Shown here piece by piece: positions 1 through 64,000 of a stretch of DNA of 64,000 bases (position 1 is its first letter; each line of letters opens with the position of its first letter). Source of the stretch: Adineta ricciae (lineage: Eukaryota > Rotifera > Eurotatoria > Adinetida > Adinetidae). The stretch covers positions 310,001 through 374,000 of the forward strand of contig CAJNOJ010000082.1 in the NCBI GenBank assembly GCA_905250025.1, given 5' to 3'. A model generated the notes under the pieces. The model was not told the DNA's origin, searched no databases, and saw only the letters and a list, made by a program, of their open reading frames with translations. A program made the translations under genes and the position numbers.

Positions 1-1226
1 TAAGAAAGAAGAGAAAAACGAGCCAACTCGACAACAAGAAAACAATTGAAATAACTAGAAAATACTCTAAAACCTAAATTAACCAAATAAAACAAAAGAG
101 AAGGAAGAAAGAGGGAGAAAAGAAGCTTTGTGTCCGTATTACGGCATTGATCGCTGCTTCTTGAATATGCATAGCACCCGTTAACTTCGGATTAGATTTA
201 TTTTTGGTAAAAGACAAAACGAGAACGATTTTCATTGACAAAACATGATAATTAGCCATTGATACTTTGAATAATGAAACAAACATGTGCTCTCAACATC
301 ATCACCTACGACAACGATGCAGAATTTAATAAAAGTAATCGAATATGCATGTTTACACTTTACCTATGATTGTAGAACAAAATCTGACTTGGAAGACGAT
401 GAAATAGCACATTTACATGACACCATGATTTAGAAAATAGATCTGGATTTTTATAAGAATTTGTTTCTGAAGAGCAGACGCGTGATGTATGAAGAAAAAT
501 AAGTAAAGAACAAAGAGATATCTATTTGAAGAAAATAAAGAACAAAAAGATATGGAAGATATTCGATCAAATCTGTACATACATATTGTCATTCAGATCG
601 ATTGATCCAAATTGGGATTTCGCTTTCGGTTTCAAATCATCATCATCATCATCATCATCGAAAATCTAAATGAATCAAGTGAACAAACTGATAAATTTCT
701 CGTCTATCGTTACCTGTACAATATATGGACAAGAATGATTGTGAGCAAAAACAATAGTGGACAAGAAGAAGAAAGTTTTGATGAATTATTGTTTAACAAA
801 GCCTAGAACAGAAAGAAAACGTCCATTTGATTAATAAAACTATTCAAATTCAAGAACAAGCAAACCAAGTCGCATTATTAGTTCTTAACTCAGCGTCTAG
901 TCAAAGCATGCTTAAGTTCAAGTAAATATTTACACACGCACACAACACGTTCGTTTATCAGTAGAATATATCTTATAAATACATATACATATATATTTAT
1001 ATATACATTAGAAAGGGTCAAAGGGGCTGTTGTGGTTTTTATCAAAACCGGGTAGATATCAGAGAAATTCATGAGATTAGAATAAATGTAATCTGTACAG
1101 TACAACATAGAAATACGATAATGGATGTATTTTAGCTAAGTTGTATGTACATAAAATGTAGCAAGAGTAGAAGTAAACACTTGAAATAGAGATGTTACCT
1201 CTTTGTACTTTGATTATAATCAAATA
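1..1226. other. AT-rich region downstream of the ADAMTS gene, no gene seen
   Basis: No reading frame here resembles a known protein. The stretch holds a short ATC/CAT trinucleotide run at about 636-660 and alternating TA-rich sequence around 978-1010. It probably contains the 3' untranslated region of the minus-strand ADAMTS gene and intergenic DNA. Confidence 0.6.
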
Positions 1227-4200
1227 CTAAATAACAATATAGTAAAGAAATCTAGAATGCATTCGAAAGAGCTTACAGAATCCATAACAATCAATACGTG
1301 TAACAGGTCTGCCAGGAGTACAAAATAAATCGTTAACCGGTAGAGATGACTGACGATTTTTACAATAAACCTGTCGAGTTTGTTCACCGCGATTACAATC
1401 CGATGAACACTAAAATGAATTTCAACAGGAAATAACCACACTTCTCCTTTGAAGTTCAATTCCATACTTTCGACCATGGTTCTACATGCCATAAGTATGG
1501 ACTTTCACAATCGCCCATATTACACGAAATGCGAGTTGTTGGTGCGCGATATGGATCACATTTGTTCGAATAATTGTTTTTTAATAGATATCCATTATTG
1601 TTTACTTCATGACAAGATATACCTCGATATTCAATACCTGCACCACATGTGGATGTGCACTACAAGACGAAAAGCAATATATTATCTTTCTAGTTGGACT
1701 GTGTATTTGTTTTTTCAGATATACCAATGACCACGGGTGTGTTGTCCACATGGGTGAGCAAGCGACTTGAAAGCATTGTTGTACACGAGTAGGTTGTGAT
1801 AAATGTCGACAAAAACGATCGGGAATTGTTCGATTGCGAAATATAGCAAAACATCGAACAGATCGATACTGTTCACCAACTCCACATGGTACATTACACN
1901 CTACCTGAGAAGACAATCATTGTTACAACTTTCCTTTTCATATGTATACTGTATTTTATATGCTATACAATAGGATGAATCATATTCTTTTCCATGAATA
2001 ATACATTTCTGAACTTGTTTATAGCCTTGACAAGGTCGATCGCAATAGTAATCCGAAGATTGATCGCCATATTGTCGTGACACATCAGTTTCATCAAATG
2101 GCGAATAATACTCCCAAATAACCGATGTAGCCGGAGCGCCCGCTTGGTATATTGATATCACTTGAATTTCTAATGGAACTTTCAAACGACCCGTTATGAT
2201 AACCGTTTCATTTCCGGAATCTGATCCTGTATACGAAAGTGTTGCAGTTCCAATACGAATTTTAACATTGTATAATTGAAGACTATGTATTCCATTCAAA
2301 ACATACGTTCCATTGACGTGTTTTACCGCTAAATACAAGTCGAAACATAGTTTAAAATAATAAAAGTAGATAATCTTCTACCTAAATAGTAACGATCATT
2401 GCCCGACGATATTTGCACAACATGAACACGTGTTGTATTGACAGGAATATCCACGATATTGGTAATTCCTAGAAGTCAAGAATGAACAATATTTTTCTAG
2501 TAGAATTTTATGTTAAATACCGAAGTCTGACACTCGTTTTTGTCCACTCGATAATTTACAAGTACGATTTTGTCCATTACAAACTCCGCAAACATCTTCT
2601 GTTGCGTTTGATCCATATTTCTGATCACAACCCATCGGCATGCAGACACCATTGATGCAAATATCTCTTGTTTCTTCTTCTCGTCCACAGGGAGTGCCGT
2701 CCTCCACGCGATCGCCAAGGACAAATGATCGCTCGAGACGATCGTCCGATACTTTGCAGATTAATTTGCATCTTTCACTAGCCAAAACTAAGAATGATAA
2801 AAATGAATTTTCCTTCTCACTGAAAGACTAATTATTTCGATTAAATTTACCATTGTATTTCGGCTCAAATCTGGTACCAAATGGCAATGAAGGATCAATA
2901 GTGCGATTGTTAAAAACTGAACATTGACGTAAACGAAACATATCCACAGGATCTTTACAAGGCTAGATGGCAACACAGACATTTTGTTTTGAAGTTCATT
3001 CATCACAACTACTTACTGGATTGTCTTCACATGATCGTATCCGAGTTGATGTACCCGAGCAATACTTTCCGCCATTCTCTGGTCTACAATATAGGAATGA
3101 ATTTTCAAACTGAATCTCTAACAAGCATCGACTAACTTTGGACTATCACAATAACGCTGCGATTTTTGTACAGCGCTGCCACATGTACGAGTACAGGGTG
3201 ACCACGGCGACCAGTCTCCCCAATTTCCATCGATTGATTGAAGCTCACGTGTGCTTCGACAATCACCACGAAAACATCTCTACAAAATAAACGTGCGACG
3301 CTTTCAATCAAAGTCCTTGATATGTCATAATATGTCTTTTTTCTGCGTAGTTCTCGTCCTTGTCAAGTAAAAAAGTATATACGTGCGTGCTACTATATGC
3401 AGACAGACAAAAAAAAACATCGACGTGTATATGTTATTTGTTCTTTTCGGTGGCTGATGAAACGANCCACGAAAACATCTCTACAAAATAAACGTGCGAC
3501 GCTTTCAATCAAAGTCCTTGATATGTCATAATATGTCTTTTTTCTGCGTAGTTCTCGTCCTTGTCAAGTAAAAAAGTATATACGTGCGTGCTACTATATG
3601 CAGACAGACAAAAAAAAACATCGACGTGTATATGTTATTTGTTCTTTTCGGTGGCTGATGAAACGATACATTCGAACGAACGTTGCTTTTCTCATCAATT
3701 CGCGACTCGAACATATTCATGATGATAGCTAAGGTACGTGATTTCGATTTCTACTTACTTTGATTTCTGTATGTGACACTGAACATTGCGTGCCATCAGA
3801 CCAATGAGCATGATTTGTTATACACGATGCCAAATTTGAGAGTCTCTCTCGACAGTATAAACGATGACATTTCGGCTAGAAAGTTAAAGAAAAACTTGTT
3901 TTGCTTTGATAAGGTCGTTTTCCTAGTAGATAGTTACCCCATGACTTAAATCCCGACAGTATTCAAAAGTCACACCGAATGCTCGACGACATTGAGCATC
4001 AAGATCACTGAAACGACCGGGTAATTGACGTGCTGCTTGCTCAGCATTCAAATCTTTCCATGTTGCAGATTTGTAATCGGGTACATTGTTCAAACATTGA
4101 TATCGATCCGATCTTAAGGAAAATAATAGAATAATAGTGGATTTGCACTTGGTTTAACAGTAAACAGAAAAATAGATTTCGACCTTGCTGTGTCATTCCT

Positions 4201-7200
4201 TTTCTGGGCATGATATTTATTTGCGACTGCTGAAAATCATTAGTAGAACAACAATAGTCTGAAATTTTCTTCATAATAATGAAGCATTCTACGCTTAGTT
4301 ATGTAAGATTGTCCGTCTGGAATTCTTCAATTAAAATGTTGCTACGAAATGAGATTATTCATGTCTTGTTATTCAGAAGAAATGACACTGTGCGAAATAA
4401 GGGCAATTACGCAAATATACTTTGTACGTAGTGAATTAATTGCTTCAAATGTTAGAGAATATATCGAAAAGCAAGGTCATATATACTTTCTGATAACCAT
4501 GTCGAAACAAGAAGGTCAACATCGTTCTATGATTAAATTAATCATTTCTATTGATCAGATAAGTGCGACCTTCTTCGGTCGTACAATCTGCAGTCACGCC
4601 CGAACATAATTCACTCAACATATCCGACTTAATGTTTTACGTATACTTGCTCACCTGATTGATGTTACTCTCTTGATACTCGATCGGTCATAGTTACATT
4701 AATTTGACGCAGATTAGTACTCAATGAAATCTTATCTGTTTGAATATAGGTTTCGATACATACTCGAGATATTGAGTGAAATAGTGTCGACTGCAATTCG
4801 ACCACTTGTAGTGATTGTGATTGAATGTGAGCGATGTTGCCATGATATTCTGTTCTTTGGTGTGATCTAAGCATGCTTTGTCATTATCATGTCGAATACC
4901 GAATCTGTGTATTAGAAAAGGAAAACTGTTTTGTAATCTCTGAGAACAGTTTTGCCTTACAAGTGAGCAATTTCATGAGCAATTGTAAATGCAGTAGCAA
5001 ATCCATTATCACGTACGACAGCACATTTCGATGTTTTATTACACAATGTACCTAATTCGGTTAATCCTAATGTGTCACATTTACTATCAGTTACATTTTT
5101 GGCTCGTTTATTGCATAGAGGCGTTCTAAATATTCATAGAAAATTGAATTTCTTCTAATTCAAAGACACACTCAAGTTTACCTTGTGAGAAGAACAGCGG
5201 TATCGTACGTATCCGCATCATTGTAATCTTTCTGCCATTTGCAAAATGTACCTAAGATGTCCGCGGCATCATCACTTGATGTTATATATCTCTAGAATAA
5301 CGAACAATGAAATCTTCTCTTTTCCTTCTCTTCCAAATCGATCTTACAGTAAATGCGGCATCCAGATCGACTAATTTGACGAGCCATATCTTAATATTAT
5401 TTCCGATGCTGGCGTCCGAATACAAGTATGATACCTAGAAAGCGAAAAGCGAGATTTTCGATTGAAGTTGTTCATGAAAGACTTGCGTAGCTAAAGAGAG
5501 TGAGAATGTAGGATTTGATATCAATATCTGAATGGAATTGTTTTATTGAGTCATCGTAAGCCACGAGTACTTCCACATGTTTGGCAGTAGGATCCAGTTC
5601 AGTTTGACGTTTAGCTCGACGTTTGAAATGATTTGTCTTGTAAGAAGAATGTGCCAAATCATCTTCAACAGAAGCAGGGAGTTGAGGAAAAGAGTTTTGC
5701 AATCGTTGCTTGTGGCTCCGTTCATAGTGAGGATAAGATTTGTCTTTTTCGAAATAAGGAACACCTAGAAGATTTCAATGAAGACAAGAAAACACATATC
5801 AAATAAAAGACTTACCGTCAACAGGACATCGTACTGTTTGCGCGCCATCCGTGATTGACTCTATGGATTCTTTATGTGTGTAAAACAGATGTTCAAAATT
5901 CCATTTCGTTTCATTCTCCTGACGCTTAGGCTCAATGAAATATTCTACGTCATTGTAAATAAATGTACCTAACTAAAAAAAAACAACACACGAACATCAT
6001 CGAATAAGTTCGAATAATTAACTTTTTTTTATCGCGGAAACCTCTCGAAGTCCGCTCACGAAAGTTTCAAAGGTCTCTTCACAAATAGATTATCCTACGG
6101 CTTCGTACAAACGTGTTACATTTTCTTTTATAGACAACGCCTTCTCTTCTAATAATTCAATTGACGTCTTCGCATGACTACAAGGTTCATTATTAAATTA
6201 AGGACAAAGCAAATGACATCCACAGATTGTCTAATCATCCTTGTCAGTTAACACCGATAGCAGTCTGGTTTTTTTTTGACAACATAGTCTTACATATGTT
6301 TTGTTTCTCTAATCAAATGATACATACCAAACCGTGACATAAACTGATCGATACGGTTGACAAAGGATTTTGATTGATATGACCTTTATAGAAACAATGT
6401 TCAATATCTCTTGTTAACCATGTTCGATTTTCACTGTAATGTTGAGTAACAAACGATGGTGCGAGAAATGCTTCGTCTTCGATTAAACTTAAATCAAAGG
6501 TTTGATTGAAACCATAGATACGATAGTACAAAGTTGCATTTAGCTGATCATGGAACGAGGTCTGAGCACGTTTTTGACGATTTTGTTGTTTATCTCTGAG
6601 ACGAGCTTTCCAATCAGGTAGAAATGAGATTGATCTTGAAGATCGTATCGATCGGGGAATGACAATTTCATAGTTAAATTGTTCTTGTTCGACCGTGTCT
6701 AAAAAGAAATTAGTTCTTAGATCAATCGTTCGTCATTGAAAACGATTTAACATGTTCTGCTTTTTCGAATATATTCCCTAGATTTTCTATCTTAATATGA
6801 CATTTAATATCATACATTAGGACTAAAAATCGATCATCAATGCTCATACAAATTGTTTAGGCCTATACACATATTTCAATGTGTTAACAAATGTTGGATA
6901 TTAGTATTTCAGATGAATATACATATACATATATAGTCGCCATAATGATCATTAATCATATTTAACCTTGTTCTTCTCCTTCTTCTTTTCCAATACAAAC
7001 ATCCTCTATCTATAAACGTTCTCATCGAACGTTCTTTCTTCTTCTATGTCGTAGTTCGATGTAATACGTCTTCGATGTTTTCTTTTATTTCGCCTGATTG
7101 CTTTTGCTTGCATATACGAAACCCGTTAAATCGCTTTTTTTTATCATTAATATATCTGATGAGAAAAAGAACGACTGACTTTCTATTGATACACAAAGAC

Positions 7201-7283
7201 GTATATTTACTAATAGATATTTGCAGACAGTTAAAGATGCCAATGAAACAAAAAAAAACCATTTCTCTATATCTAAAACGCAA
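1227..7283 (-). CDS. ADAMTS-family secreted metalloprotease (multi-exon)
   Basis: Secreted zinc protease predicted to cut extracellular matrix proteins. Domains run from high to low coordinates. A likely signal-peptide exon (7211-7283, in phase with the next exon) is followed by a prodomain (about 6300-6698 and 5815-5975) with a cysteine-switch-like RCPVDG. A furin site (RRAKR, about 5600-5620) precedes the catalytic domain. The zinc motif HEIAHLFGIRHD is split between exons ending at 4961 and 4904, and the Met-turn NIMA follows, so the active site looks intact. Next come the disintegrin-like region (about 3940-4112), the central TSP1 repeat WSPWSPCTRTCG (exon about 3136-3280), Cys-rich (2521-2787) and spacer exons (2382-2468, then to 2328), and at least three C-terminal TSP1-like repeats ending at stop 1227-1229. 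Most introns are about 50 bp. Two blemishes, at N1900 and N3466, break the model. The exact ADAMTS subtype was not determined. The first exon is the least certain part. Confidence 0.88.
3266..3666. repeat. Exact 200-bp tandem duplication separated by one N (assembly artefact)
   Basis: Bases 3266-3465 and 3467-3666 read as identical copies, including the same 9-A run, with a single N at 3466 between them. The block covers an intron end, its splice acceptor and the first bases of the TSP1 exon of the ADAMTS gene. Perfect identity across a lone N is what an unmerged contig overlap leaves behind, so it is probably not a biological repeat. Confidence 0.85.
4113..4763 (-). other. Unusually long (about 650 bp) intron in the ADAMTS gene
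   Basis: This interval separates the exon carrying the Met-turn and the end of the catalytic domain from the disintegrin-like exon. The donor is read at 4763 (GTATGT) and the acceptor at 4113, and joining them restores the ADAMTS reading frame. Most other introns of this gene are about 50-60 bp. No coding match was recognised inside it. Confidence 0.6.
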
Positions 7284-10200
7284 ATATGTACATATACGTC
7301 TGTATGCATAAGGAGATGGAGGTGCGCTTGGGTACGATGTCCTTCGACATTTTATATATATCTTTGTCGATCCAAAGGATTAGGGGACGTGAAAGACGAT
7401 CTTTTCTCTCGATTGATTTTTTTCGAGTAACTGTCTATTTTCTTAGTAATACCATCGTTAACGATGTCTTAACCATCTTGTACATATTGCTAATAATTAT
7501 TTATTTGTGTTCTATGCGGACATTTGGCGAGAGTGTCATCGATTTCATGAGTGAGATTTATTCGAAAAGATCATTCGGCTGTTATCTTACAAAGCAACAA
7601 GTGTTCTATTTCGTCAAAAATAAGAACGAGAAAAAACCCTTTGTGAAGTGTCGGTGAAGAGATCAAATACTTTGCGCTATGTGATACTCAAAGGGCACGC
7701 TTGTCGCTTTCGACTAGAATCAGACTTGACTAACAATCTTTTTTTCCCACATTTTTTTGATATACAACATGATCGTGTCTTTGCCTGTCAACGTCTACGT
7801 ATGTTATCTCTGGCACAGAAATAGAAGAGATTTTTAATGAAGGTTGCTGTTAAGTGTGATGCGTTTTTTTCGAAGACAGATGCAGCATAGATTTATTTGA
7901 CCTTTGTGTTAAAACGAAGTAAGAGAAAGAGGAGAAAAAGATACGGTTTTGCCACTCGAAACTATTTATTTCGAGGTATAGTACAAGCTTAAAATATCAT
8001 CTCATATGACCAGCAAATGCGTATATTGAAGAAAAAGACATTTCTTTGATGTTGACGCCGGTGAAATTGTACAGTTGTTGAGTAAGACATGAGCAATGAG
8101 AAAAGATTTATATAGAATAAGCAACAAGAAGACACACGCTGGCATCAAGGAAGAAAAGTTTGCAAGAGTTCAAGAAGATGATCGAAGCACTTGACGCATT
8201 AGTCTGCAGAGATGGAATCAATTTTGATCAACTCTGATTTGAACAAGCGCACGAAGCAATAGAAACTCATAGATAAATACACACACACAGCCGTACACAC
8301 GTTTGTAAACGCCTATCCACTTCTCTTATCAAGTGATTGTGCCTGCATAGATTACATAATGCAAATCAAATAACATTACTATAATTGATTTTATCTCATT
8401 AATCGAGACTGTGAATGAGATTTTATTAATATGAATCGTCTTTCACACTTAATAACAGTCAACAACATTGATGGCAAGGTTTTCTTTTGCTTGTCAATCT
8501 CAACAATAAGGGTTTTAACGTCTCTTCGCGGCAATAGCCTTCATGCTATCACTCTCATTTAGTCAATAAAAGAAAGTGTGTGTGTGTATGTATGCAAGCA
8601 TACCAAGAAAACATTGTCTTGTGAGATAACAGATGAGTAAACTAAATGTCGAGACATTCGACTGCTTCCGAACTGTATGCGTGCATATAGAAAGTAAAAT
8701 CGTTGTCTTGAAAACATGTTTTTATTATCTATGATGGGCCGTTGACGATTATTATTAACTACGAAGAAATCAATCAAAATCGATCGAAAGCATTTTCTCT
8801 CTCGGGAGAATGAAACTTCTTCGAAAATATTATGTGAATGTATCTTATCAAGGTGACATAATCTTGATGAAGATTAAATGATAGAAGAAGAAGAAGAAGG
8901 AAGATGCCTATGTGCGCATGTATATATGTATGTCCGTATGTGGTTAGTTTTCTCCTCTTTCCTACTGTACGATAGCGGGTTTTTGACACGTTAGACGATT
9001 GTGGCTTATACGTCAATCAACTGCACATAGCAGTTGTGCAGATCGATCGATTGATCGATATACATTCAATATACAGATAAACAGAAAACTTGAGATCAAT
9101 TTCTCTTTGGATCTCATTATCATGCGTCCAATTTTATGCAAGAGAAATAAACAGCAAAAATACCTGACGTGTAACCGAAAACAAGAATTTGTAATGCGAA
9201 TTCTCTATGCGTGTGTGCGTGCATATGTTTTTTTCTATTCTTCTACCGTCTATTAGTATTGTTGCGCGCGAATGAGTGTCATTAACCACCATTTAGCTGA
9301 CGTTGTTTTCCTACATGAAAACAACATCACGGCGGCGACGTAACGTCTCTCACCAGTGTAAAAAAACAGAAGCAAATAAGGCACAGAGACACATTGATGT
9401 CGTATCATTACCTAACTCCCTAGATTCCTCCAAGGTTGCCTGTCGTGTTAATTCGTGTATATTTATATATGTATATGTACATTAATACACGTATCTATAA
9501 CTATATATCAAATTTAATCGTGAGTCGGCAATAACGGGACTTTAAGAAAAACAAAATACGAAGGAAAGCAACACTCAATAATTACTGAGCTGATATAGAT
9601 TAGATATTGAATTACATCATCATATCATCTTAAAGTATACCGCTATTGAAATCGAACGTAGTGTACGTCTACGTTTACTCATAGGCTGGGAAATTAATAG
9701 AAACTATTCATGACAATTTTGCCACACATTTAACGAAATAATTAAATTTGTTCAGAAAAACATCGCTCACTTGTTGTGATGATTGAACTGGTTTGGGTGG
9801 TGATCACGTTTGACAAGGATGGCGGTAATGAGCAGAGGAGCGTAGTAACGATTGCGGTAAAAACCATGTATATGTCGAAATGCATCTCGAGAGCACCGGT
9901 TCAGTTTGAATACCAAAGGCGTTCTGACGTGTCGTCGTAGCGACCGTGACGAGCAAAACGGAACGTCAACAGAATACAATATAGGTGTTGTGGCGATTTC
10001 GACAGACCGTTGACATCCATTAGAGACTCTGGAAACACATCAGTGCTTCTCGATTGAAGAAGATAGGACACAAAGACGGTCGCACTGTGAGAGTGAGAGA
10101 GAGAGAGGGAGAGGGAGAGAGAGAAGAAAAAAAGAAAACAACCACAAGAGGGCGACCACAAGAGCTGAGGAGAAGGGAGAGACACAGAGAGAGAGAGACA

Positions 10201-11503
10201 GAGAGAGACAGAGCAAAACAGCCGATGTAGCGGAAACACGACAGCGTAAAAAAAGACGAAGAACGAATAAAGGAAAGGCGGAGACAGTGAGAGAAAAAAA
10301 GAACCTCTTCTTTTTTTTTAATGTACAGATACTAAAACACATTTTTGGTTCTTTTCTCTATTTTTTTATCGCTCTTTTTTTCTTTCTTCTAGTGCATTTC
10401 GGGTCTTTTTTTCACACTTATTTCTCTGTCTCGTTTTTGCTTATTCGCTGTCTGTAGCCACATAACCAACATAAAACAAGCTGCATGCCGACGTCAGGAA
10501 GGCAGTGTAACACAGATGTGAAAATCTGACAAGAAAACGAAAGGGGTTAAAATGAAACAAAAAAACAGAAAAAAGAAAATAAAAACGGACCTATAATACA
10601 CGGATTGACATAGACACATTCAATGATTATGTCCTTGCTGTGATTATTATTACTTTAATTTTTTCGAACTTATTTAGGTTTGTTCGTTCTCATTGTACGC
10701 GTGTTTTTTCGCATTACCCATCCTTTATTGAAGCGTCACTTCACCTTTCTGAGCGTACACTTAAAAGATTTATGATAAACAGCTGGCTTCGTTTTTTTTC
10801 TGATGCACAATTATATTTCCAATTTATTACATTTAGCAAAAGTCGTATAACCTCCAGTTTATGAATGAGAATCCAGGGTATGATGATTATTATTATTGTT
10901 ATTATTATCAAGTCTTTGGGTGCACAAGAAAAAATATGTATATAAGTATTGACATGGACATTCGACTGACAAATCTTCTATATATATGTAGATATACATG
11001 ACATAAAAAGAGGAGAAAGAAATGGAACAATATCCTTATGGCGAGAAATGAGAGATGTTCCAATCGTTGTTACTTTAGTACGAATGATTTTGTTGGATAA
11101 AAAGCAAACGTTCCTTCTTCTTTTTCTACATATCTCGATGACAGCAGACTGTTGTATAGCATAGTTCGGCCAAGACTGTCAGATGTTTTCTATTAAGATT
11201 GACTTCTTCGTATGTACGCTTGTTGGAGGCGACTAACTACAAGGACAAAAGCGGCTGGGAAAGAAAAACTCTCGCCCTCTCTGATGGCCAGAAAGCAAAT
11301 CGAGCAGAAGAAAAATAAGAAAGAGAAATCTGCTAGTATAACTGATGAAGATCGATAAAGAACTACGGAATTCATGGATTAGTATCCGAAGAGGAAGAAG
11401 AAAGATAAAAAAAAACTTCGTTATATCATAATCAAGAAAAATGAACCATATTAGATATTCATCGTATATATGATGAAGATTATTTATTTATAAAAGCAAA
11501 ATG
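7284..11503. other. 4.2 kb gene-poor region
   Basis: This lies between the 5' end of the ADAMTS gene and the 3' end of the EF-hand gene. Short frames exist but none resembles a protein family or shows a convincing exon chain. It contains several microsatellite tracts (CA/TG-rich near 8278-8300 and 8576-8595, purine-rich near 10085-10215) and T- or A-rich tracts around 10300-10600. It could hold ADAMTS 5' regulatory sequence. Confidence 0.5.
10085..10215. repeat. GA-rich imperfect microsatellite
   Basis: About 130 bp of nearly pure purine on the plus strand, dominated by GAGAGA and GGGAGA units with interruptions. The opposite strand gives leucine/serine-rich spurious frames, which should not be read as proteins. 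Confidence 0.8.
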
Positions 11504-12676
11504 TCATTTTCCTTTCTTTTTGGCTTTTCCTCCTTTCTTGGCTTTCTTCTTCGGTAATTCAACCGGTGTATTCAACATCTTTTGTAAATCTAAAAATAGA
11601 AAGAAACATCAATAGTAGTAGAGAATCTCAGAAGATCCTTCTCCTCTTACCGTCAATAATAAAATATCCATCGGCACAACTCAGTTGTGAGAGAAGCAAA
11701 TCGATATCATCTTCAGGCCAATCACAATTTTTAAGTAAATATGTAAAATTATCCACCATTAACTTCGATTTGTTCTCGGGATCGAGAATATCGAATGCTT
11801 CTTGTAATTGTTGCTTGTCATCATCGGTCGTCACGTAAAATTCATGAACAATCGTTAGAAAATCCGCAAAGGATAAACGATCGTCAGCTTTTTCATCTAT
11901 TTAACAACGAACTCGTAAGAAAAACACTTTTCAATAAGAACAAAAAACTCGAAAAACTTTTTAAGTGCATCGCTCGAACAAAGGAATGAATAAAATTAAT
12001 GTTGATTTCTGACTTAAGTATGTTATGTCTACTAACCTGGATCGACCTCTTGTTGATGAGTTTCTTTTAAAGATTTCGCCTTTTCAATCATGTCTTTCAC
12101 TGTATCTTCACTTGGATTTTGACCAGAATGTCGAAATGCATCGCCAATGCTCTCAATTCGAATGTAGTCATTCTTTTTTGCGATCTTCTTGAAACCGAAT
12201 TTGAGTACTAAAACAAAAGATTGATTAATATTCTAATGTGCTAATCGTTTATCGAAACATCTGTCTATATTTGCATTTATGATTAACATAGTATCTTTTA
12301 TGCCTTAAGATAAAGTTAATTTTAACGTAAGGGCTGCAGCTGGCCGAGTTCAGACGTGTTTAGTCTTGATAGAGTTTTCTCTTCGGAAGATGGATCGGAA
12401 GATATGAAAATAAGAATCTTCTATTGAAGTAACACTTACATTCTCGAGATGTTTCATCTAATATTTCTTCATAGCTAACTGTTGTTTGACCGTATTCATT
12501 TCCTGGTCCCTAAAGAAATAGAAAACGAGACGAAGTTGAGGAAATTTCATTTTAGTTATCCTTGATCATGTTATTACAAGAAAATCAATCGTATTATTCA
12601 ACGGCGCGGTCAAGGTTTGTTCCATTGACATAGACCCATACTGTCGTCCGATATCACTTCGTTCATCGGAGTCCAT
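11504..12676 (-). CDS. EF-hand calcium-binding-like protein with Lys-rich tail
   Basis: Five exons (12578-12676, 12440-12509, 12037-12207, 11651-11896, 11504-11589) join in phase to a 223-residue protein. The middle part (FKKIAKKNDYIRIESIGDAFRHSG, split here as helix-loop text; then DDRLSFADFL and LQEAFDILDPENKSKL) has the spacing of the EF-hand/calmodulin superfamily, as in dynein regulatory or troponin-C-like proteins. Several loops lack the full set of acidic calcium ligands, so calcium binding is uncertain. The last 25 or so residues are very rich in lysine and glycine (KKKAKKGGKAKKKGK). The gene starts about 325 bp from the plus-strand gene at 13002, suggesting a shared promoter. The family is a reasoned guess and the exact orthologue is not recognised. 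Confidence 0.75.
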
Positions 12677-13001
12677 TGTCAATATTTTGCGTTAATTGTG
12701 CAATTGTGTTTCTTTTTGACAATGTTACACTAATAGCAATACTGTAACTCGAATGTTGCCAAGGTGAGTTGCCGTTGTTATTGAGAAAAGAAAGAACGAA
12801 CGAATCATATCTTCACTCAGCTTTTTTTCTCTTCTCGATCGTTCCTGTTGACTGTTGTTATTGTTGTTGTAGTGGTGGCGGTTGTTTTTATCGCCGTCGA
12901 CTTTTCCTCTTGATTTTACCGTTAAAAGCAGAAAAAAAAACAATTTTTAGTTTGTAAGAAACAATGGACTCGTATTTAGTTTTGATTTCTTTTTAAGAAA
13001 C
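12677..13001. promoter_or_regulatory. Divergent intergenic region, probable bidirectional promoter
   Basis: About 325 bp separate the start codons of the minus-strand EF-hand gene and the plus-strand membrane protein. The interval includes TTG/TTA-rich stretches near 12845-12875 but no motif that can be assigned with confidence. Promoter function is inferred from the head-to-head layout only. Confidence 0.4.
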
Positions 13002-13904
13002 ATGGAATTACCATCAACACCCCGGATCGCCTATCCTCTTATTTATTCAATTTTGTTTTCATCATCCATTAGTTTACACTTTCTTCTACTTCCATGGGTG
13101 TCGTCATCTTTATTACGTCTTTGTATTATTGATTTCTATGCCACATGTGTTCTGTTTCTTATCGGAAATTTTCTTTATTCATCAAATAATGTTTATGATA
13201 TTCATTGGCCGTTGATTCCACTGATATCTTCCGTTTATTTTTATTTTTACTCCAATTCAAGTGAATTACCATGGAAAAAGTGTCTTCTATTAACTCTCCT
13301 CATACTTTTGTGGTCGAGTCATTTAATATGGCAAACAGTAACATCATCATCGGATATCAAACATGAAGATTGGCGCTATCATATGATGCGCGGACAATTT
13401 GGAAACAATTTCATTCTCTTTGCCTTCTTTGTTCTGCATATAATACCAATGATAGAAGTCCTGATCGGCTCCTCGTCAATCTATTACATCTTTAATGATA
13501 CGAATACTCATGAACAGTTTACCATAGGTAGCAGTCTTTCGTTAGGCGTTATAGCGGTCGGCGTTCTACTGGAAAACATTGCTGATAGACAATTAGCAAG
13601 ATTTCGATGTCAGAGAAAACAGTCACGTGAATACAGGTTTGCTGTATTGTCAAGCGGCTTATGGAAGTATAGTCGTCATCCAAATTATCTCGGTGAAATT
13701 TTGTTTTGGTGTGGATTATTCTGTTTAGGTCGAGCTTCTCACGCCCCATGGTGGTGTGCAATCGGACCATTGCTGATCACATTAATGATGATTTTTGGAT
13801 CAATTCCAATAAGTGAAGAACGATTATATCGCAAGTATCCGGAGTATAAGTTCGTTCAACGACGGATACCCATACTGATTCCAACATTTGGCTTATTTCG
13901 ATAA
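13002..13904 (+). CDS. Multi-pass membrane protein, DUF1295 / steroid 5-alpha-reductase-like C-terminal domain
   Basis: A single uninterrupted 300-residue frame. The N-terminal two thirds are strongly hydrophobic, with several predicted membrane helices. The C-terminal part carries SRHPNYLGEILFWCG (about residues 224-238) followed by a helix and ISEERLYRKYPEYK, the signature arrangement of the DUF1295 / 3-oxo-5-alpha-steroid 4-dehydrogenase superfamily, which contains NADPH-dependent membrane reductases and methyltransferase relatives. The substrate cannot be told from the sequence. It has no intron although its neighbours are intron-rich, which could mean retrocopying, horizontal origin or simple intron loss. 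The start ATG at 13002 is the first in frame and leads directly into hydrophobic sequence. Confidence 0.85.
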   Translation: MELPSTPRIAYPLIYSILFSSSISLHFLLLPWVSSSLLRLCIIDFYATCVLFLIGNFLYSSNNVYDIHWPLIPLISSVYFYFYSNSSELPWKKCLLLTLLILLWSSHLIWQTVTSSSDIKHEDWRYHMMRGQFGNNFILFAFFVLHIIPMIEVLIGSSSIYYIFNDTNTHEQFTIGSSLSLGVIAVGVLLENIADRQLARFRCQRKQSREYRFAVLSSGLWKYSRHPNYLGEILFWCGLFCLGRASHAPWWCAIGPLLITLMMIFGSIPISEERLYRKYPEYKFVQRRIPILIPTFGLFR

Positions 13905-14075
13905 ACTCTAGGCTTTTCTTTCTGTTTGTATTTGTTCGATTTTCCGTAATGTTTGTTCAGATAAGGTTCGAAATCGGGCGGGTTTTTTGTTGCCTTATAT
14001 TTTACGCAACTCGTACGTACATTTGTAAAAATATAGGAATTTTAATTATAAAAAGAAAGTAAACATGCATATATT

Positions 14076-17000
14076 TCAAAGCTCAGCACTGTTATCGCTT
14101 TGACCACTGTAAATCTGTGCTAATCTTGAAAATTTCGGTCCTAACGAAGATAAATATCGATAGTCAATTTCATCCGGGACTGACGAAGATGCGATTGAAC
14201 TCAAATCTCCCGCTATTGATCCGACGCCTTCATCATGAAAACGTAATTGAGTATCGTAGACATAGCCAACCGTTCGTTCATCTAATTTCTCTTCAATATA
14301 AGTGCCGAGCGAAGGTCGAGCAGTAAATATTCGATCATTATTATCTAAACAAACATGGAAATGTGTTTTTCACTGACGCATTTATTTTGATTATTCGTAC
14401 TTAGCCGATCGCGATTTACCATAATATTACCATCTGTCAAAGCATACATCGGTTTTTTTAAGACATGAAGATTATATGTTGAGTGATCCTCCTCACCAGC
14501 CGTTTCTCTACATAAACAAAAGACAAATAAGTCGGTCGAAAGTATTCCTGTTAGAACTTACTTATAATCGATAATGTTTTCTCGTGTATCGTCAACGTAA
14601 ATTCCATTGACTGTTCTGAAAATTTCTTTTGCTCTTATGAATGATAACAAAACTAAGATGATCACTATCGCTAATAATAATAGAACAAGTGCTATTATTA
14701 ACCAGGTATACCAAGGAATGACGAGACTACGTTGGTCAGCAATTCTCGGTTCTTGACATTCGCCGGCATATGAATAATTTGAGTGAAGATAATTTGACAT
14801 ATTTAGATAATATCCGTTGGATAAAACATTACGTATGCAACCACGAAAACCACTGGTTACAATTGAGGATTGATTGAAAGAAGATACTGGCAGATGATCT
14901 GGTAAACTTCCAAGATGTAGATACTGGATCGTAGATGGATCGAACCAATTGAAGTTTTCAGACAATGAATAGGTATGTTGGCAATCATTTATCGAAAAGA
15001 GAATGTTTTCCCGGAGAATCTGAAGAAGAGAATGTCTTACGAAGAGAAGAACATCAAATTTTACTCACTTGACATTCCACATGATACCATACCGATGCAT
15101 TCAAAGTAATATCGTTAATATTACGTACAACATTTGGAAAATGGAACCTGAGTATTGCATTAGATACATCAATTGCCATCCAAAATGGCCCATTTGTTTT
15201 AGTAGTGTTTGGTGCATACAAGAAAATCAAACAGTTTTCCAAGGGAGTTTGCAAAAGGAAATCGAATGAAAGTCGTGCAGAACGGAAATTAGAAAATATC
15301 CATTTGTCATAGATTGCGTATCCTTGTCCATTTCGATCAAAAGTTCGTCCAAGTACTTCTCCACAAGGTCCCACTGGACCATTCGATGAAGACTGCGATA
15401 ATAGTGAGCCGCTCAAACTGTCAAATGTGGTTATTTTACAACGATCTGCCATCATCGGTCCCGTTGGATCGTAAAATTTATTCACGCAGTCCGCTGAATC
15501 AAGAATGTTGACACCTAAGAACGATGTTTGATTCGAATCGATAACTTCGGGTTTCACTGCAATAGTTCGTGCTGGCCGACAGATTGTATCGGAAAGGCAA
15601 TTGTAATTATGACACGGATTAGGACCACTTGCACTCGCTGTAAAACCGTAAGATTGAAATCTTGACAGATCTCCACTAAGTGTTTGTTCAACATTAACTC
15701 GATCTCGTCCGCGTACGTAAAATACTACATCGGTTAATGTTTTAGCTTGCTGTTCTTCGACGGTTTGGGGTTTATCGTATTGATTTCGATATTGAAAAGC
15801 CGAACGAATAGCAAAAATTTGTATAAAATATCGATTAACATTTAGTATTTGAGCGAGTGCAGTGATAAGTTGATCTTTGACAGATGGAATAATTAAGTCA
15901 TGGGGATATTTACCTTGAATACGAATCGTTGATGCTTCGCGAACCTTTTCGCTTTTCACACTTGCAACATTAATTGTTAGAGTGACCGGAATTGATTGAT
16001 CTACGATAGCTTCGACTGTTGAAATGCCTGGTTCCAAAGATTTCGACGAAGTTCGCAAAGAGCAGTTGAGAAACATGAACTTCTGTTGATCGTTTCTGTC
16101 CTTGAGTGAGCAGCTCGGATTGGGTTTATTCGAATTATCGAAATGAATCGAGCCGAGGTCAGTGTCAAGGATAGAATTTTGATATCCTTCAACATAGATA
16201 ATCTCAATTGTTTTACTATTCAGAGTAGAACCCATCGTCTGACAGCCTCGAACGTTGATTGTTATTGTTGTTCTCTCAAAATGATTTTGAGCATCGCTGG
16301 CGTTGAAAGTGACATTAAATCTTTTTGTCGTCGCACAACTCAAAAGGCCATTGTATGTTAGAATGAAAAAAGACATGTTATATGGAACCAATTTTACATT
16401 AGCATCAGTTGATTCAACAATTGCTACATTAAAAGGAACTGTGTGATTCAGATTTTCATCATCGTAATCTTTGAATCCGATAGAGATTGAAGGATTAGTG
16501 CCTTCCTCGATGTACCATGGGCCACCCTAAATTGAAAAACAGGAGAACTATACGCAAACTCTAAAAAAAACCATGTTTACTATTGGTACAGGACCATTGT
16601 TATTGATATCATGCACTCTGAGAGTTACTGGAATAAAACTGGATACACCTGTTCCATTTTCGTCCGTTGCACGAATAGCAAATTTATAAACAGAGTTACC
16701 AAAAGGCAAATCACGTGAGAGTCCACTTGAGTTTATACTAATAATAGCTTCGTTGCCAAATGTACCGACAAAAATATTTCGAAGATTCAATTGATGATTT
16801 TGATCATAGATTTCATAACGAAGCTGAGTTGATGGTGTGTCTGGATCAATAGCGATGATCTAAATAAAACACGCACATATTACATACAGTATAAACATAT
16901 CATAGTTTACCGGAGCTCCAGAAAGTAGGGAATATGGCTTGAGTTCTGTTACATTGTATTCGTAACTATCGAAGCCAGGCATTAGTTTGAAATACGGTGC

Positions 17001-19986
17001 ATTTGTATTTTCCGGTAATATCGTAATTTGTACATCAATTTCGACGATATTGCTGGAATCAAATGCGAATAATTTCAGCGAATACTGAGGTATAGATTTG
17101 TAATCTAGTTGTCCAACAATTGTAAGTTCTGCAGTTGCTTCATAATGTGTTGACTTCTCATCATTTGAATTATCTGATGAAAGGCTAAATTTAAAAGCAT
17201 TATTTATATTTCCACTCGATATTCCCACATTCAGTCTCGTATCGATGTTGTCATCAGTAATATTTAGTGTAAGAATAGGCACATTCCTCGATGTCGTGCC
17301 TTTTATTGATATGTTCTTATTTGCTTCGATATTCTGAAAGACTAGAGCAATAGATGAAATTTCGTTTTTCATTTTTATCTTTGAAAGATATCAATTTTTA
17401 CCCGGACGTTGTTGATTAGCACTAATAACTTGAATATCGATTTGAAAATCTTCGGATGCATCATTTTGCGTGTCCCATAATGGTTTGGAATTCGCAGCTG
17501 TCACAAACAATCGATAGGATGATTTGTTATTACTGTCTGGTCCGAATACAGCATTTGTCCATATTGTGCCATCGGGTTCAACGCTAAAAAGTGCAGTTAC
17601 TTCTGCCGAATTTAGATGGTCGCTTGAATAGTATCGAATTGCATTGTTTTCTGGTAGGACATCGAGATCATAGGCTTGAATTTTGCCGATAGTACGATTC
17701 CCTTGTTGGTTTTCTAGCACACTCAACGTAATTGAACGAATATCAAATGTTGGGATCTGATCATTCTCATCGCGTAGATCGATTTGAACTACTCCAATCA
17801 ATGGTGGATTGGTAAGCACGCGTGTGTAAAGCAAATAACTATCTTGAATTTCTGCGTGAAGGCCTCTGAAAAAATGTATACATTCGTTTGTTTTTCAACG
17901 TGATAAAGAATGTGAATAAAATCGTTTTATAGTTACCGAAGAACTACAATACCACTTGTGTATTTTAATTGATTCCTCGTCACCTGTTTGTCGCGAAATG
18001 GTAAATGCGCATTGCTGGCAAATGGACTTGAAACTGCCATAAAGGATGGCATCGATGGTCTTAAACTAAAGCTAATTGTTCCATTGAATGTTTCATCTCG
18101 TACTATACGATCAGTGGAAGTTTCATAAAATTTCTCCGATATGACGATATGTAAGTTTTCATACGATGTGTCTAGCCATTGGATCGGCTGTTCTTCAGCG
18201 TTATTTTGAAAATGAATTGTTACTGTAGCATCGTTTTCACTCAAACATTCTGGTTCGCCGCGATCTTTAGCGTACACTTGGAATTTTACTGGAAACAAAC
18301 TTGCATTTAAACTTTGAATTCCATTTATCCCGGTGCGAAGAACAATATATCCTGTCGTCTGATTGATTGCGAAATATGGTACATTTAATGTTCTAATGTA
18401 ATATTTGATCATTCCATTCATACCAGAATCAGCATCGAATGCAATGATACGGAATGGGAGAGTGTTACTTTGAATACTAGTCGACTGAAAAATCGTAAAA
18501 TTCCAGTCAGCCATTATGAACTCTGAATGCAAAATATCTCTCTCGATAGATCATCGAAACCACTGAAAAACATACTAACTTGGTTTATTATCATTAACAT
18601 CCACAAGATTGATACGTAAAGTGCATGCTGTTTGACGGCCTGGTGTGCCGCGATCAGTAGCCAATATAGATAGAAACCAAACACGAGGAGTGCCTGTAAA
18701 TGATGACATCACGATACGTATTGAAGTCGTGTAAGATGCGTACCTGGCTCGTCGTAATCAAGTGTTATATTCGTTTTTATCCATGCTTCGCGAATCATTC
18801 CACTTTGATTTTCCTGCTCAATGTGAAACGAAGGATACGCAGTATTTCTTACACCGCTCACTACAAGGAAACGATTTCTTGTAAATGTAGTGCCTGATTT
18901 TCCTATTTACTTGAAGTTCTTGATTGTTCAGGTGGAAACATAATGTCAACTTCACCGTTTGTTCCTCGATCCATGTCTATGACGCGCAACTTCGTAACAT
19001 TTCCTCCAAGTGGTATATCCTCTCTCAGCGAGATATTCCCACCGCATATCGAACCAGAAAAGCTGGGTGAGTGTCTATTAACCGTTGTTATCCTGATAGT
19101 AAATGTACCGTGTTCCTCATTTAACGAATCTGAAATTGAGATGTTCACCGTAATACTAGTTTCTGTCGGCGAGATTTCAATTGATCGATCAAGTCGTAAG
19201 ACACCTGTATTTGAATCGATGGAAAATAATACATTCGGGGATATTGAATACGTTATCGTATCATTATCGTCATCGACAGCATAAACTGTTGCAAATTTTG
19301 TGCCAGGTAATGCTGTTTCACTGATGTAGAACACTTTTACGTCGTCGACAAACCTTGGAATGTTGATATTAGCATTCTTCAAATCGATCTGAACAAGAGC
19401 AGTGGAAATGGCTGGTGGGCGATTATCATATGACTGTCTTGCAATCAATTCAAATACATATCGATGGAAAGGTCGAAAATAATTCAGTTTACTAAATCAG
19501 ATCTTTTGTAGTGAAAACAATCTAGAACGATTCCTATAATACTTACGCATTGCTTACCGAAAGATTGTAACCACTACTATCATTGTTATTCGATAGTAGT
19601 GTTACAGCAAAATTTGTATCATTTGTTGTAACGTTAAGGCGATTAGTTTCGCTTTTGAGACTACGACTAGTGAAATTTGTGGAAGTATAACTAGGTCGAT
19701 CATTTTCATTTCGTTTTCGAACAGTAAAATAAAATAAAAACGCATTTGGCTTTGTTACAGAATGTTTAGAATTTATATAATAAACGGGTTGATCGAAAAC
19801 AGGCCCAGCAAAATTGACGTTGTACTGAAATTCCCATAATAACACAATGCAGCGAATATTCCTTTAAAAAAGACAACTTACAAAGAAATCTGTTATATCA
19901 TTTCGACACGGTTCACCAAAAATCGTATGTAGTTGAATCACAACAATTAGTAATATACATCGACATCGACGATATGATTCAATCAT
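14076..19986 (-). CDS. Classical cadherin with laminin-G domain and catenin-binding tail
   Basis: Cell-adhesion receptor. Exon 1 (19882-19986) encodes a signal peptide. The following exons, down to about 16390, carry a series of cadherin repeats with calcium-site remnants such as DENDQIP and DINNNGP. A membrane-proximal region (about 15600-15070) contains a Cys-rich segment and a laminin-G-like domain, as in invertebrate classical cadherins. The membrane helix lies at about 14640-14710. The tail keeps a juxtamembrane AGEEDHSTYNL (exon about 14410-14506), like the p120-catenin core, then GSIAGDLSS and DEIDYRYLSSLGPKF before stop 14076-14078, like the beta-catenin site of E- and N-cadherins. 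Roughly 1,700-1,800 residues over about a dozen exons with short introns. The tail motifs separate it from Fat/Dachsous/protocadherins. Confidence 0.9.
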
Positions 19987-21519
19987 TGCGGATCTTTTGG
20001 ATTAATCAGATTCATACAAATAATTCCATTCAAATAAGAAAAAAGGACAATATTATCTTCATATCTGCTTCGTTCATGATTGTTCTTTGAATCACAAGTG
20101 TCGGTAGAAGTGACGACGGAGAAAGAACAAAAAAAAGAAGAGAAGAGAAAAAACGTACAAAGATTAGATGCAAATAAAAATCTGTAACAGACAAGAATGA
20201 TTGGTTCAATCCTTGATAAGCATAAATATTCATTTTACAACAATCTGAATCAAGATCATCTGATAAAAGATTAGAAAAGAGTTCTTGGACAGAATTTTGT
20301 TTTTTTATCTTCGCTCGCTCTTTTGTATTCTCGTAAGATGCGAATCTTAACATCGCTGAAATCTCCTCCATGAGAACTCTTCTCTTTTTACTTACAGACA
20401 ATGCATGATGCAATAAAGCCATAAGTTTTTAAGTTCTGAAAAATGATCATGTCAACAAATGATAAGAGAAATGACGCAATAATCATAAATCAAGAATTTG
20501 AATTCAATATCCAAACGATGAACACTATGTACACAAGCAGATTTTCATTTTCCATTATCCACTCCGATATGGTGAATACAATCGATGTACCACCTAACCA
20601 TTCTTTCATACTCATTTTCAACAAAAAGTGCCACTCCTGTCGTTGTCGACGCCATTCATGTGAATTTGCTAACAAAGAAAAGTGTCGCAAACTTAAATTC
20701 TTCTCCTACCTATGAATCGTCTAATATGATCATGCTATTCTGTTCATATATGGCAATAATGGGCTAGAATATCTAAGTAAATATCATCTCGGATGTCAAA
20801 GAACGAGTAGTATTGCATGATCAACATTCATACCAATGAACACGGCAATTTAAGATATTACACATTCAGATATACGAACAATCCGGATTCCACAGCGTGT
20901 TGTCAACGCAACAGTACAAATCTCCTTTTATATATTTGATAAAAAAACTTACGTCAACATTCCCTAACTATATTCATCGAAGACCTCAATCCACCTGCTC
21001 TTCTACAAATACAGACAATGGTGTGTGTTAGATACAAAACGACGATTAATATATTCATGGTCCTACAAATAGTATTTGTTTCTTTTTATATGCTAAACTA
21101 AAACTAACGACTATCAGGGCTGCCCGTACAAGGCCCTTTTACCAATGATATACTCCTCATCTGGAGAGGTCATTGAACAAGAAACAGTCCATGACAATAT
21201 TTGCTCTATGATCTATGCCGATAGTCTCGTTCCTATATTCAACTTCGTCCAAACATATAGAACGAGAGAGAACACACCACGATAATTGTACAATGTCTTC
21301 TAATCTGAACATTATTCATTCACCATTTTTAAACAAGGTAACTCAATCTCGTCCCTGAAGCATCACGTTCCAAGCGTATAAATTAACTACGACACTCAGT
21401 ATATTTATCATTATTTCCCACGATTATTCCTCATCACACCTTTTCATTTTGTAATCAAATACATTTTACGAGAAAAATGTTTTATTTCAAAATATGCACA
21501 ATTGCTTTAAAAAGAAAAA
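19987..21519. other. Intergenic region between cadherin and homeobox genes
   Basis: It contains the cadherin upstream region and the 3' flank of the homeobox gene. One minus-strand frame (20030-20422) begins with a plausible N-terminus rich in Lys and Arg, but it holds a consensus donor and acceptor inside and resembles no known family, so it is not called as a gene. The rest shows no coding signal that I can see. Confidence 0.45.
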
Positions 21520-22470
21520 TCAAAAAGAAAGATGTCCAGATAGCGATGCATCTTGTTGTTGTTGGAGAAGAGCAACTTGATTGTTTAACGAATCAATTCG
21601 TTGCTTGAGAACCTTTTGCGCTAGTTTTGGATTCGTATCACCTCGACGAGAACGTGCGTTGTTGAACCATGTGTTCACTTGTGCCACTGAGATGTTGCAT
21701 TCCATTGCTAGACGATCTTTTTCCGCTTCAGTTGGACGTTTCTTCACGGCGTAGAAAGCATTCAAATGTTCGATTGCTTCGTCACTGATACGCTTGCGAG
21801 CCTACAAAACAGTATCGTATGCACAGTGGTTTACAGGCATAAAGCAACTTACTAGGCATAGCGATGGAGATGATGTCGTTGGTTGTGCACGGCGACGTTT
21901 CGGTTGAACATTCTAAAATGAGATCAAAGTAAGCAAATTCGTCTTAGTAACTTGTCACTAAACTTCCATAAAGAAGAACTCACGGATCTTTGCTACTCGT
22001 GACAAAGAGACAATATGATGAAAGCTTACCTTCGTCGATGGAACAAGACATACATTACTCGGTTGAACAGGTGTACTTGCAGCGAATGGTTCTGAATATT
22101 GAGGCAACGAATATGATGCTGGACTGTAATAAGATGAATCTAAATTCAGAGGTTATACTTGTCAGAAGAATGAATTTGCTGATAAGATCGACTTACAATG
22201 TTGTGATGGCATATAGTATGAATCGTTGGAATATGGGCACGATGAAAAATGAAATGGCGACGGTGCCGGTGAAGCATAACCAAAGGATGAGTAAGCTGAA
22301 TCATAAAATGGTACATTTGATGTTGGAGATGATGGATACATGTAGGGTGTTGATGATTGCGATGGTTGCATGTTTATTGGTGATTGGAGTGGGTGATTGT
22401 AGAAGATGTTTAACAACTGTGAATGATATTCGTTGGAGACACGTTTGGAATATATATTATTGAAGTAGTA
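21520..22470 (-). CDS. Atypical PBX/TALE-like homeodomain transcription factor
   Basis: The homeodomain (exons about 21520-21800 and 21850-21912) begins after a basic KRRR stretch and ends in helix 3 with QVNTWFNNARSRR, carrying the invariant Trp-Phe, Asn and Arg of DNA-binding homeodomains. Helix 1-2 text (AIEHLNAFYAV ... ECNISVAQV) looks most like PBC-class TALE proteins. However, the spacing from the helix-1 Phe to the helix-3 Trp is 29 residues, against 31 in PBX and 28 in typical homeodomains. A short glutamine-rich coiled segment (VALLQQQQ) follows. The N-terminal exons (about 22030-22450) are rich in Ser, Pro and Tyr, like an activation domain. The true start codon is not resolved; the upstream frame stays open to about 22510 without an obvious ATG. 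Confidence 0.8.
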
Positions 22471-22737
22471 AGATCGATTCGCATCAATTAATAATGGATA
22501 TTGATTGATGCAAGAGAGAGAAAGGAGGAGAAGAGAGAAGTTGATTTAATTGATGCGATAGGTAATGCATCAATTAACTCTCTGATAATCAAACTCTGTC
22601 GGTCAGTGAGTAATGGTAGAGAGAGAGAGAAACAGAGAGAAAGTAAATTATATGTAGATGTCTATATTTGAAAAGTTGGAATAAAAATGGAAATGTACAA
22701 AGGCAAGATTAAAAAGAAAAGAAATAGATAAGATCAG
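22471..22737. other. Short intergenic region
   Basis: Between the homeobox gene and the 3' end of the Ser-rich gene. It contains a purine-rich GAGA run near 22615-22640. No gene is seen. Confidence 0.5.
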
Positions 22738-25618
22738 TTAGAGATAAACAGCTTGATGATCGCGTAAGAAACTGGGTGATAGAGTATTTCGTTCAAAATA
22801 TCGATAATCGCTCGTGTCAGGTTCTTCCATGTGAGTGGGCGATGGTTGTGGATATGGTTTCGACGTTGCAGATGCCGTGCGAGTTGACGGATGGGTCATT
22901 TCGTTTGTCTCGAGATGAATTTTCAAAGAAGTGCGAAAGCGTCCCGGTTCGACTTCGTCGTTGTTCAATGGGAAATGATTTGACTCGTGATAACGGGGAG
23001 GCGATGGAGAACGATGATGAATCGGCTTCGCTGTACAGCGAATTTTCACTTGCGTTGTTGGACTAGCAGCATGTTGTCGGTCTGATTGTTCACGTGTGTC
23101 ACATGTAGATAACCATTCTTGAATGCGTTCAGCTCTCTTTGGTGATGTGGCTGGAAAGAAAATGTGATAGTTTGAAAAAAGATTTCGAGAGATTTACCGG
23201 ATAGTTGTTCGTCGTTGGAATGTTTCAGCGTTTGAGTTGGAGTAACATCGTAGACAAAAATATGCCCATCATCATCACATGATGCTGCAAGATTGTATGC
23301 TGGAGATGAGACTCTTTCTGTTAGGCTAATTTGATTAGAAGTTTTGTCCTTATGAGACTGAATTTGAATTGGAATAATAGTCTCTTGGCTGAGTTTTGTC
23401 GTTGCATCGTTGACATCCGCTGAGGATAAGGTAAACATAGGCTGCAAGGAAAAATTTTTATATTGTTTTACGAGTGTATGTATGAGGAAGAGAGTTTTAT
23501 GATTTCTGTAAAGTATGTTTCGTCATTTCTTCATAAAAAGCTTGAGATACTTACAGGAGTTTTTGAATGATGCTCATTGTTTTGAGATATATGTGGGGCA
23601 GTAGGTGCTCGACGTTTAATCGAACTTTTACGACTACTGATACTACCGTTACCATCCACATTCATTTCAAAAATTCGACTTGGTATTGTTTTATTCGTAT
23701 CTATGATATCGATAAAGAATGAAGAGTTCTTGAACTGATTTTATGCGAGTTTTACCGGGTTTATTCGATGACACCGATGGATAGGAATGATCGATCATTT
23801 CTTCTTTGTGCTTTTCAAATGAATAACGTTTTTGCGTAATATTTTCTGATTTGGAGATCTGCGGATTGGCTGATGTTCGATTAGATTCAATATTCAATTT
23901 CTCGTAGATTGTTTCAAGAAGTGTTAATCGCTCGAAATAGCGGCGAATCGATTCATGATTGTGCTGATTTGTTTCTTTGGATGAATCTGGCGGAGTTACA
24001 TCTGTTCGAACAGATCGAGAAATGCCAAAATATCTTTTTCTAGTGAAGCTTACCCGTTTCATCATGAAATGGATTCAAATGCTGTGGATACGAAGGATCA
24101 AAATTTGAACTCGATGGATTGCTACTAGCATTATTTTCAATTACGCAAGGTTTTGCTTTAGCTGCAACCAAGAGTGACGCTGGAATGGTTTTATGTCCAC
24201 TCTTCTGTTCGTGTAATGCTTCGTAAACGAGGGGCGTTTTTTCGAGAATTGTTGAGCATCGTTGAGCTGTATGATGTGTCAGTGTTGATAATTTTGATCG
24301 CCGTTTAATTTGATTCGGAGCATGAAGAGACTTTGTACCTGAAAGTTTGGAGTCTAGACAATTGATCGGATTGTTGAAGTCTGATGCTGCTGTTGACGTT
24401 GACTCGTCAGTTGGCCAGATTTTGGCGAGAATTTTACGTAAAACGAGTAATTCATCGATATTTAGTGTATCCTGTTCGAGTAGTTTGATAAGATTTTCAT
24501 AAAATTGAATTTTTCGATGTGGAGATTGTTGCTCTTTGAGAGAATCGATCCATGAAATACTAAAATCCCATGGATCATGTGTTTCATCAATTCCATTATT
24601 ATCATGACCATTCACAATGAATGATAAATCACTTGTGATATCGTCATTTTCATCTCTGTCACTATTCATATGGTTAGGATTATCTTCCGAGGGTGATAAG
24701 GACATATTTTCTTGATCATTGGTCAACGGTGATCCTAGAAGACAAAACGAAGATATTTGATTCAACGATAATGTGTTATTTACGCGATTGTGAAAAACCA
24801 AGTGAAGATATTTCACGAAAATCGAGGATAGCCGATGGATTCATTTCATTGTTCGATTGTCTCTGTGTTGGATAATGCCCGTTGAGGAAGTGCGTCGATG
24901 ATGATTGCTTTTGAATAGTTAATGCTGGACTACGTGTTATATTAGGTATTGAAGCAGCCGATTTTCGATGAATACCCATACTATGCATTACGCGATTGGT
25001 AATCGTTTCAATACTTCGATTAGGTGAAGGAGCACGTTGATGTTTTATTTTTGAACCATTCGAATTGGCTAACATATTCTCCTTTGAATTTTTATCAGCT
25101 AAATTCTCTACACTACGTGATCGAGATTGACTAGAACTATTAAGAGAGAATGAGAAAAGATTGATCAGTATATTGAATTGTATTTTGTAAGTGTTAAATA
25201 CAAACTTTGATATTGTTCGGACTTTCTGTGCAAAGACTTTCCCTTTCCACCCGTCGAGTGTTTCCATTGATCGAAATAACCATCGTTTGTTAGCATTCAA
25301 TTGTGATGAATAACGACGGTTTTTATAATCTTTCCCGTTCTTCATGGGTAAGCGAATAATCTCGTCATTGTCATGTGCTGAAGCATTGTTTACCAGTGAA
25401 CTATCACTAGACAGACCAATTCGATAAGGAATTATATTGATCGCTTTCGTTGATGATTGTTCCGTTTTGGGAATGTGGTACGAGAATGGTCGATTGTATC
25501 GATGATGATCATGATTGTCCGAGGATCTTTCCAGTGGTTTGCGAACGGGTGAAGTCGATTCACGTGTATCGTGGTGATGGTGATGATGATGACGACGAAA
25601 TATTTTCGTCAGATTCAT
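22738..25618 (-). CDS. Large Ser-rich, mostly disordered protein of unknown family
   Basis: A chain of exons joins in phase from ATG 25616-25618 to stop 22738-22740, giving roughly 800 residues. The N-terminus begins MNLTKIFRR followed by a seven-residue His run. The body is rich in Ser, Asn, Lys and Arg. An ordered-looking helical segment (WIDSLKEQQSPHRKIQFYEN, then LIKLLEQDTLNIDELLVL) lies at about 24430-24560. An NPF tripeptide (HLNPFHDE, about 24060-24080), the type bound by EH domains, and a KRRAPTAP segment (about 23600), reminiscent of actin/endocytic scaffold linkers, are visible. Introns are read at 25138-25205, 24736-24795, 23999-24050 and 23157-23198. I do not recognise the family; a cytoskeletal or endocytic scaffold role is only a guess. 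Confidence 0.7.
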
Positions 25619-27105
25619 TGAAGAAATATATGCTAAAGAACACAATTGATAAAAACAAATCAATAAATGTATCGTCGAGTTTCTTTTTCAATACAATGCC
25701 AATGCCCTATCAGTGAACCGCTTATTAATATGCATATAGAGGGAGAAAAAGAGAGAGAATATTGTCTTCAATTACTCGTCTATACAACTTTCTATATGAA
25801 TTACATATAGAAATTGTTCTTCTTCATTTTTCAATAGCTTAGGTGTTAAAACTAGTCCAATTGATTCAGATATCGAATGTATAGTATATGTGTACACATC
25901 TATTCTTATTCATCGTTCGGTACTCACTTATTCAATCGTTATGAGGTTTTTTCTTTGTTTGTAAGAATTAGATACCTACACTACTTTATTTGTCGGCACA
26001 ACAAGTGAGCGTCGTCCTCGATTGCGAACAAATAGGCACAGAGAAGAAGGAGAAGAAGAAGAAGAAGGAAAGTTGAAAGGAAATTCGATCCTCACGTACG
26101 CGTGTGTGCTCGACCGATCTCTTCGTTTTTATTCTTCAACATTTCTTTTTGTTCATGTGCTATGCCCTTGCGCAGCTCAAATCAGCCAGATGATAAAATA
26201 GTCTTATATACACATATACATGAACCATTCCCATATCATAAAACTTATCCTATTAGAAAAAAAAAGAAGAGCGTATCTTTCGAGTGGTAATGTCAAACTT
26301 AAGTTAAGAACAATTATGGTATCTTCGCGGTGCAGACATACATCTCGGTGTGTATGTATTCGTCTATGATTGATTTTTTGAAGACTATTACTAATCACCT
26401 TGGCTTTGAGAAACAATTGATCTGTCAATTAGTAGGAACTTACTTGCTATACGTCTTGATAAGGATACTTTTGCTTGATTTTCAACATAGGTTTGAACAA
26501 CAGTCATCGTTTTTCTTTCTTTTTTTGTTCTTTCACTTGTCTTGACTCTGTTCAAGTGATCATCTATATAAAATTAGTTAGTCGTCGAGCAAGTACACAT
26601 GGTCTCCCCCTTTTCTCCTGTACGTATGCAGATTTCCATCTTCGATAAATCTGTAACTAAAATCTGACTACATCGTTTGCGCCAGTATACACACAAGAGA
26701 TGCATACGAACGATATCGAGTTGTATTTAGAAAAAAGGCCGTTCGCACATTGACATCGACGTCTGATAACTTCCTTCAGAAACAAGCTGTTCGCGATGTT
26801 ATCTATTTATAGAATAAAATGTGGGGATAATTACAGTGTCCATGTATATTAGTTGTCTAAAATGATACGAATCGTCCTTGTTTGTAATGAGTATGAGCAA
26901 TCAATAGTAGAACAATTGTTAAATAAACATTAAATGTAAGAATGATCGTACTGTGAAGAAATTTGTTTTTTGCACAAAATAAATATTATTCATCGATTGA
27001 TTGAATATTTTTCTCTCTTGTTTGATATGCTTCGATGATTTCTCATCGTATAAACATGATAAAAACAAACGAGCTTGCTCATCATTTCCTGTATTTCTAT
27101 CTGCC
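25619..27105. other. Intergenic region between two divergent genes
   Basis: About 1.5 kb between the start of the minus-strand Ser-rich gene and the plus-strand Ser-Pro repeat gene. It includes an AAG/GAA-rich tract at about 26040-26072. No convincing exon chain is present. Promoters for both genes may lie here. Confidence 0.45.
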
Positions 27106-27816
27106 ATGCGAGTCTTTCGACGCCGTAAGAAGTTTGGAAATTTCGGAGGTTCTGTAAGAGATGCTGAACCATTACCCGATATTGTTTACCAAATGGGTGC
27201 TGAGCAAGCAGTACGATTAGTAGCATTGCAAGCACGAGGACAAAGTCCCGACTTGTCGAGACATGGTCGTTATGCACCATACATAGTTGACGACGATCCT
27301 TATGGTGGTGGCGAAGATGCGGGCGAACAGCGTTCCTCATCTCCACTTAATTTTATTGCTAATGCATTAGGCATCAATCGATCGAGATCTCGCCGAAGAG
27401 TTCCTGATGGACAGGGAGAAAATTTCGCTCGGCCTGGTTCACCCGCACATTTTGCTCATTCGCTGCCTGGCACTCCCGTACAATATCGTCGTCGAGCCAT
27501 GTCCCCCGAACTGGTTAGATCTCGTCCTTCATCTCCATTCCAATTTGCACAGCCGGAACGTGTTTCTTCACCTCTGCATTTCGCCCACCATTCACGCCCA
27601 GCTTCACCCGTTATTACTCGTCGACTTCAACGTGCACAGTTATCTCAACAACTTCAACAAGCTGAACGTGAACAACGAGAACAAGAAGAAATGATGATGA
27701 TGATGAACAACAACTATTCCGGTCAATTTATGGCTCAGTATCCTCAAATGCAGCAGCCATACTATCCGCTAATAAATTCCATGGCGCATCAACCTCAAAT
27801 GTACACATTTTATTGA
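27106..27816 (+). CDS. Ser-Pro repeat protein of unknown function
   Basis: A single frame of 236 residues from the first in-frame ATG, at 27106. It opens with a very basic MRVFRRRKKFG, then a short acidic stretch (DDDPYGGGED). At least four loosely repeated units of the form Ser-Pro-x-x-Phe-Ala follow (SSPLNFIA, GSPAHFAH, SSPFQFAQ, SSPLHFAH), plus a related ASPV unit, separated by Arg-rich spacers. After these come a Gln/Glu-rich helix, a five-Met run and a Tyr/Pro-rich C-terminus ending in MYTFY. The many Ser-Pro sites next to Arg would suit proline-directed kinases. I do not recognise the family. An upstream exon cannot be excluded because the frame stays open above the ATG. Confidence 0.65.
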   Translation: MRVFRRRKKFGNFGGSVRDAEPLPDIVYQMGAEQAVRLVALQARGQSPDLSRHGRYAPYIVDDDPYGGGEDAGEQRSSSPLNFIANALGINRSRSRRRVPDGQGENFARPGSPAHFAHSLPGTPVQYRRRAMSPELVRSRPSSPFQFAQPERVSSPLHFAHHSRPASPVITRRLQRAQLSQQLQQAEREQREQEEMMMMMNNNYSGQFMAQYPQMQQPYYPLINSMAHQPQMYTFY

Positions 27817-28227
27817 CCTATTTTCTCGATAACTTATTCTAACCATTACTAATCACATTTCTACTCTTTCAGCCTCGACATATAGAAGATTATGAATCAG
27901 AAACAAACATCTCGGTGCTTTTTCTTTGACTCTAATGTAAACACATTGTATACTCATGAATATTTGGAAACTAAAATAATACGATTATGTACGATCTTTA
28001 AATTCAGAATTCCCTCAGACGACAAGCACATCAATTTAGTGTTTTTATTCTTCATTCAAGGCGTCAGATGATAGTATAAAAAAGTGAGTAGAGTGAAGAA
28101 ATGTAAAGAATCAACAATGAAGCAACTACAAGAGAAAACAAACGCTAAAACAACAGAAAACACCCAAGAATGATAATAATATTTTGTTTATATGTTTATT
28201 GTCTTCACTAGCATCCCTTTTTCATTC
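27817..28227. other. Intergenic region with converging 3' ends
   Basis: Downstream flanks of the plus-strand Ser-Pro gene and the minus-strand DAD1 gene. AT-rich; no gene is seen. Confidence 0.5.
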
Positions 28228-28637
28228 TTAACCAATAAAATTAACGACAACTAAATGTAAGATAATATGTGCGAAGACGAAATCGGCGAAAGCACGTTCT
28301 GGTGAAACATTAAATACCGACTGGTTCGCTTTATTTAGTTGAATACGTAAACTTGCTGAAAGTGAATAGCAGACAAATTAAATTTGGGAAGGAGAGGGGA
28401 AGAAAAACAAACAATCTTACCAGCGAGAACAAAGCAACCAACAGTTGATATGAAACCCGAGAGGAACGAATTGAATGGAAATGTTCCAACAAGAAGACAA
28501 TAAGCGAATTGAACGATACCGGTCAAGAGCACATAAACTAGATAAGCATCAATGAGCTTTAGTTTTTTTGGTGTGCTCGATTGATATTCTTCATTAAGTT
28601 TACGTAAAATACCAACAACTTGTCCGACTTGACTCAT
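28228..28637 (-). CDS. DAD1: DAD1, oligosaccharyltransferase subunit
   Basis: Two exons (28421-28637 and 28228-28355) give 114 residues, the usual DAD1 length. DAD1 is a small subunit of the ER oligosaccharyltransferase complex that transfers glycans to Asn residues. Recognisable family text includes [40 protein letters not shown] and, across the splice, [10 protein letters not shown] followed by [20 protein letters not shown] and the C-terminal NFIG. Three hydrophobic helices are evident. The 65-bp intron follows the FVLA segment. It is head-to-head with ICA1, whose start lies 291 bp away. Confidence 0.96.
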
Positions 28638-28928
28638 GCTTGACTTTTGGTTTGGTCAATTTAACAAAAAAAAAACAAATCTAGAAGATATTCTCTACAA
28701 ATTCAGATTTGATACGATTCGTTTTCTCTTTGCGTTTGAGATGACGTGTGTGTTTCTTTCTACGATTAGAGATGTCGACCAATTACAAAGCGGCCCGCAA
28801 GAGGTCGAAAGAGAAAAGGTGATTGGTTTGATACGAAAAGCAAAATCAAAAAAATCGAATGATTCGATTCAAGGTGTTATTATTCTATTTATTAGAAAAA
28901 GAAGAAGAAGATTAATATCTAGTGAACG
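28638..28928. promoter_or_regulatory. Divergent DAD1/ICA1 intergenic region, probable shared promoter
   Basis: 291 bp between two opposing start codons. No specific binding motif can be assigned; the role is inferred from the layout. Confidence 0.4.
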
Positions 28929-30688
28929 ATGAGTTATAGAAATTCATCCAATTTCCGTCATGATAAATACGGAGACAATCAAGATAAGACAAGTTTGAAT
29001 AAGCTACGCTCGAAGTATTGGACGACTAAGCAACTTGTGATTAAGAAACTAGGTCGAGAACAGGATGAATTTGTCATCGCTTCCGATTCTGATGTGGATG
29101 CTAAACTTGAATTACTTGGTACAATTAAACAATCATGTAACGATCTTATTCGTGTATGTTCATTTCCTTGTTACTAAGGATAAAAGCAAACGATGGTCTC
29201 TTTTCAATTTAGATTATGAATCGTTATCAAACCAACGTTCTTCTTCTTTCTCATGAAGAAACCGACATGGCTCGATTTTTGAAAGATTACGCTCAAGCAG
29301 ATAAAAATCGAGCAGGAAAAATCATGGCAAGTGTCTCGAAAGTACTTGCATACACTGCTCAGCAGCGCTTAGCCTTACGACAACCATTATTTCGATTGCA
29401 TAATGAAATTGAAACATTTCGTCTTCGAGCTGTGACGGATACATTAGCAACAGTGAATCGTATGGAAACAGCACGAACGGAATATCGGGGAAGTATTCTA
29501 TGGTTAAAAGATGCATCGGTACAACTTGACCCCGAGAAACAATTGGAAAAATTTCGTCGAGTGCAGAGTCAGGTGAAAACATCGAAACAAGAATATGACA
29601 AATTGAAATCAGATGTTATCCAAAAGATTGATCTATTGACAGCTAGTCGATGGTAAGTTACGAGAAAAGTAAAGATGTTTCTTGGATGCAATGATGGACT
29701 GTTTTAGTAATATGTATTCACATGTGTTAGCTCCGTATCAGAAGACTTTACTTGCTTTCTGGGCGAAAACATCGAAAGTAATGTCCGCAGTTGCTGAATC
29801 TTTCAAAGGTTACGAGTATTACGAATTTACTGTGATTAAAGAACTTGCCATACCAAATCATTTGTCGGCAGAAATGGCATCGAGTTCGTTTATGGAGAGG
29901 AAATTAGAAGAAACCGATAAGGACGAAAAGAATGCAGAAAAAGATGACACACTTATTGACCTTGCTGATTCACGTACAAATGAACAGAAAGCGTTAAGTA
30001 ATTCAATTCGAAAAGGTATAGAAATGTTTCCGAAAAGGATTTAATTGACATAACAAATGTCTATTTAGATGAAAATCATGACATAAGCGAACCCATCAAT
30101 GCTTTGATTGATATCTCTGATGCTCAGCTAGATGATCAACTTATCGAATTAGAAAAGCTTACTACTATCGAATCAACAGCAACGAATGGTGCTGCTGCTA
30201 ATCACACAAAAGCGATTTCGAACACATCTACTGATAATGATAATCTCGTTGAATTAACGGATTCGTCTGTTGAGCACGACAAGCTTTTCTCCGATCTTCT
30301 CTCGCCAAGTTCATCATCAGACTCCAATCTTAATGATCTCCTCGGTACTCATGAAACTAATAATTTCGATGCTGATTGGACATCAATGTTCGGTAACAAT
30401 ACATCCAATCAACAAGTGCCAGCATCTACGAATCCGGCAAATGCTGCTCAAACGAATAGTACATTTCTTCCATCGTCTCTTCTCAGTGAATTATTGACTT
30501 CTAATAATAAAACTTCAACGTCGAACATTCCGTCTTCAACAAATCCAAAAGCGAAACCAACAATGACAGGCAAGCCTGCTGCTGCTGATAAATCAAACTG
30601 GTTTGATTTGTTCGCCGAATTGGATCCACTTCAAGATCCGGATGCCATCGGAAAATCTGCTGGTGCTGAAGCCAATCGTAATTGTTAA
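28929..30688 (+). CDS. ICA1: ICA1 (islet cell autoantigen 1 / ICA69) BAR-domain protein
   Basis: Four exons (28929-29153, 29213-29652, 29708-30015, 30069-30688) join in phase to 530 residues. ICA1 is a cytosolic Golgi/secretory-granule protein with an arfaptin-homology BAR domain; it partners PICK1 and binds small GTPases. The BAR domain covers roughly residues 20-240, with the family segments SDVDAKLELL, NRMETARTEYRGSILWLKD and LTASRCNMYSHVL; the last spans the second splice site and confirms it. The disordered middle is rich in Asp, Ser and Thr. The C-terminus has the conserved ICA1 box WFDLFAELDPLQDPDAIGK. Length and domain order match animal ICA1 proteins. Confidence 0.95.
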
Positions 30689-31140
30689 TTTCTGTTTTAG
30701 TTTTCACTCTCTTCGAAATTCTATCTGCAATATTTTATCGGTGTTGTTCCTTTTTATTTTTTTTCTCGTCTCAATCTCCTAGTCACAAAGATCAATCAGT
30801 TTTGTTGAACATTCCAATCGTCATCTGACCAATGTGCTTATTCCAAGATAAACAGACAAACTGTATATTTTCTGTTTGGTTATGAAGGAAAACCTATCGT
30901 TTACGTCTTTCTCATCCGTACTAATCTTTTGTTTTCATTTAACCATTCATTTTGCCTTTTTTTCTAACGCTACAAAATATACATCTCTATTTATGACAAG
31001 AATCTTGCGTTGTTTAAGGCATATATTGTCAAAAACATATACATATATATGCAGAAAAACAATCAAAATATTTTGATCTCAATTAAATACTGTTGAAAAA
31101 GATAGACAATGGAACGAAATTCGTTTAAAAAAGATAAAAA
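30689..31140. other. 3' flank of ICA1 and of the RING/UBR gene
   Basis: Convergent 3' untranslated sequence, AT-rich with several T runs. No gene is seen. Confidence 0.5.
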
Positions 31141-33065
31141 TTAATGTCGAGGATAAATCTGACAATTCTTCTTACGACAATCACACTTAGGCCTAAAAGA
31201 AAAAAAATAATTGATCATCGACCAGGCTCAATTGAATATTACCCGGTAGCATTGTTACCGAATATTAATGCTTTGATGTCGTGTTCTGGAAATTAAAAGA
31301 GATCTTTCAGAACTATATGATTGCGTAGGATATTCTTACTTTTATGGCAAACAGTTGCACATGATTTACAGATCCCTAAAGAAAAAGATAAAGTTAATCT
31401 CTCTCCAAGAAAAAACGATTGTCTTACATCTTAATGGTTTCCCATCAGTTAAACAAGTATAACATTGAAAATAATCGACTTGGTGTGGTTGACTCGGATG
31501 TTCTTGGAATACTTGTCTGAAGCATGTCTTCGGAACTTCACTTTCTAATACAACATCACCATGAATGACAACGAGTGTGCCACGTAACTGATGCGGAGAA
31601 TTCAATTACAGAAGAAAAATATGAATCATCACTTACTAATTTATGTTCTAATATCGGTCGACAATTGGTTGACACAGTGAGTAAATCATCATCATCATCA
31701 TCTTCGGTCTCCATTCTCTGCAGTCGTCGGATTACTGCTTGGTCAGAAAGATCATCAAGAGGACTAGGAACACTCGAAAGTTTGCATTTTTAAATAAATC
31801 AATACTCGTTTTTACTTGATACAGGTAAACATTATCAAATTGCCTAATTTCGCTATAGAATCAGATTTTAATTGAACGAGCTCATGCAGTACAGGTAATA
31901 ATACTTCCATCCTAGATACGATTACTGAATACAATTTCCTGTATTAATTCCAAATTGCTTACGAATCTTCCGGACGCATTAATTTCACAGCAAATTGTTT
32001 ATCTTTGTTTTTATATAAGAAATCTTCTTTCCATAAAGTCACACGAACTTGTGTGGAAACAGCACCAAAGTTAGATATATGTTCATTGAGATGACTAAAT
32101 TCATTCAAAAAATAATTTGTATTTTTGTCCCAGTTGAATCAAATGTACTTTTTATATGCTTCAATAAAGAGAATTTGAACATTATGGATTTCTTCGTCAA
32201 GTGCATTAATTTCCCGTTTGAACTGTTCAGTTTTCTGGTCCAACTCTTTCTTGTATTCTACGAAAAGAATATTCAAACAAAAAGAACTCGTTCATGTTCG
32301 TCTTACCATCTTTCGGCAATCTCTTTTCTTGTAATTCAACTACAGCTCGATTGAATGCTTGTTCAATATCCATTTTCTTACGTTTATACCGACTATTCAT
32401 ATCATTTTCACTAGTTAGATGGTTTGCCAATGATGTTACCAATGTATCTACAAATCACAATTCACAAAAAGCAATACTAGATCATCGTTATTTTACCACG
32501 AAAAAGTTCCTCAAGAATTGTTCGGATGGAAGTATTACCGATTTGATTAACGACTGAAACGGAAAAAAGAACTGTTTATTCACCTAAGAAACAACAAAGA
32601 ATTACCTTGAGTAGCAAATGATTTCGCCTTCTGTGCCTCAGCTTCTTGAATAGATTTGTCGATGGTTTCTGAAAGACTAAATGATTATTTCGAAAAACAA
32701 AATCAAATGAAACATCAAACCAAGTAGACTGTTTCCAAGAGCATCACGTTGAATATCTTCTTGTTGTAAATTCTTATTACACAATGGACATCGATGAGCA
32801 GCATTGACAGATTCTATCGATGAAGAACAGAAAACATCGGAAATTTCCTTATTTCATCTTTTCGAAGTTTTACCTTTGATACAATTCTCACAAAAACGAT
32901 GAAGACAACTCGTTACCCAAACGTCTTTCATAGTGTTCAGGCATATTGGACAATTGAATTGCTCTAACAATGGCTCAGGCTGAAGAAGAAAAGACTAAGA
33001 ACCCGGTAGTTTTGTTAATTGTCACATACGGATATCAAACAATTTGTGGACATGGCAGTTGCCAT
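31141..33065 (-). CDS. RING-finger protein with coiled coil and C-terminal UBR-like zinc finger
   Basis: Predicted E3 ubiquitin ligase. The N-terminal exons (from ATG at 33063-33065 through about 32750-32975) encode a C3HC4 RING: CPIC, CLHRFCENC and CPLC with normal spacing, split by a short intron. A helical coiled-coil region follows (exons about 32680-32040, e.g. KKELDQKTEQFKREINALDE). An acidic patch (EDDDDDD, about 31690) precedes a C-terminal zinc-binding segment spread over three or four exons: FQCYTCL, RCK, ICKSCATVCHKKH and CDCRKKNC, which matches the Cys/His order of the UBR box used by N-recognins and FBXO11. Stop at 31141-31143. Roughly 400-450 residues. Splice sites in the middle are less certain. 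The orthologue is not recognised. Confidence 0.75.
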
Positions 33066-33716
33066 TCTTTGCTGTTTCTTTATCTTAAACAGAACAAAAA
33101 TATTCAAAGATTTTTCCATGAAAAAAGCAAACATCCTTCATTTTCTTTTCTTCCGATAAAAAGTAACTCGCTCTTATTTGTCGTGCAATAAAATAACATC
33201 AACACGTGCGTCTGCGACCGACAGTTTTGATTTTATTCAGAGGGCAGTAGTTCACTACCACACATATACACATATTAAAAAAAAGACAAATTTCAATTAA
33301 GCAACAACGATTTCGATATTTGTACTTTGACTTGTTATACGATAATAACATAACTTGTGTCGATGGCTGGAATACACAAATGGAATTTCGTATTTAGGTA
33401 AAACACATCTCTGACACGTGCTTTGACGAAAGCTACAGTTCGATTATCGCTTTCATTTATATTCATGAACATCGGCTTGCCATCGGATCTACATATGATC
33501 TCAAGAAGAAGATGTTTGTATATACATATATATGTATAATGTGTTTAAAATTAACAAATGACGAAGAAGAAAAAAAACCCTATTCGTTAGATGTATGTCA
33601 TCATCGAAATCAAACGCACATCAGCGTCTGTTAAAAGAGAAACAAAACTTTATTTTTTCATCAGGTATTACTATTTCGTACGTTTGAAAGTGAATGTACA
33701 CACAGAAAGAGAACTT
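33066..33716. other. Intergenic region between two minus-strand genes
   Basis: About 650 bp between the CACUL1-like gene and the RING/UBR gene downstream. It contains a TA-alternating stretch near 33515-33540. No gene is seen. Confidence 0.5.
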
Positions 33717-34990
33717 TCAATTATCTGAACGTGGAGATTTGAGCATGAGACTTGTACGTTTTGCTGAAGGTTGATCTATCGATACAAAATTCATAAGAAA
33801 TATTGCATGAAGATCATTTCGAGAAGTCTTCCAACGAAACTCTTCGTACTTACCCTCTTCGCCTGCCGACTCATCAGCTGATCGTTTCGAAGCATTGCGT
33901 CTAGACATGAGCAAACGAGAAAATTAGATCATATTCATAGAAATACGAACGATGTTGGAGTAGATGTATCATCTCCATTCGATGTCATTTCGTTGAATAC
34001 ATCTTCGTTATTACAGTATCGTTTGAGTAAATGACGCTGTTTCACTGCTAGATCTATTTAAAAGTGTAATTCGGATTACGATAGAATTAAAATTCTGGTA
34101 TTTACCAGGTGCAATATCGTGAACGAATTTCAATAATAAACTAATGATTTCTTTCGATGGTCCTTCTGACGATTGAACAAGCTGTTGAAGTGTATCTGAA
34201 GAATATATGAGTGAATAGGGAATGTAATCGTTGATATCCTACTGAAAACTTGATTTATATGACATTCAATGACAATTGCTTTATATGAAGCATAGAATTC
34301 TTGTCGAATGGTTGTTCGTAGTTTGGATTTGATATAGACGACATCCTTAGATATGGAAAACTAGTTTTGGACAAAACAAAAGCAACAAATGGACTAACGA
34401 GATAATGCTAAAGGAAAAAACAAATGAGAAGAGTTCGTTTTGAAAAAATTTCTCTTACGAAAAAAGGAATAATAAGTTCAATTGCTCGATGAAATTGTCG
34501 TGCATGATCAATGAATTGAAGAATATAACAGTTCATCAATCTAGTCGAACGCTCGTCAATCATTTTCTTCATCTAATGAAATTATGCTCGTCTATATGCG
34601 ATGAAGATAAATCGAAACTTTACGCTTTCGTCTAGTTGGACTTTTGCATTTTGACAGTGTTCACTGATCACTTTTTTTATATCTGTAAAAAGCCGTTCTT
34701 TGTATCCTTTACACGTAGTTGTGTAAATATGACTAAATATACAATCGAAAAACTTCTTAGAAATGGTTCGTTGAAAATAATTTACTGATAAATCGTTTCG
34801 TATGACGTTGATTCGAAATTCTCCATTGTATTCTGAAGACGCTGTCGGAGAAATCCACTAATAGGCGTCCAAGCTTCATTTATATATTCTTCTTCGGTAT
34901 ATTTCCTATGTACTACGAAAGTATCAGAGTTAAAAAGAAATGAAAGCTCGTTTACATACAAAATCGAAGAAAATTATAACCTTCGGTCAT
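33717..34990 (-). CDS. CACUL1: CACUL1-like cullin-domain protein
   Basis: CACUL1 (CAC1) is a CDK2-associated protein with a truncated cullin N-terminal fold, linked to cell-cycle control. Eight or so short exons run from ATG 34988-34990 to stop 33717-33719. Segments in order: MTEGYNFLRF; EEEYINEAWTPISGFLRQRL; SYETIYH joined across an intron to HIYTTTCKGYKERLFTDIKK, the region equivalent to the cullin TIYHHIYTTC-like core; FIDHARQFHRAIELIIPFF; DVVYIKSKLRTTIRQEFYAS; LKRYCNNEDVFNEM; and a Lys/Arg/Ser tail with SKRSADESAGEE, similar in position to the basic SRKRAGDE tail of vertebrate CACUL1. The cullin RBX1-binding C-terminus is absent, as in CACUL1. The assignment rests on remembered alignment and should be confirmed. 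Confidence 0.7.
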
Positions 34991-35273
34991 GGTTTACACG
35001 TTCAATAAACTCTTAAATGAATTCGAATGATTCGAAGTCAGAATGTTGATTATGATCAAAGTTACTACTGCATTGTCGTAGAAATGACATGAATACAATT
35101 CGTTTCAATAGGAAACGTAACAAGTAGAGGGCGTCAGTTGTCATAGAACTTTCTTTTCATCATGATCCAAACAACAATCATTTTATTTCGTGAATAGAAA
35201 TTGAAATCAGCAGAGAAAAACGATCAATCGCAAGTCTATCTTAATGATTAATGAGCATTTCTCAAGTAGTTGA
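34991..35273. other. Short spacer between same-strand genes
   Basis: 283 bp between the stop of the YbaY/eglin gene and the CACUL1-like start. The distance is short enough for co-transcription but proves nothing. Confidence 0.4.
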
Positions 35274-36078
35274 TCAGCCAACAATAGGTGTGTGTGTAAC
35301 AATTCCTTTATTATTAACGATCACTCGAACACGACTTGTACTGTAGTCCAGTGTAACTGGTGAACCTTCGAGTATAGTCACAACATTAGTAAGACCTAAG
35401 AAATTGATTAATAATGAATTTATTCACACATCGATGCAATCTTTACCTGTTTCCTTTTTAATTACTTTCACGGCATGTTCACCCTTCTGACCAACCAATT
35501 CCGGCCACTGAGTTTTGTTCGCTGTTGGTTTATTCTCTAAAATATGTATTCCATTTTTCCTATCGATTCAGCGTTCTGTTTACTTTACTTTTCACACGAA
35601 TAACTGGTACACTGATGAATTTAGTCCGTTGAGCGCCCAAAGGTATTATTGGTATATGCACATCATTGATATATAACAGTTCGTTTTGTTTATTTCGAAT
35701 CGCTACATTGATAGAATATGTATAACCTTTGGTAATTTGAGATGGAAGATATTTAATTGCAAATGCAATTGGAAATCGAGAAGCTTTTTCTGTTCCTTTG
35801 GCAATAACTTTAGCGGGAGCATCAAGTAAAGACACATCTTGTAATTCTACCGTTACTTTAGCACCGCGTTCAATTTGTACTCTCGAATTCTCAGGAAATA
35901 ACACCCGACCACGAATAACAAGTTTTTCTTCCGCTTTAGATGTTGGTGCTGCATCTAAACGAAATCAACACACATGCAATTGAATCGCACAGAAGACAAA
36001 CAAAATGTTTGACATACCGGTCAATGCCAGTACACAAACAATACAAATAAAGAAACCGATTCGACGTAGTGATTTCAT
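35274..36078 (-). CDS. Secreted YbaY-domain / potato-inhibitor-I (eglin-type) fusion protein
   Basis: Four exons (36018-36078, 35589-35954, 35447-35536, 35274-35395) join in phase to 212 residues. Residues 1-20 form a signal peptide. Residues about 30-135 match the bacterial YbaY/YscW-type lipoprotein domain: VIRGRVLFPENSRV, VTVELQDVSLLDAPAKVIA, a YTYSINVAI strand and a VHIPII strand. Residues about 150-212 are a potato inhibitor I domain: TQWPELVGQ at the start, the reactive loop EGSPVTLDYS (P1-P1' expected at Leu188-Asp189, as in eglin c), then RVRVIVN and the terminal Val-Gly. That family blocks subtilisin/chymotrypsin-like serine proteases. A secreted protease inhibitor is likely. The YbaY part is known mainly from bacteria, yet the gene has three ordinary introns, so it is resident in this genome. 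Confidence 0.85.
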
Positions 36079-37297
36079 GCGTGAAACTAAAAGAGAACAA
36101 TAGATCTTAATAAAGATTCGATGCTAACCAATTCGCGTTTTATACCGTCTCGTGAAATCTAATAGTGTGTTAAGATAAGATTATCTATTGGGGCGAAAAG
36201 ACACTTATTAAAGAGAAACAACAAAGTGATGAGTATATATTTCTCTATTTAGGTTATTATTGAAGCAAAGAAACGTGATAGATCATTTGCCAACGAGTAA
36301 CTACCGAAATGTCTTATATTTGAGAGTATTAATCGAAAAATACCATTTTTAACTTATCATGTCTCTTAGCCCGACTAAAATCAAAGATTTTGACACAATA
36401 TCAAATACAATTAGTAATATACTATTGATGTGATAGATCAAGTATGTGTTATAATATATATAATTTCTTTTTATTTATATTGACATGCGATTACATTGAA
36501 CTATTCGATTTCCTGTATGATAATCGTTTCTTTCCGTTGTTCTTGGTATAATTCTATGTTTTATATATTTTGAAACATGATCAGATCCTAATCGACTTTA
36601 ATCGTCTATCAAAAACTGTCCTATCCGATGTTACAATATCACACGTGACTCCGAGTTCACTATAAGTCACATCTGTTCCACCGTACTTTCTGTAACATTT
36701 ATGTCGAACTATTTATAAAGAAGAAAAAAAGAACACTGTCGTTCTTTGAGTAATAAATCAAATTGTTTCGATGTTTTGATTGTGTGATTGATAATCGTTT
36801 CTTTTTCATCGCTATAAATAATAATCCTTAAGATAGAACCTTCACATCTGCTATGATATATCGTGACAGTTTCAAACAACACTCGGTTAATACTATCCGA
36901 GCTCATTAAAGTCACTCGTTCAAGAAAGAAAGAAAGAAAGAGCCAGCATTTATCATGATCAAAACATGGATGAACCAATTAGAAACAACATGTGGTAGGG
37001 ATTCGTTGACAAAGATAGAAAATATAACAAACGTAGTATGTCTTAAGCCATCATTTGACGCCATCTTCTGATCATAGTTCTATTAGGAAAAAAAATTAAT
37101 CATCGTCTTTTAGAAATCGGTTGGTTCCATCTGTCGCACTCTATCATCATCCTGATTGCTACTTTCTGCCTGTTCAAGACCGAACGAGACTTAGCCCAGC
37201 TAGACGCCAAACCTTTATCATCCGTCTATTTGTTAAGGATGCGTCAATCAAATCGCTAAAAATACAACCTGTATTTGTTGTTCGTCAGCGCTTTCAG
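36079..37297. other. Intergenic/upstream region before the anoctamin gene
   Basis: Between the YbaY/eglin gene (minus) and the first recognised anoctamin exon (plus). It includes an AAAG-repeat tract at about 36925-36942. A short open stretch with ATG at 36967 could be an anoctamin first exon but its splice phase does not match, so it is left unassigned. Confidence 0.4.
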
Positions 37298-40200
37298 TTT
37301 TAATATCGACGAAGAACATGTTGATATGATGAATATTTTTCGTAAATAAAAGAAAAACACAAATTCATCCTATATGAAGCAATTGAATGATTTTAGGCTC
37401 GTATTTATCTGGTGAAAGTCCAGCAACAGTGTCTGATCTTGAATCAAAAGGTAAAATTAGGTCTTGTGTTCGATAGAGAATGGAGAAAAAAAGATTCTTC
37501 TTTTCTCTTCATGTGTTCTTTCCAGAGTTAAGCAGACAGGATGCTCTTGAACATCGTGATTCATGTGAATCTTTCTATTCCTGCCGTTCTCTCCCGGGTA
37601 TTTTACTTTTCTTCACCTATTAAATCATTTCACCACTATTCCTCTACCACCTAATTATGATTTGCTTAATCTTTTCAATTAATTTTCAATACAGAATTAA
37701 ATCTCATTCTGTTTTTCTAGAAACTCATCGAGATAATGATTCATTTTTAATGAAAAACAGTATCAGATCCAATGGATACGCTAGTAAGTTCTTAGAAATT
37801 AATAATATATGTTTATCTCTGTGATTTACATATTTATTAAACATTTAAAAGGCAATGTCTTTCGTTCCGTACGTCATTTTTTTCTTATATAATTAGCAGA
37901 TGATATTTGTAACGGCAAAGCAAACGTACTCAATATGAAATGTTAAAAGACCGGAAGAAATATGTAAAGAGTCATTCATTCATCACTCAGTCTTTTCGAC
38001 TGAAATATTTGCGAGAGAGAGAGAAAAAGAGAAACTAGTCCGATGGAATGATGATTATTTGTTTGTATGCTTTTTCTTTTTCTTATCATATTACTTCTTA
38101 GGTTTTTTTTCTATTCAACGGTATAGAATGGGGTTTTGTTGATGAATCCATTCTTTATCTTGGTGTTCCTTTATAAAACATTCGAACGAGAGGATCGTGG
38201 GGAAATTTAGTTGTATCTTTTCGACTACAAAATAATGCTGTTTCTCAAGAGACGAACAAGGCGAGCTTTTTCTTTTCTTTTTCAATAAAGAGAGCTAATC
38301 AGTCAGAATATATCGTTCAGTCATTTCCTTGATAGTCGAACATCTGATGCTCGAAGGAAAAAAGAGAAAAACATTGATCAATGTGAGTTTTAGGTGATCG
38401 ACAAGCAATGAATGCAAATCGAAATCAAAAACAGCATGACATAATCGTTGATTCAGTAAGTTGACGAAAATGATTTGCTAATCTGAGCATTGATTTTAGA
38501 ATTATGTTCATAAGAAAGTACCGATCGTGCCTGTTGATCGCTCAAAATATATCTACTATTATGGAAAACTTCTTCCTGTCGATTATATTCTTGTTTATAC
38601 GCGTTACCATTCGAATCACTTTCGACGAAGAGCTCATCGATCCAAGCGCCAACATGAAGAGTATCGAGAGTTTTTTCAAGATCGTCTTAGAAAATTAGGT
38701 TTCATTGTTGTTGAAGAGCGACTAACTGACGAAGTTTGTAAAGCCAACTTTGTTTCTCTGTCGAGAAACGCATTTTCAACATTCTATTCTTAGGAAAATG
38801 ATCTTCTAAATCTGCGACAAGCTGAAAACTCCGCTGATATTTCTGATAACAACAATAATACAAATGCAGAAAGTAATCACGTACTTGCTCGTGGCTTTTC
38901 AACGTTACAGCGACATGTGTCAATACGTTTACAAAATATCAGTTCACATTTAAAAAAAGATTCCACCGATAATCGCAATAAGGCTATTGATGAAGAAGAA
39001 TCTGTTCAATTAGAAGATTCCAAAGAGAATATCAATCGAGAGAATGGTTGTCGAGTATGTGATGTTTACACAAATCGATTAGGAATGTCATTGTTGTTTA
39101 GAATAAAAGAACATTTTCGAGCGAACGTGATGATGAATTGAAACAAGATGAAAGATATTTTGTCAAAATCCATGCACCTTTCGAAGCTTTATTAGTATTA
39201 GTAAGAAGCGATTGTAATCAATCGAATGATGTTTTATCACCTGATTTTGCATTTCTAGGCTGAGAAATTGAAAGTTAAATTACCTTTTAGTGAAAATAAA
39301 GCACCATTGAGACCGGGATTATTTGATCATGGTCTACCTTGTCAATTTACTCGTCTTAATCCAGCTGAGTTTCCTCCACCACATAATGGAAAAACATACT
39401 TTACTGCTTGTTATCAAAAGAGCCTTCACTACAGGTAGGTTTTAATGTGAATGTACAACGAAGAGAATTTCCGATATCGAAATCTTCTAGATTTTCGGAA
39501 CATTTCGGTGATGTTAATCAAGTATTTCGTCCGGCCGAACGAAGTCGTTTAGTCTATGAAATTCTTCTCCGTTGTCCGTATAGATCGCCTGAGCCATTAC
39601 TAACTGGTAAGTAGGAATGAACTCAGAATCGTTTTTCTTTTATGCTACAACGGCAAACCTTGTTAGCATTCGATGAGAAGAGAACAATACTTGATCTTTT
39701 TAGACAGAATGCTTGTTTTATTATTTAACGATCACGATCGTAAGTAGCTTGCAACTCGAACTTGTAATACTTGCCTGCGACCACTAATCTCATTTGATTG
39801 TTTTAACACTGATTTGAAGAACTAGATTTTTAGATTCATTTGTTCTTCTTTTATAATTGTAGCGATTGATGAAATTGAAAGTGAACCACCGGAAAAGGAT
39901 TCCACTGCACCAAATCCAGTTATGAATAGCCGACAATCACAAGCGAGTGAAAAGCAAACATTAAAGATCGAAGAAGCTTTCACATCGAGTACACGAAGAT
40001 CAGGTAAAACTAGATTTGGTAAATGAGGAAATATTTATCTTTACATTCGTTTTCTAGGCATGAAAGATACAGGTAAAGAGTAATACAACATGCGATCTTT
40101 TATTTCATGGTGTTTTTCTCATAGGCATCGAAGTTTTACTTGAAGAAGGTGTTTACGAAGCAGCATTTCCATTACATGATCAGCTAATTCAGGAAGAAGA

Positions 40201-42962
40201 TGCTGGCGAACCTGAAACATGGAACGATCGAACGGTATATCATGAAACTTGGCACTCATCTATGATTTCTTGTTTTATTGATTAGAAATTATATCATCGT
40301 TGGGCAAGGTTCAGTAATATATTTCGCGTTCAGCCTATTCGAGCCATTCGAGACTATTACGGTGAACGTTTAGCATTCTATTTCGCTTGGCTTGGATGGT
40401 ATAATTCACTATTGACGGTTCCGTCGATTCTCGGAGTCTTTGTTCTTCTATGGGGCCTCTTGTCAGTTAAATATGACCAACCAACATTAGATATATGTAA
40501 TCCTACTTCCAGTTATTTAATGTGTCCAAAAATTGTAATGAAAGACGATATGTTATTCTCGCTCAATTTCATTTATTATTTCAGGATCGGCAAGCATATT
40601 GGTTTTTAAATGAGACATGTTTTAATGCTAAAGTATGATGAAGAGAAACAATTTTATATTTACTTCATTTCTTTGTTAGATATCCTATATTTTTGATAAT
40701 TCGGCTTCGGTGGCTTTTGCTATTATCATCAGTATCTTTGCCGTTAGCGTGAATTTTCTCTGGCAAAGACAAGAGTATCGATTACAATTTGAATGGGATA
40801 TGGTAAAGAAAATAGACGAAACTAGAGTAAACTATTTTTACTTTATTAGACGGATATTACTGAAGATACCGAAACTTTGCGACCGGATTTTGAACGGCGT
40901 GTAGAAAAAACAATTATCAACAAAGTTACAGATAAATTTGAACCTTATGTACCGTTTTATAAACGTCTTATCAGTTATATGTACGTGGAGAATCATCGTA
41001 TTGTCAAATTGAATGAATAACTTTCTTTAGGTCATCATTCTCAGTTGTATTATTTATGGTATTACTTGTTCTAGCTGTTGTTGCTGGCATTGTTGTCTAT
41101 CGGTAATGAAAAAATGGAGTATTTTTGGTAATAGTCAATAATTTCTATTGATTAGATTAAGTGTTTCGGCAGCATTTAATACAATTGATCGAGGAATGTG
41201 GATTTATCGTTGGAAGCCAATCATTGTCCCAATCACTGGAGGTTAGAACGTAAAATCTTTATTAATATTTCATATATCGAGTTCTTCGTGTAGGTCATCG
41301 AGACCTAAAAATATGAAACTAAGATGCTTTTCCTTATATTTTTCTTCTATTTCCCTTTCAGCTTTAATCAATTTGGTCATTATTTTAATTTTACAATATT
41401 TCTATGAAATTCTGGCTATATGGTTAACGAATGCAGAATTACATCGCACTGATAAGACTTATGAAGCGAGTCTAACAATAAAGATGTTTCTCTTTCAATT
41501 TGTGAACTATTACGCCAGTATATTCTATATTGCTTTGATAAAACCGTTGATTATCTACAAACCAACGCATCTTGATCATCATTCGAGACCGTTTCGTCTA
41601 GAAGAATGTGATGTCAGCGGTTGCGTATGGGAGTTATCGATCCAATTGATCATTATCATGGTCGGTAAACAACTGATATCGAACATATGGGAATTTTATT
41701 TTTCGAGATTATGGAACATGTGTCGAAAACGTATTAAATTTCGTCAAACCGTTCGTCAAATCAACAAACGGAATGCTAAAATGAAGCAAATGCATGACCA
41801 ATCTTTAAACATGAATTTGACACGTTCCTACGAAGAAGACTTTCTTTTACAACCATTTGAACTAACAACACTTTTTTATGAATATTTGGAGATTATTTTA
41901 CAATTCGGTTTTGTCACATTCTTTTGTTTATCATTTCCTCTGGCACCATTATTTGCATTCATTAATAATATTTTCGAAATACGTATCGATGCATTGAAAG
42001 TTGTCAAAGAATTCCGTCGACCTGTTGCACGTCCCGCGGCGGGCATTGGAACATGGAATTCGATTTTAGCCATCATGGCAAAAGTAACTGTTCTATCCAA
42101 TGCATTTTTGATTGCGATCACATCGGAATATATTCCTCGACATGTTTACTATTGGACAATCGGAAATTATTCATTAAATGGTTTCCTTCATCATACATTA
42201 GCACCGTTTCATCCAAGTGATTTTCCTCCCGCAATCAATCGCACATCACTCGAGTGTCGATTTATTGAATTTCGTTTGATTGATTTATCAAAACAATCAA
42301 CGTTTTTCTTACCATTTGCACAATCATATCATCTATCACATTTTGATTGCAATTCATCGTTAGCAAATGAAATACGCTCACAGATTGATTTTTCTACCTG
42401 TTATTATAAAGATTATCGACTTGTAAGTCGTATTATCGAACGAGCCAACTATTTTTCTATTTTATTCGTTTTCCGTCATAGGATCATACACATAATTATG
42501 CACGGTCGTATATGTTTTACTACGTTATGGTAGCAAGATTAGCATTTGTCATTATATTCGAGGTAAAATCATAGTTTATTACACGACTGTGTCAGAATAA
42601 GTCTTCTCGTCTCGGCGGCGTTTTTTGCTTTAGCACTTTGTATACAGTATCCTGTTTCTTATTCGAAACTTTATACCACGTGGTCCGCGAAGCATTCGAG
42701 CTCAACTGGAACGATGCCGTTATTTAGTTCAACAAATGTATTGGTATGTCTGACAGATCATCATTTATTGCATAACCGAGAATGTGTATTTCTTAGGGGT
42801 GCCGAATTATACGCCCAGAATCCAAATCTGATAAAAAAGGATGAAAACCGCGTTCGAGTTGACGAAGCTGATCATGATCAACGTCGGCAGAGTATTCTTC
42901 CTCCATTGATGACACCTACGAATGATTTAACTTTCACTGGAACTGCTGGTTTGGATGTGTAA
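37298..42962 (+). CDS. Anoctamin (TMEM16) family calcium-activated channel/scramblase
   Basis: Ten-helix membrane protein of the TMEM16 family. Short N-terminal exons (37298-37341, 37397-37450, 37526-37597, 37721-37783, 38394-38455) chain in phase into the dimerisation domain (YGKLLPVDYILVYTRYH at about 38560-38610; PLHDQL at about 40170). TM1-TM3 follow (from about 40370). The large exon 41351-42475 holds TM5-TM8. All six calcium ligands known from TMEM16A appear present: Asn and Glu in ISNIWEFYF, both Glu in EYLEIILQFGF, and Glu and Asp in NNIFEIRIDALK. The C-terminus ends at stop 42960-42962. About 900 residues. The paralogue (channel or scramblase) cannot be told. The first exon is not fixed; the earliest in-frame ATG seen is 37326. 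Confidence 0.92.
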
Positions 42963-43166
42963 TATCAATTCGATTTCATTCTGCTCAATGGTACATGTTG
43001 ACAATCATCTGATTAGGTTTATTTCACTTTCGTGATACAGTTCTGAACTCAGTATGTTGATGTTGTTAATCTAATTTTGTTTCGAAATATACATATCTCT
43101 TAGTTGACATAAGAATTTTATTCGGCATTTTGTGTACAGAAAAAAGATACAGATGAATCATTCGTT

Positions 43167-46100
43167 TTAGACATACGATATGTTTTGTGAAAGGAAATCT
43201 GCAAGATATTTTGTTAGATCTAACTGTTGGAAATTATGTTGACTGGGAATATCTAAGTTTTTGCGAATAATTTTTCGAGCGATTTCGGACAATTTCAATG
43301 GTGTTGATTGCAATTTGTTGATTCGTGTTTTAAGCAGAACTGTATCGTCATTTGATTGCTCCGCAGTAAATTGTGAAAGAAATTTCTGATTAATTATGGA
43401 ATAAAATTGCTCAATGTCATAAAAATAGCGAATCAATTGAATAACATTGAAAAAGTATTCGCACACGGTGATGTATTCTTTGTCTTTTCGGTTGACTAAC
43501 ACAATCGTATCTGGATAAATGGAAATGGTATTCAATAAATCGATGATGAATTCCGTTTTATCAGTTATTGGTGAACAATTGTATTCAAGTAAAGTTAAGT
43601 AAAATAATGGACAATCATTGACCAACGTACCCGGAAATATAGGCAATTTCGAGTCGTGCAAACGCGCACCTTTCTCTAATAATTGACGAAGATGTTGAAC
43701 ATCAAGATCATGATGATGATATTGTGCACGTTGATAGAGAAGATCGAGTAACGTCGATCCACAATGTAATTCATTGATATCTGGATTTGTTTTCTAAATA
43801 AAAGAAGACAAAAATAATGATGAAGAGAAGTTTGTCTTATTCAAATGAACTTACCAGCCAGTAATCAATAAAATATCGAGCAGCATGTTGATCGCCATGT
43901 CGAACAACTGTGTGCAAAAAAGTGCCTTTGGGTTCATCAACTTGCTCATAAGTACATCCATTTTGCATTAGAAATTCGATTATATCTAATGATTTTTTAC
44001 TTTTTACCAAGCAAGCATAATGCAAAGCTGTATATCCATGAAGACATCGTGCTAGTATATCAACTCTATAATTTGAAATTAAGTATTTCACCACTTCTAG
44101 TTTGCCTTGCATGCATGCGATTAATAATGGTGATATCTTCGATGGATTACTCTGATCATTCAGTAAATCTTCATGTTCACCTTTATACAAATCGATCAAA
44201 TCGAATTTATAATCTTCATCGATTTTTGATAATAATAAACCAGTATGAATAGGTAAATAATTCTCACTATCGCGCACATCGATTCGAGCATTGCATAGAA
44301 GAAGATACTGAACAAGATCGTAGTCATTGCTTGTAAATGCGTAAAACAATGGTGTTTGTTGATAAAAATCGAGTACGTCAATGCTCAAACCACCGACTTC
44401 AATTAAATAGAACGCACATGTCATAGAGCCGCTTTTACATGCTAAATGCAGTGCTGTCTGTTGTTCATTATTCACACCGTTAATATCAGCACCGTTCTTT
44501 AATAAAAGGTAAACAATATCTGCTTGTTGAAAATTCGCTGCTAATAGTAATGGTTTCATTCCATCAGCTGCCGATTCATTGATGATTTCTTTACTTTCTG
44601 GTTTCGAAAGAAGACACTTCGTTAACTGACAAGCATTTGTAGGATGTTGAACAGCCAAATGCAATGGTGTATCACCGATAACGTCCTGAATATTAATCTT
44701 CACGTTATTGTCGATCAAAAGCTGAACAAGTTTGTCATTTCCGGAACTTAAGGCATAGAAAAGACAATTTCGATTATTGGCATCCAATGCATTGATATCG
44801 ATTTTTGATGACTTGAGCAATAAGGAAACTAGTTCATGATTGCCCAATTGACATGCAACATGGAGAGATTGTCGAGAAAAAATATCCTGTTTGCTTAAAA
44901 TAACATCTTTTTCAATCAACAAACGACATAGATCGTTGGCTTGATAGACTGTACATAACATAAATGGGTCAATTAGCTGTTCAGTTCGTTTTTCGAAATC
45001 GAAAATGCCATTTTTATCATTGAGTAACAATTTTAACATATCTGAACGTTTAGTTGTGTTTCTTGACATACAAATATAATGCACAGCGGTATTGCCATTC
45101 ATATCGCATCCATCTCGTTCTAAATTTCGATATTGTAACAAATATTCAATACCATCGAGAAAACACTCATCAATGGCAATCATTAACGGTGTTCGTCCGA
45201 TGATTGTGGCCTTATTTAATAGATCAGGTTGATGTTCGAGAAGAAGTTGCATCAGACTGAGATTATGACTTAAACACGCATACGTTAATAAAGTGCGACC
45301 TTGATGATCCGATTGAGTTAAATCAATTGAATAGAAATTTTTTTCACAATAATTTAGCAAGTATTTCATCAGGTCATATTGTCCTTGTTGATCATCCTGC
45401 GTTATCTCTTCTATATAGGCTGGCATGCAAAGAAAATGAATCGATGTTCGGCCAAAGTCATCTTGAGCCGTAAGCTGGATACCTTTAGAAAGAAATAGAT
45501 CAACTAAGGTGCGATTTCGTGTCCAACAAGCATAATGAATCGGCTGAATGTTGAATTTATCACATGCATTCACACATGCACCATGCTCAATTAAATCTTG
45601 TGCTAATTGTGTTGTATGCTTTGCTCGGCATGTCCAATGTAGTGGCGTGGATAATTCCGTTGATATCATATTGACTCTCGCACCATGATTTAACAAGAGT
45701 CGAAGCGTATGTGCATACGAAACGAGTCTTTTGGGAAAATATTTTGACCAAAGACAAACTAATTGAAGGCCTGTGAGGTTACGAATCAATTCTTGTTTGT
45801 TTGTTTTAATGTTTTCATATACTAATGAAAATGTTTCATTGATATCTTGCTCATTTTGAAGGTATAATAAGCAAACTTGACTAAAACCATAGACACATGC
45901 TTCATGAAATCCGCTCATTGTTGATGAAACACGTTTGTCTTGCTTGTAATGGTGAACATTTTTTTCTAAAAGATATTTCACCAATTCATACAACTGAATA
46001 TCATAGAGAAATCGTAAGAGTGTATCAACTTTATCACTCGATGTTCTATCATTTAATAATGTCATGTAAAAGTCATCTAGTTCAGTAAATAATTCTTGCT

Positions 46101-46333
46101 CCCATAGTTTGACGAGATAAAGAAGATCCGGAATCCAATCTTGAATGTATTTTGCTAGAAAGAAAACGACAAAAGTAGTTAACATGTCATGTGAAATCAT
46201 TACACTTACCGTCGATAATATCTGATTCAGTTAGCTTACGTGACAGCTCAGTCGCATCTTGTAAATAATTGTCTTCTGTACTTAATTTCCAAAAGTCATA
46301 AATTAACGAGATTTTATTCGTATTGAGTAACAT
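43167..46333 (-). CDS. Ankyrin-repeat protein with C-terminal SOCS box (ASB-like)
   Basis: Three exons (46210-46333, 43855-46154, 43167-43793) give 1,016 residues in phase. Ankyrin repeats of the form TPLHLA / G..LL..A fill most of the chain (for example STPLHWTC, DTPLHLAVQHP, QTALHLACKSG and YTALHYACL), with about 17-20 repeats by eye. The last 45 residues (PLKLSEIARKIIRKNL ... LTKYLADFL) fit a SOCS box, which recruits Elongin B/C and a cullin-5 ligase. So it is a likely substrate receptor of a ubiquitin ligase, with target binding through the repeats. It is longer than most ASB proteins. No particular orthologue is recognised. Confidence 0.85.
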
Positions 46334-48531
46334 TATTTTTTATTCGTTTTTTTTTTAATATAACGGTCAAACGACATATTGATTTGATATATTTTGGTAG
46401 GGAATATTTATATTCCAAAACGAAATAAACGACGTCATTTACATTATTTTAGTTAATTGTTAATTGAATGAAGCACGTGAACACATGTTTTTTTTACATA
46501 CCTTTAGTTAACGAAACATATGACTGGTGAAGACACGCGTTTACATTTGTCGAAATTTTGCGCAATTCGAATACGGGCCTATTCATGACGTGCTTTTCTT
46601 TCCGATGTGCATGAAGTAACAGTCGAACACAAAAATAACGGCAAAATTAGTTGCTCATTCAGTACAACAGAGGAAACGAAACAGGAATTTTTCGCTCGAC
46701 ATTCTTGTTTCTTTCTCTATTTATCATAGTAATCATGTCATAGACACTGATTTGTCTGGTAAACGTAATTTATGGCAGGGCAATGCGTTTTCTATGTCTT
46801 GATCACAATTAAGAGAAATTTCTATCGCTAATTGTTTGAAAAAAAAACCAAAGAAAATGTGTGAATATTCTCACACATTCATATAACAATATTTTTAAAG
46901 GGCAATACGAGTCCCGATCTACATGAAATGCGCTATAAAGAAAGAGAAAGCTGCTTTCAAATCATCAATTTAACAATAACAAGAAAACCAAACAGACAGG
47001 TTTTTTAGTATCAGCGTTCGCTACAACAGACTTCATAGTTGTATGATATGAGCGTTACCAATCAAGTTTTCCTTTCGCTACCCATCAGTAGGCTTTCCAT
47101 TCCAGTGTAACAAATAAGTTTTTCAGTTATCGAACCGCTTGCTTTGCTGTTAAAAGTGACCTTTCTCAATGGACTGTACTCTAGTGAAGAGCAAGTTTTA
47201 CATGACATTTCTCAAAATTCAACATGAAAGTAGTGATATTGATTGTCAAGTTGTCTCGATTTTAATTAACCAAGCGAGAAAAAACAAAGAAACGAACGAA
47301 CAAAAAAAGGAGAAGACACAATAAAAGAATATGGGCGAAACAAGTCAACATTTTTCTTACACAAATATACATAAAAAAGTAGCATGTCCCAATCTAAACA
47401 AGTCAATTTGATTTGACTCAACAAATATGTAAGGTCAAAATACCCGTAACTGAAAACTGTGACCGAAAACGAAAAATCAAAGTCGAAACTGACAGCAAGG
47501 CAGTAGTGTCAAACTTGAATTCAACTATTCAATTTTCGAGTTATACACGCATGATTATTCTATGACATATCGAAAGAGTGGTTGTCGTCGGTTAATACGA
47601 AGGGCTTACTTCGTTAGCGCACTGCTGGTACATTTTCCATTTCCAGAGGAGTTACCATTCTAGAATGGAAGACAAGATTGTGTAAATTACGATTTTGAAG
47701 AAAAATTTTTGTTCTCAAGAAATCTATTTTTGTGGCCGCTTTCGACAATAGATGTGTATTTGGCTTACGGTTTTTGATTTTACAGAAAAGAAGTGAATGC
47801 AATGGGTGAGGCATACTAGTGTTCACGCTTTTCGTTTGCGTTGACCTTCTGGTCGTTGAACAATGACTGAGATTCTGATTCATCTTTGTTATTCACGTTT
47901 CTAAGTATGTTTATTACAGTAGTTCAATTCAGAATTTAATTCTATATCGTCGAATAGTGACATTTTCATGGGCGGGATTTATTTAGTACAAAACTTTTTA
48001 GCTAAATTTTGTTTCATCGTGCTCCTCACAATTGTTACCTTCGACTAGACTAGACCAAACAGAAAACAACAGAATGAGCGTATTAAGAACGCACCTCTAA
48101 CTTATTGGGAACTTTTCCAATTGACTGCTCTACTTTGCCGACGAAACAGAATCCTTCAGATTATCTTTCACAAAATTCATACTGCATCGACGATCACGAG
48201 GAGCTAATTTCTTACTTGATTTTCGTCGAAAACACGGCATCTAAAGAATGGATTAATCAGATGAAGGCTTTTATGCAATATATTATCACAACTACGTCGA
48301 ATATATAATGGTTTTTGTGTAAATGACCTGACGACTGGGTGACGCGGATGATTATTCAATAGATGTCAGTAATCATCAGTATTCTACAGACCAATCCAAT
48401 TCGAGATAGCGGTAGAGGTCCATGAAGTTATTCTTCAATGGTACGAACAGAAGAACTTTTGGTTACCGTTCATTTGTCTACGTTCGTTTCATCTTTAGTA
48501 AACCGATACTATCATTTGAATGTGTTTTTAG
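46334..48531. other. 2.2 kb intergenic region
   Basis: Between the start of the ankyrin-SOCS gene and the EP400 start. Small frames at 47614-47883 (-) and 48105-48308 (+) have no recognisable domains or exon partners. A 5' untranslated exon of EP400 may lie in the last 300 bp, because an AG acceptor immediately precedes its ATG. Confidence 0.45.
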
Positions 48532-51500
48532 ATGACTTCTGTGGTGGAGTCGTCTACCACAATAGATGATGAATCAATGTCGACTACATTAAAACGACGT
48601 CGATCATCAACTACAATTCCAAATGAGACAGACACGGACGAAATGCCGTTTAAACGCGTTCGTTCTTCATCTTCTTCGACTAATCAGTTACCATCCGATA
48701 CAAATACCCTTCCATCCATGTTCACATGTCTTAATAACATAGTTCAATGTCATCGGAATTTAGTTCGCGAATATGTAGATTTACAAATGTGTGATCGTCC
48801 TGATTTATCATTAGATGAACAACGTTTTATTCAAGCCGAAGAAGATCTTATTGAGAAAGTTGAAAAGAATCTCCATGATATTAATCACCTACCATCGACG
48901 CCACCATCACGAAACGGTAAACGTCAACGATACCAATCGATGAATTCCACAAGTCAATCTGTTGATCGTGTTAAACATGAAACACTTATATTAAAGCGAA
49001 TAGATGAATTAAAAGCTGATGGTAAATGGACGAATCAGCGTTTAGCGAAATGTTTAGAGCCAAACAAACGCAAAACACATTGGGATTACCTACTCGATGA
49101 AATGCGTTGGTTAGCTGAAGATTTCGAACTAGAGAAACGTTGGAAACAAGCAATGGCAAAGAAACTTTCCCTAGCGGTTCTCAAATATTTTCGTGATAAA
49201 CAAAACCTTGAAGAGCAACAACAACACGATGAAATCAAACATTTACGTCAACATGCACAATTTGCATGCCGGGAAGTAATGCATTTCTGGAAAAATATCC
49301 ATAACATCGCTGAATATAAAACAATAACACGTACTCAACAACTAAGAAAATATCAATTAGATTTACCTTTGAATAGCAGTGTCGATCAACCAGAGAAATA
49401 TTCTGATTGGCTGGTACAATCATTGAGAAATTCGTCTGTATCACATTTAAACAATGAAATCGATGTGGATGAAGAAACCGATGACGAAGAAACTATTGAA
49501 CGTGAGGAACAAAACGAACCAGATGAATATGATTTGAATGAATTACAAGAATTAAAAGATGATCAACAAGAATCACTTGACACTCTATTGAAACGTCACT
49601 ATGGAATTGATCTATTAGATTTATCAACGGAAAATGCAGAAAACAATTCCGATGATGGTCAATTGTGTGAAGTATTCGCTGATGAACTCGATGAGCAAGA
49701 TCCTTCGTCAAATCAAGAACCAATTACAACCGAGAAACAAGTGGAGGATCTTGCGACAGCAGCTGAATCATTTCAACCAACAGGTCTCACGCTCCAGACA
49801 ACTTCAGTTAACATACCGGTGCCTTTTCTACTTAAACATTCGTTGAGAGAATATCAACATGTGGGTCTCAATTGGCTAGTTACATTCTATGAACATAAAC
49901 TCAATTGTATATTAGCTGATGAAATGGGTTTAGGCAAAACAATTCAAACCATTGCCTTGCTTGCACATTTAGCGTGTAAGAAAGGTGTTTGGGGTCCACA
50001 TTTAATCGTTGTTCCGACGAATATTATGCTTAATTGGGAATTAGAATTGAAGAAATGGTGTCCAGCATTTAAAATTTTCACTTATCATGGTTTCATAGAA
50101 GAACGTCAAGAATGGTCAAATGTGAATGCATTTCATATTTGTATTACATCATATAAACTTCTCCTGCAAGATACAACACTTTTTCAACGCAAGCAATGGA
50201 AATATCTCATTCTAGACGAAGCGCAAAACATTAAAAATTTCGAATCACCACGATGGCAAACATTGTTAAACATTCATTCCCAACGTCGATTATTATTGAC
50301 TGGCACACCCTTACCAAATTCATCAGTAGAGTTGTGGTCGCTGATGCATTTTCTAATACCAAATTTAATTGCATCACATGAACATTTTCGTGAATGGTTT
50401 CCAGATCCTTCAACAGAAACGAATGATTCAATAATAAAGCGTTCGCACAAGATCTTACGTGCATTTGTTTTACGTCGTTTGACAAATGATGTGGAAGAAC
50501 AATTGCCGAATAAGCATGAACATATTCTAATGTGCCGTTTATCGGAAAGACAAAGAGAATTGTACGAAAATTTCATTCAATGTCAGTCAACACGTGATAC
50601 TATTCAACAGGGATCTTATGTGTCTATGATGAATATACTTATGCAATTAAGGAATGTTTGTAATCATCCAGATCTATTTGAACCAAGACCAATTATTTCA
50701 CCATTTGTATGTCAAAAGCATTCGATTACCTGTGATGTACCAACATTAGTTACTGATATTCGATTAAAAAATCCACATCTAGCCTTGAATTCTTCGCGTA
50801 CTGATGCATTCTTTAGTTATCGAATCCAGTTTGCTTTACAAGCAACTAGAGAGATGATTATGAACGCGATCAACCACTTGCATACGAATGATATGGATGA
50901 TGATCATCATCCTCCGCGGATCCAATTAACAACAGATATTATCGAACGATATAGAGATGAATCAGTATGGTTTCAGACCAATGGCAATCTAAGAAATCTT
51001 CGCACTCGTTCTGGGATAAAACCAAGACTGTTAATTGAAAGGCAATTTCCATTGGATGAGATTTACGATGAGATTTGTAAACAACGTGAAGAAGAACGTT
51101 TAACTCGTTACGAACTCTTATGTGAAATAAATGCAGAACGATGTCAAAATCGTCCATTATATGGTTCTGATCTTCTTCAACAAATTGAATCAGCCATGCA
51201 TCCATGCCATTCCTCAAATCGAACGATATTCAATGGTTATGCATTATGCCAACAAGTTCATCGAAGCTTAACAACGATGAAAGATTATATGTCAATGACA
51301 AATGCACTTCGAGCATTAATCAAACCGAATCGAGATAGATTAGATGAATTGAAAGATATACTCGATCGATTTATCCTGTGTACAGCACGTGTATTAGCAT
51401 TTCCCGTTGAGTTGTCTCGATTGAATGGATTTTATCTAACAACAGAAGCGAGAACTGAAAAACCTTTAATTGAAGTTCTATCTTCGACTGATTTCGATGT

Positions 51501-54419
51501 TCTCTCATCAATGAGCCATATACAACAAAATATGCTACTACAATTTCCCGAACGACAATTAATTGAGTATGATTGTGGAAAATTACACACACTTCATCAG
51601 TTACTTTCTGATTTCAAACAAAATGAACATCGTTGTTTGATTTTTACTCAAATGACCAAAATGCTCGATATTCTCGAAAGATTTTTGAACTACCATGCTT
51701 ATACATACGTACGATTAGATGGAACAACGCCTGTCCTACAGAGACAATTATTGATAGAACGATTCAATAGTGATGACAAGATCTTCGTTTGCATTCTATC
51801 AACACGTGCAGGAGGGATTGGCGTGAATTTAACCGGTGCTGATACAGTTATTTTTTATGATTCGGACTGGAATCCGATAATGAACGCTCAAGCACAGAAT
51901 CGATGTCATCGAATTCGACAGGTGAAAGACGTTCATATTTATCGGTAAGGATCTTCGTCTTATATGAAATATCTTGAATATCTAAATTATCTATTCTATA
52001 GACTCATCAGTGAAAACACAGTGGAAGAAAACATCTTGAAAAATGCCAATCAGAATCATTTCCATGGTGATTTCGCTGTTGATGATCGTAGTTTCGATAT
52101 GAGCTATTTTCAAAAGGTATGAATTAACCGTATTTTACATACATGTGATTTGCTGTTTTTCCTCTTGAATTACTAGAGTCATATTCGTCAATTATTCCAT
52201 CAATCACTTGACACTAGTCGATCGCTGAGCACAATTGATGATGATCTAACTGCGACACAGTTTGAAGAGGCTATTGCTTCAGTCGAAGATGACTCAGATC
52301 GTCAAGCTGCTGATGAATTAATCAATGAAATGATAAACAATATGCATGAATTCAACGAAGAAGAAACAAATGAAGAACAAATAACTAGCAAACAACATCA
52401 ACGACAAATGGACGAAGTTGAAGAAGAATTACAAACACTCGATGATCAAGTATGATCTATCGATATTTTGTTCAATCGAACCGAATAAATGCTTTCTTTT
52501 TGTCATATTCTAGCTTCGACCAATTGAACGATATGTGTTACGTTGTGTGGAAACCAATCGTGACGAATATGATTTGCCACAAATGAATTTTAATAGCCAT
52601 GTAATTCGTGTTATCCAATTACTTATTGTAATCTTGAGTTTTATTCATACTTCTAGTTTGACACGGATCAAATTCGAAAAGATTGGTATTCATCACGTTT
52701 GAAAGCATTGAAGGAAGAGGAAGACAAGCAACTTGAACAAGCAGATGATGAAAGGATGTATACATATGCACGAGACAACGAAAGAAAGGTGAAATATAAA
52801 TATACATATACGTTTGCAAAGATAGTTCGGCAGAGAAGAAAGAACTACAATTAGACTTCTGGAAGAAACGATAATTAAAACACCAAATGACAAACAACTA
52901 ATTTGTTTTTCGTTTGTTTAGATTTGGGTTACGGAAGATGGGCAGATGTTTGAGGTTTGTATAACTACATTTAGAACGAGTGTTTGAATATTCGGATTTT
53001 ATTAGATATGGTGTGGTATTATAATGAAATGTTCAGCAGATGGAGAACAAGAATTCTACAATGATGATGAGCTTGATATTGGTTATGAACCTGAAGCAAT
53101 GCTCATCGAGTCAGAAGAATACATTCGATTCCCATTACCAAAAGGTAAAAGCGAATTACCATCAGTTCAGTTTTTTTTAACAATAGTATCTCTTTTAGCA
53201 CTTGCTGATGCAACGAATGTGTCCAAAATGGATACGAATATTCTTGTACCACGTTCGCTGTTCGATCGATCGAATTTACTACTGAATACTCAGTCATCTT
53301 CGTTATCAACGAATACATTAAACAAATTAAAACAAACGCCAACAAATAATAAAATCTTTCCAGCAAATGTTACCACTCCAACAACACCACAAGCAAATAC
53401 TAAAGCTCGTCAATTGTATGTTAACAATGGTACAACCACAACTCCACTGCCAAATACTTCGAATTCGAACGTGATTGTTTCGGCATCAGCATCAAATACG
53501 CCACGACCTGTCAAACTAGAAGAAATCCTTTCAAAAGATAACCTTCAAGGTTTATTAGAAATCGACAACAGCGATTGGCTTATATCCGAAGATTACAAAG
53601 TTTTGGACACCATTCAAAATATTCAGCAATTACCATTATCATCCATGTCATTCTCGAGTACCACCAATGCTAACAAACCACAATCGATGGCGTCCAACAC
53701 ATCTCTATCGTCATCACCATTATTACCATCAACACTGCCATCATCTTCAGCATCTTCATCAATGGTAAACAATACCACAAATGCACTGACGCAGAATTGG
53801 GATTTTATTTCTGATAACGTGAATCGTTATTCGCGTGTATTACGTACGCCAAAACAGTGTAAACACCGTTTTGAACAAGTTATCGGTCCACGAGAAGAAG
53901 GTCGGGTCGTCTACGATCTCATCAAAAAGAAGAAACATGTCATAAAAGGAGCTGTCAAAGTAAGATCAATGCTAAGAAAGAAGAATCTATTTTCTACTCC
54001 GTAAATTTGAATTTGAAGATGTCAGATGACAACTGGCAAATGCTACGTACAAATCAACTATTTGTTCATGACAACTGTCAAAAATTAGCCCAAATCTATC
54101 ATCAAAAGTTCGAAAGTATTTCTCAATTTGATCAGCAGCTATCATCATTAGTCTATTTAAATAAATTTAAACAAATTCAAGCTGCTCAAGTTGCACATCA
54201 TCATATGCGAGGTTTGAAGCCGAGCTCACTGCTGCAAGAGAACAGTAAGTAAACTTTTTCTTCGGAGAAGATGTTTTGAATTGTGTTGTTCAGATATCAA
54301 TATTGATCTCCCATTGGCACCTGGTGACGTTTCATATCAACGGTCAGAACGAGAGAAAGAATTAAAACAACAACAGCAGCAACAGCAACAACAGCAACAA
54401 CAACAACTGCAGCAACAGC

Positions 54420-54454
<35 letters not shown>

Positions 54455-56883
54455 CTGCAGCAGCAACAGCAACAACAACAACAACAACAACAACAGCAGC
54501 AGCAACATCAGCAGATCACTCAACTTATTACTGGCACTGTTCCTGCACAACAACAAATTCCCACTACGCCCACTAGTATTGAAGCGATCAAACAGCAACA
54601 GCTTTCATCTGCAAGTGCCGTACTGACACCCTCAATGAATTCTCGAGTAAGTCGATTTCTTTTTGTTCTTTCTCGCTCAACAACACCCTATTTAGATCCG
54701 TCCATCACTATCACAAAATACTCCAACATCAGTCAATGCACCGCCTTCAACACCTTTATCGCTCATTCAAACATCCTCTTCATCCAATCCACCTACACTT
54801 CAACGAACTGTTTCAAATAATATCATTGTTACTAGTAACAACCATCCTAATATCGCTTCAACTCGTTCTCAAAGCACCACTTTACCACCTCGATCGGGTG
54901 TACGTACTAGAAACTTACTATTTCCATGGGTATAATACGTCTGCTTTTCTAATTTTGTAGCTTCCATCTTCGACGCCTATCAATTCCACGTCTTCATCAT
55001 CGCAATCATTGATCCCGACTACTACTATTGTTGGACAAAGGCCAATGCAAGTTTTACCACCCAATAATTTGCCTACAAATGATACAAATACATCACAACC
55101 AAAACAAACTGGAACAGGTATGAATATATGTGGGTTTTATCATCTTCACGGACTATGTTTTTTCGTAGTTCAAATTTCCGCGAATGACTACCGTAACGTC
55201 CGTGGTATTTCACAACAACACCAGCAGCAGCAGCAGCAGCAAACAGGCATAAATGCAACACCAACTACGAATCTTCAAGTTCGTGCACAAAATAGTTTTA
55301 CTCGAAATCAAACTCAAGTATGTTAAAACTCAACTATTCAAAAAGAAAAGCATCCTGTTTACAATACAATCATTTCCACTTTAGACACCTACGTTAACTA
55401 CTCTCGAAGGCCGTTCTCAAACTCCATCGTCTCCAAAATCTCAGCCGACACAACCACAACAGCGGCCATCATCAACCACGCCACGTCCACCATCTATCAC
55501 ACAATCTCAGGTTGACTACTCTGTTCAGCAGCAAGTTAAACCTCTCACATCGTCAACTGTAATTCTAATCAGAAAGACTGTTATATCGTACTCTATCTAT
55601 TCACATTCTAGTCTCAATCAACTCTTCCGATTGCTGTCGTTCGTCCGGCGCAACATCCGCCGACATCAAATACTCCACCAGTGTCAAATTCTCCAACATC
55701 ACCTTCGAACCTTCCTTCTGTCAATCTCACCCTACCTTCAACAAGTAAGTCCAGTTAGTTATTGACAAATTTCATTGTCTTCATTTGTTTCTACATAGAC
55801 AAATTAGCTACATCAGTAAATACAACAGGAGGCGCAACAACTATAACAAATAATTCTCCTCAACAACTACGTACGACAACAACAACGTTTCTGCCTAATC
55901 AACAACAACCTACATCTCAAACCCAATCAATTCCAACACAAATTCGACAGTTAATTACAAATACGGCTAACAACCCTCTGCAAACACAATCGACAACGAA
56001 TGCGCAGCGATTAACAGAAGGTCCACAACGTTCACCAACGAATGTAAGTATCGAAAAGCTACCTTCGAATATCTCATCATTGTTGTTCTAGTTTAAACAA
56101 TTGCTTACATCACGTGCACCCACTCTATCCGGCCAAGTCCGTAATGTGCGTATTGTAACATTTACCCCTGGAACTGCTCCAACAACAGGCATTGCTGATA
56201 CAACATCGACAACAACAATAAATCCATCCCCAACAACCTTGCAACCAACAAATATTACTTATAATCGCGCAAATTCAACGTCAACATTAATACCACGTTC
56301 AACAATTAATATCGAACAAGACATTTCACCTCATATAGCAGCACAAATACAACGTCTTAAATCATTCGAAGTCACAACCACAGATGCTAACGATCCAACC
56401 CAAGCACCACGTGCAGTACTTGTTCCAGCACGAACAATATCTGGTGCATCAACACCGTCGACAACAACTGTAGGTCCAACGGCCAAGATCAAATCTACAT
56501 CGTTAATTGATCCAGCAGCGCTCGGCTTGACAGGCAAAACCTCTCAAGCTAATTTTGTCCTTCAATTACCATCAATAACAACCACACCGGGAGGAGATGA
56601 TCAAGCAACAACAAATGCGTCTGGATTACTTCGACAAAGTCTAATGCAACAGTTAAATTTAAGGCCAACAAACATAAATCAACGCGCTCAATCACCAACA
56701 ACAATTTCTACCGCGACAAATTCAATGACTTTGAATCGATTTGTTCCCCAATTTCATATTCGCACCACAGCTGCGCTCAGTTCTTCACTTTCAACGACAC
56801 AACTGTCAGCTGGACAAGTTATGAACGAACAAATAGCGTCATCATCCCCTCCACCTACCTCATCTTCATCTTCTACGACTTGA
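48532..56883 (+). CDS. EP400: EP400/Domino-type SWI2/SNF2 chromatin-remodelling ATPase
   Basis: Catalytic scaffold of TIP60/NuA4-type complexes that exchange H2A variants. The first exon (48532-51944) encodes an HSA domain (KTHWDYLLDEMRWLAEDFE, about residues 182-200), then the ATPase: DEMGLGKT (about 463), DEAQNIKN, LLLTGTPL, a long insertion typical of the INO80/SWR1/EP400 class, and the second lobe ending in GGIGVNL and QNRCHRIRQ. Exons at 52002-52116, 52177-52449, 52514-52600, 52657-52787 and 53200-53960 follow. A SANT/Myb domain ends in RTPKQCKHRFEQVIGPREEG (about 53850-53910), close to EP400. Next are polyglutamine (54367-54512) and long Thr/Pro/Gln-rich low-complexity exons up to stop 56881-56883. 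Some exon limits in the C-terminal half are tentative. Confidence 0.93.
54367..54512 (+). repeat. CAA/CAG polyglutamine tract in EP400
   Basis: About 145 bp of mixed CAA and CAG codons encoding close to 50 Gln, broken only by two Leu and one His. A second, shorter CAG run lies at about 55212-55240. The same region read on the minus strand gives poly-Leu frames, which are shadows. Confidence 0.9.
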
Positions 56884-57215
56884 TAATTGCTTTCTTTCTG
56901 TCTTTTTTTTCCTATATCTTCAATGTACAGTTAGTCAGCTTGACCGTTTATTTTTTTTTCTAGTCGAAACCAGAAACAGAAAACTTATTTTTTATTGTGC
57001 ACGCTAGAGAACGTGTTCTTCATCTTTATATACATGTGTACTTATATATATATATATATTATTGCAAAGAAATTCAAGAAGAAAGAAAAAGATCTTCTCA
57101 GGGATATATATGTCTACGTTCTCATTTGTTCGTTTTTTTTCCCAAGAAGATCGACAAATAAACGAAAACTCCAATAATTCATGTTTTTTTTTCTCTTTGA
57201 TTATTATTAGATTAA
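56884..57215. other. EP400 3' flank and upstream of NOC4-like gene
   Basis: 332 bp, T-rich, with an alternating TA run at about 57042-57060. An AG acceptor sits at 57209-57210, six bases before the NOC4-like ATG, compatible with trans-splicing in a polycistron or with a 5'UTR intron. Confidence 0.45.
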
Positions 57216-58420
57216 TATGAAAGAAGACAAATTAATTGAATATTTGTTTCCATCGAAGAAGAAAAGAAAATCAACAAGTGAAAGTTTGGAAGATAAGCAA
57301 AAATATGATGCACGTCTATTGGCATTTCTATCCTCAAATAAGGTAATGTGTATGCATATAACAAATTCGGGTGAGATAACATAAAAGTATCAGTTTCAAG
57401 ACCGAATTCCACAAATACTTTGAGCCAATACGAAAAAGATCTTCGGGAGAAAAGGTGTCCTACTCCTTTAAAGTACACTCTTATTACTTTTAGTTGGATG
57501 CAACGTTGTACCGTCGGATTTTATTACAAATGCCTACAAAAATAATCCCACGCATGGCCAATCCATTACTTCTAGCTGATTTCTTGACAAGCTCATATGA
57601 GACCCAAAACAATGCATCAAAAATTCTTGCACTACATGGTCTTTACGTATTGTTGACCCAATACAATCTGGAATATCCATTCTTCTTTGGTAAACTCTAT
57701 GCATTATTAACTGTGGATTTGTTCAGTGCGAAATATAAAGCGAGATTTTTCTACCTACTCGATATATTTCTTCAATCCTCGTATGTTAATCTTCGTTTTC
57801 ATAGAAAATGAGTTTACTAAATATTCTATTTAGACATTTGCCAGCAAATTTAGTAGCTAGTTTTGCTAAACGTCTTGCTCGATTAGCTTTATTGATTCCA
57901 CAACATGATCAATGTTTAATCATAACATTTATTTACAATTTAATTGTGCGACATCCGACCATTCGAGTGATGATCGATCGACAATCGACTTCATCAGTCA
58001 AAGATGACACGTATGCACCGGAAGAACGAGATCCAAACAAATCAAATGCCATCGATAGTTCATTATGGGAAATCGAAGTAAAATCACGAACCTCTCACCG
58101 GACACCTTTGAAAATCGATCGAAATTTCTAGTCACTAACTCATCACCATCATCCCGATGTGGCTACTTGTGCTCTGGCATTGATGTCTCTACGAAAAACG
58201 AATCATGAACGAGAGATTCATCCGTTGTTGGAAATCGATTACGATGAAGTTCGTATTTTGAAGACTTCTTTGTCTTTCCTTTACGTTCTTTTCTGTTTAG
58301 ATGTTTGAACATGATTGCAATCGATCCAATCGGTCTCGGAAGAAAAAAAATAAAACAAAAACAACACCCACTACCGATTGTCCAATCAATTATAATACAG
58401 CGATTAGCTTATTTGATTGA
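57216..58420 (+). CDS. NOC4L: NOC4-like nucleolar protein, short version (CBF/Mak21 domain)
   Basis: NOC4 works with NOP14 in 40S ribosomal subunit assembly. Five exons (57216-57341, about 57493-57779, 57833-58079, 58131-58250, 58302-58420) yield about 300 residues. The conserved C-terminal half is clear: NLEYPFFFGKLYALL, YKARFFYLLDIFLQSSHLPA across a splice, FAKRLARLALLIP, NLIVRHPTIRVMI, YAPEERDPNKSNAIDSSLWE and HHHPDVA. Human NOC4L is about 515 residues; here the N-terminal ~200 residues are missing, and only 42 residues, including a basic SKKKRK stretch, precede the conserved domain. The C-terminus carries a Lys-rich insertion (RSRKKKNKTK). Either the gene is truncated or upstream exons were not recognised. 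Confidence 0.85.
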
Positions 58421-58607
58421 TAATAATTTCGTTGTTTTCTTTTTATTGCAAAAAGAATAAAGATAAAAACATTCTCTCAAAACGAAGCACCTTGCATTGC
58501 ACGGAATGGGATGTTTAATAAAAAGAACAAAAAATGAGGTAGCGTATTAGTTCAGATCTGACAGTTAATCAAAGCAAGAAAAAAGCAAGAAGGCAGAAGT
58601 TTTAGCT
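58421..58607. other. Convergent 3' flanks
   Basis: Short AT-rich gap between the convergent NOC4-like and POGLUT1-like genes. No gene is seen. Confidence 0.5.
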
Positions 58608-59891
58608 TTAAGGTTTCGGACGTCGATGCACTTGCATAAACTTGGCTTTCTTTGTAACAGGCTTCTGAGGGTTTCCGAACAGTTTATGATATTCCAATAA
58701 TAATTCTTTCCAGTAAAGTTCGACATTCTCCATTGTGAGCGCATTCCAGATAAAATCGCGTCCTTGTCGAGCAATCTTTGCAACCAAACGGTCATTGTTT
58801 TGTGCGAATAATAGAATATCTTTGACTTCATGTAAATCGGTCGAAATTGGAATGTAATGATACCATGGTTCAAGACGTTCATAGAAGAATTCAATCCAAT
58901 CAGATCCAACATGTAAAACAAGTGAGCCACATAAAAACAAATGACGTAAGCGAAACGATGCAGCTACACCACGAAAATTGAATAAATATTTGAACTGACA
59001 GAAATCTTCATGTTTTAATTCACTCGCTGGTGGGTAACCCAATGTGTCTTCGTCCGATTTCCACGCTTGGTTCTTTGTATACTGCGCATCGAGTAATTCA
59101 GGACTGTTGCGAGATAATAAAACAAGTGGATCACGTTCCGGCGACGTTCGCGAACCACGAAAGAAACCACGAGATTCTTTTTTCGACCATGGGTAAGTTT
59201 GGCGAGCTTTGTTTAGTGTTTGTCTCATAACATCCCATCGACCGATACCTGTTGGATAGACACTACCCAATGCTGGTCCGCCATCCCAGAACGCCCAAGC
59301 TGGATAGAGAATGTCTGTATCATGAGAATCTAATGATTTGCTGAATGAAAAGATTGGGATAGTGGGTTGATTTTGTGGCCAATCGTAAGTATTCAATAAA
59401 AACTCCATATCAGGTAAGGAGTCGATGATGTTGAGAAGAAAGTGTTCGATACCATGATTTCGCGCTGGAAAAATCAATTGATCTTCTGTTTGACGGTATA
59501 AACGATGATTGATGATCTGATAGAGCGTAAGACGATGAGCATGTGCAGTAGCTTCGCTTACAGTTAGCTGTTGTCGTATGCCGTCAATCGATTGATTTTT
59601 CCAGTAGGAAAAATCTCGGTCGATTTGCTGATGAAACACTGTCAGATCTGGATCGTCTGTTCGATTCAAATGATCTTTTTCGGCTTGCTCAATCAATTTA
59701 ATATATTTCTCCCACTGTGCATCCGTGGGCGATAACAATGGCTGATTTTCATCACGAAAATACTTCGTTTTCTCATGATTAATGTCGCCTGATTCATACT
59801 CAGGTGAAGTATCTATTTTTGCACACAAGAAGAGATAAATGATAATAATAAGATGCACACCGTGAAATGACATTCTTTTATTCACAAGCAA
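58608..59891 (-). CDS. POGLUT1: POGLUT1/Rumi-like protein O-glucosyltransferase (CAP10 domain)
   Basis: ER-lumen enzyme that adds O-glucose to EGF repeats such as those of Notch. A single exon encodes 427 residues from the upstream ATG; the second ATG (59871-59873) starts a tidier signal peptide (MSFHGVHLIIIIYLFLC). The CAP10 glycosyltransferase core shows DSLPDMEFLLNTYDWP, YPAWAFWDGG, FFRGSRTSPERDPLVLLSR, FKYLFNFRGVAASFRLRHLF, GSLVLHVGS and EFFYERLEPWYHYIPI in family order. The usual C-terminal KDEL-type ER retention signal is absent; the protein ends RRPKP. The gene is intronless, unlike most neighbours. POGLUT2/3-type relatives are an alternative, but they carry a filamin domain that is not seen here. 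Confidence 0.92.
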   Translation of the reverse strand: MLVNKRMSFHGVHLIIIIYLFLCAKIDTSPEYESGDINHEKTKYFRDENQPLLSPTDAQWEKYIKLIEQAEKDHLNRTDDPDLTVFHQQIDRDFSYWKNQSIDGIRQQLTVSEATAHAHRLTLYQIINHRLYRQTEDQLIFPARNHGIEHFLLNIIDSLPDMEFLLNTYDWPQNQPTIPIFSFSKSLDSHDTDILYPAWAFWDGGPALGSVYPTGIGRWDVMRQTLNKARQTYPWSKKESRGFFRGSRTSPERDPLVLLSRNSPELLDAQYTKNQAWKSDEDTLGYPPASELKHEDFCQFKYLFNFRGVAASFRLRHLFLCGSLVLHVGSDWIEFFYERLEPWYHYIPISTDLHEVKDILLFAQNNDRLVAKIARQGRDFIWNALTMENVELYWKELLLEYHKLFGNPQKPVTKKAKFMQVHRRPKP

Positions 59892-60394
59892 GCTATTCGA
59901 AATGAGTATTTTTTATTCGTTCTTCGGATTGTAACTGCGTTGTATAAATAAGAGATTAATAAATCATTAAAGCGACATCTATCGAAAAACAAATATTGTT
60001 GTTGTGTTTTTTTTCTTTTTCATTACAGTTTATTTTCGCTGACTGAAAAGTAAAATAAGTTTTTTTTTGCTCGAGAAAATTGACTTGATTATCTTTTAAA
60101 GAAAATTATTCCCATTTGAAGACTGATTGTTTTTTTTCTGGATTTTTTATTCCGTCTTTATGTTGTTTTTGTATCCGAATATATTTGTTTATTTGTTTAT
60201 GAAAAAATTCCAAGATAAAACGCGTTAGGTCACCATACGATCTATCTCTGCTATCTGCATGGCTTTTACGCAAACAATCTACGACTTTTCTCCTGTTATT
60301 TTCTTTCATCATTGTCTTTCTTCTCGATTTCACACATAATGTATTCATTTCAGATTTGTTTTTTTATTATTTAATTTTGTAAATTGAATTTTCA
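59892..60394. other. Divergent region between POGLUT1-like and bZIP genes
   Basis: About 500 bp between opposing start codons. T-rich. A minus-strand frame at 60106-60348 is Lys/Arg-rich but unsupported. A shared promoter is possible. Confidence 0.4.
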
Positions 60395-62037
60395 ATGCAA
60401 GCAGACGAAGCAGAATTCGAAGGAGTATCAAATACATTAGATACTCCATCAATAATGACACCAAATATTGTTCTGCCACTCCAGACATACAAACCGTCAT
60501 TTCTTTCAATGGATTCCACACCTACAGCTGACAATAATAACACGAATCATAAACCGTCGAATTTGTCTTCTATGGATACGAAGACAAACGGTGAAATGCC
60601 ATTAACGTCGGCCGATGTGAAAGTATCGAGAATCGAAGATGAACTGAAGCAAAGTTTAAGTGAACCACGTAAGCCAACACCGTCGCCATTTCAAAAAATG
60701 TCATCAACGCCCGTTTTCAACTTGGATAAACCAGTTCCTGTCATAGTTACCGATGATGGAATAGCAGTTGAAGTACCATCAACAGCAGATGTATGATACG
60801 AGCTTTTAATGAGTCATCAATCACTTTGTATTTGTGTATAGGTTGTTAAAGAACTAGAAGCATTGACAAATGTAAATCCGTTAACGCTTCAAGAGAAATC
60901 ATTAACCAATGAATCAACTGAACGTGAAGCAAGTACAATGAATGGTGATAATATTCGTTATGATTCTCCGCCAACAACAAATATGGGCAATATTGTCTCT
61001 CCGAAGAAGAAATTCCTTATTCGAAGTCAATCCCATACCGAGCCGACGTCATCAATACAGAATAATAATAATATTAATTCTCAATCTCAAAAAAGTGATA
61101 ATAGTATTTCAAATACACAAAATGGTTTCGATGACGAAAATTCAATGGATGATTCTATGAATAACACTTTTGCACGTATACCAGATCTACACACAGGAAC
61201 ACATTCAAGTGACACTCATGTGAATAATAATCATCAGTTCAAATCTACCATAGATAATTCCAATGATCCAAATATACAACTAAGATTAGATCAAAATAGT
61301 TTATCACATTCGCTGAATAAACAACAAACTATTATTATGAACAGTATTAACCAGAATAAACGACCGTATCCACAAGCTAATCTTGGTAGAACATAGATTG
61401 TTCGAGTTTAACCGTATATATCTGTTTCTCTCTCTCTCTTATTTTAGGTACGGGTAATCCGGCAATGACAAAAACAGGTACAATAATCATTCCACAGTCA
61501 TCATTAAATGAGGTGTCATCAAGTGATTTATCAACGAATGTGAAACGTCAAAGAACAGTTCCAATACCAATGAATGCAACAAGTATGAGTTTTCGTTCAC
61601 CATTTCTATCCTCATCAACATCTGGTAATGCATCGCACGCAATACCATCGACAACAAACAATTCGAATACAAATGTGGGTACAGAGGATCAACGAAAGAA
61701 ACAAATTCGTGATAGCAATCGTGAAGCAGCACGCCGTTGTCGAGAACGTCGCCGGCAGTACATTGAACAGCTCGAAGGAAACTTAGAACAGTATAAATTA
61801 CAAATAAAACAATTGAGTGACAAATTAGCACGTGTTGAACGCGAAAATACTCAATTACGAGCAATTCTATCTGAAACGAAAATTCTCCATCCATCCTCAC
61901 ATCTTGCCATCAGTGACTCCCATGTTGAATATACAAATGTTATTGCAGCGAATTCGATTGACCACATTTCCGATTCGAACCATCACGCGGAGAGTGGAGT
62001 TATTCAAAGGAACTATATTAATAGAAATAATCTTTAG
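60395..62037 (+). CDS. bZIP transcription factor
   Basis: Three exons (60395-60790, 60842-61385, 61448-62037) join in phase to 509 residues. The basic region NREAARRCRERRRQYIEQLE (about residues 406-425) carries the NxxAAxxCRxRR DNA-contact signature. A leucine zipper follows with heptad hydrophobics through KLARVERENTQLRAIL. The rest is disordered, rich in Asn, Ser, Thr and Pro, with candidate Ser/Thr-Pro sites (PTPSPF). The basic region and zipper are closest by eye to ATF2/CREB5-type or generic CREB/ATF factors, but no N-terminal zinc finger is seen, so the subfamily is left open. Confidence 0.9.
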
Positions 62038-62654
62038 TCTTCCAGTAATTTTCTTTTTTTTTTAACCATATATGTCCATCAGTAAGAGGATACTGTTTAT
62101 TTTATTTTATTTTTTTTGAAAAAAACAAATCCATATAGAAAAGGGATATCACAGTGTTAAGCCGGTTTATTCTTTCTTTCTTTCTTCATGTACATTCTGT
62201 CTCCGCAGAAAAACCTATTTTCTTTCTTGCAGTGACTTGTTTTTCTTTTTCTTTGTAGTGCTATATTGTCATTGTATATAAACGTAGTAAAACAACTTTC
62301 TATCTACTACTACCACTAACTTTCCCCCTTCATTTTATGTGTGGAGCAAAATCAAAGTTTCTATATTTTTCTTGTTTCTGTTTGTCCTGATAGATCTTAT
62401 TGTATCGCTTGAGCATAGGTGTATATGCGATGATAATTTTTATTTATCTTTTATGCTCTTGGTTATTTGACTGTCATATGTCTTTATATATTTATGTACT
62501 CACTTTGCCATCAATATCCTTCATGTTATAAGTATGTTTTTATTTTTTTTTCTGCTCTTGTTTAAAAATATATTGTTTTGTGTATGGAAAAAAAACTGAA
62601 TTTAAAAATAAAAAAACAATATTAATTGATTGAAAAGTTTGTTTTATTTTTTAG
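62038..62654. other. 3' flank of bZIP gene / upstream of LDLa gene
   Basis: 617 bp, very T-rich, with a TTTC run near 62170-62185. It ends in a T-tract and AG directly before the next ATG (62655), like a splice acceptor. Confidence 0.5.
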
Positions 62655-63887
62655 ATGAATATGCGATTTCTCATCTTTATTTGTTTCATAGCAAGCGTTT
62701 CTTCATCTGTCGATAGATGTAAGTTCGCTTTTTTTATTCTGTTTTGGTTGATTTCATTCGATTATTCTAGTTCTAATCCATTCTATCGATGATTGCTGGG
62801 CAATCGAGACAAATAATACCATCACAGATGCACATAGCGCACTGATTAGTTTCTCACCCATACTTGCTGAAAAGATCGATCCTTGTTCAGTGCATATAAC
62901 TAATCCATGGATATCAGAAATACAAAATGGTTTTGGAGTCTATCTTCCCCATGGTATGGATTGCTCATCGATTATAACTATCGAATGTCTACCGGGCAGC
63001 GCTCTCTTTCAACACGTATGTTTTAACATGAGAGAAGCGGAGGAAAGTCACTTGTGAATCTCATTTCAGACAATGCCTTCATCTGTTCAATATACATGTC
63101 GAACGAATGCAAGCGGTATCGTTATGCCATGCAATTCGATTTCATTGACATCGAAACGGAATGTCTCTTATCAAGGATCTAGACGGGTCGTCGATGTTCA
63201 ACTTGTTGCGTTAGCAAAAGGTCCGCTACGAAGATTTGTTTTGCTCAATTTAGTTATCAATGTAATTTGCTATTTAGAACCATGCATGAATAAAGATCTA
63301 TTCTTTCAATGTCCCAAAGATTATCCTCGTTCATGTATTGCTCGAAAACTTCGATGTAATGGACGGACCGAATGTTTCAGTGGAGATGATGAATATCACT
63401 GTGAACGTAAGGTGAAAAGATCGAATAGTTTGTCGAAATTTTCTTGCTTTTAATTTAGATTCTTACGGAGAAGGTTACCTTCCACTGGGACTAATCATTC
63501 TTCTGATAATAGGATTTCTCTTTGTCGTTTGTATTGTGTCAACAAGTGAGTTCTTTTTTTCGTATACACTATCCTATCTATTTCTTTTATTTGTTAGTTT
63601 TTGCATGTTGTTTCTGTCGGGCTGCATGCCACGCAATTATTCGTCGTTTTCATCCATCGAAAAAACAGAAACTGTTTCAAAGTACATAAATATTCAACTG
63701 TCTCCGACTTTTATTCATTGTTTTCAAATATTTAGAAAACGATACGACGATGGTTACGGGTGAAGATGCTGGTCTAATGAGAGGTCTTACCACATCGCAT
63801 GTCGTCGAGGCTCTACCTCAACAACATGCTGAACCGGCACCATTAATTATCGATTCAACAAAACCTGTTTATCCTCATCTCTCATGA
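62655..63887 (+). CDS. Single-pass membrane protein with LDL-receptor class A domain
   Basis: Exons run from ATG 62655 to stop 63885-63887. A signal peptide (MNMRFLIFICFIASVSSS) is followed by an extracellular region of about 150 residues with paired cysteines, unlike any family I recognise (DDCWAIETNN, ECLPGSALFQ). One LDL-receptor class A module follows (about 63284-63405: CMNKDLFFQC, SCIARKLRCNG, CFSGDDEYHC), with the six cysteines and an acidic pair near the end for calcium. A membrane helix (LIILLIIGFLFVVCIV, about 63490-63540) leads into a Cys-rich juxtamembrane segment (ACCFCRAACH), suited to palmitoylation, and a short tail ending in PVYPHLS. Introns of about 50-60 bp were read by phase. 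The orthologue and ligand are unknown. Confidence 0.85.
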
Positions 63888-64000
63888 TGTCAAACATCTC
63901 AACATACATATGTACGAATACATCTAATTAATCAATTTAATGTGGATCTTCTCTTGTCGGATACATATTCATAATCTCGCTGATACTTTTTTTTCTTCTT
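63888..64000. other. 3' flank of the LDLa gene, window end
   Basis: AT-rich tail, no feature recognised. Confidence 0.5.

Follow-up and report, generated by a model that had tools for sequence, protein, structure and literature searches.

Potato inhibitor I domains (PF00280; MEROPS family I13) are of a type found in plants and leeches and carry a reactive loop with a Thr at P2, an Asp at P1' and two later Arg residues that brace the loop. Eglin c and chymotrypsin inhibitor 2, the closest described relatives of the inhibitor considered here, have no cysteines, and the loop of eglin c carries the same motif. Variation at P1 is common in inhibitor families that are selected for their target range. 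The second domain of interest, YbaY/YscW (PF09619), is otherwise described mainly in bacteria, where many of its members have a lipoprotein signal with a lipobox cysteine. The Pfam entry characterises YscW as a lipoprotein that acts as a chaperone in type III secretion; the function of such a pilotin is to bind and place a secretin. To our knowledge, the YbaY domain is widespread but uncharacterised, and it is our impression of the field that horizontally gained animal genes are usually studied as whole genes.

Here, we describe a gene of the bdelloid rotifer Adineta ricciae that joins these two domains, and the family of genes to which it belongs. The window, that is, the whole stretch of DNA that was analysed, comprises 64,000 nt of contig CAJNOJ010000082.1 (C82 in the following), and positions given without a contig are those of the window. 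The genome searched amounts to 130 Mb in 1033 contigs, which are cited by short handles.

Structure of the fusion gene

The fusion gene occupies positions 36078–35274 on the minus strand, and its four exons (61, 366, 90 and 122 bp) encode 212 aa. The three introns (63, 52 and 51 bp) are all GT-AG and all in phase 1. The initial annotation had proposed four exons with three normal introns at these coordinates, and a spliced alignment reproduced the identical exons. The features are as follows.

36018..36078, minus strand: exon 1, holding the start codon and the region of the signal peptide (residues 1-20 and one further base), with the phase-1 donor G/GTATGT at its end (spliced model)
35955..36017, minus strand: intron 1, 63 bp, phase 1; also 63 bp in the C120 copy (model and copy comparison)
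35589..35954, minus strand: exon 2, the YbaY exon, phase 1 on both sides (spliced model)
35623..35886, minus strand: YbaY/YscW domain, residues 44-131 (PF09619, 3.4e-15)
35537..35588, minus strand: intron 2, 52 bp, phase 1, separating the two domains; 50 bp in the C120 copy (model and copy comparison)
35447..35536, minus strand: exon 3, the linker followed by the N-terminal portion of the potato inhibitor I domain, from residue 150 at about 35516 (model and Pfam)
35396..35446, minus strand: intron 3, 51 bp, phase 1, within the inhibitor domain; 54 bp in the C120 copy (model and copy comparison)
35274..35395, minus strand: exon 4, remainder of the potato inhibitor I domain and stop codon (PF00280, 1.7e-19, residues 150-212)
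35346..35351, minus strand: codons of the predicted scissile pair Leu188-Asp189 in GSPVTLDY (read from the sequence)

Intron 2 behaves as an intron, since its length differs by 2 bp between the C82 and C120 copies, a change that would break the frame if the segment were translated. The C120 copy has the same four exons. The four neighbouring frames of the window that were scanned correspond to ordinary animal genes (arfaptin, anoctamin, an ankyrin-repeat protein and an SNF2/HSA helicase), and contamination was rejected as very unlikely; the view of the locus as a true host gene with introns is borne out. Furthermore, the profile scores reported below, together with the second copy on C120, exclude chance as an explanation of the fusion.

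At the N terminus of the encoded protein, the hydrophobic segment expected from the earlier claim of a signal peptide is present, with a mean hydropathy of 3.14 over residues 7-18, and no 19-residue stretch beyond residue 22 has a mean above 1.09. No cysteine occurs in residues 22-212. The protein fits a soluble secreted protein, because its mature part lacks both cysteines and a second strong hydrophobic stretch; judging from its signal-like N terminus, it is probably secreted.

The two domains and their described relatives

Both domain identities had been read from the letters alone, and a profile check placed both far over the curated Pfam cut-offs. PF09619 scored 56.7 bits against a cut-off of 22.6 (profile positions 14-102 of 107), while PF00280 scored 70.6 bits against 24.5 over residues 150-212, covering the full profile (1-64 of 64; 1.7e-19). 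The related inhibitor family I78 remained just under its Pfam cut-off (22.5 versus 23.6 bits), and NCBIfam gave zero matches to the protein. The linker between the two domains is short and basic.

The YbaY half matches PDB entry 5wec_A, named 'Lipoprotein', over residues 34-139 (3.4e-9), and the same entry was matched by a profile built from 34 YbaY sequences (2.3e-41); the domain is most likely a compact beta-domain. The conserved segments LQDxSLxDA, FP and LLYIND are common to the rotifer protein and the bacterial YbaY/YscW lipoproteins (PF09619, 5wec_A). Different from the latter, the rotifer protein has a eukaryote-type signal-like start and an inhibitor partner, and inspection of residues 1-25 found no lipobox of the form [LVI][ASTVI][GAS]C. 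Since the lipobox is lacking and residues 22-212 hold no cysteine, we class the protein as a carrier of a YbaY domain and not as a YbaY lipoprotein.

The inhibitor half aligns nearly end to end with plant inhibitors, chymotrypsin inhibitor 2 and eglin c in the PDB. The eglin-like loop GSPVTLDY begins at residue 183, in agreement with the earlier assignment of P1-P1' to Leu188-Asp189, and the reactive-loop residues (GSPVTLDYSTSRVRV) Thr187, Leu188, Asp189, Arg194 and Arg196 match the pattern of P2 Thr, P1' Asp and two Arg. Thus, the protein shares with eglin c and chymotrypsin inhibitor 2 the whole domain, the Thr before P1, the Asp after P1, the RVRV strand and a cysteine-free mature part, whereas the N-terminal YbaY domain and the intron within the inhibitor domain are found in the rotifer protein only, and its activity is a prediction. 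Since the whole domain, Thr187, Leu188, Asp189 and the RVRV strand are present, substrate-like inhibition is expected.

The phase-1 intron inside the inhibitor domain recurs in 21 of 24 fitted stretches, on visual inspection at the same position or close to it (the C82 copy, which has the same intron, being counted separately). The exceptions are one of the fused copies on C81 (C81a), which has none, one C5 copy with an unsure phase-0 intron, and one partial copy beside unread bases. On the basis of this common intron, fused and unfused inhibitor genes are most simply derived from one intron-bearing family. The likely P1 residues of the six fused copies described below are Leu, Leu, Met, Lys, Met and Met; those of the unfused copies are mostly Met, with Arg and Leu also occurring and with C83 and C69 ambiguous. 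Some of the unfused potato inhibitor I genes stand in a tandem array at about 115-117 kb of C235 (L036:1850-4050), where one of them is broken by unread bases.

A family of YbaY-inhibitor genes in the genome

Profile matches in the genome were counted per exon, so that one gene may give two PF00280 matches, and the counts are lower bounds: at least 29 for PF00280, at least 21 for PF09619 and at least 37 for PF00014 (Kunitz). YbaY is joined to protease-inhibitor domains in 10 of its 21 matches, six times to potato inhibitor I, three times to Kunitz and once to an antistasin-like segment plus Kunitz. In particular, six loci, located on C82, C120, C81 (two), C27 and C1, have an inhibitor I domain downstream of YbaY in the same orientation, and four of the six proteins were checked with Pfam. 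YbaY followed by Kunitz occurs on C81 (1.6e-18), C82 (7.5e-18) and C120 (6.4e-17, a genome match), and the locus on C10 combines YbaY, an antistasin-like segment that scores under its cut-off (18.5 versus 21.2 bits) and a Kunitz domain (9.9e-20). The initial annotation had named no other animal protein with this pairing; as a unique oddity the fusion is not supported, given that the same genome holds six YbaY-inhibitor I loci and four YbaY genes with Kunitz; we therefore rejected the reading of the C82 fusion as a lone oddity.

The YbaY-Kunitz and YbaY-antistasin-like-Kunitz genes (L021 to L024) share the order of the C82 gene, with a signal-peptide exon leading to a phase-1 YbaY exon and then to the inhibitor. 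They differ from it in the inhibitor fold, which is Kunitz, and, in L022 to L024, in a Tyr/Asn-rich stretch before YbaY. The latter three, located at 27 kb of C120 (L022), 255 kb of C82 (L023) and 184 kb of C81 (L024), appear as secreted YbaY-Kunitz fusions with the Tyr/Asn-rich stretch set between signal peptide and YbaY. On C81, at 256-262 kb (L018), two YbaY-inhibitor I genes lie on opposite strands about 4 kb apart, and one of the inhibitor domains is intronless.

The other 11 YbaY matches have no adjoining potato inhibitor I or Kunitz match, the two families to which the partner test refers, and YbaY is thus not tied to inhibition. These loci are on C143, C140, C305 (two), C4 (two), C110, C84, C80, C21 and C133. 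Five of them (C143, C140, both on C305 and one on C4) are small frames that start near the domain and have no evident signal peptide, and the one on C133 has a signal-like start and no same-frame partner. The C21 locus is a 925-aa frame with two YscW stretches according to Pfam; a loose scan with our own profile gave nine, five of them with i-E <0.005. At about 216-219.5 kb of C21 (L034:501-3959), this frame is adjoined by a signal-like start with a charged low-complexity region, and it may represent a large extracellular YbaY-repeat protein.

Exon symmetry and a tandem gene pair

All ten models of inhibitor-linked YbaY genes have the same exon order, namely, signal-peptide exon, YbaY exon and inhibitor exon(s). 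Across these models, 20 introns flank the YbaY exon; 19 of them are in phase 1, and the exon has three kinds of partner. The sole exception is the second intron of the C1 gene, fitted in phase 0, whose near copy on C27 is in phase 1. For several copies, the signal-peptide exon was selected visually among open frames before the spliced fit, and the first introns of the C27 and C1 genes measure only 39 bp, so that the starts of several copies are less sure. With same-phase boundaries in several gene contexts, the YbaY exon has the properties of a class 1-1 shuffled module.

A tandem pair of genes allows the exon to be considered in its presence and in its absence.

C10, about 884937-887131 (L021:938-3132): tandem antistasin-like/Kunitz genes A and B

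Gene B encodes a signal peptide, YbaY, the antistasin-like segment and Kunitz, with intron phases 1, 1, 0 and 1. Gene A, just upstream, encodes a signal peptide, the antistasin-like segment and Kunitz, with phases 1, 0 and 1, and lacks the YbaY exon. The two are identical at 61% of their common part (80/132). The difference between them resembles the insertion or loss of one symmetric exon, of which the pair is possibly a record. A third antistasin-like/Kunitz locus, on C29, has 41% identity over the antistasin-like stretch; as it has no YbaY genome match, a gain of the exon in gene B is tentatively favoured. The best reading of these data is that the YbaY-inhibitor family spread by exon shuffling.

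Copies, selection and age

The C120 copy of the fusion encodes a protein 95% identical to that of C82. Between the two genes, 15 synonymous and 10 nonsynonymous changes give a dN of 0.021, a dS of 0.103 and an omega of 0.204, which shows that the pair is under purifying selection. When the parts are taken separately, with few changes in each, omega is 0.138 for YbaY, 0.205 for the inhibitor and 0.96 for the signal peptide, while dN is lower in the inhibitor (0.0127) than in YbaY (0.0185). Similar values of omega were obtained for the Kunitz pair L023/L022 (0.196) and for C27/C1 (0.244). The comparison of C82 with C81a, at a dN of 0.40 and a dS of 2.4, is near saturation.

On both C82 and C120, the fusion has an arfaptin exon at a distance of about 5.6 kb (100% identical), and on C81 the arfaptin exon (88%) is about 26 kb away from the fusion. 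Anoctamin is present on C82 and C120 (97%), and its other matches in the genome are all distant. These patterns are most simply read with C82 and C120 as homologous copies and C81 as a product of the older duplication. Each of the three contigs carries a YbaY-Kunitz gene as well as YbaY-inhibitor I, and on this reading both kinds of fusion would predate the older duplication. According to PMC5916493, the duplication is probably earlier than the divergence of the bdelloid families; the same paper reports ancestral tetraploidy in all four of the bdelloids considered, medians of 55-67 bp in what appears to be the intron-length row, and a G+C content of 35.6% in A. ricciae, compared with 30.8% in A. 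vaga and 31.9-32.6% in the two Rotaria species. The mean G+C content of the window is 35.6%, in keeping with a bdelloid and closest to A. ricciae. A scan for the telomere repeat TGTGGG gave 28 places versus 30 in the reversed control, which is itself a cyclic form of the same repeat.

Bacterial distribution and origin of the YbaY domain

A scan of bacterial and archaeal contigs gave 473 pattern matches, of which 431 encoded a relative. The best 80 of the 431 came from Chloroflexota, Caulobacter, Vibrio, Pseudomonas and others, at 27-43% identity. In viral contigs, none of the 172 pattern matches was confirmed. YbaY was present in 86 of the 398 Pseudomonadota genomes and 18 of the 151 Chloroflexota genomes sampled. 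PF00280 was found in three of the same 398 Pseudomonadota genomes, weakly (27.5-29.3 bits) and in none of the 86 with YbaY, and in 0 of the 151 sampled Chloroflexota genomes, where the scan was positive nowhere, so that this count is not proof of absence. In a search of 12 bacterial genomes with a profile of the fusion, no match extended past model position 141 of 194 and none spanned both domains. The pairing of YbaY with inhibitor I was not found in the 398 Pseudomonadota and 151 Chloroflexota genomes sampled. The candidate explanation that the fusion itself was inherited from bacteria was set aside as unsupported, since PF00280 and YbaY never occurred in the same sampled genome and no match of the fusion profile spanned both.

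Among 130 bacterial YbaY loci, of which at least one place was counted twice, 99 have no long extra sequence and 31 do. The 31 long ORFs, near copies included, pair YbaY with META (16), DUF4923 (4), DUF5640 (4), DUF4377 (2) and NlpE_C (2), and, once each, with MliC, fasciclin, SH3_3, Lipocalin_4 and NlpE; the 11 partner families detected by Pfam in these ORFs include no inhibitor I and no Kunitz. The YbaY-MliC ORF, from Zobellella endophytica (L093:1770-2924), is the sole pairing with an enzyme inhibitor in the bacterial sample. Like the C82 protein, it carries YbaY with an enzyme-inhibitor domain after it in a single chain, whereas its partner, MliC, is a lysozyme inhibitor unrelated to the protease inhibitors, and the ORF is bacterial. 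In one Chloroflexota genome (G553; L151), a single 575-aa frame holds five YbaY matches.

A tree of YbaY was built from 78 rows and 111 columns, with 60 of the 130 bacterial loci (near copies and X rows dropped) and 18 of the 21 rotifer matches; C21 was left out, as were C84 and C80, which nearly duplicate C110, and all eukaryotic rows were from the rotifer. The YbaY domains linked to inhibitor I (six) and to antistasin-like plus Kunitz form one supported group (96/84), in which the joining of C27/C1 with C10 is possibly a long-branch artefact, and the three Kunitz-linked domains form a separate group (100/99). In this tree, which is too short to settle origins, no nesting of the rotifer sequences in a bacterial group is recovered, and a single clade of all 18 is not rejected (p-AU 0.307), as is also the case for the ten inhibitor-linked domains (p-AU 0.476) and for the six linked to inhibitor I (0.374). 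For the inhibitor I domain, a tree of 20 rows (6 fused, 14 single; near copies and partial ones left out) and 62 columns is compatible with a single fusion (p-AU 0.449). Because the alignments of both domains are too short, one fusion and several are not told apart.

A bacterial, horizontal origin of YbaY in the rotifer is plausible in view of the general distribution of the domain and of the 431 stretches with a relative in bacterial and archaeal contigs. It is possible to hypothesize, tentatively and at odds somewhat below even, that a bacterial YbaY entered the genome, gained phase-1 introns on both sides and was shuffled onto secreted protease inhibitors of at least three kinds, mostly before the bdelloid genome doubling, and that the domain may serve as a handle that targets enzyme inhibitors in general; in bacteria, such a pairing occurs once, in the form of YbaY-MliC. 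If the bacterial source is confirmed, a foreign domain would have become an exon that was shuffled and paired with several inhibitor folds, and the C10 pair, with the exon present in one gene and absent from the other, would be a record of the exon step.

Both domains were already known, and it is their combination that appears to be new, since we found no prior account of it. In the part of the open-access literature matches that was covered, we found nothing on the pairing of YbaY with inhibitor I, on YbaY-Kunitz, on YbaY in animals, on potato inhibitor I in bdelloids or on a function of YbaY. The words 'inhibitor', 'protease', 'lipoprotein' and 'ybay' are all absent from the available part of PMC3499245. 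The YbaY-inhibitor family offers a testable clue to the function of the YbaY domain.

Proposed function and alternatives

We propose, with a probability of roughly 0.6, that the C82 protein is a soluble secreted inhibitor head with a YbaY handle, belonging to a family spread by exon shuffling and directed at extracellular proteases. The C-terminal potato inhibitor I domain is predicted to be a standard-mechanism, substrate-like inhibitor, whose loop, with Leu188 at P1 and Asp189 at P1', would fit into the active site of a serine protease of the chymotrypsin or subtilisin type. YbaY, at the N terminus, would act as a handle that binds or places the inhibitor and would not itself be inhibitory, a role that we infer from its company of unrelated secreted inhibitor folds, its conserved sequence and its absence from the unfused inhibitors. 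By exon shuffling, one symmetric phase 1-1 YbaY exon would have been set between a signal-peptide exon and varied inhibitor modules, namely, potato inhibitor I, Kunitz, and antistasin-like plus Kunitz. The proteases targeted would probably be extracellular ones, either microbial or the rotifer's own. The fusion may have a role in defence, and a defence against fungi or bacteria would fit the bdelloid pathogen response (PMC11258130), even though the word 'inhibitor' occurs 0 times in the main text of that report.

It could also be that the protein regulates digestive or developmental proteases of the rotifer itself, with YbaY binding the gut lining, the cuticle or the eggshell. Kunitz and antistasin-type domains often regulate the animal's own proteases, and other YbaY proteins of this genome, such as the 925-aa frame, look extracellular. 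Nearly all of this evidence is, however, common to the inhibitor-and-handle reading, from which the target alone differs, and we consider this alternative less likely than not, though appreciable.

Two further alternatives assign a different task to YbaY. In the first, the protein would be two-headed, with YbaY blocking a second enzyme, either another protease or a bacterial hydrolase, so that each fusion has two targets. The joining of the rotifer YbaY to two unrelated inhibitor folds and the MliC partner in one of the 31 long bacterial ORFs point in this direction, but bacterial YbaY mostly comes without long extra sequence (99/130) or with META (16/31 long ORFs), the literature matches covered (a part of the total) hold no inhibitory activity of YbaY, and the five small rotifer frames, seemingly without a signal peptide, have neither potato inhibitor I nor Kunitz as a partner; a second inhibitory head is thus improbable. 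In the other, YbaY would be a folding aid or pro-region that helps the inhibitor to fold or to stay inactive and may be cleaved off, as could be suggested by the chaperone role that Pfam gives for YscW and by the short, basic linker. At least 14 inhibitor I copies have no adjoining YbaY match, so that the inhibitor seems able to fold alone, and by omega the conservation of YbaY equals or exceeds that of the inhibitor (0.138 versus 0.205), though by dN it is slightly weaker, with few changes in either case; we regard such an auxiliary role as quite improbable.

That two neighbouring genes were mis-joined, or that the locus is a pseudogene, is hardly credible in view of the identical exon order at six loci, the intact frames, the conserved splice sites, the frame-breaking difference in intron length between the copies and an omega of 0.20.
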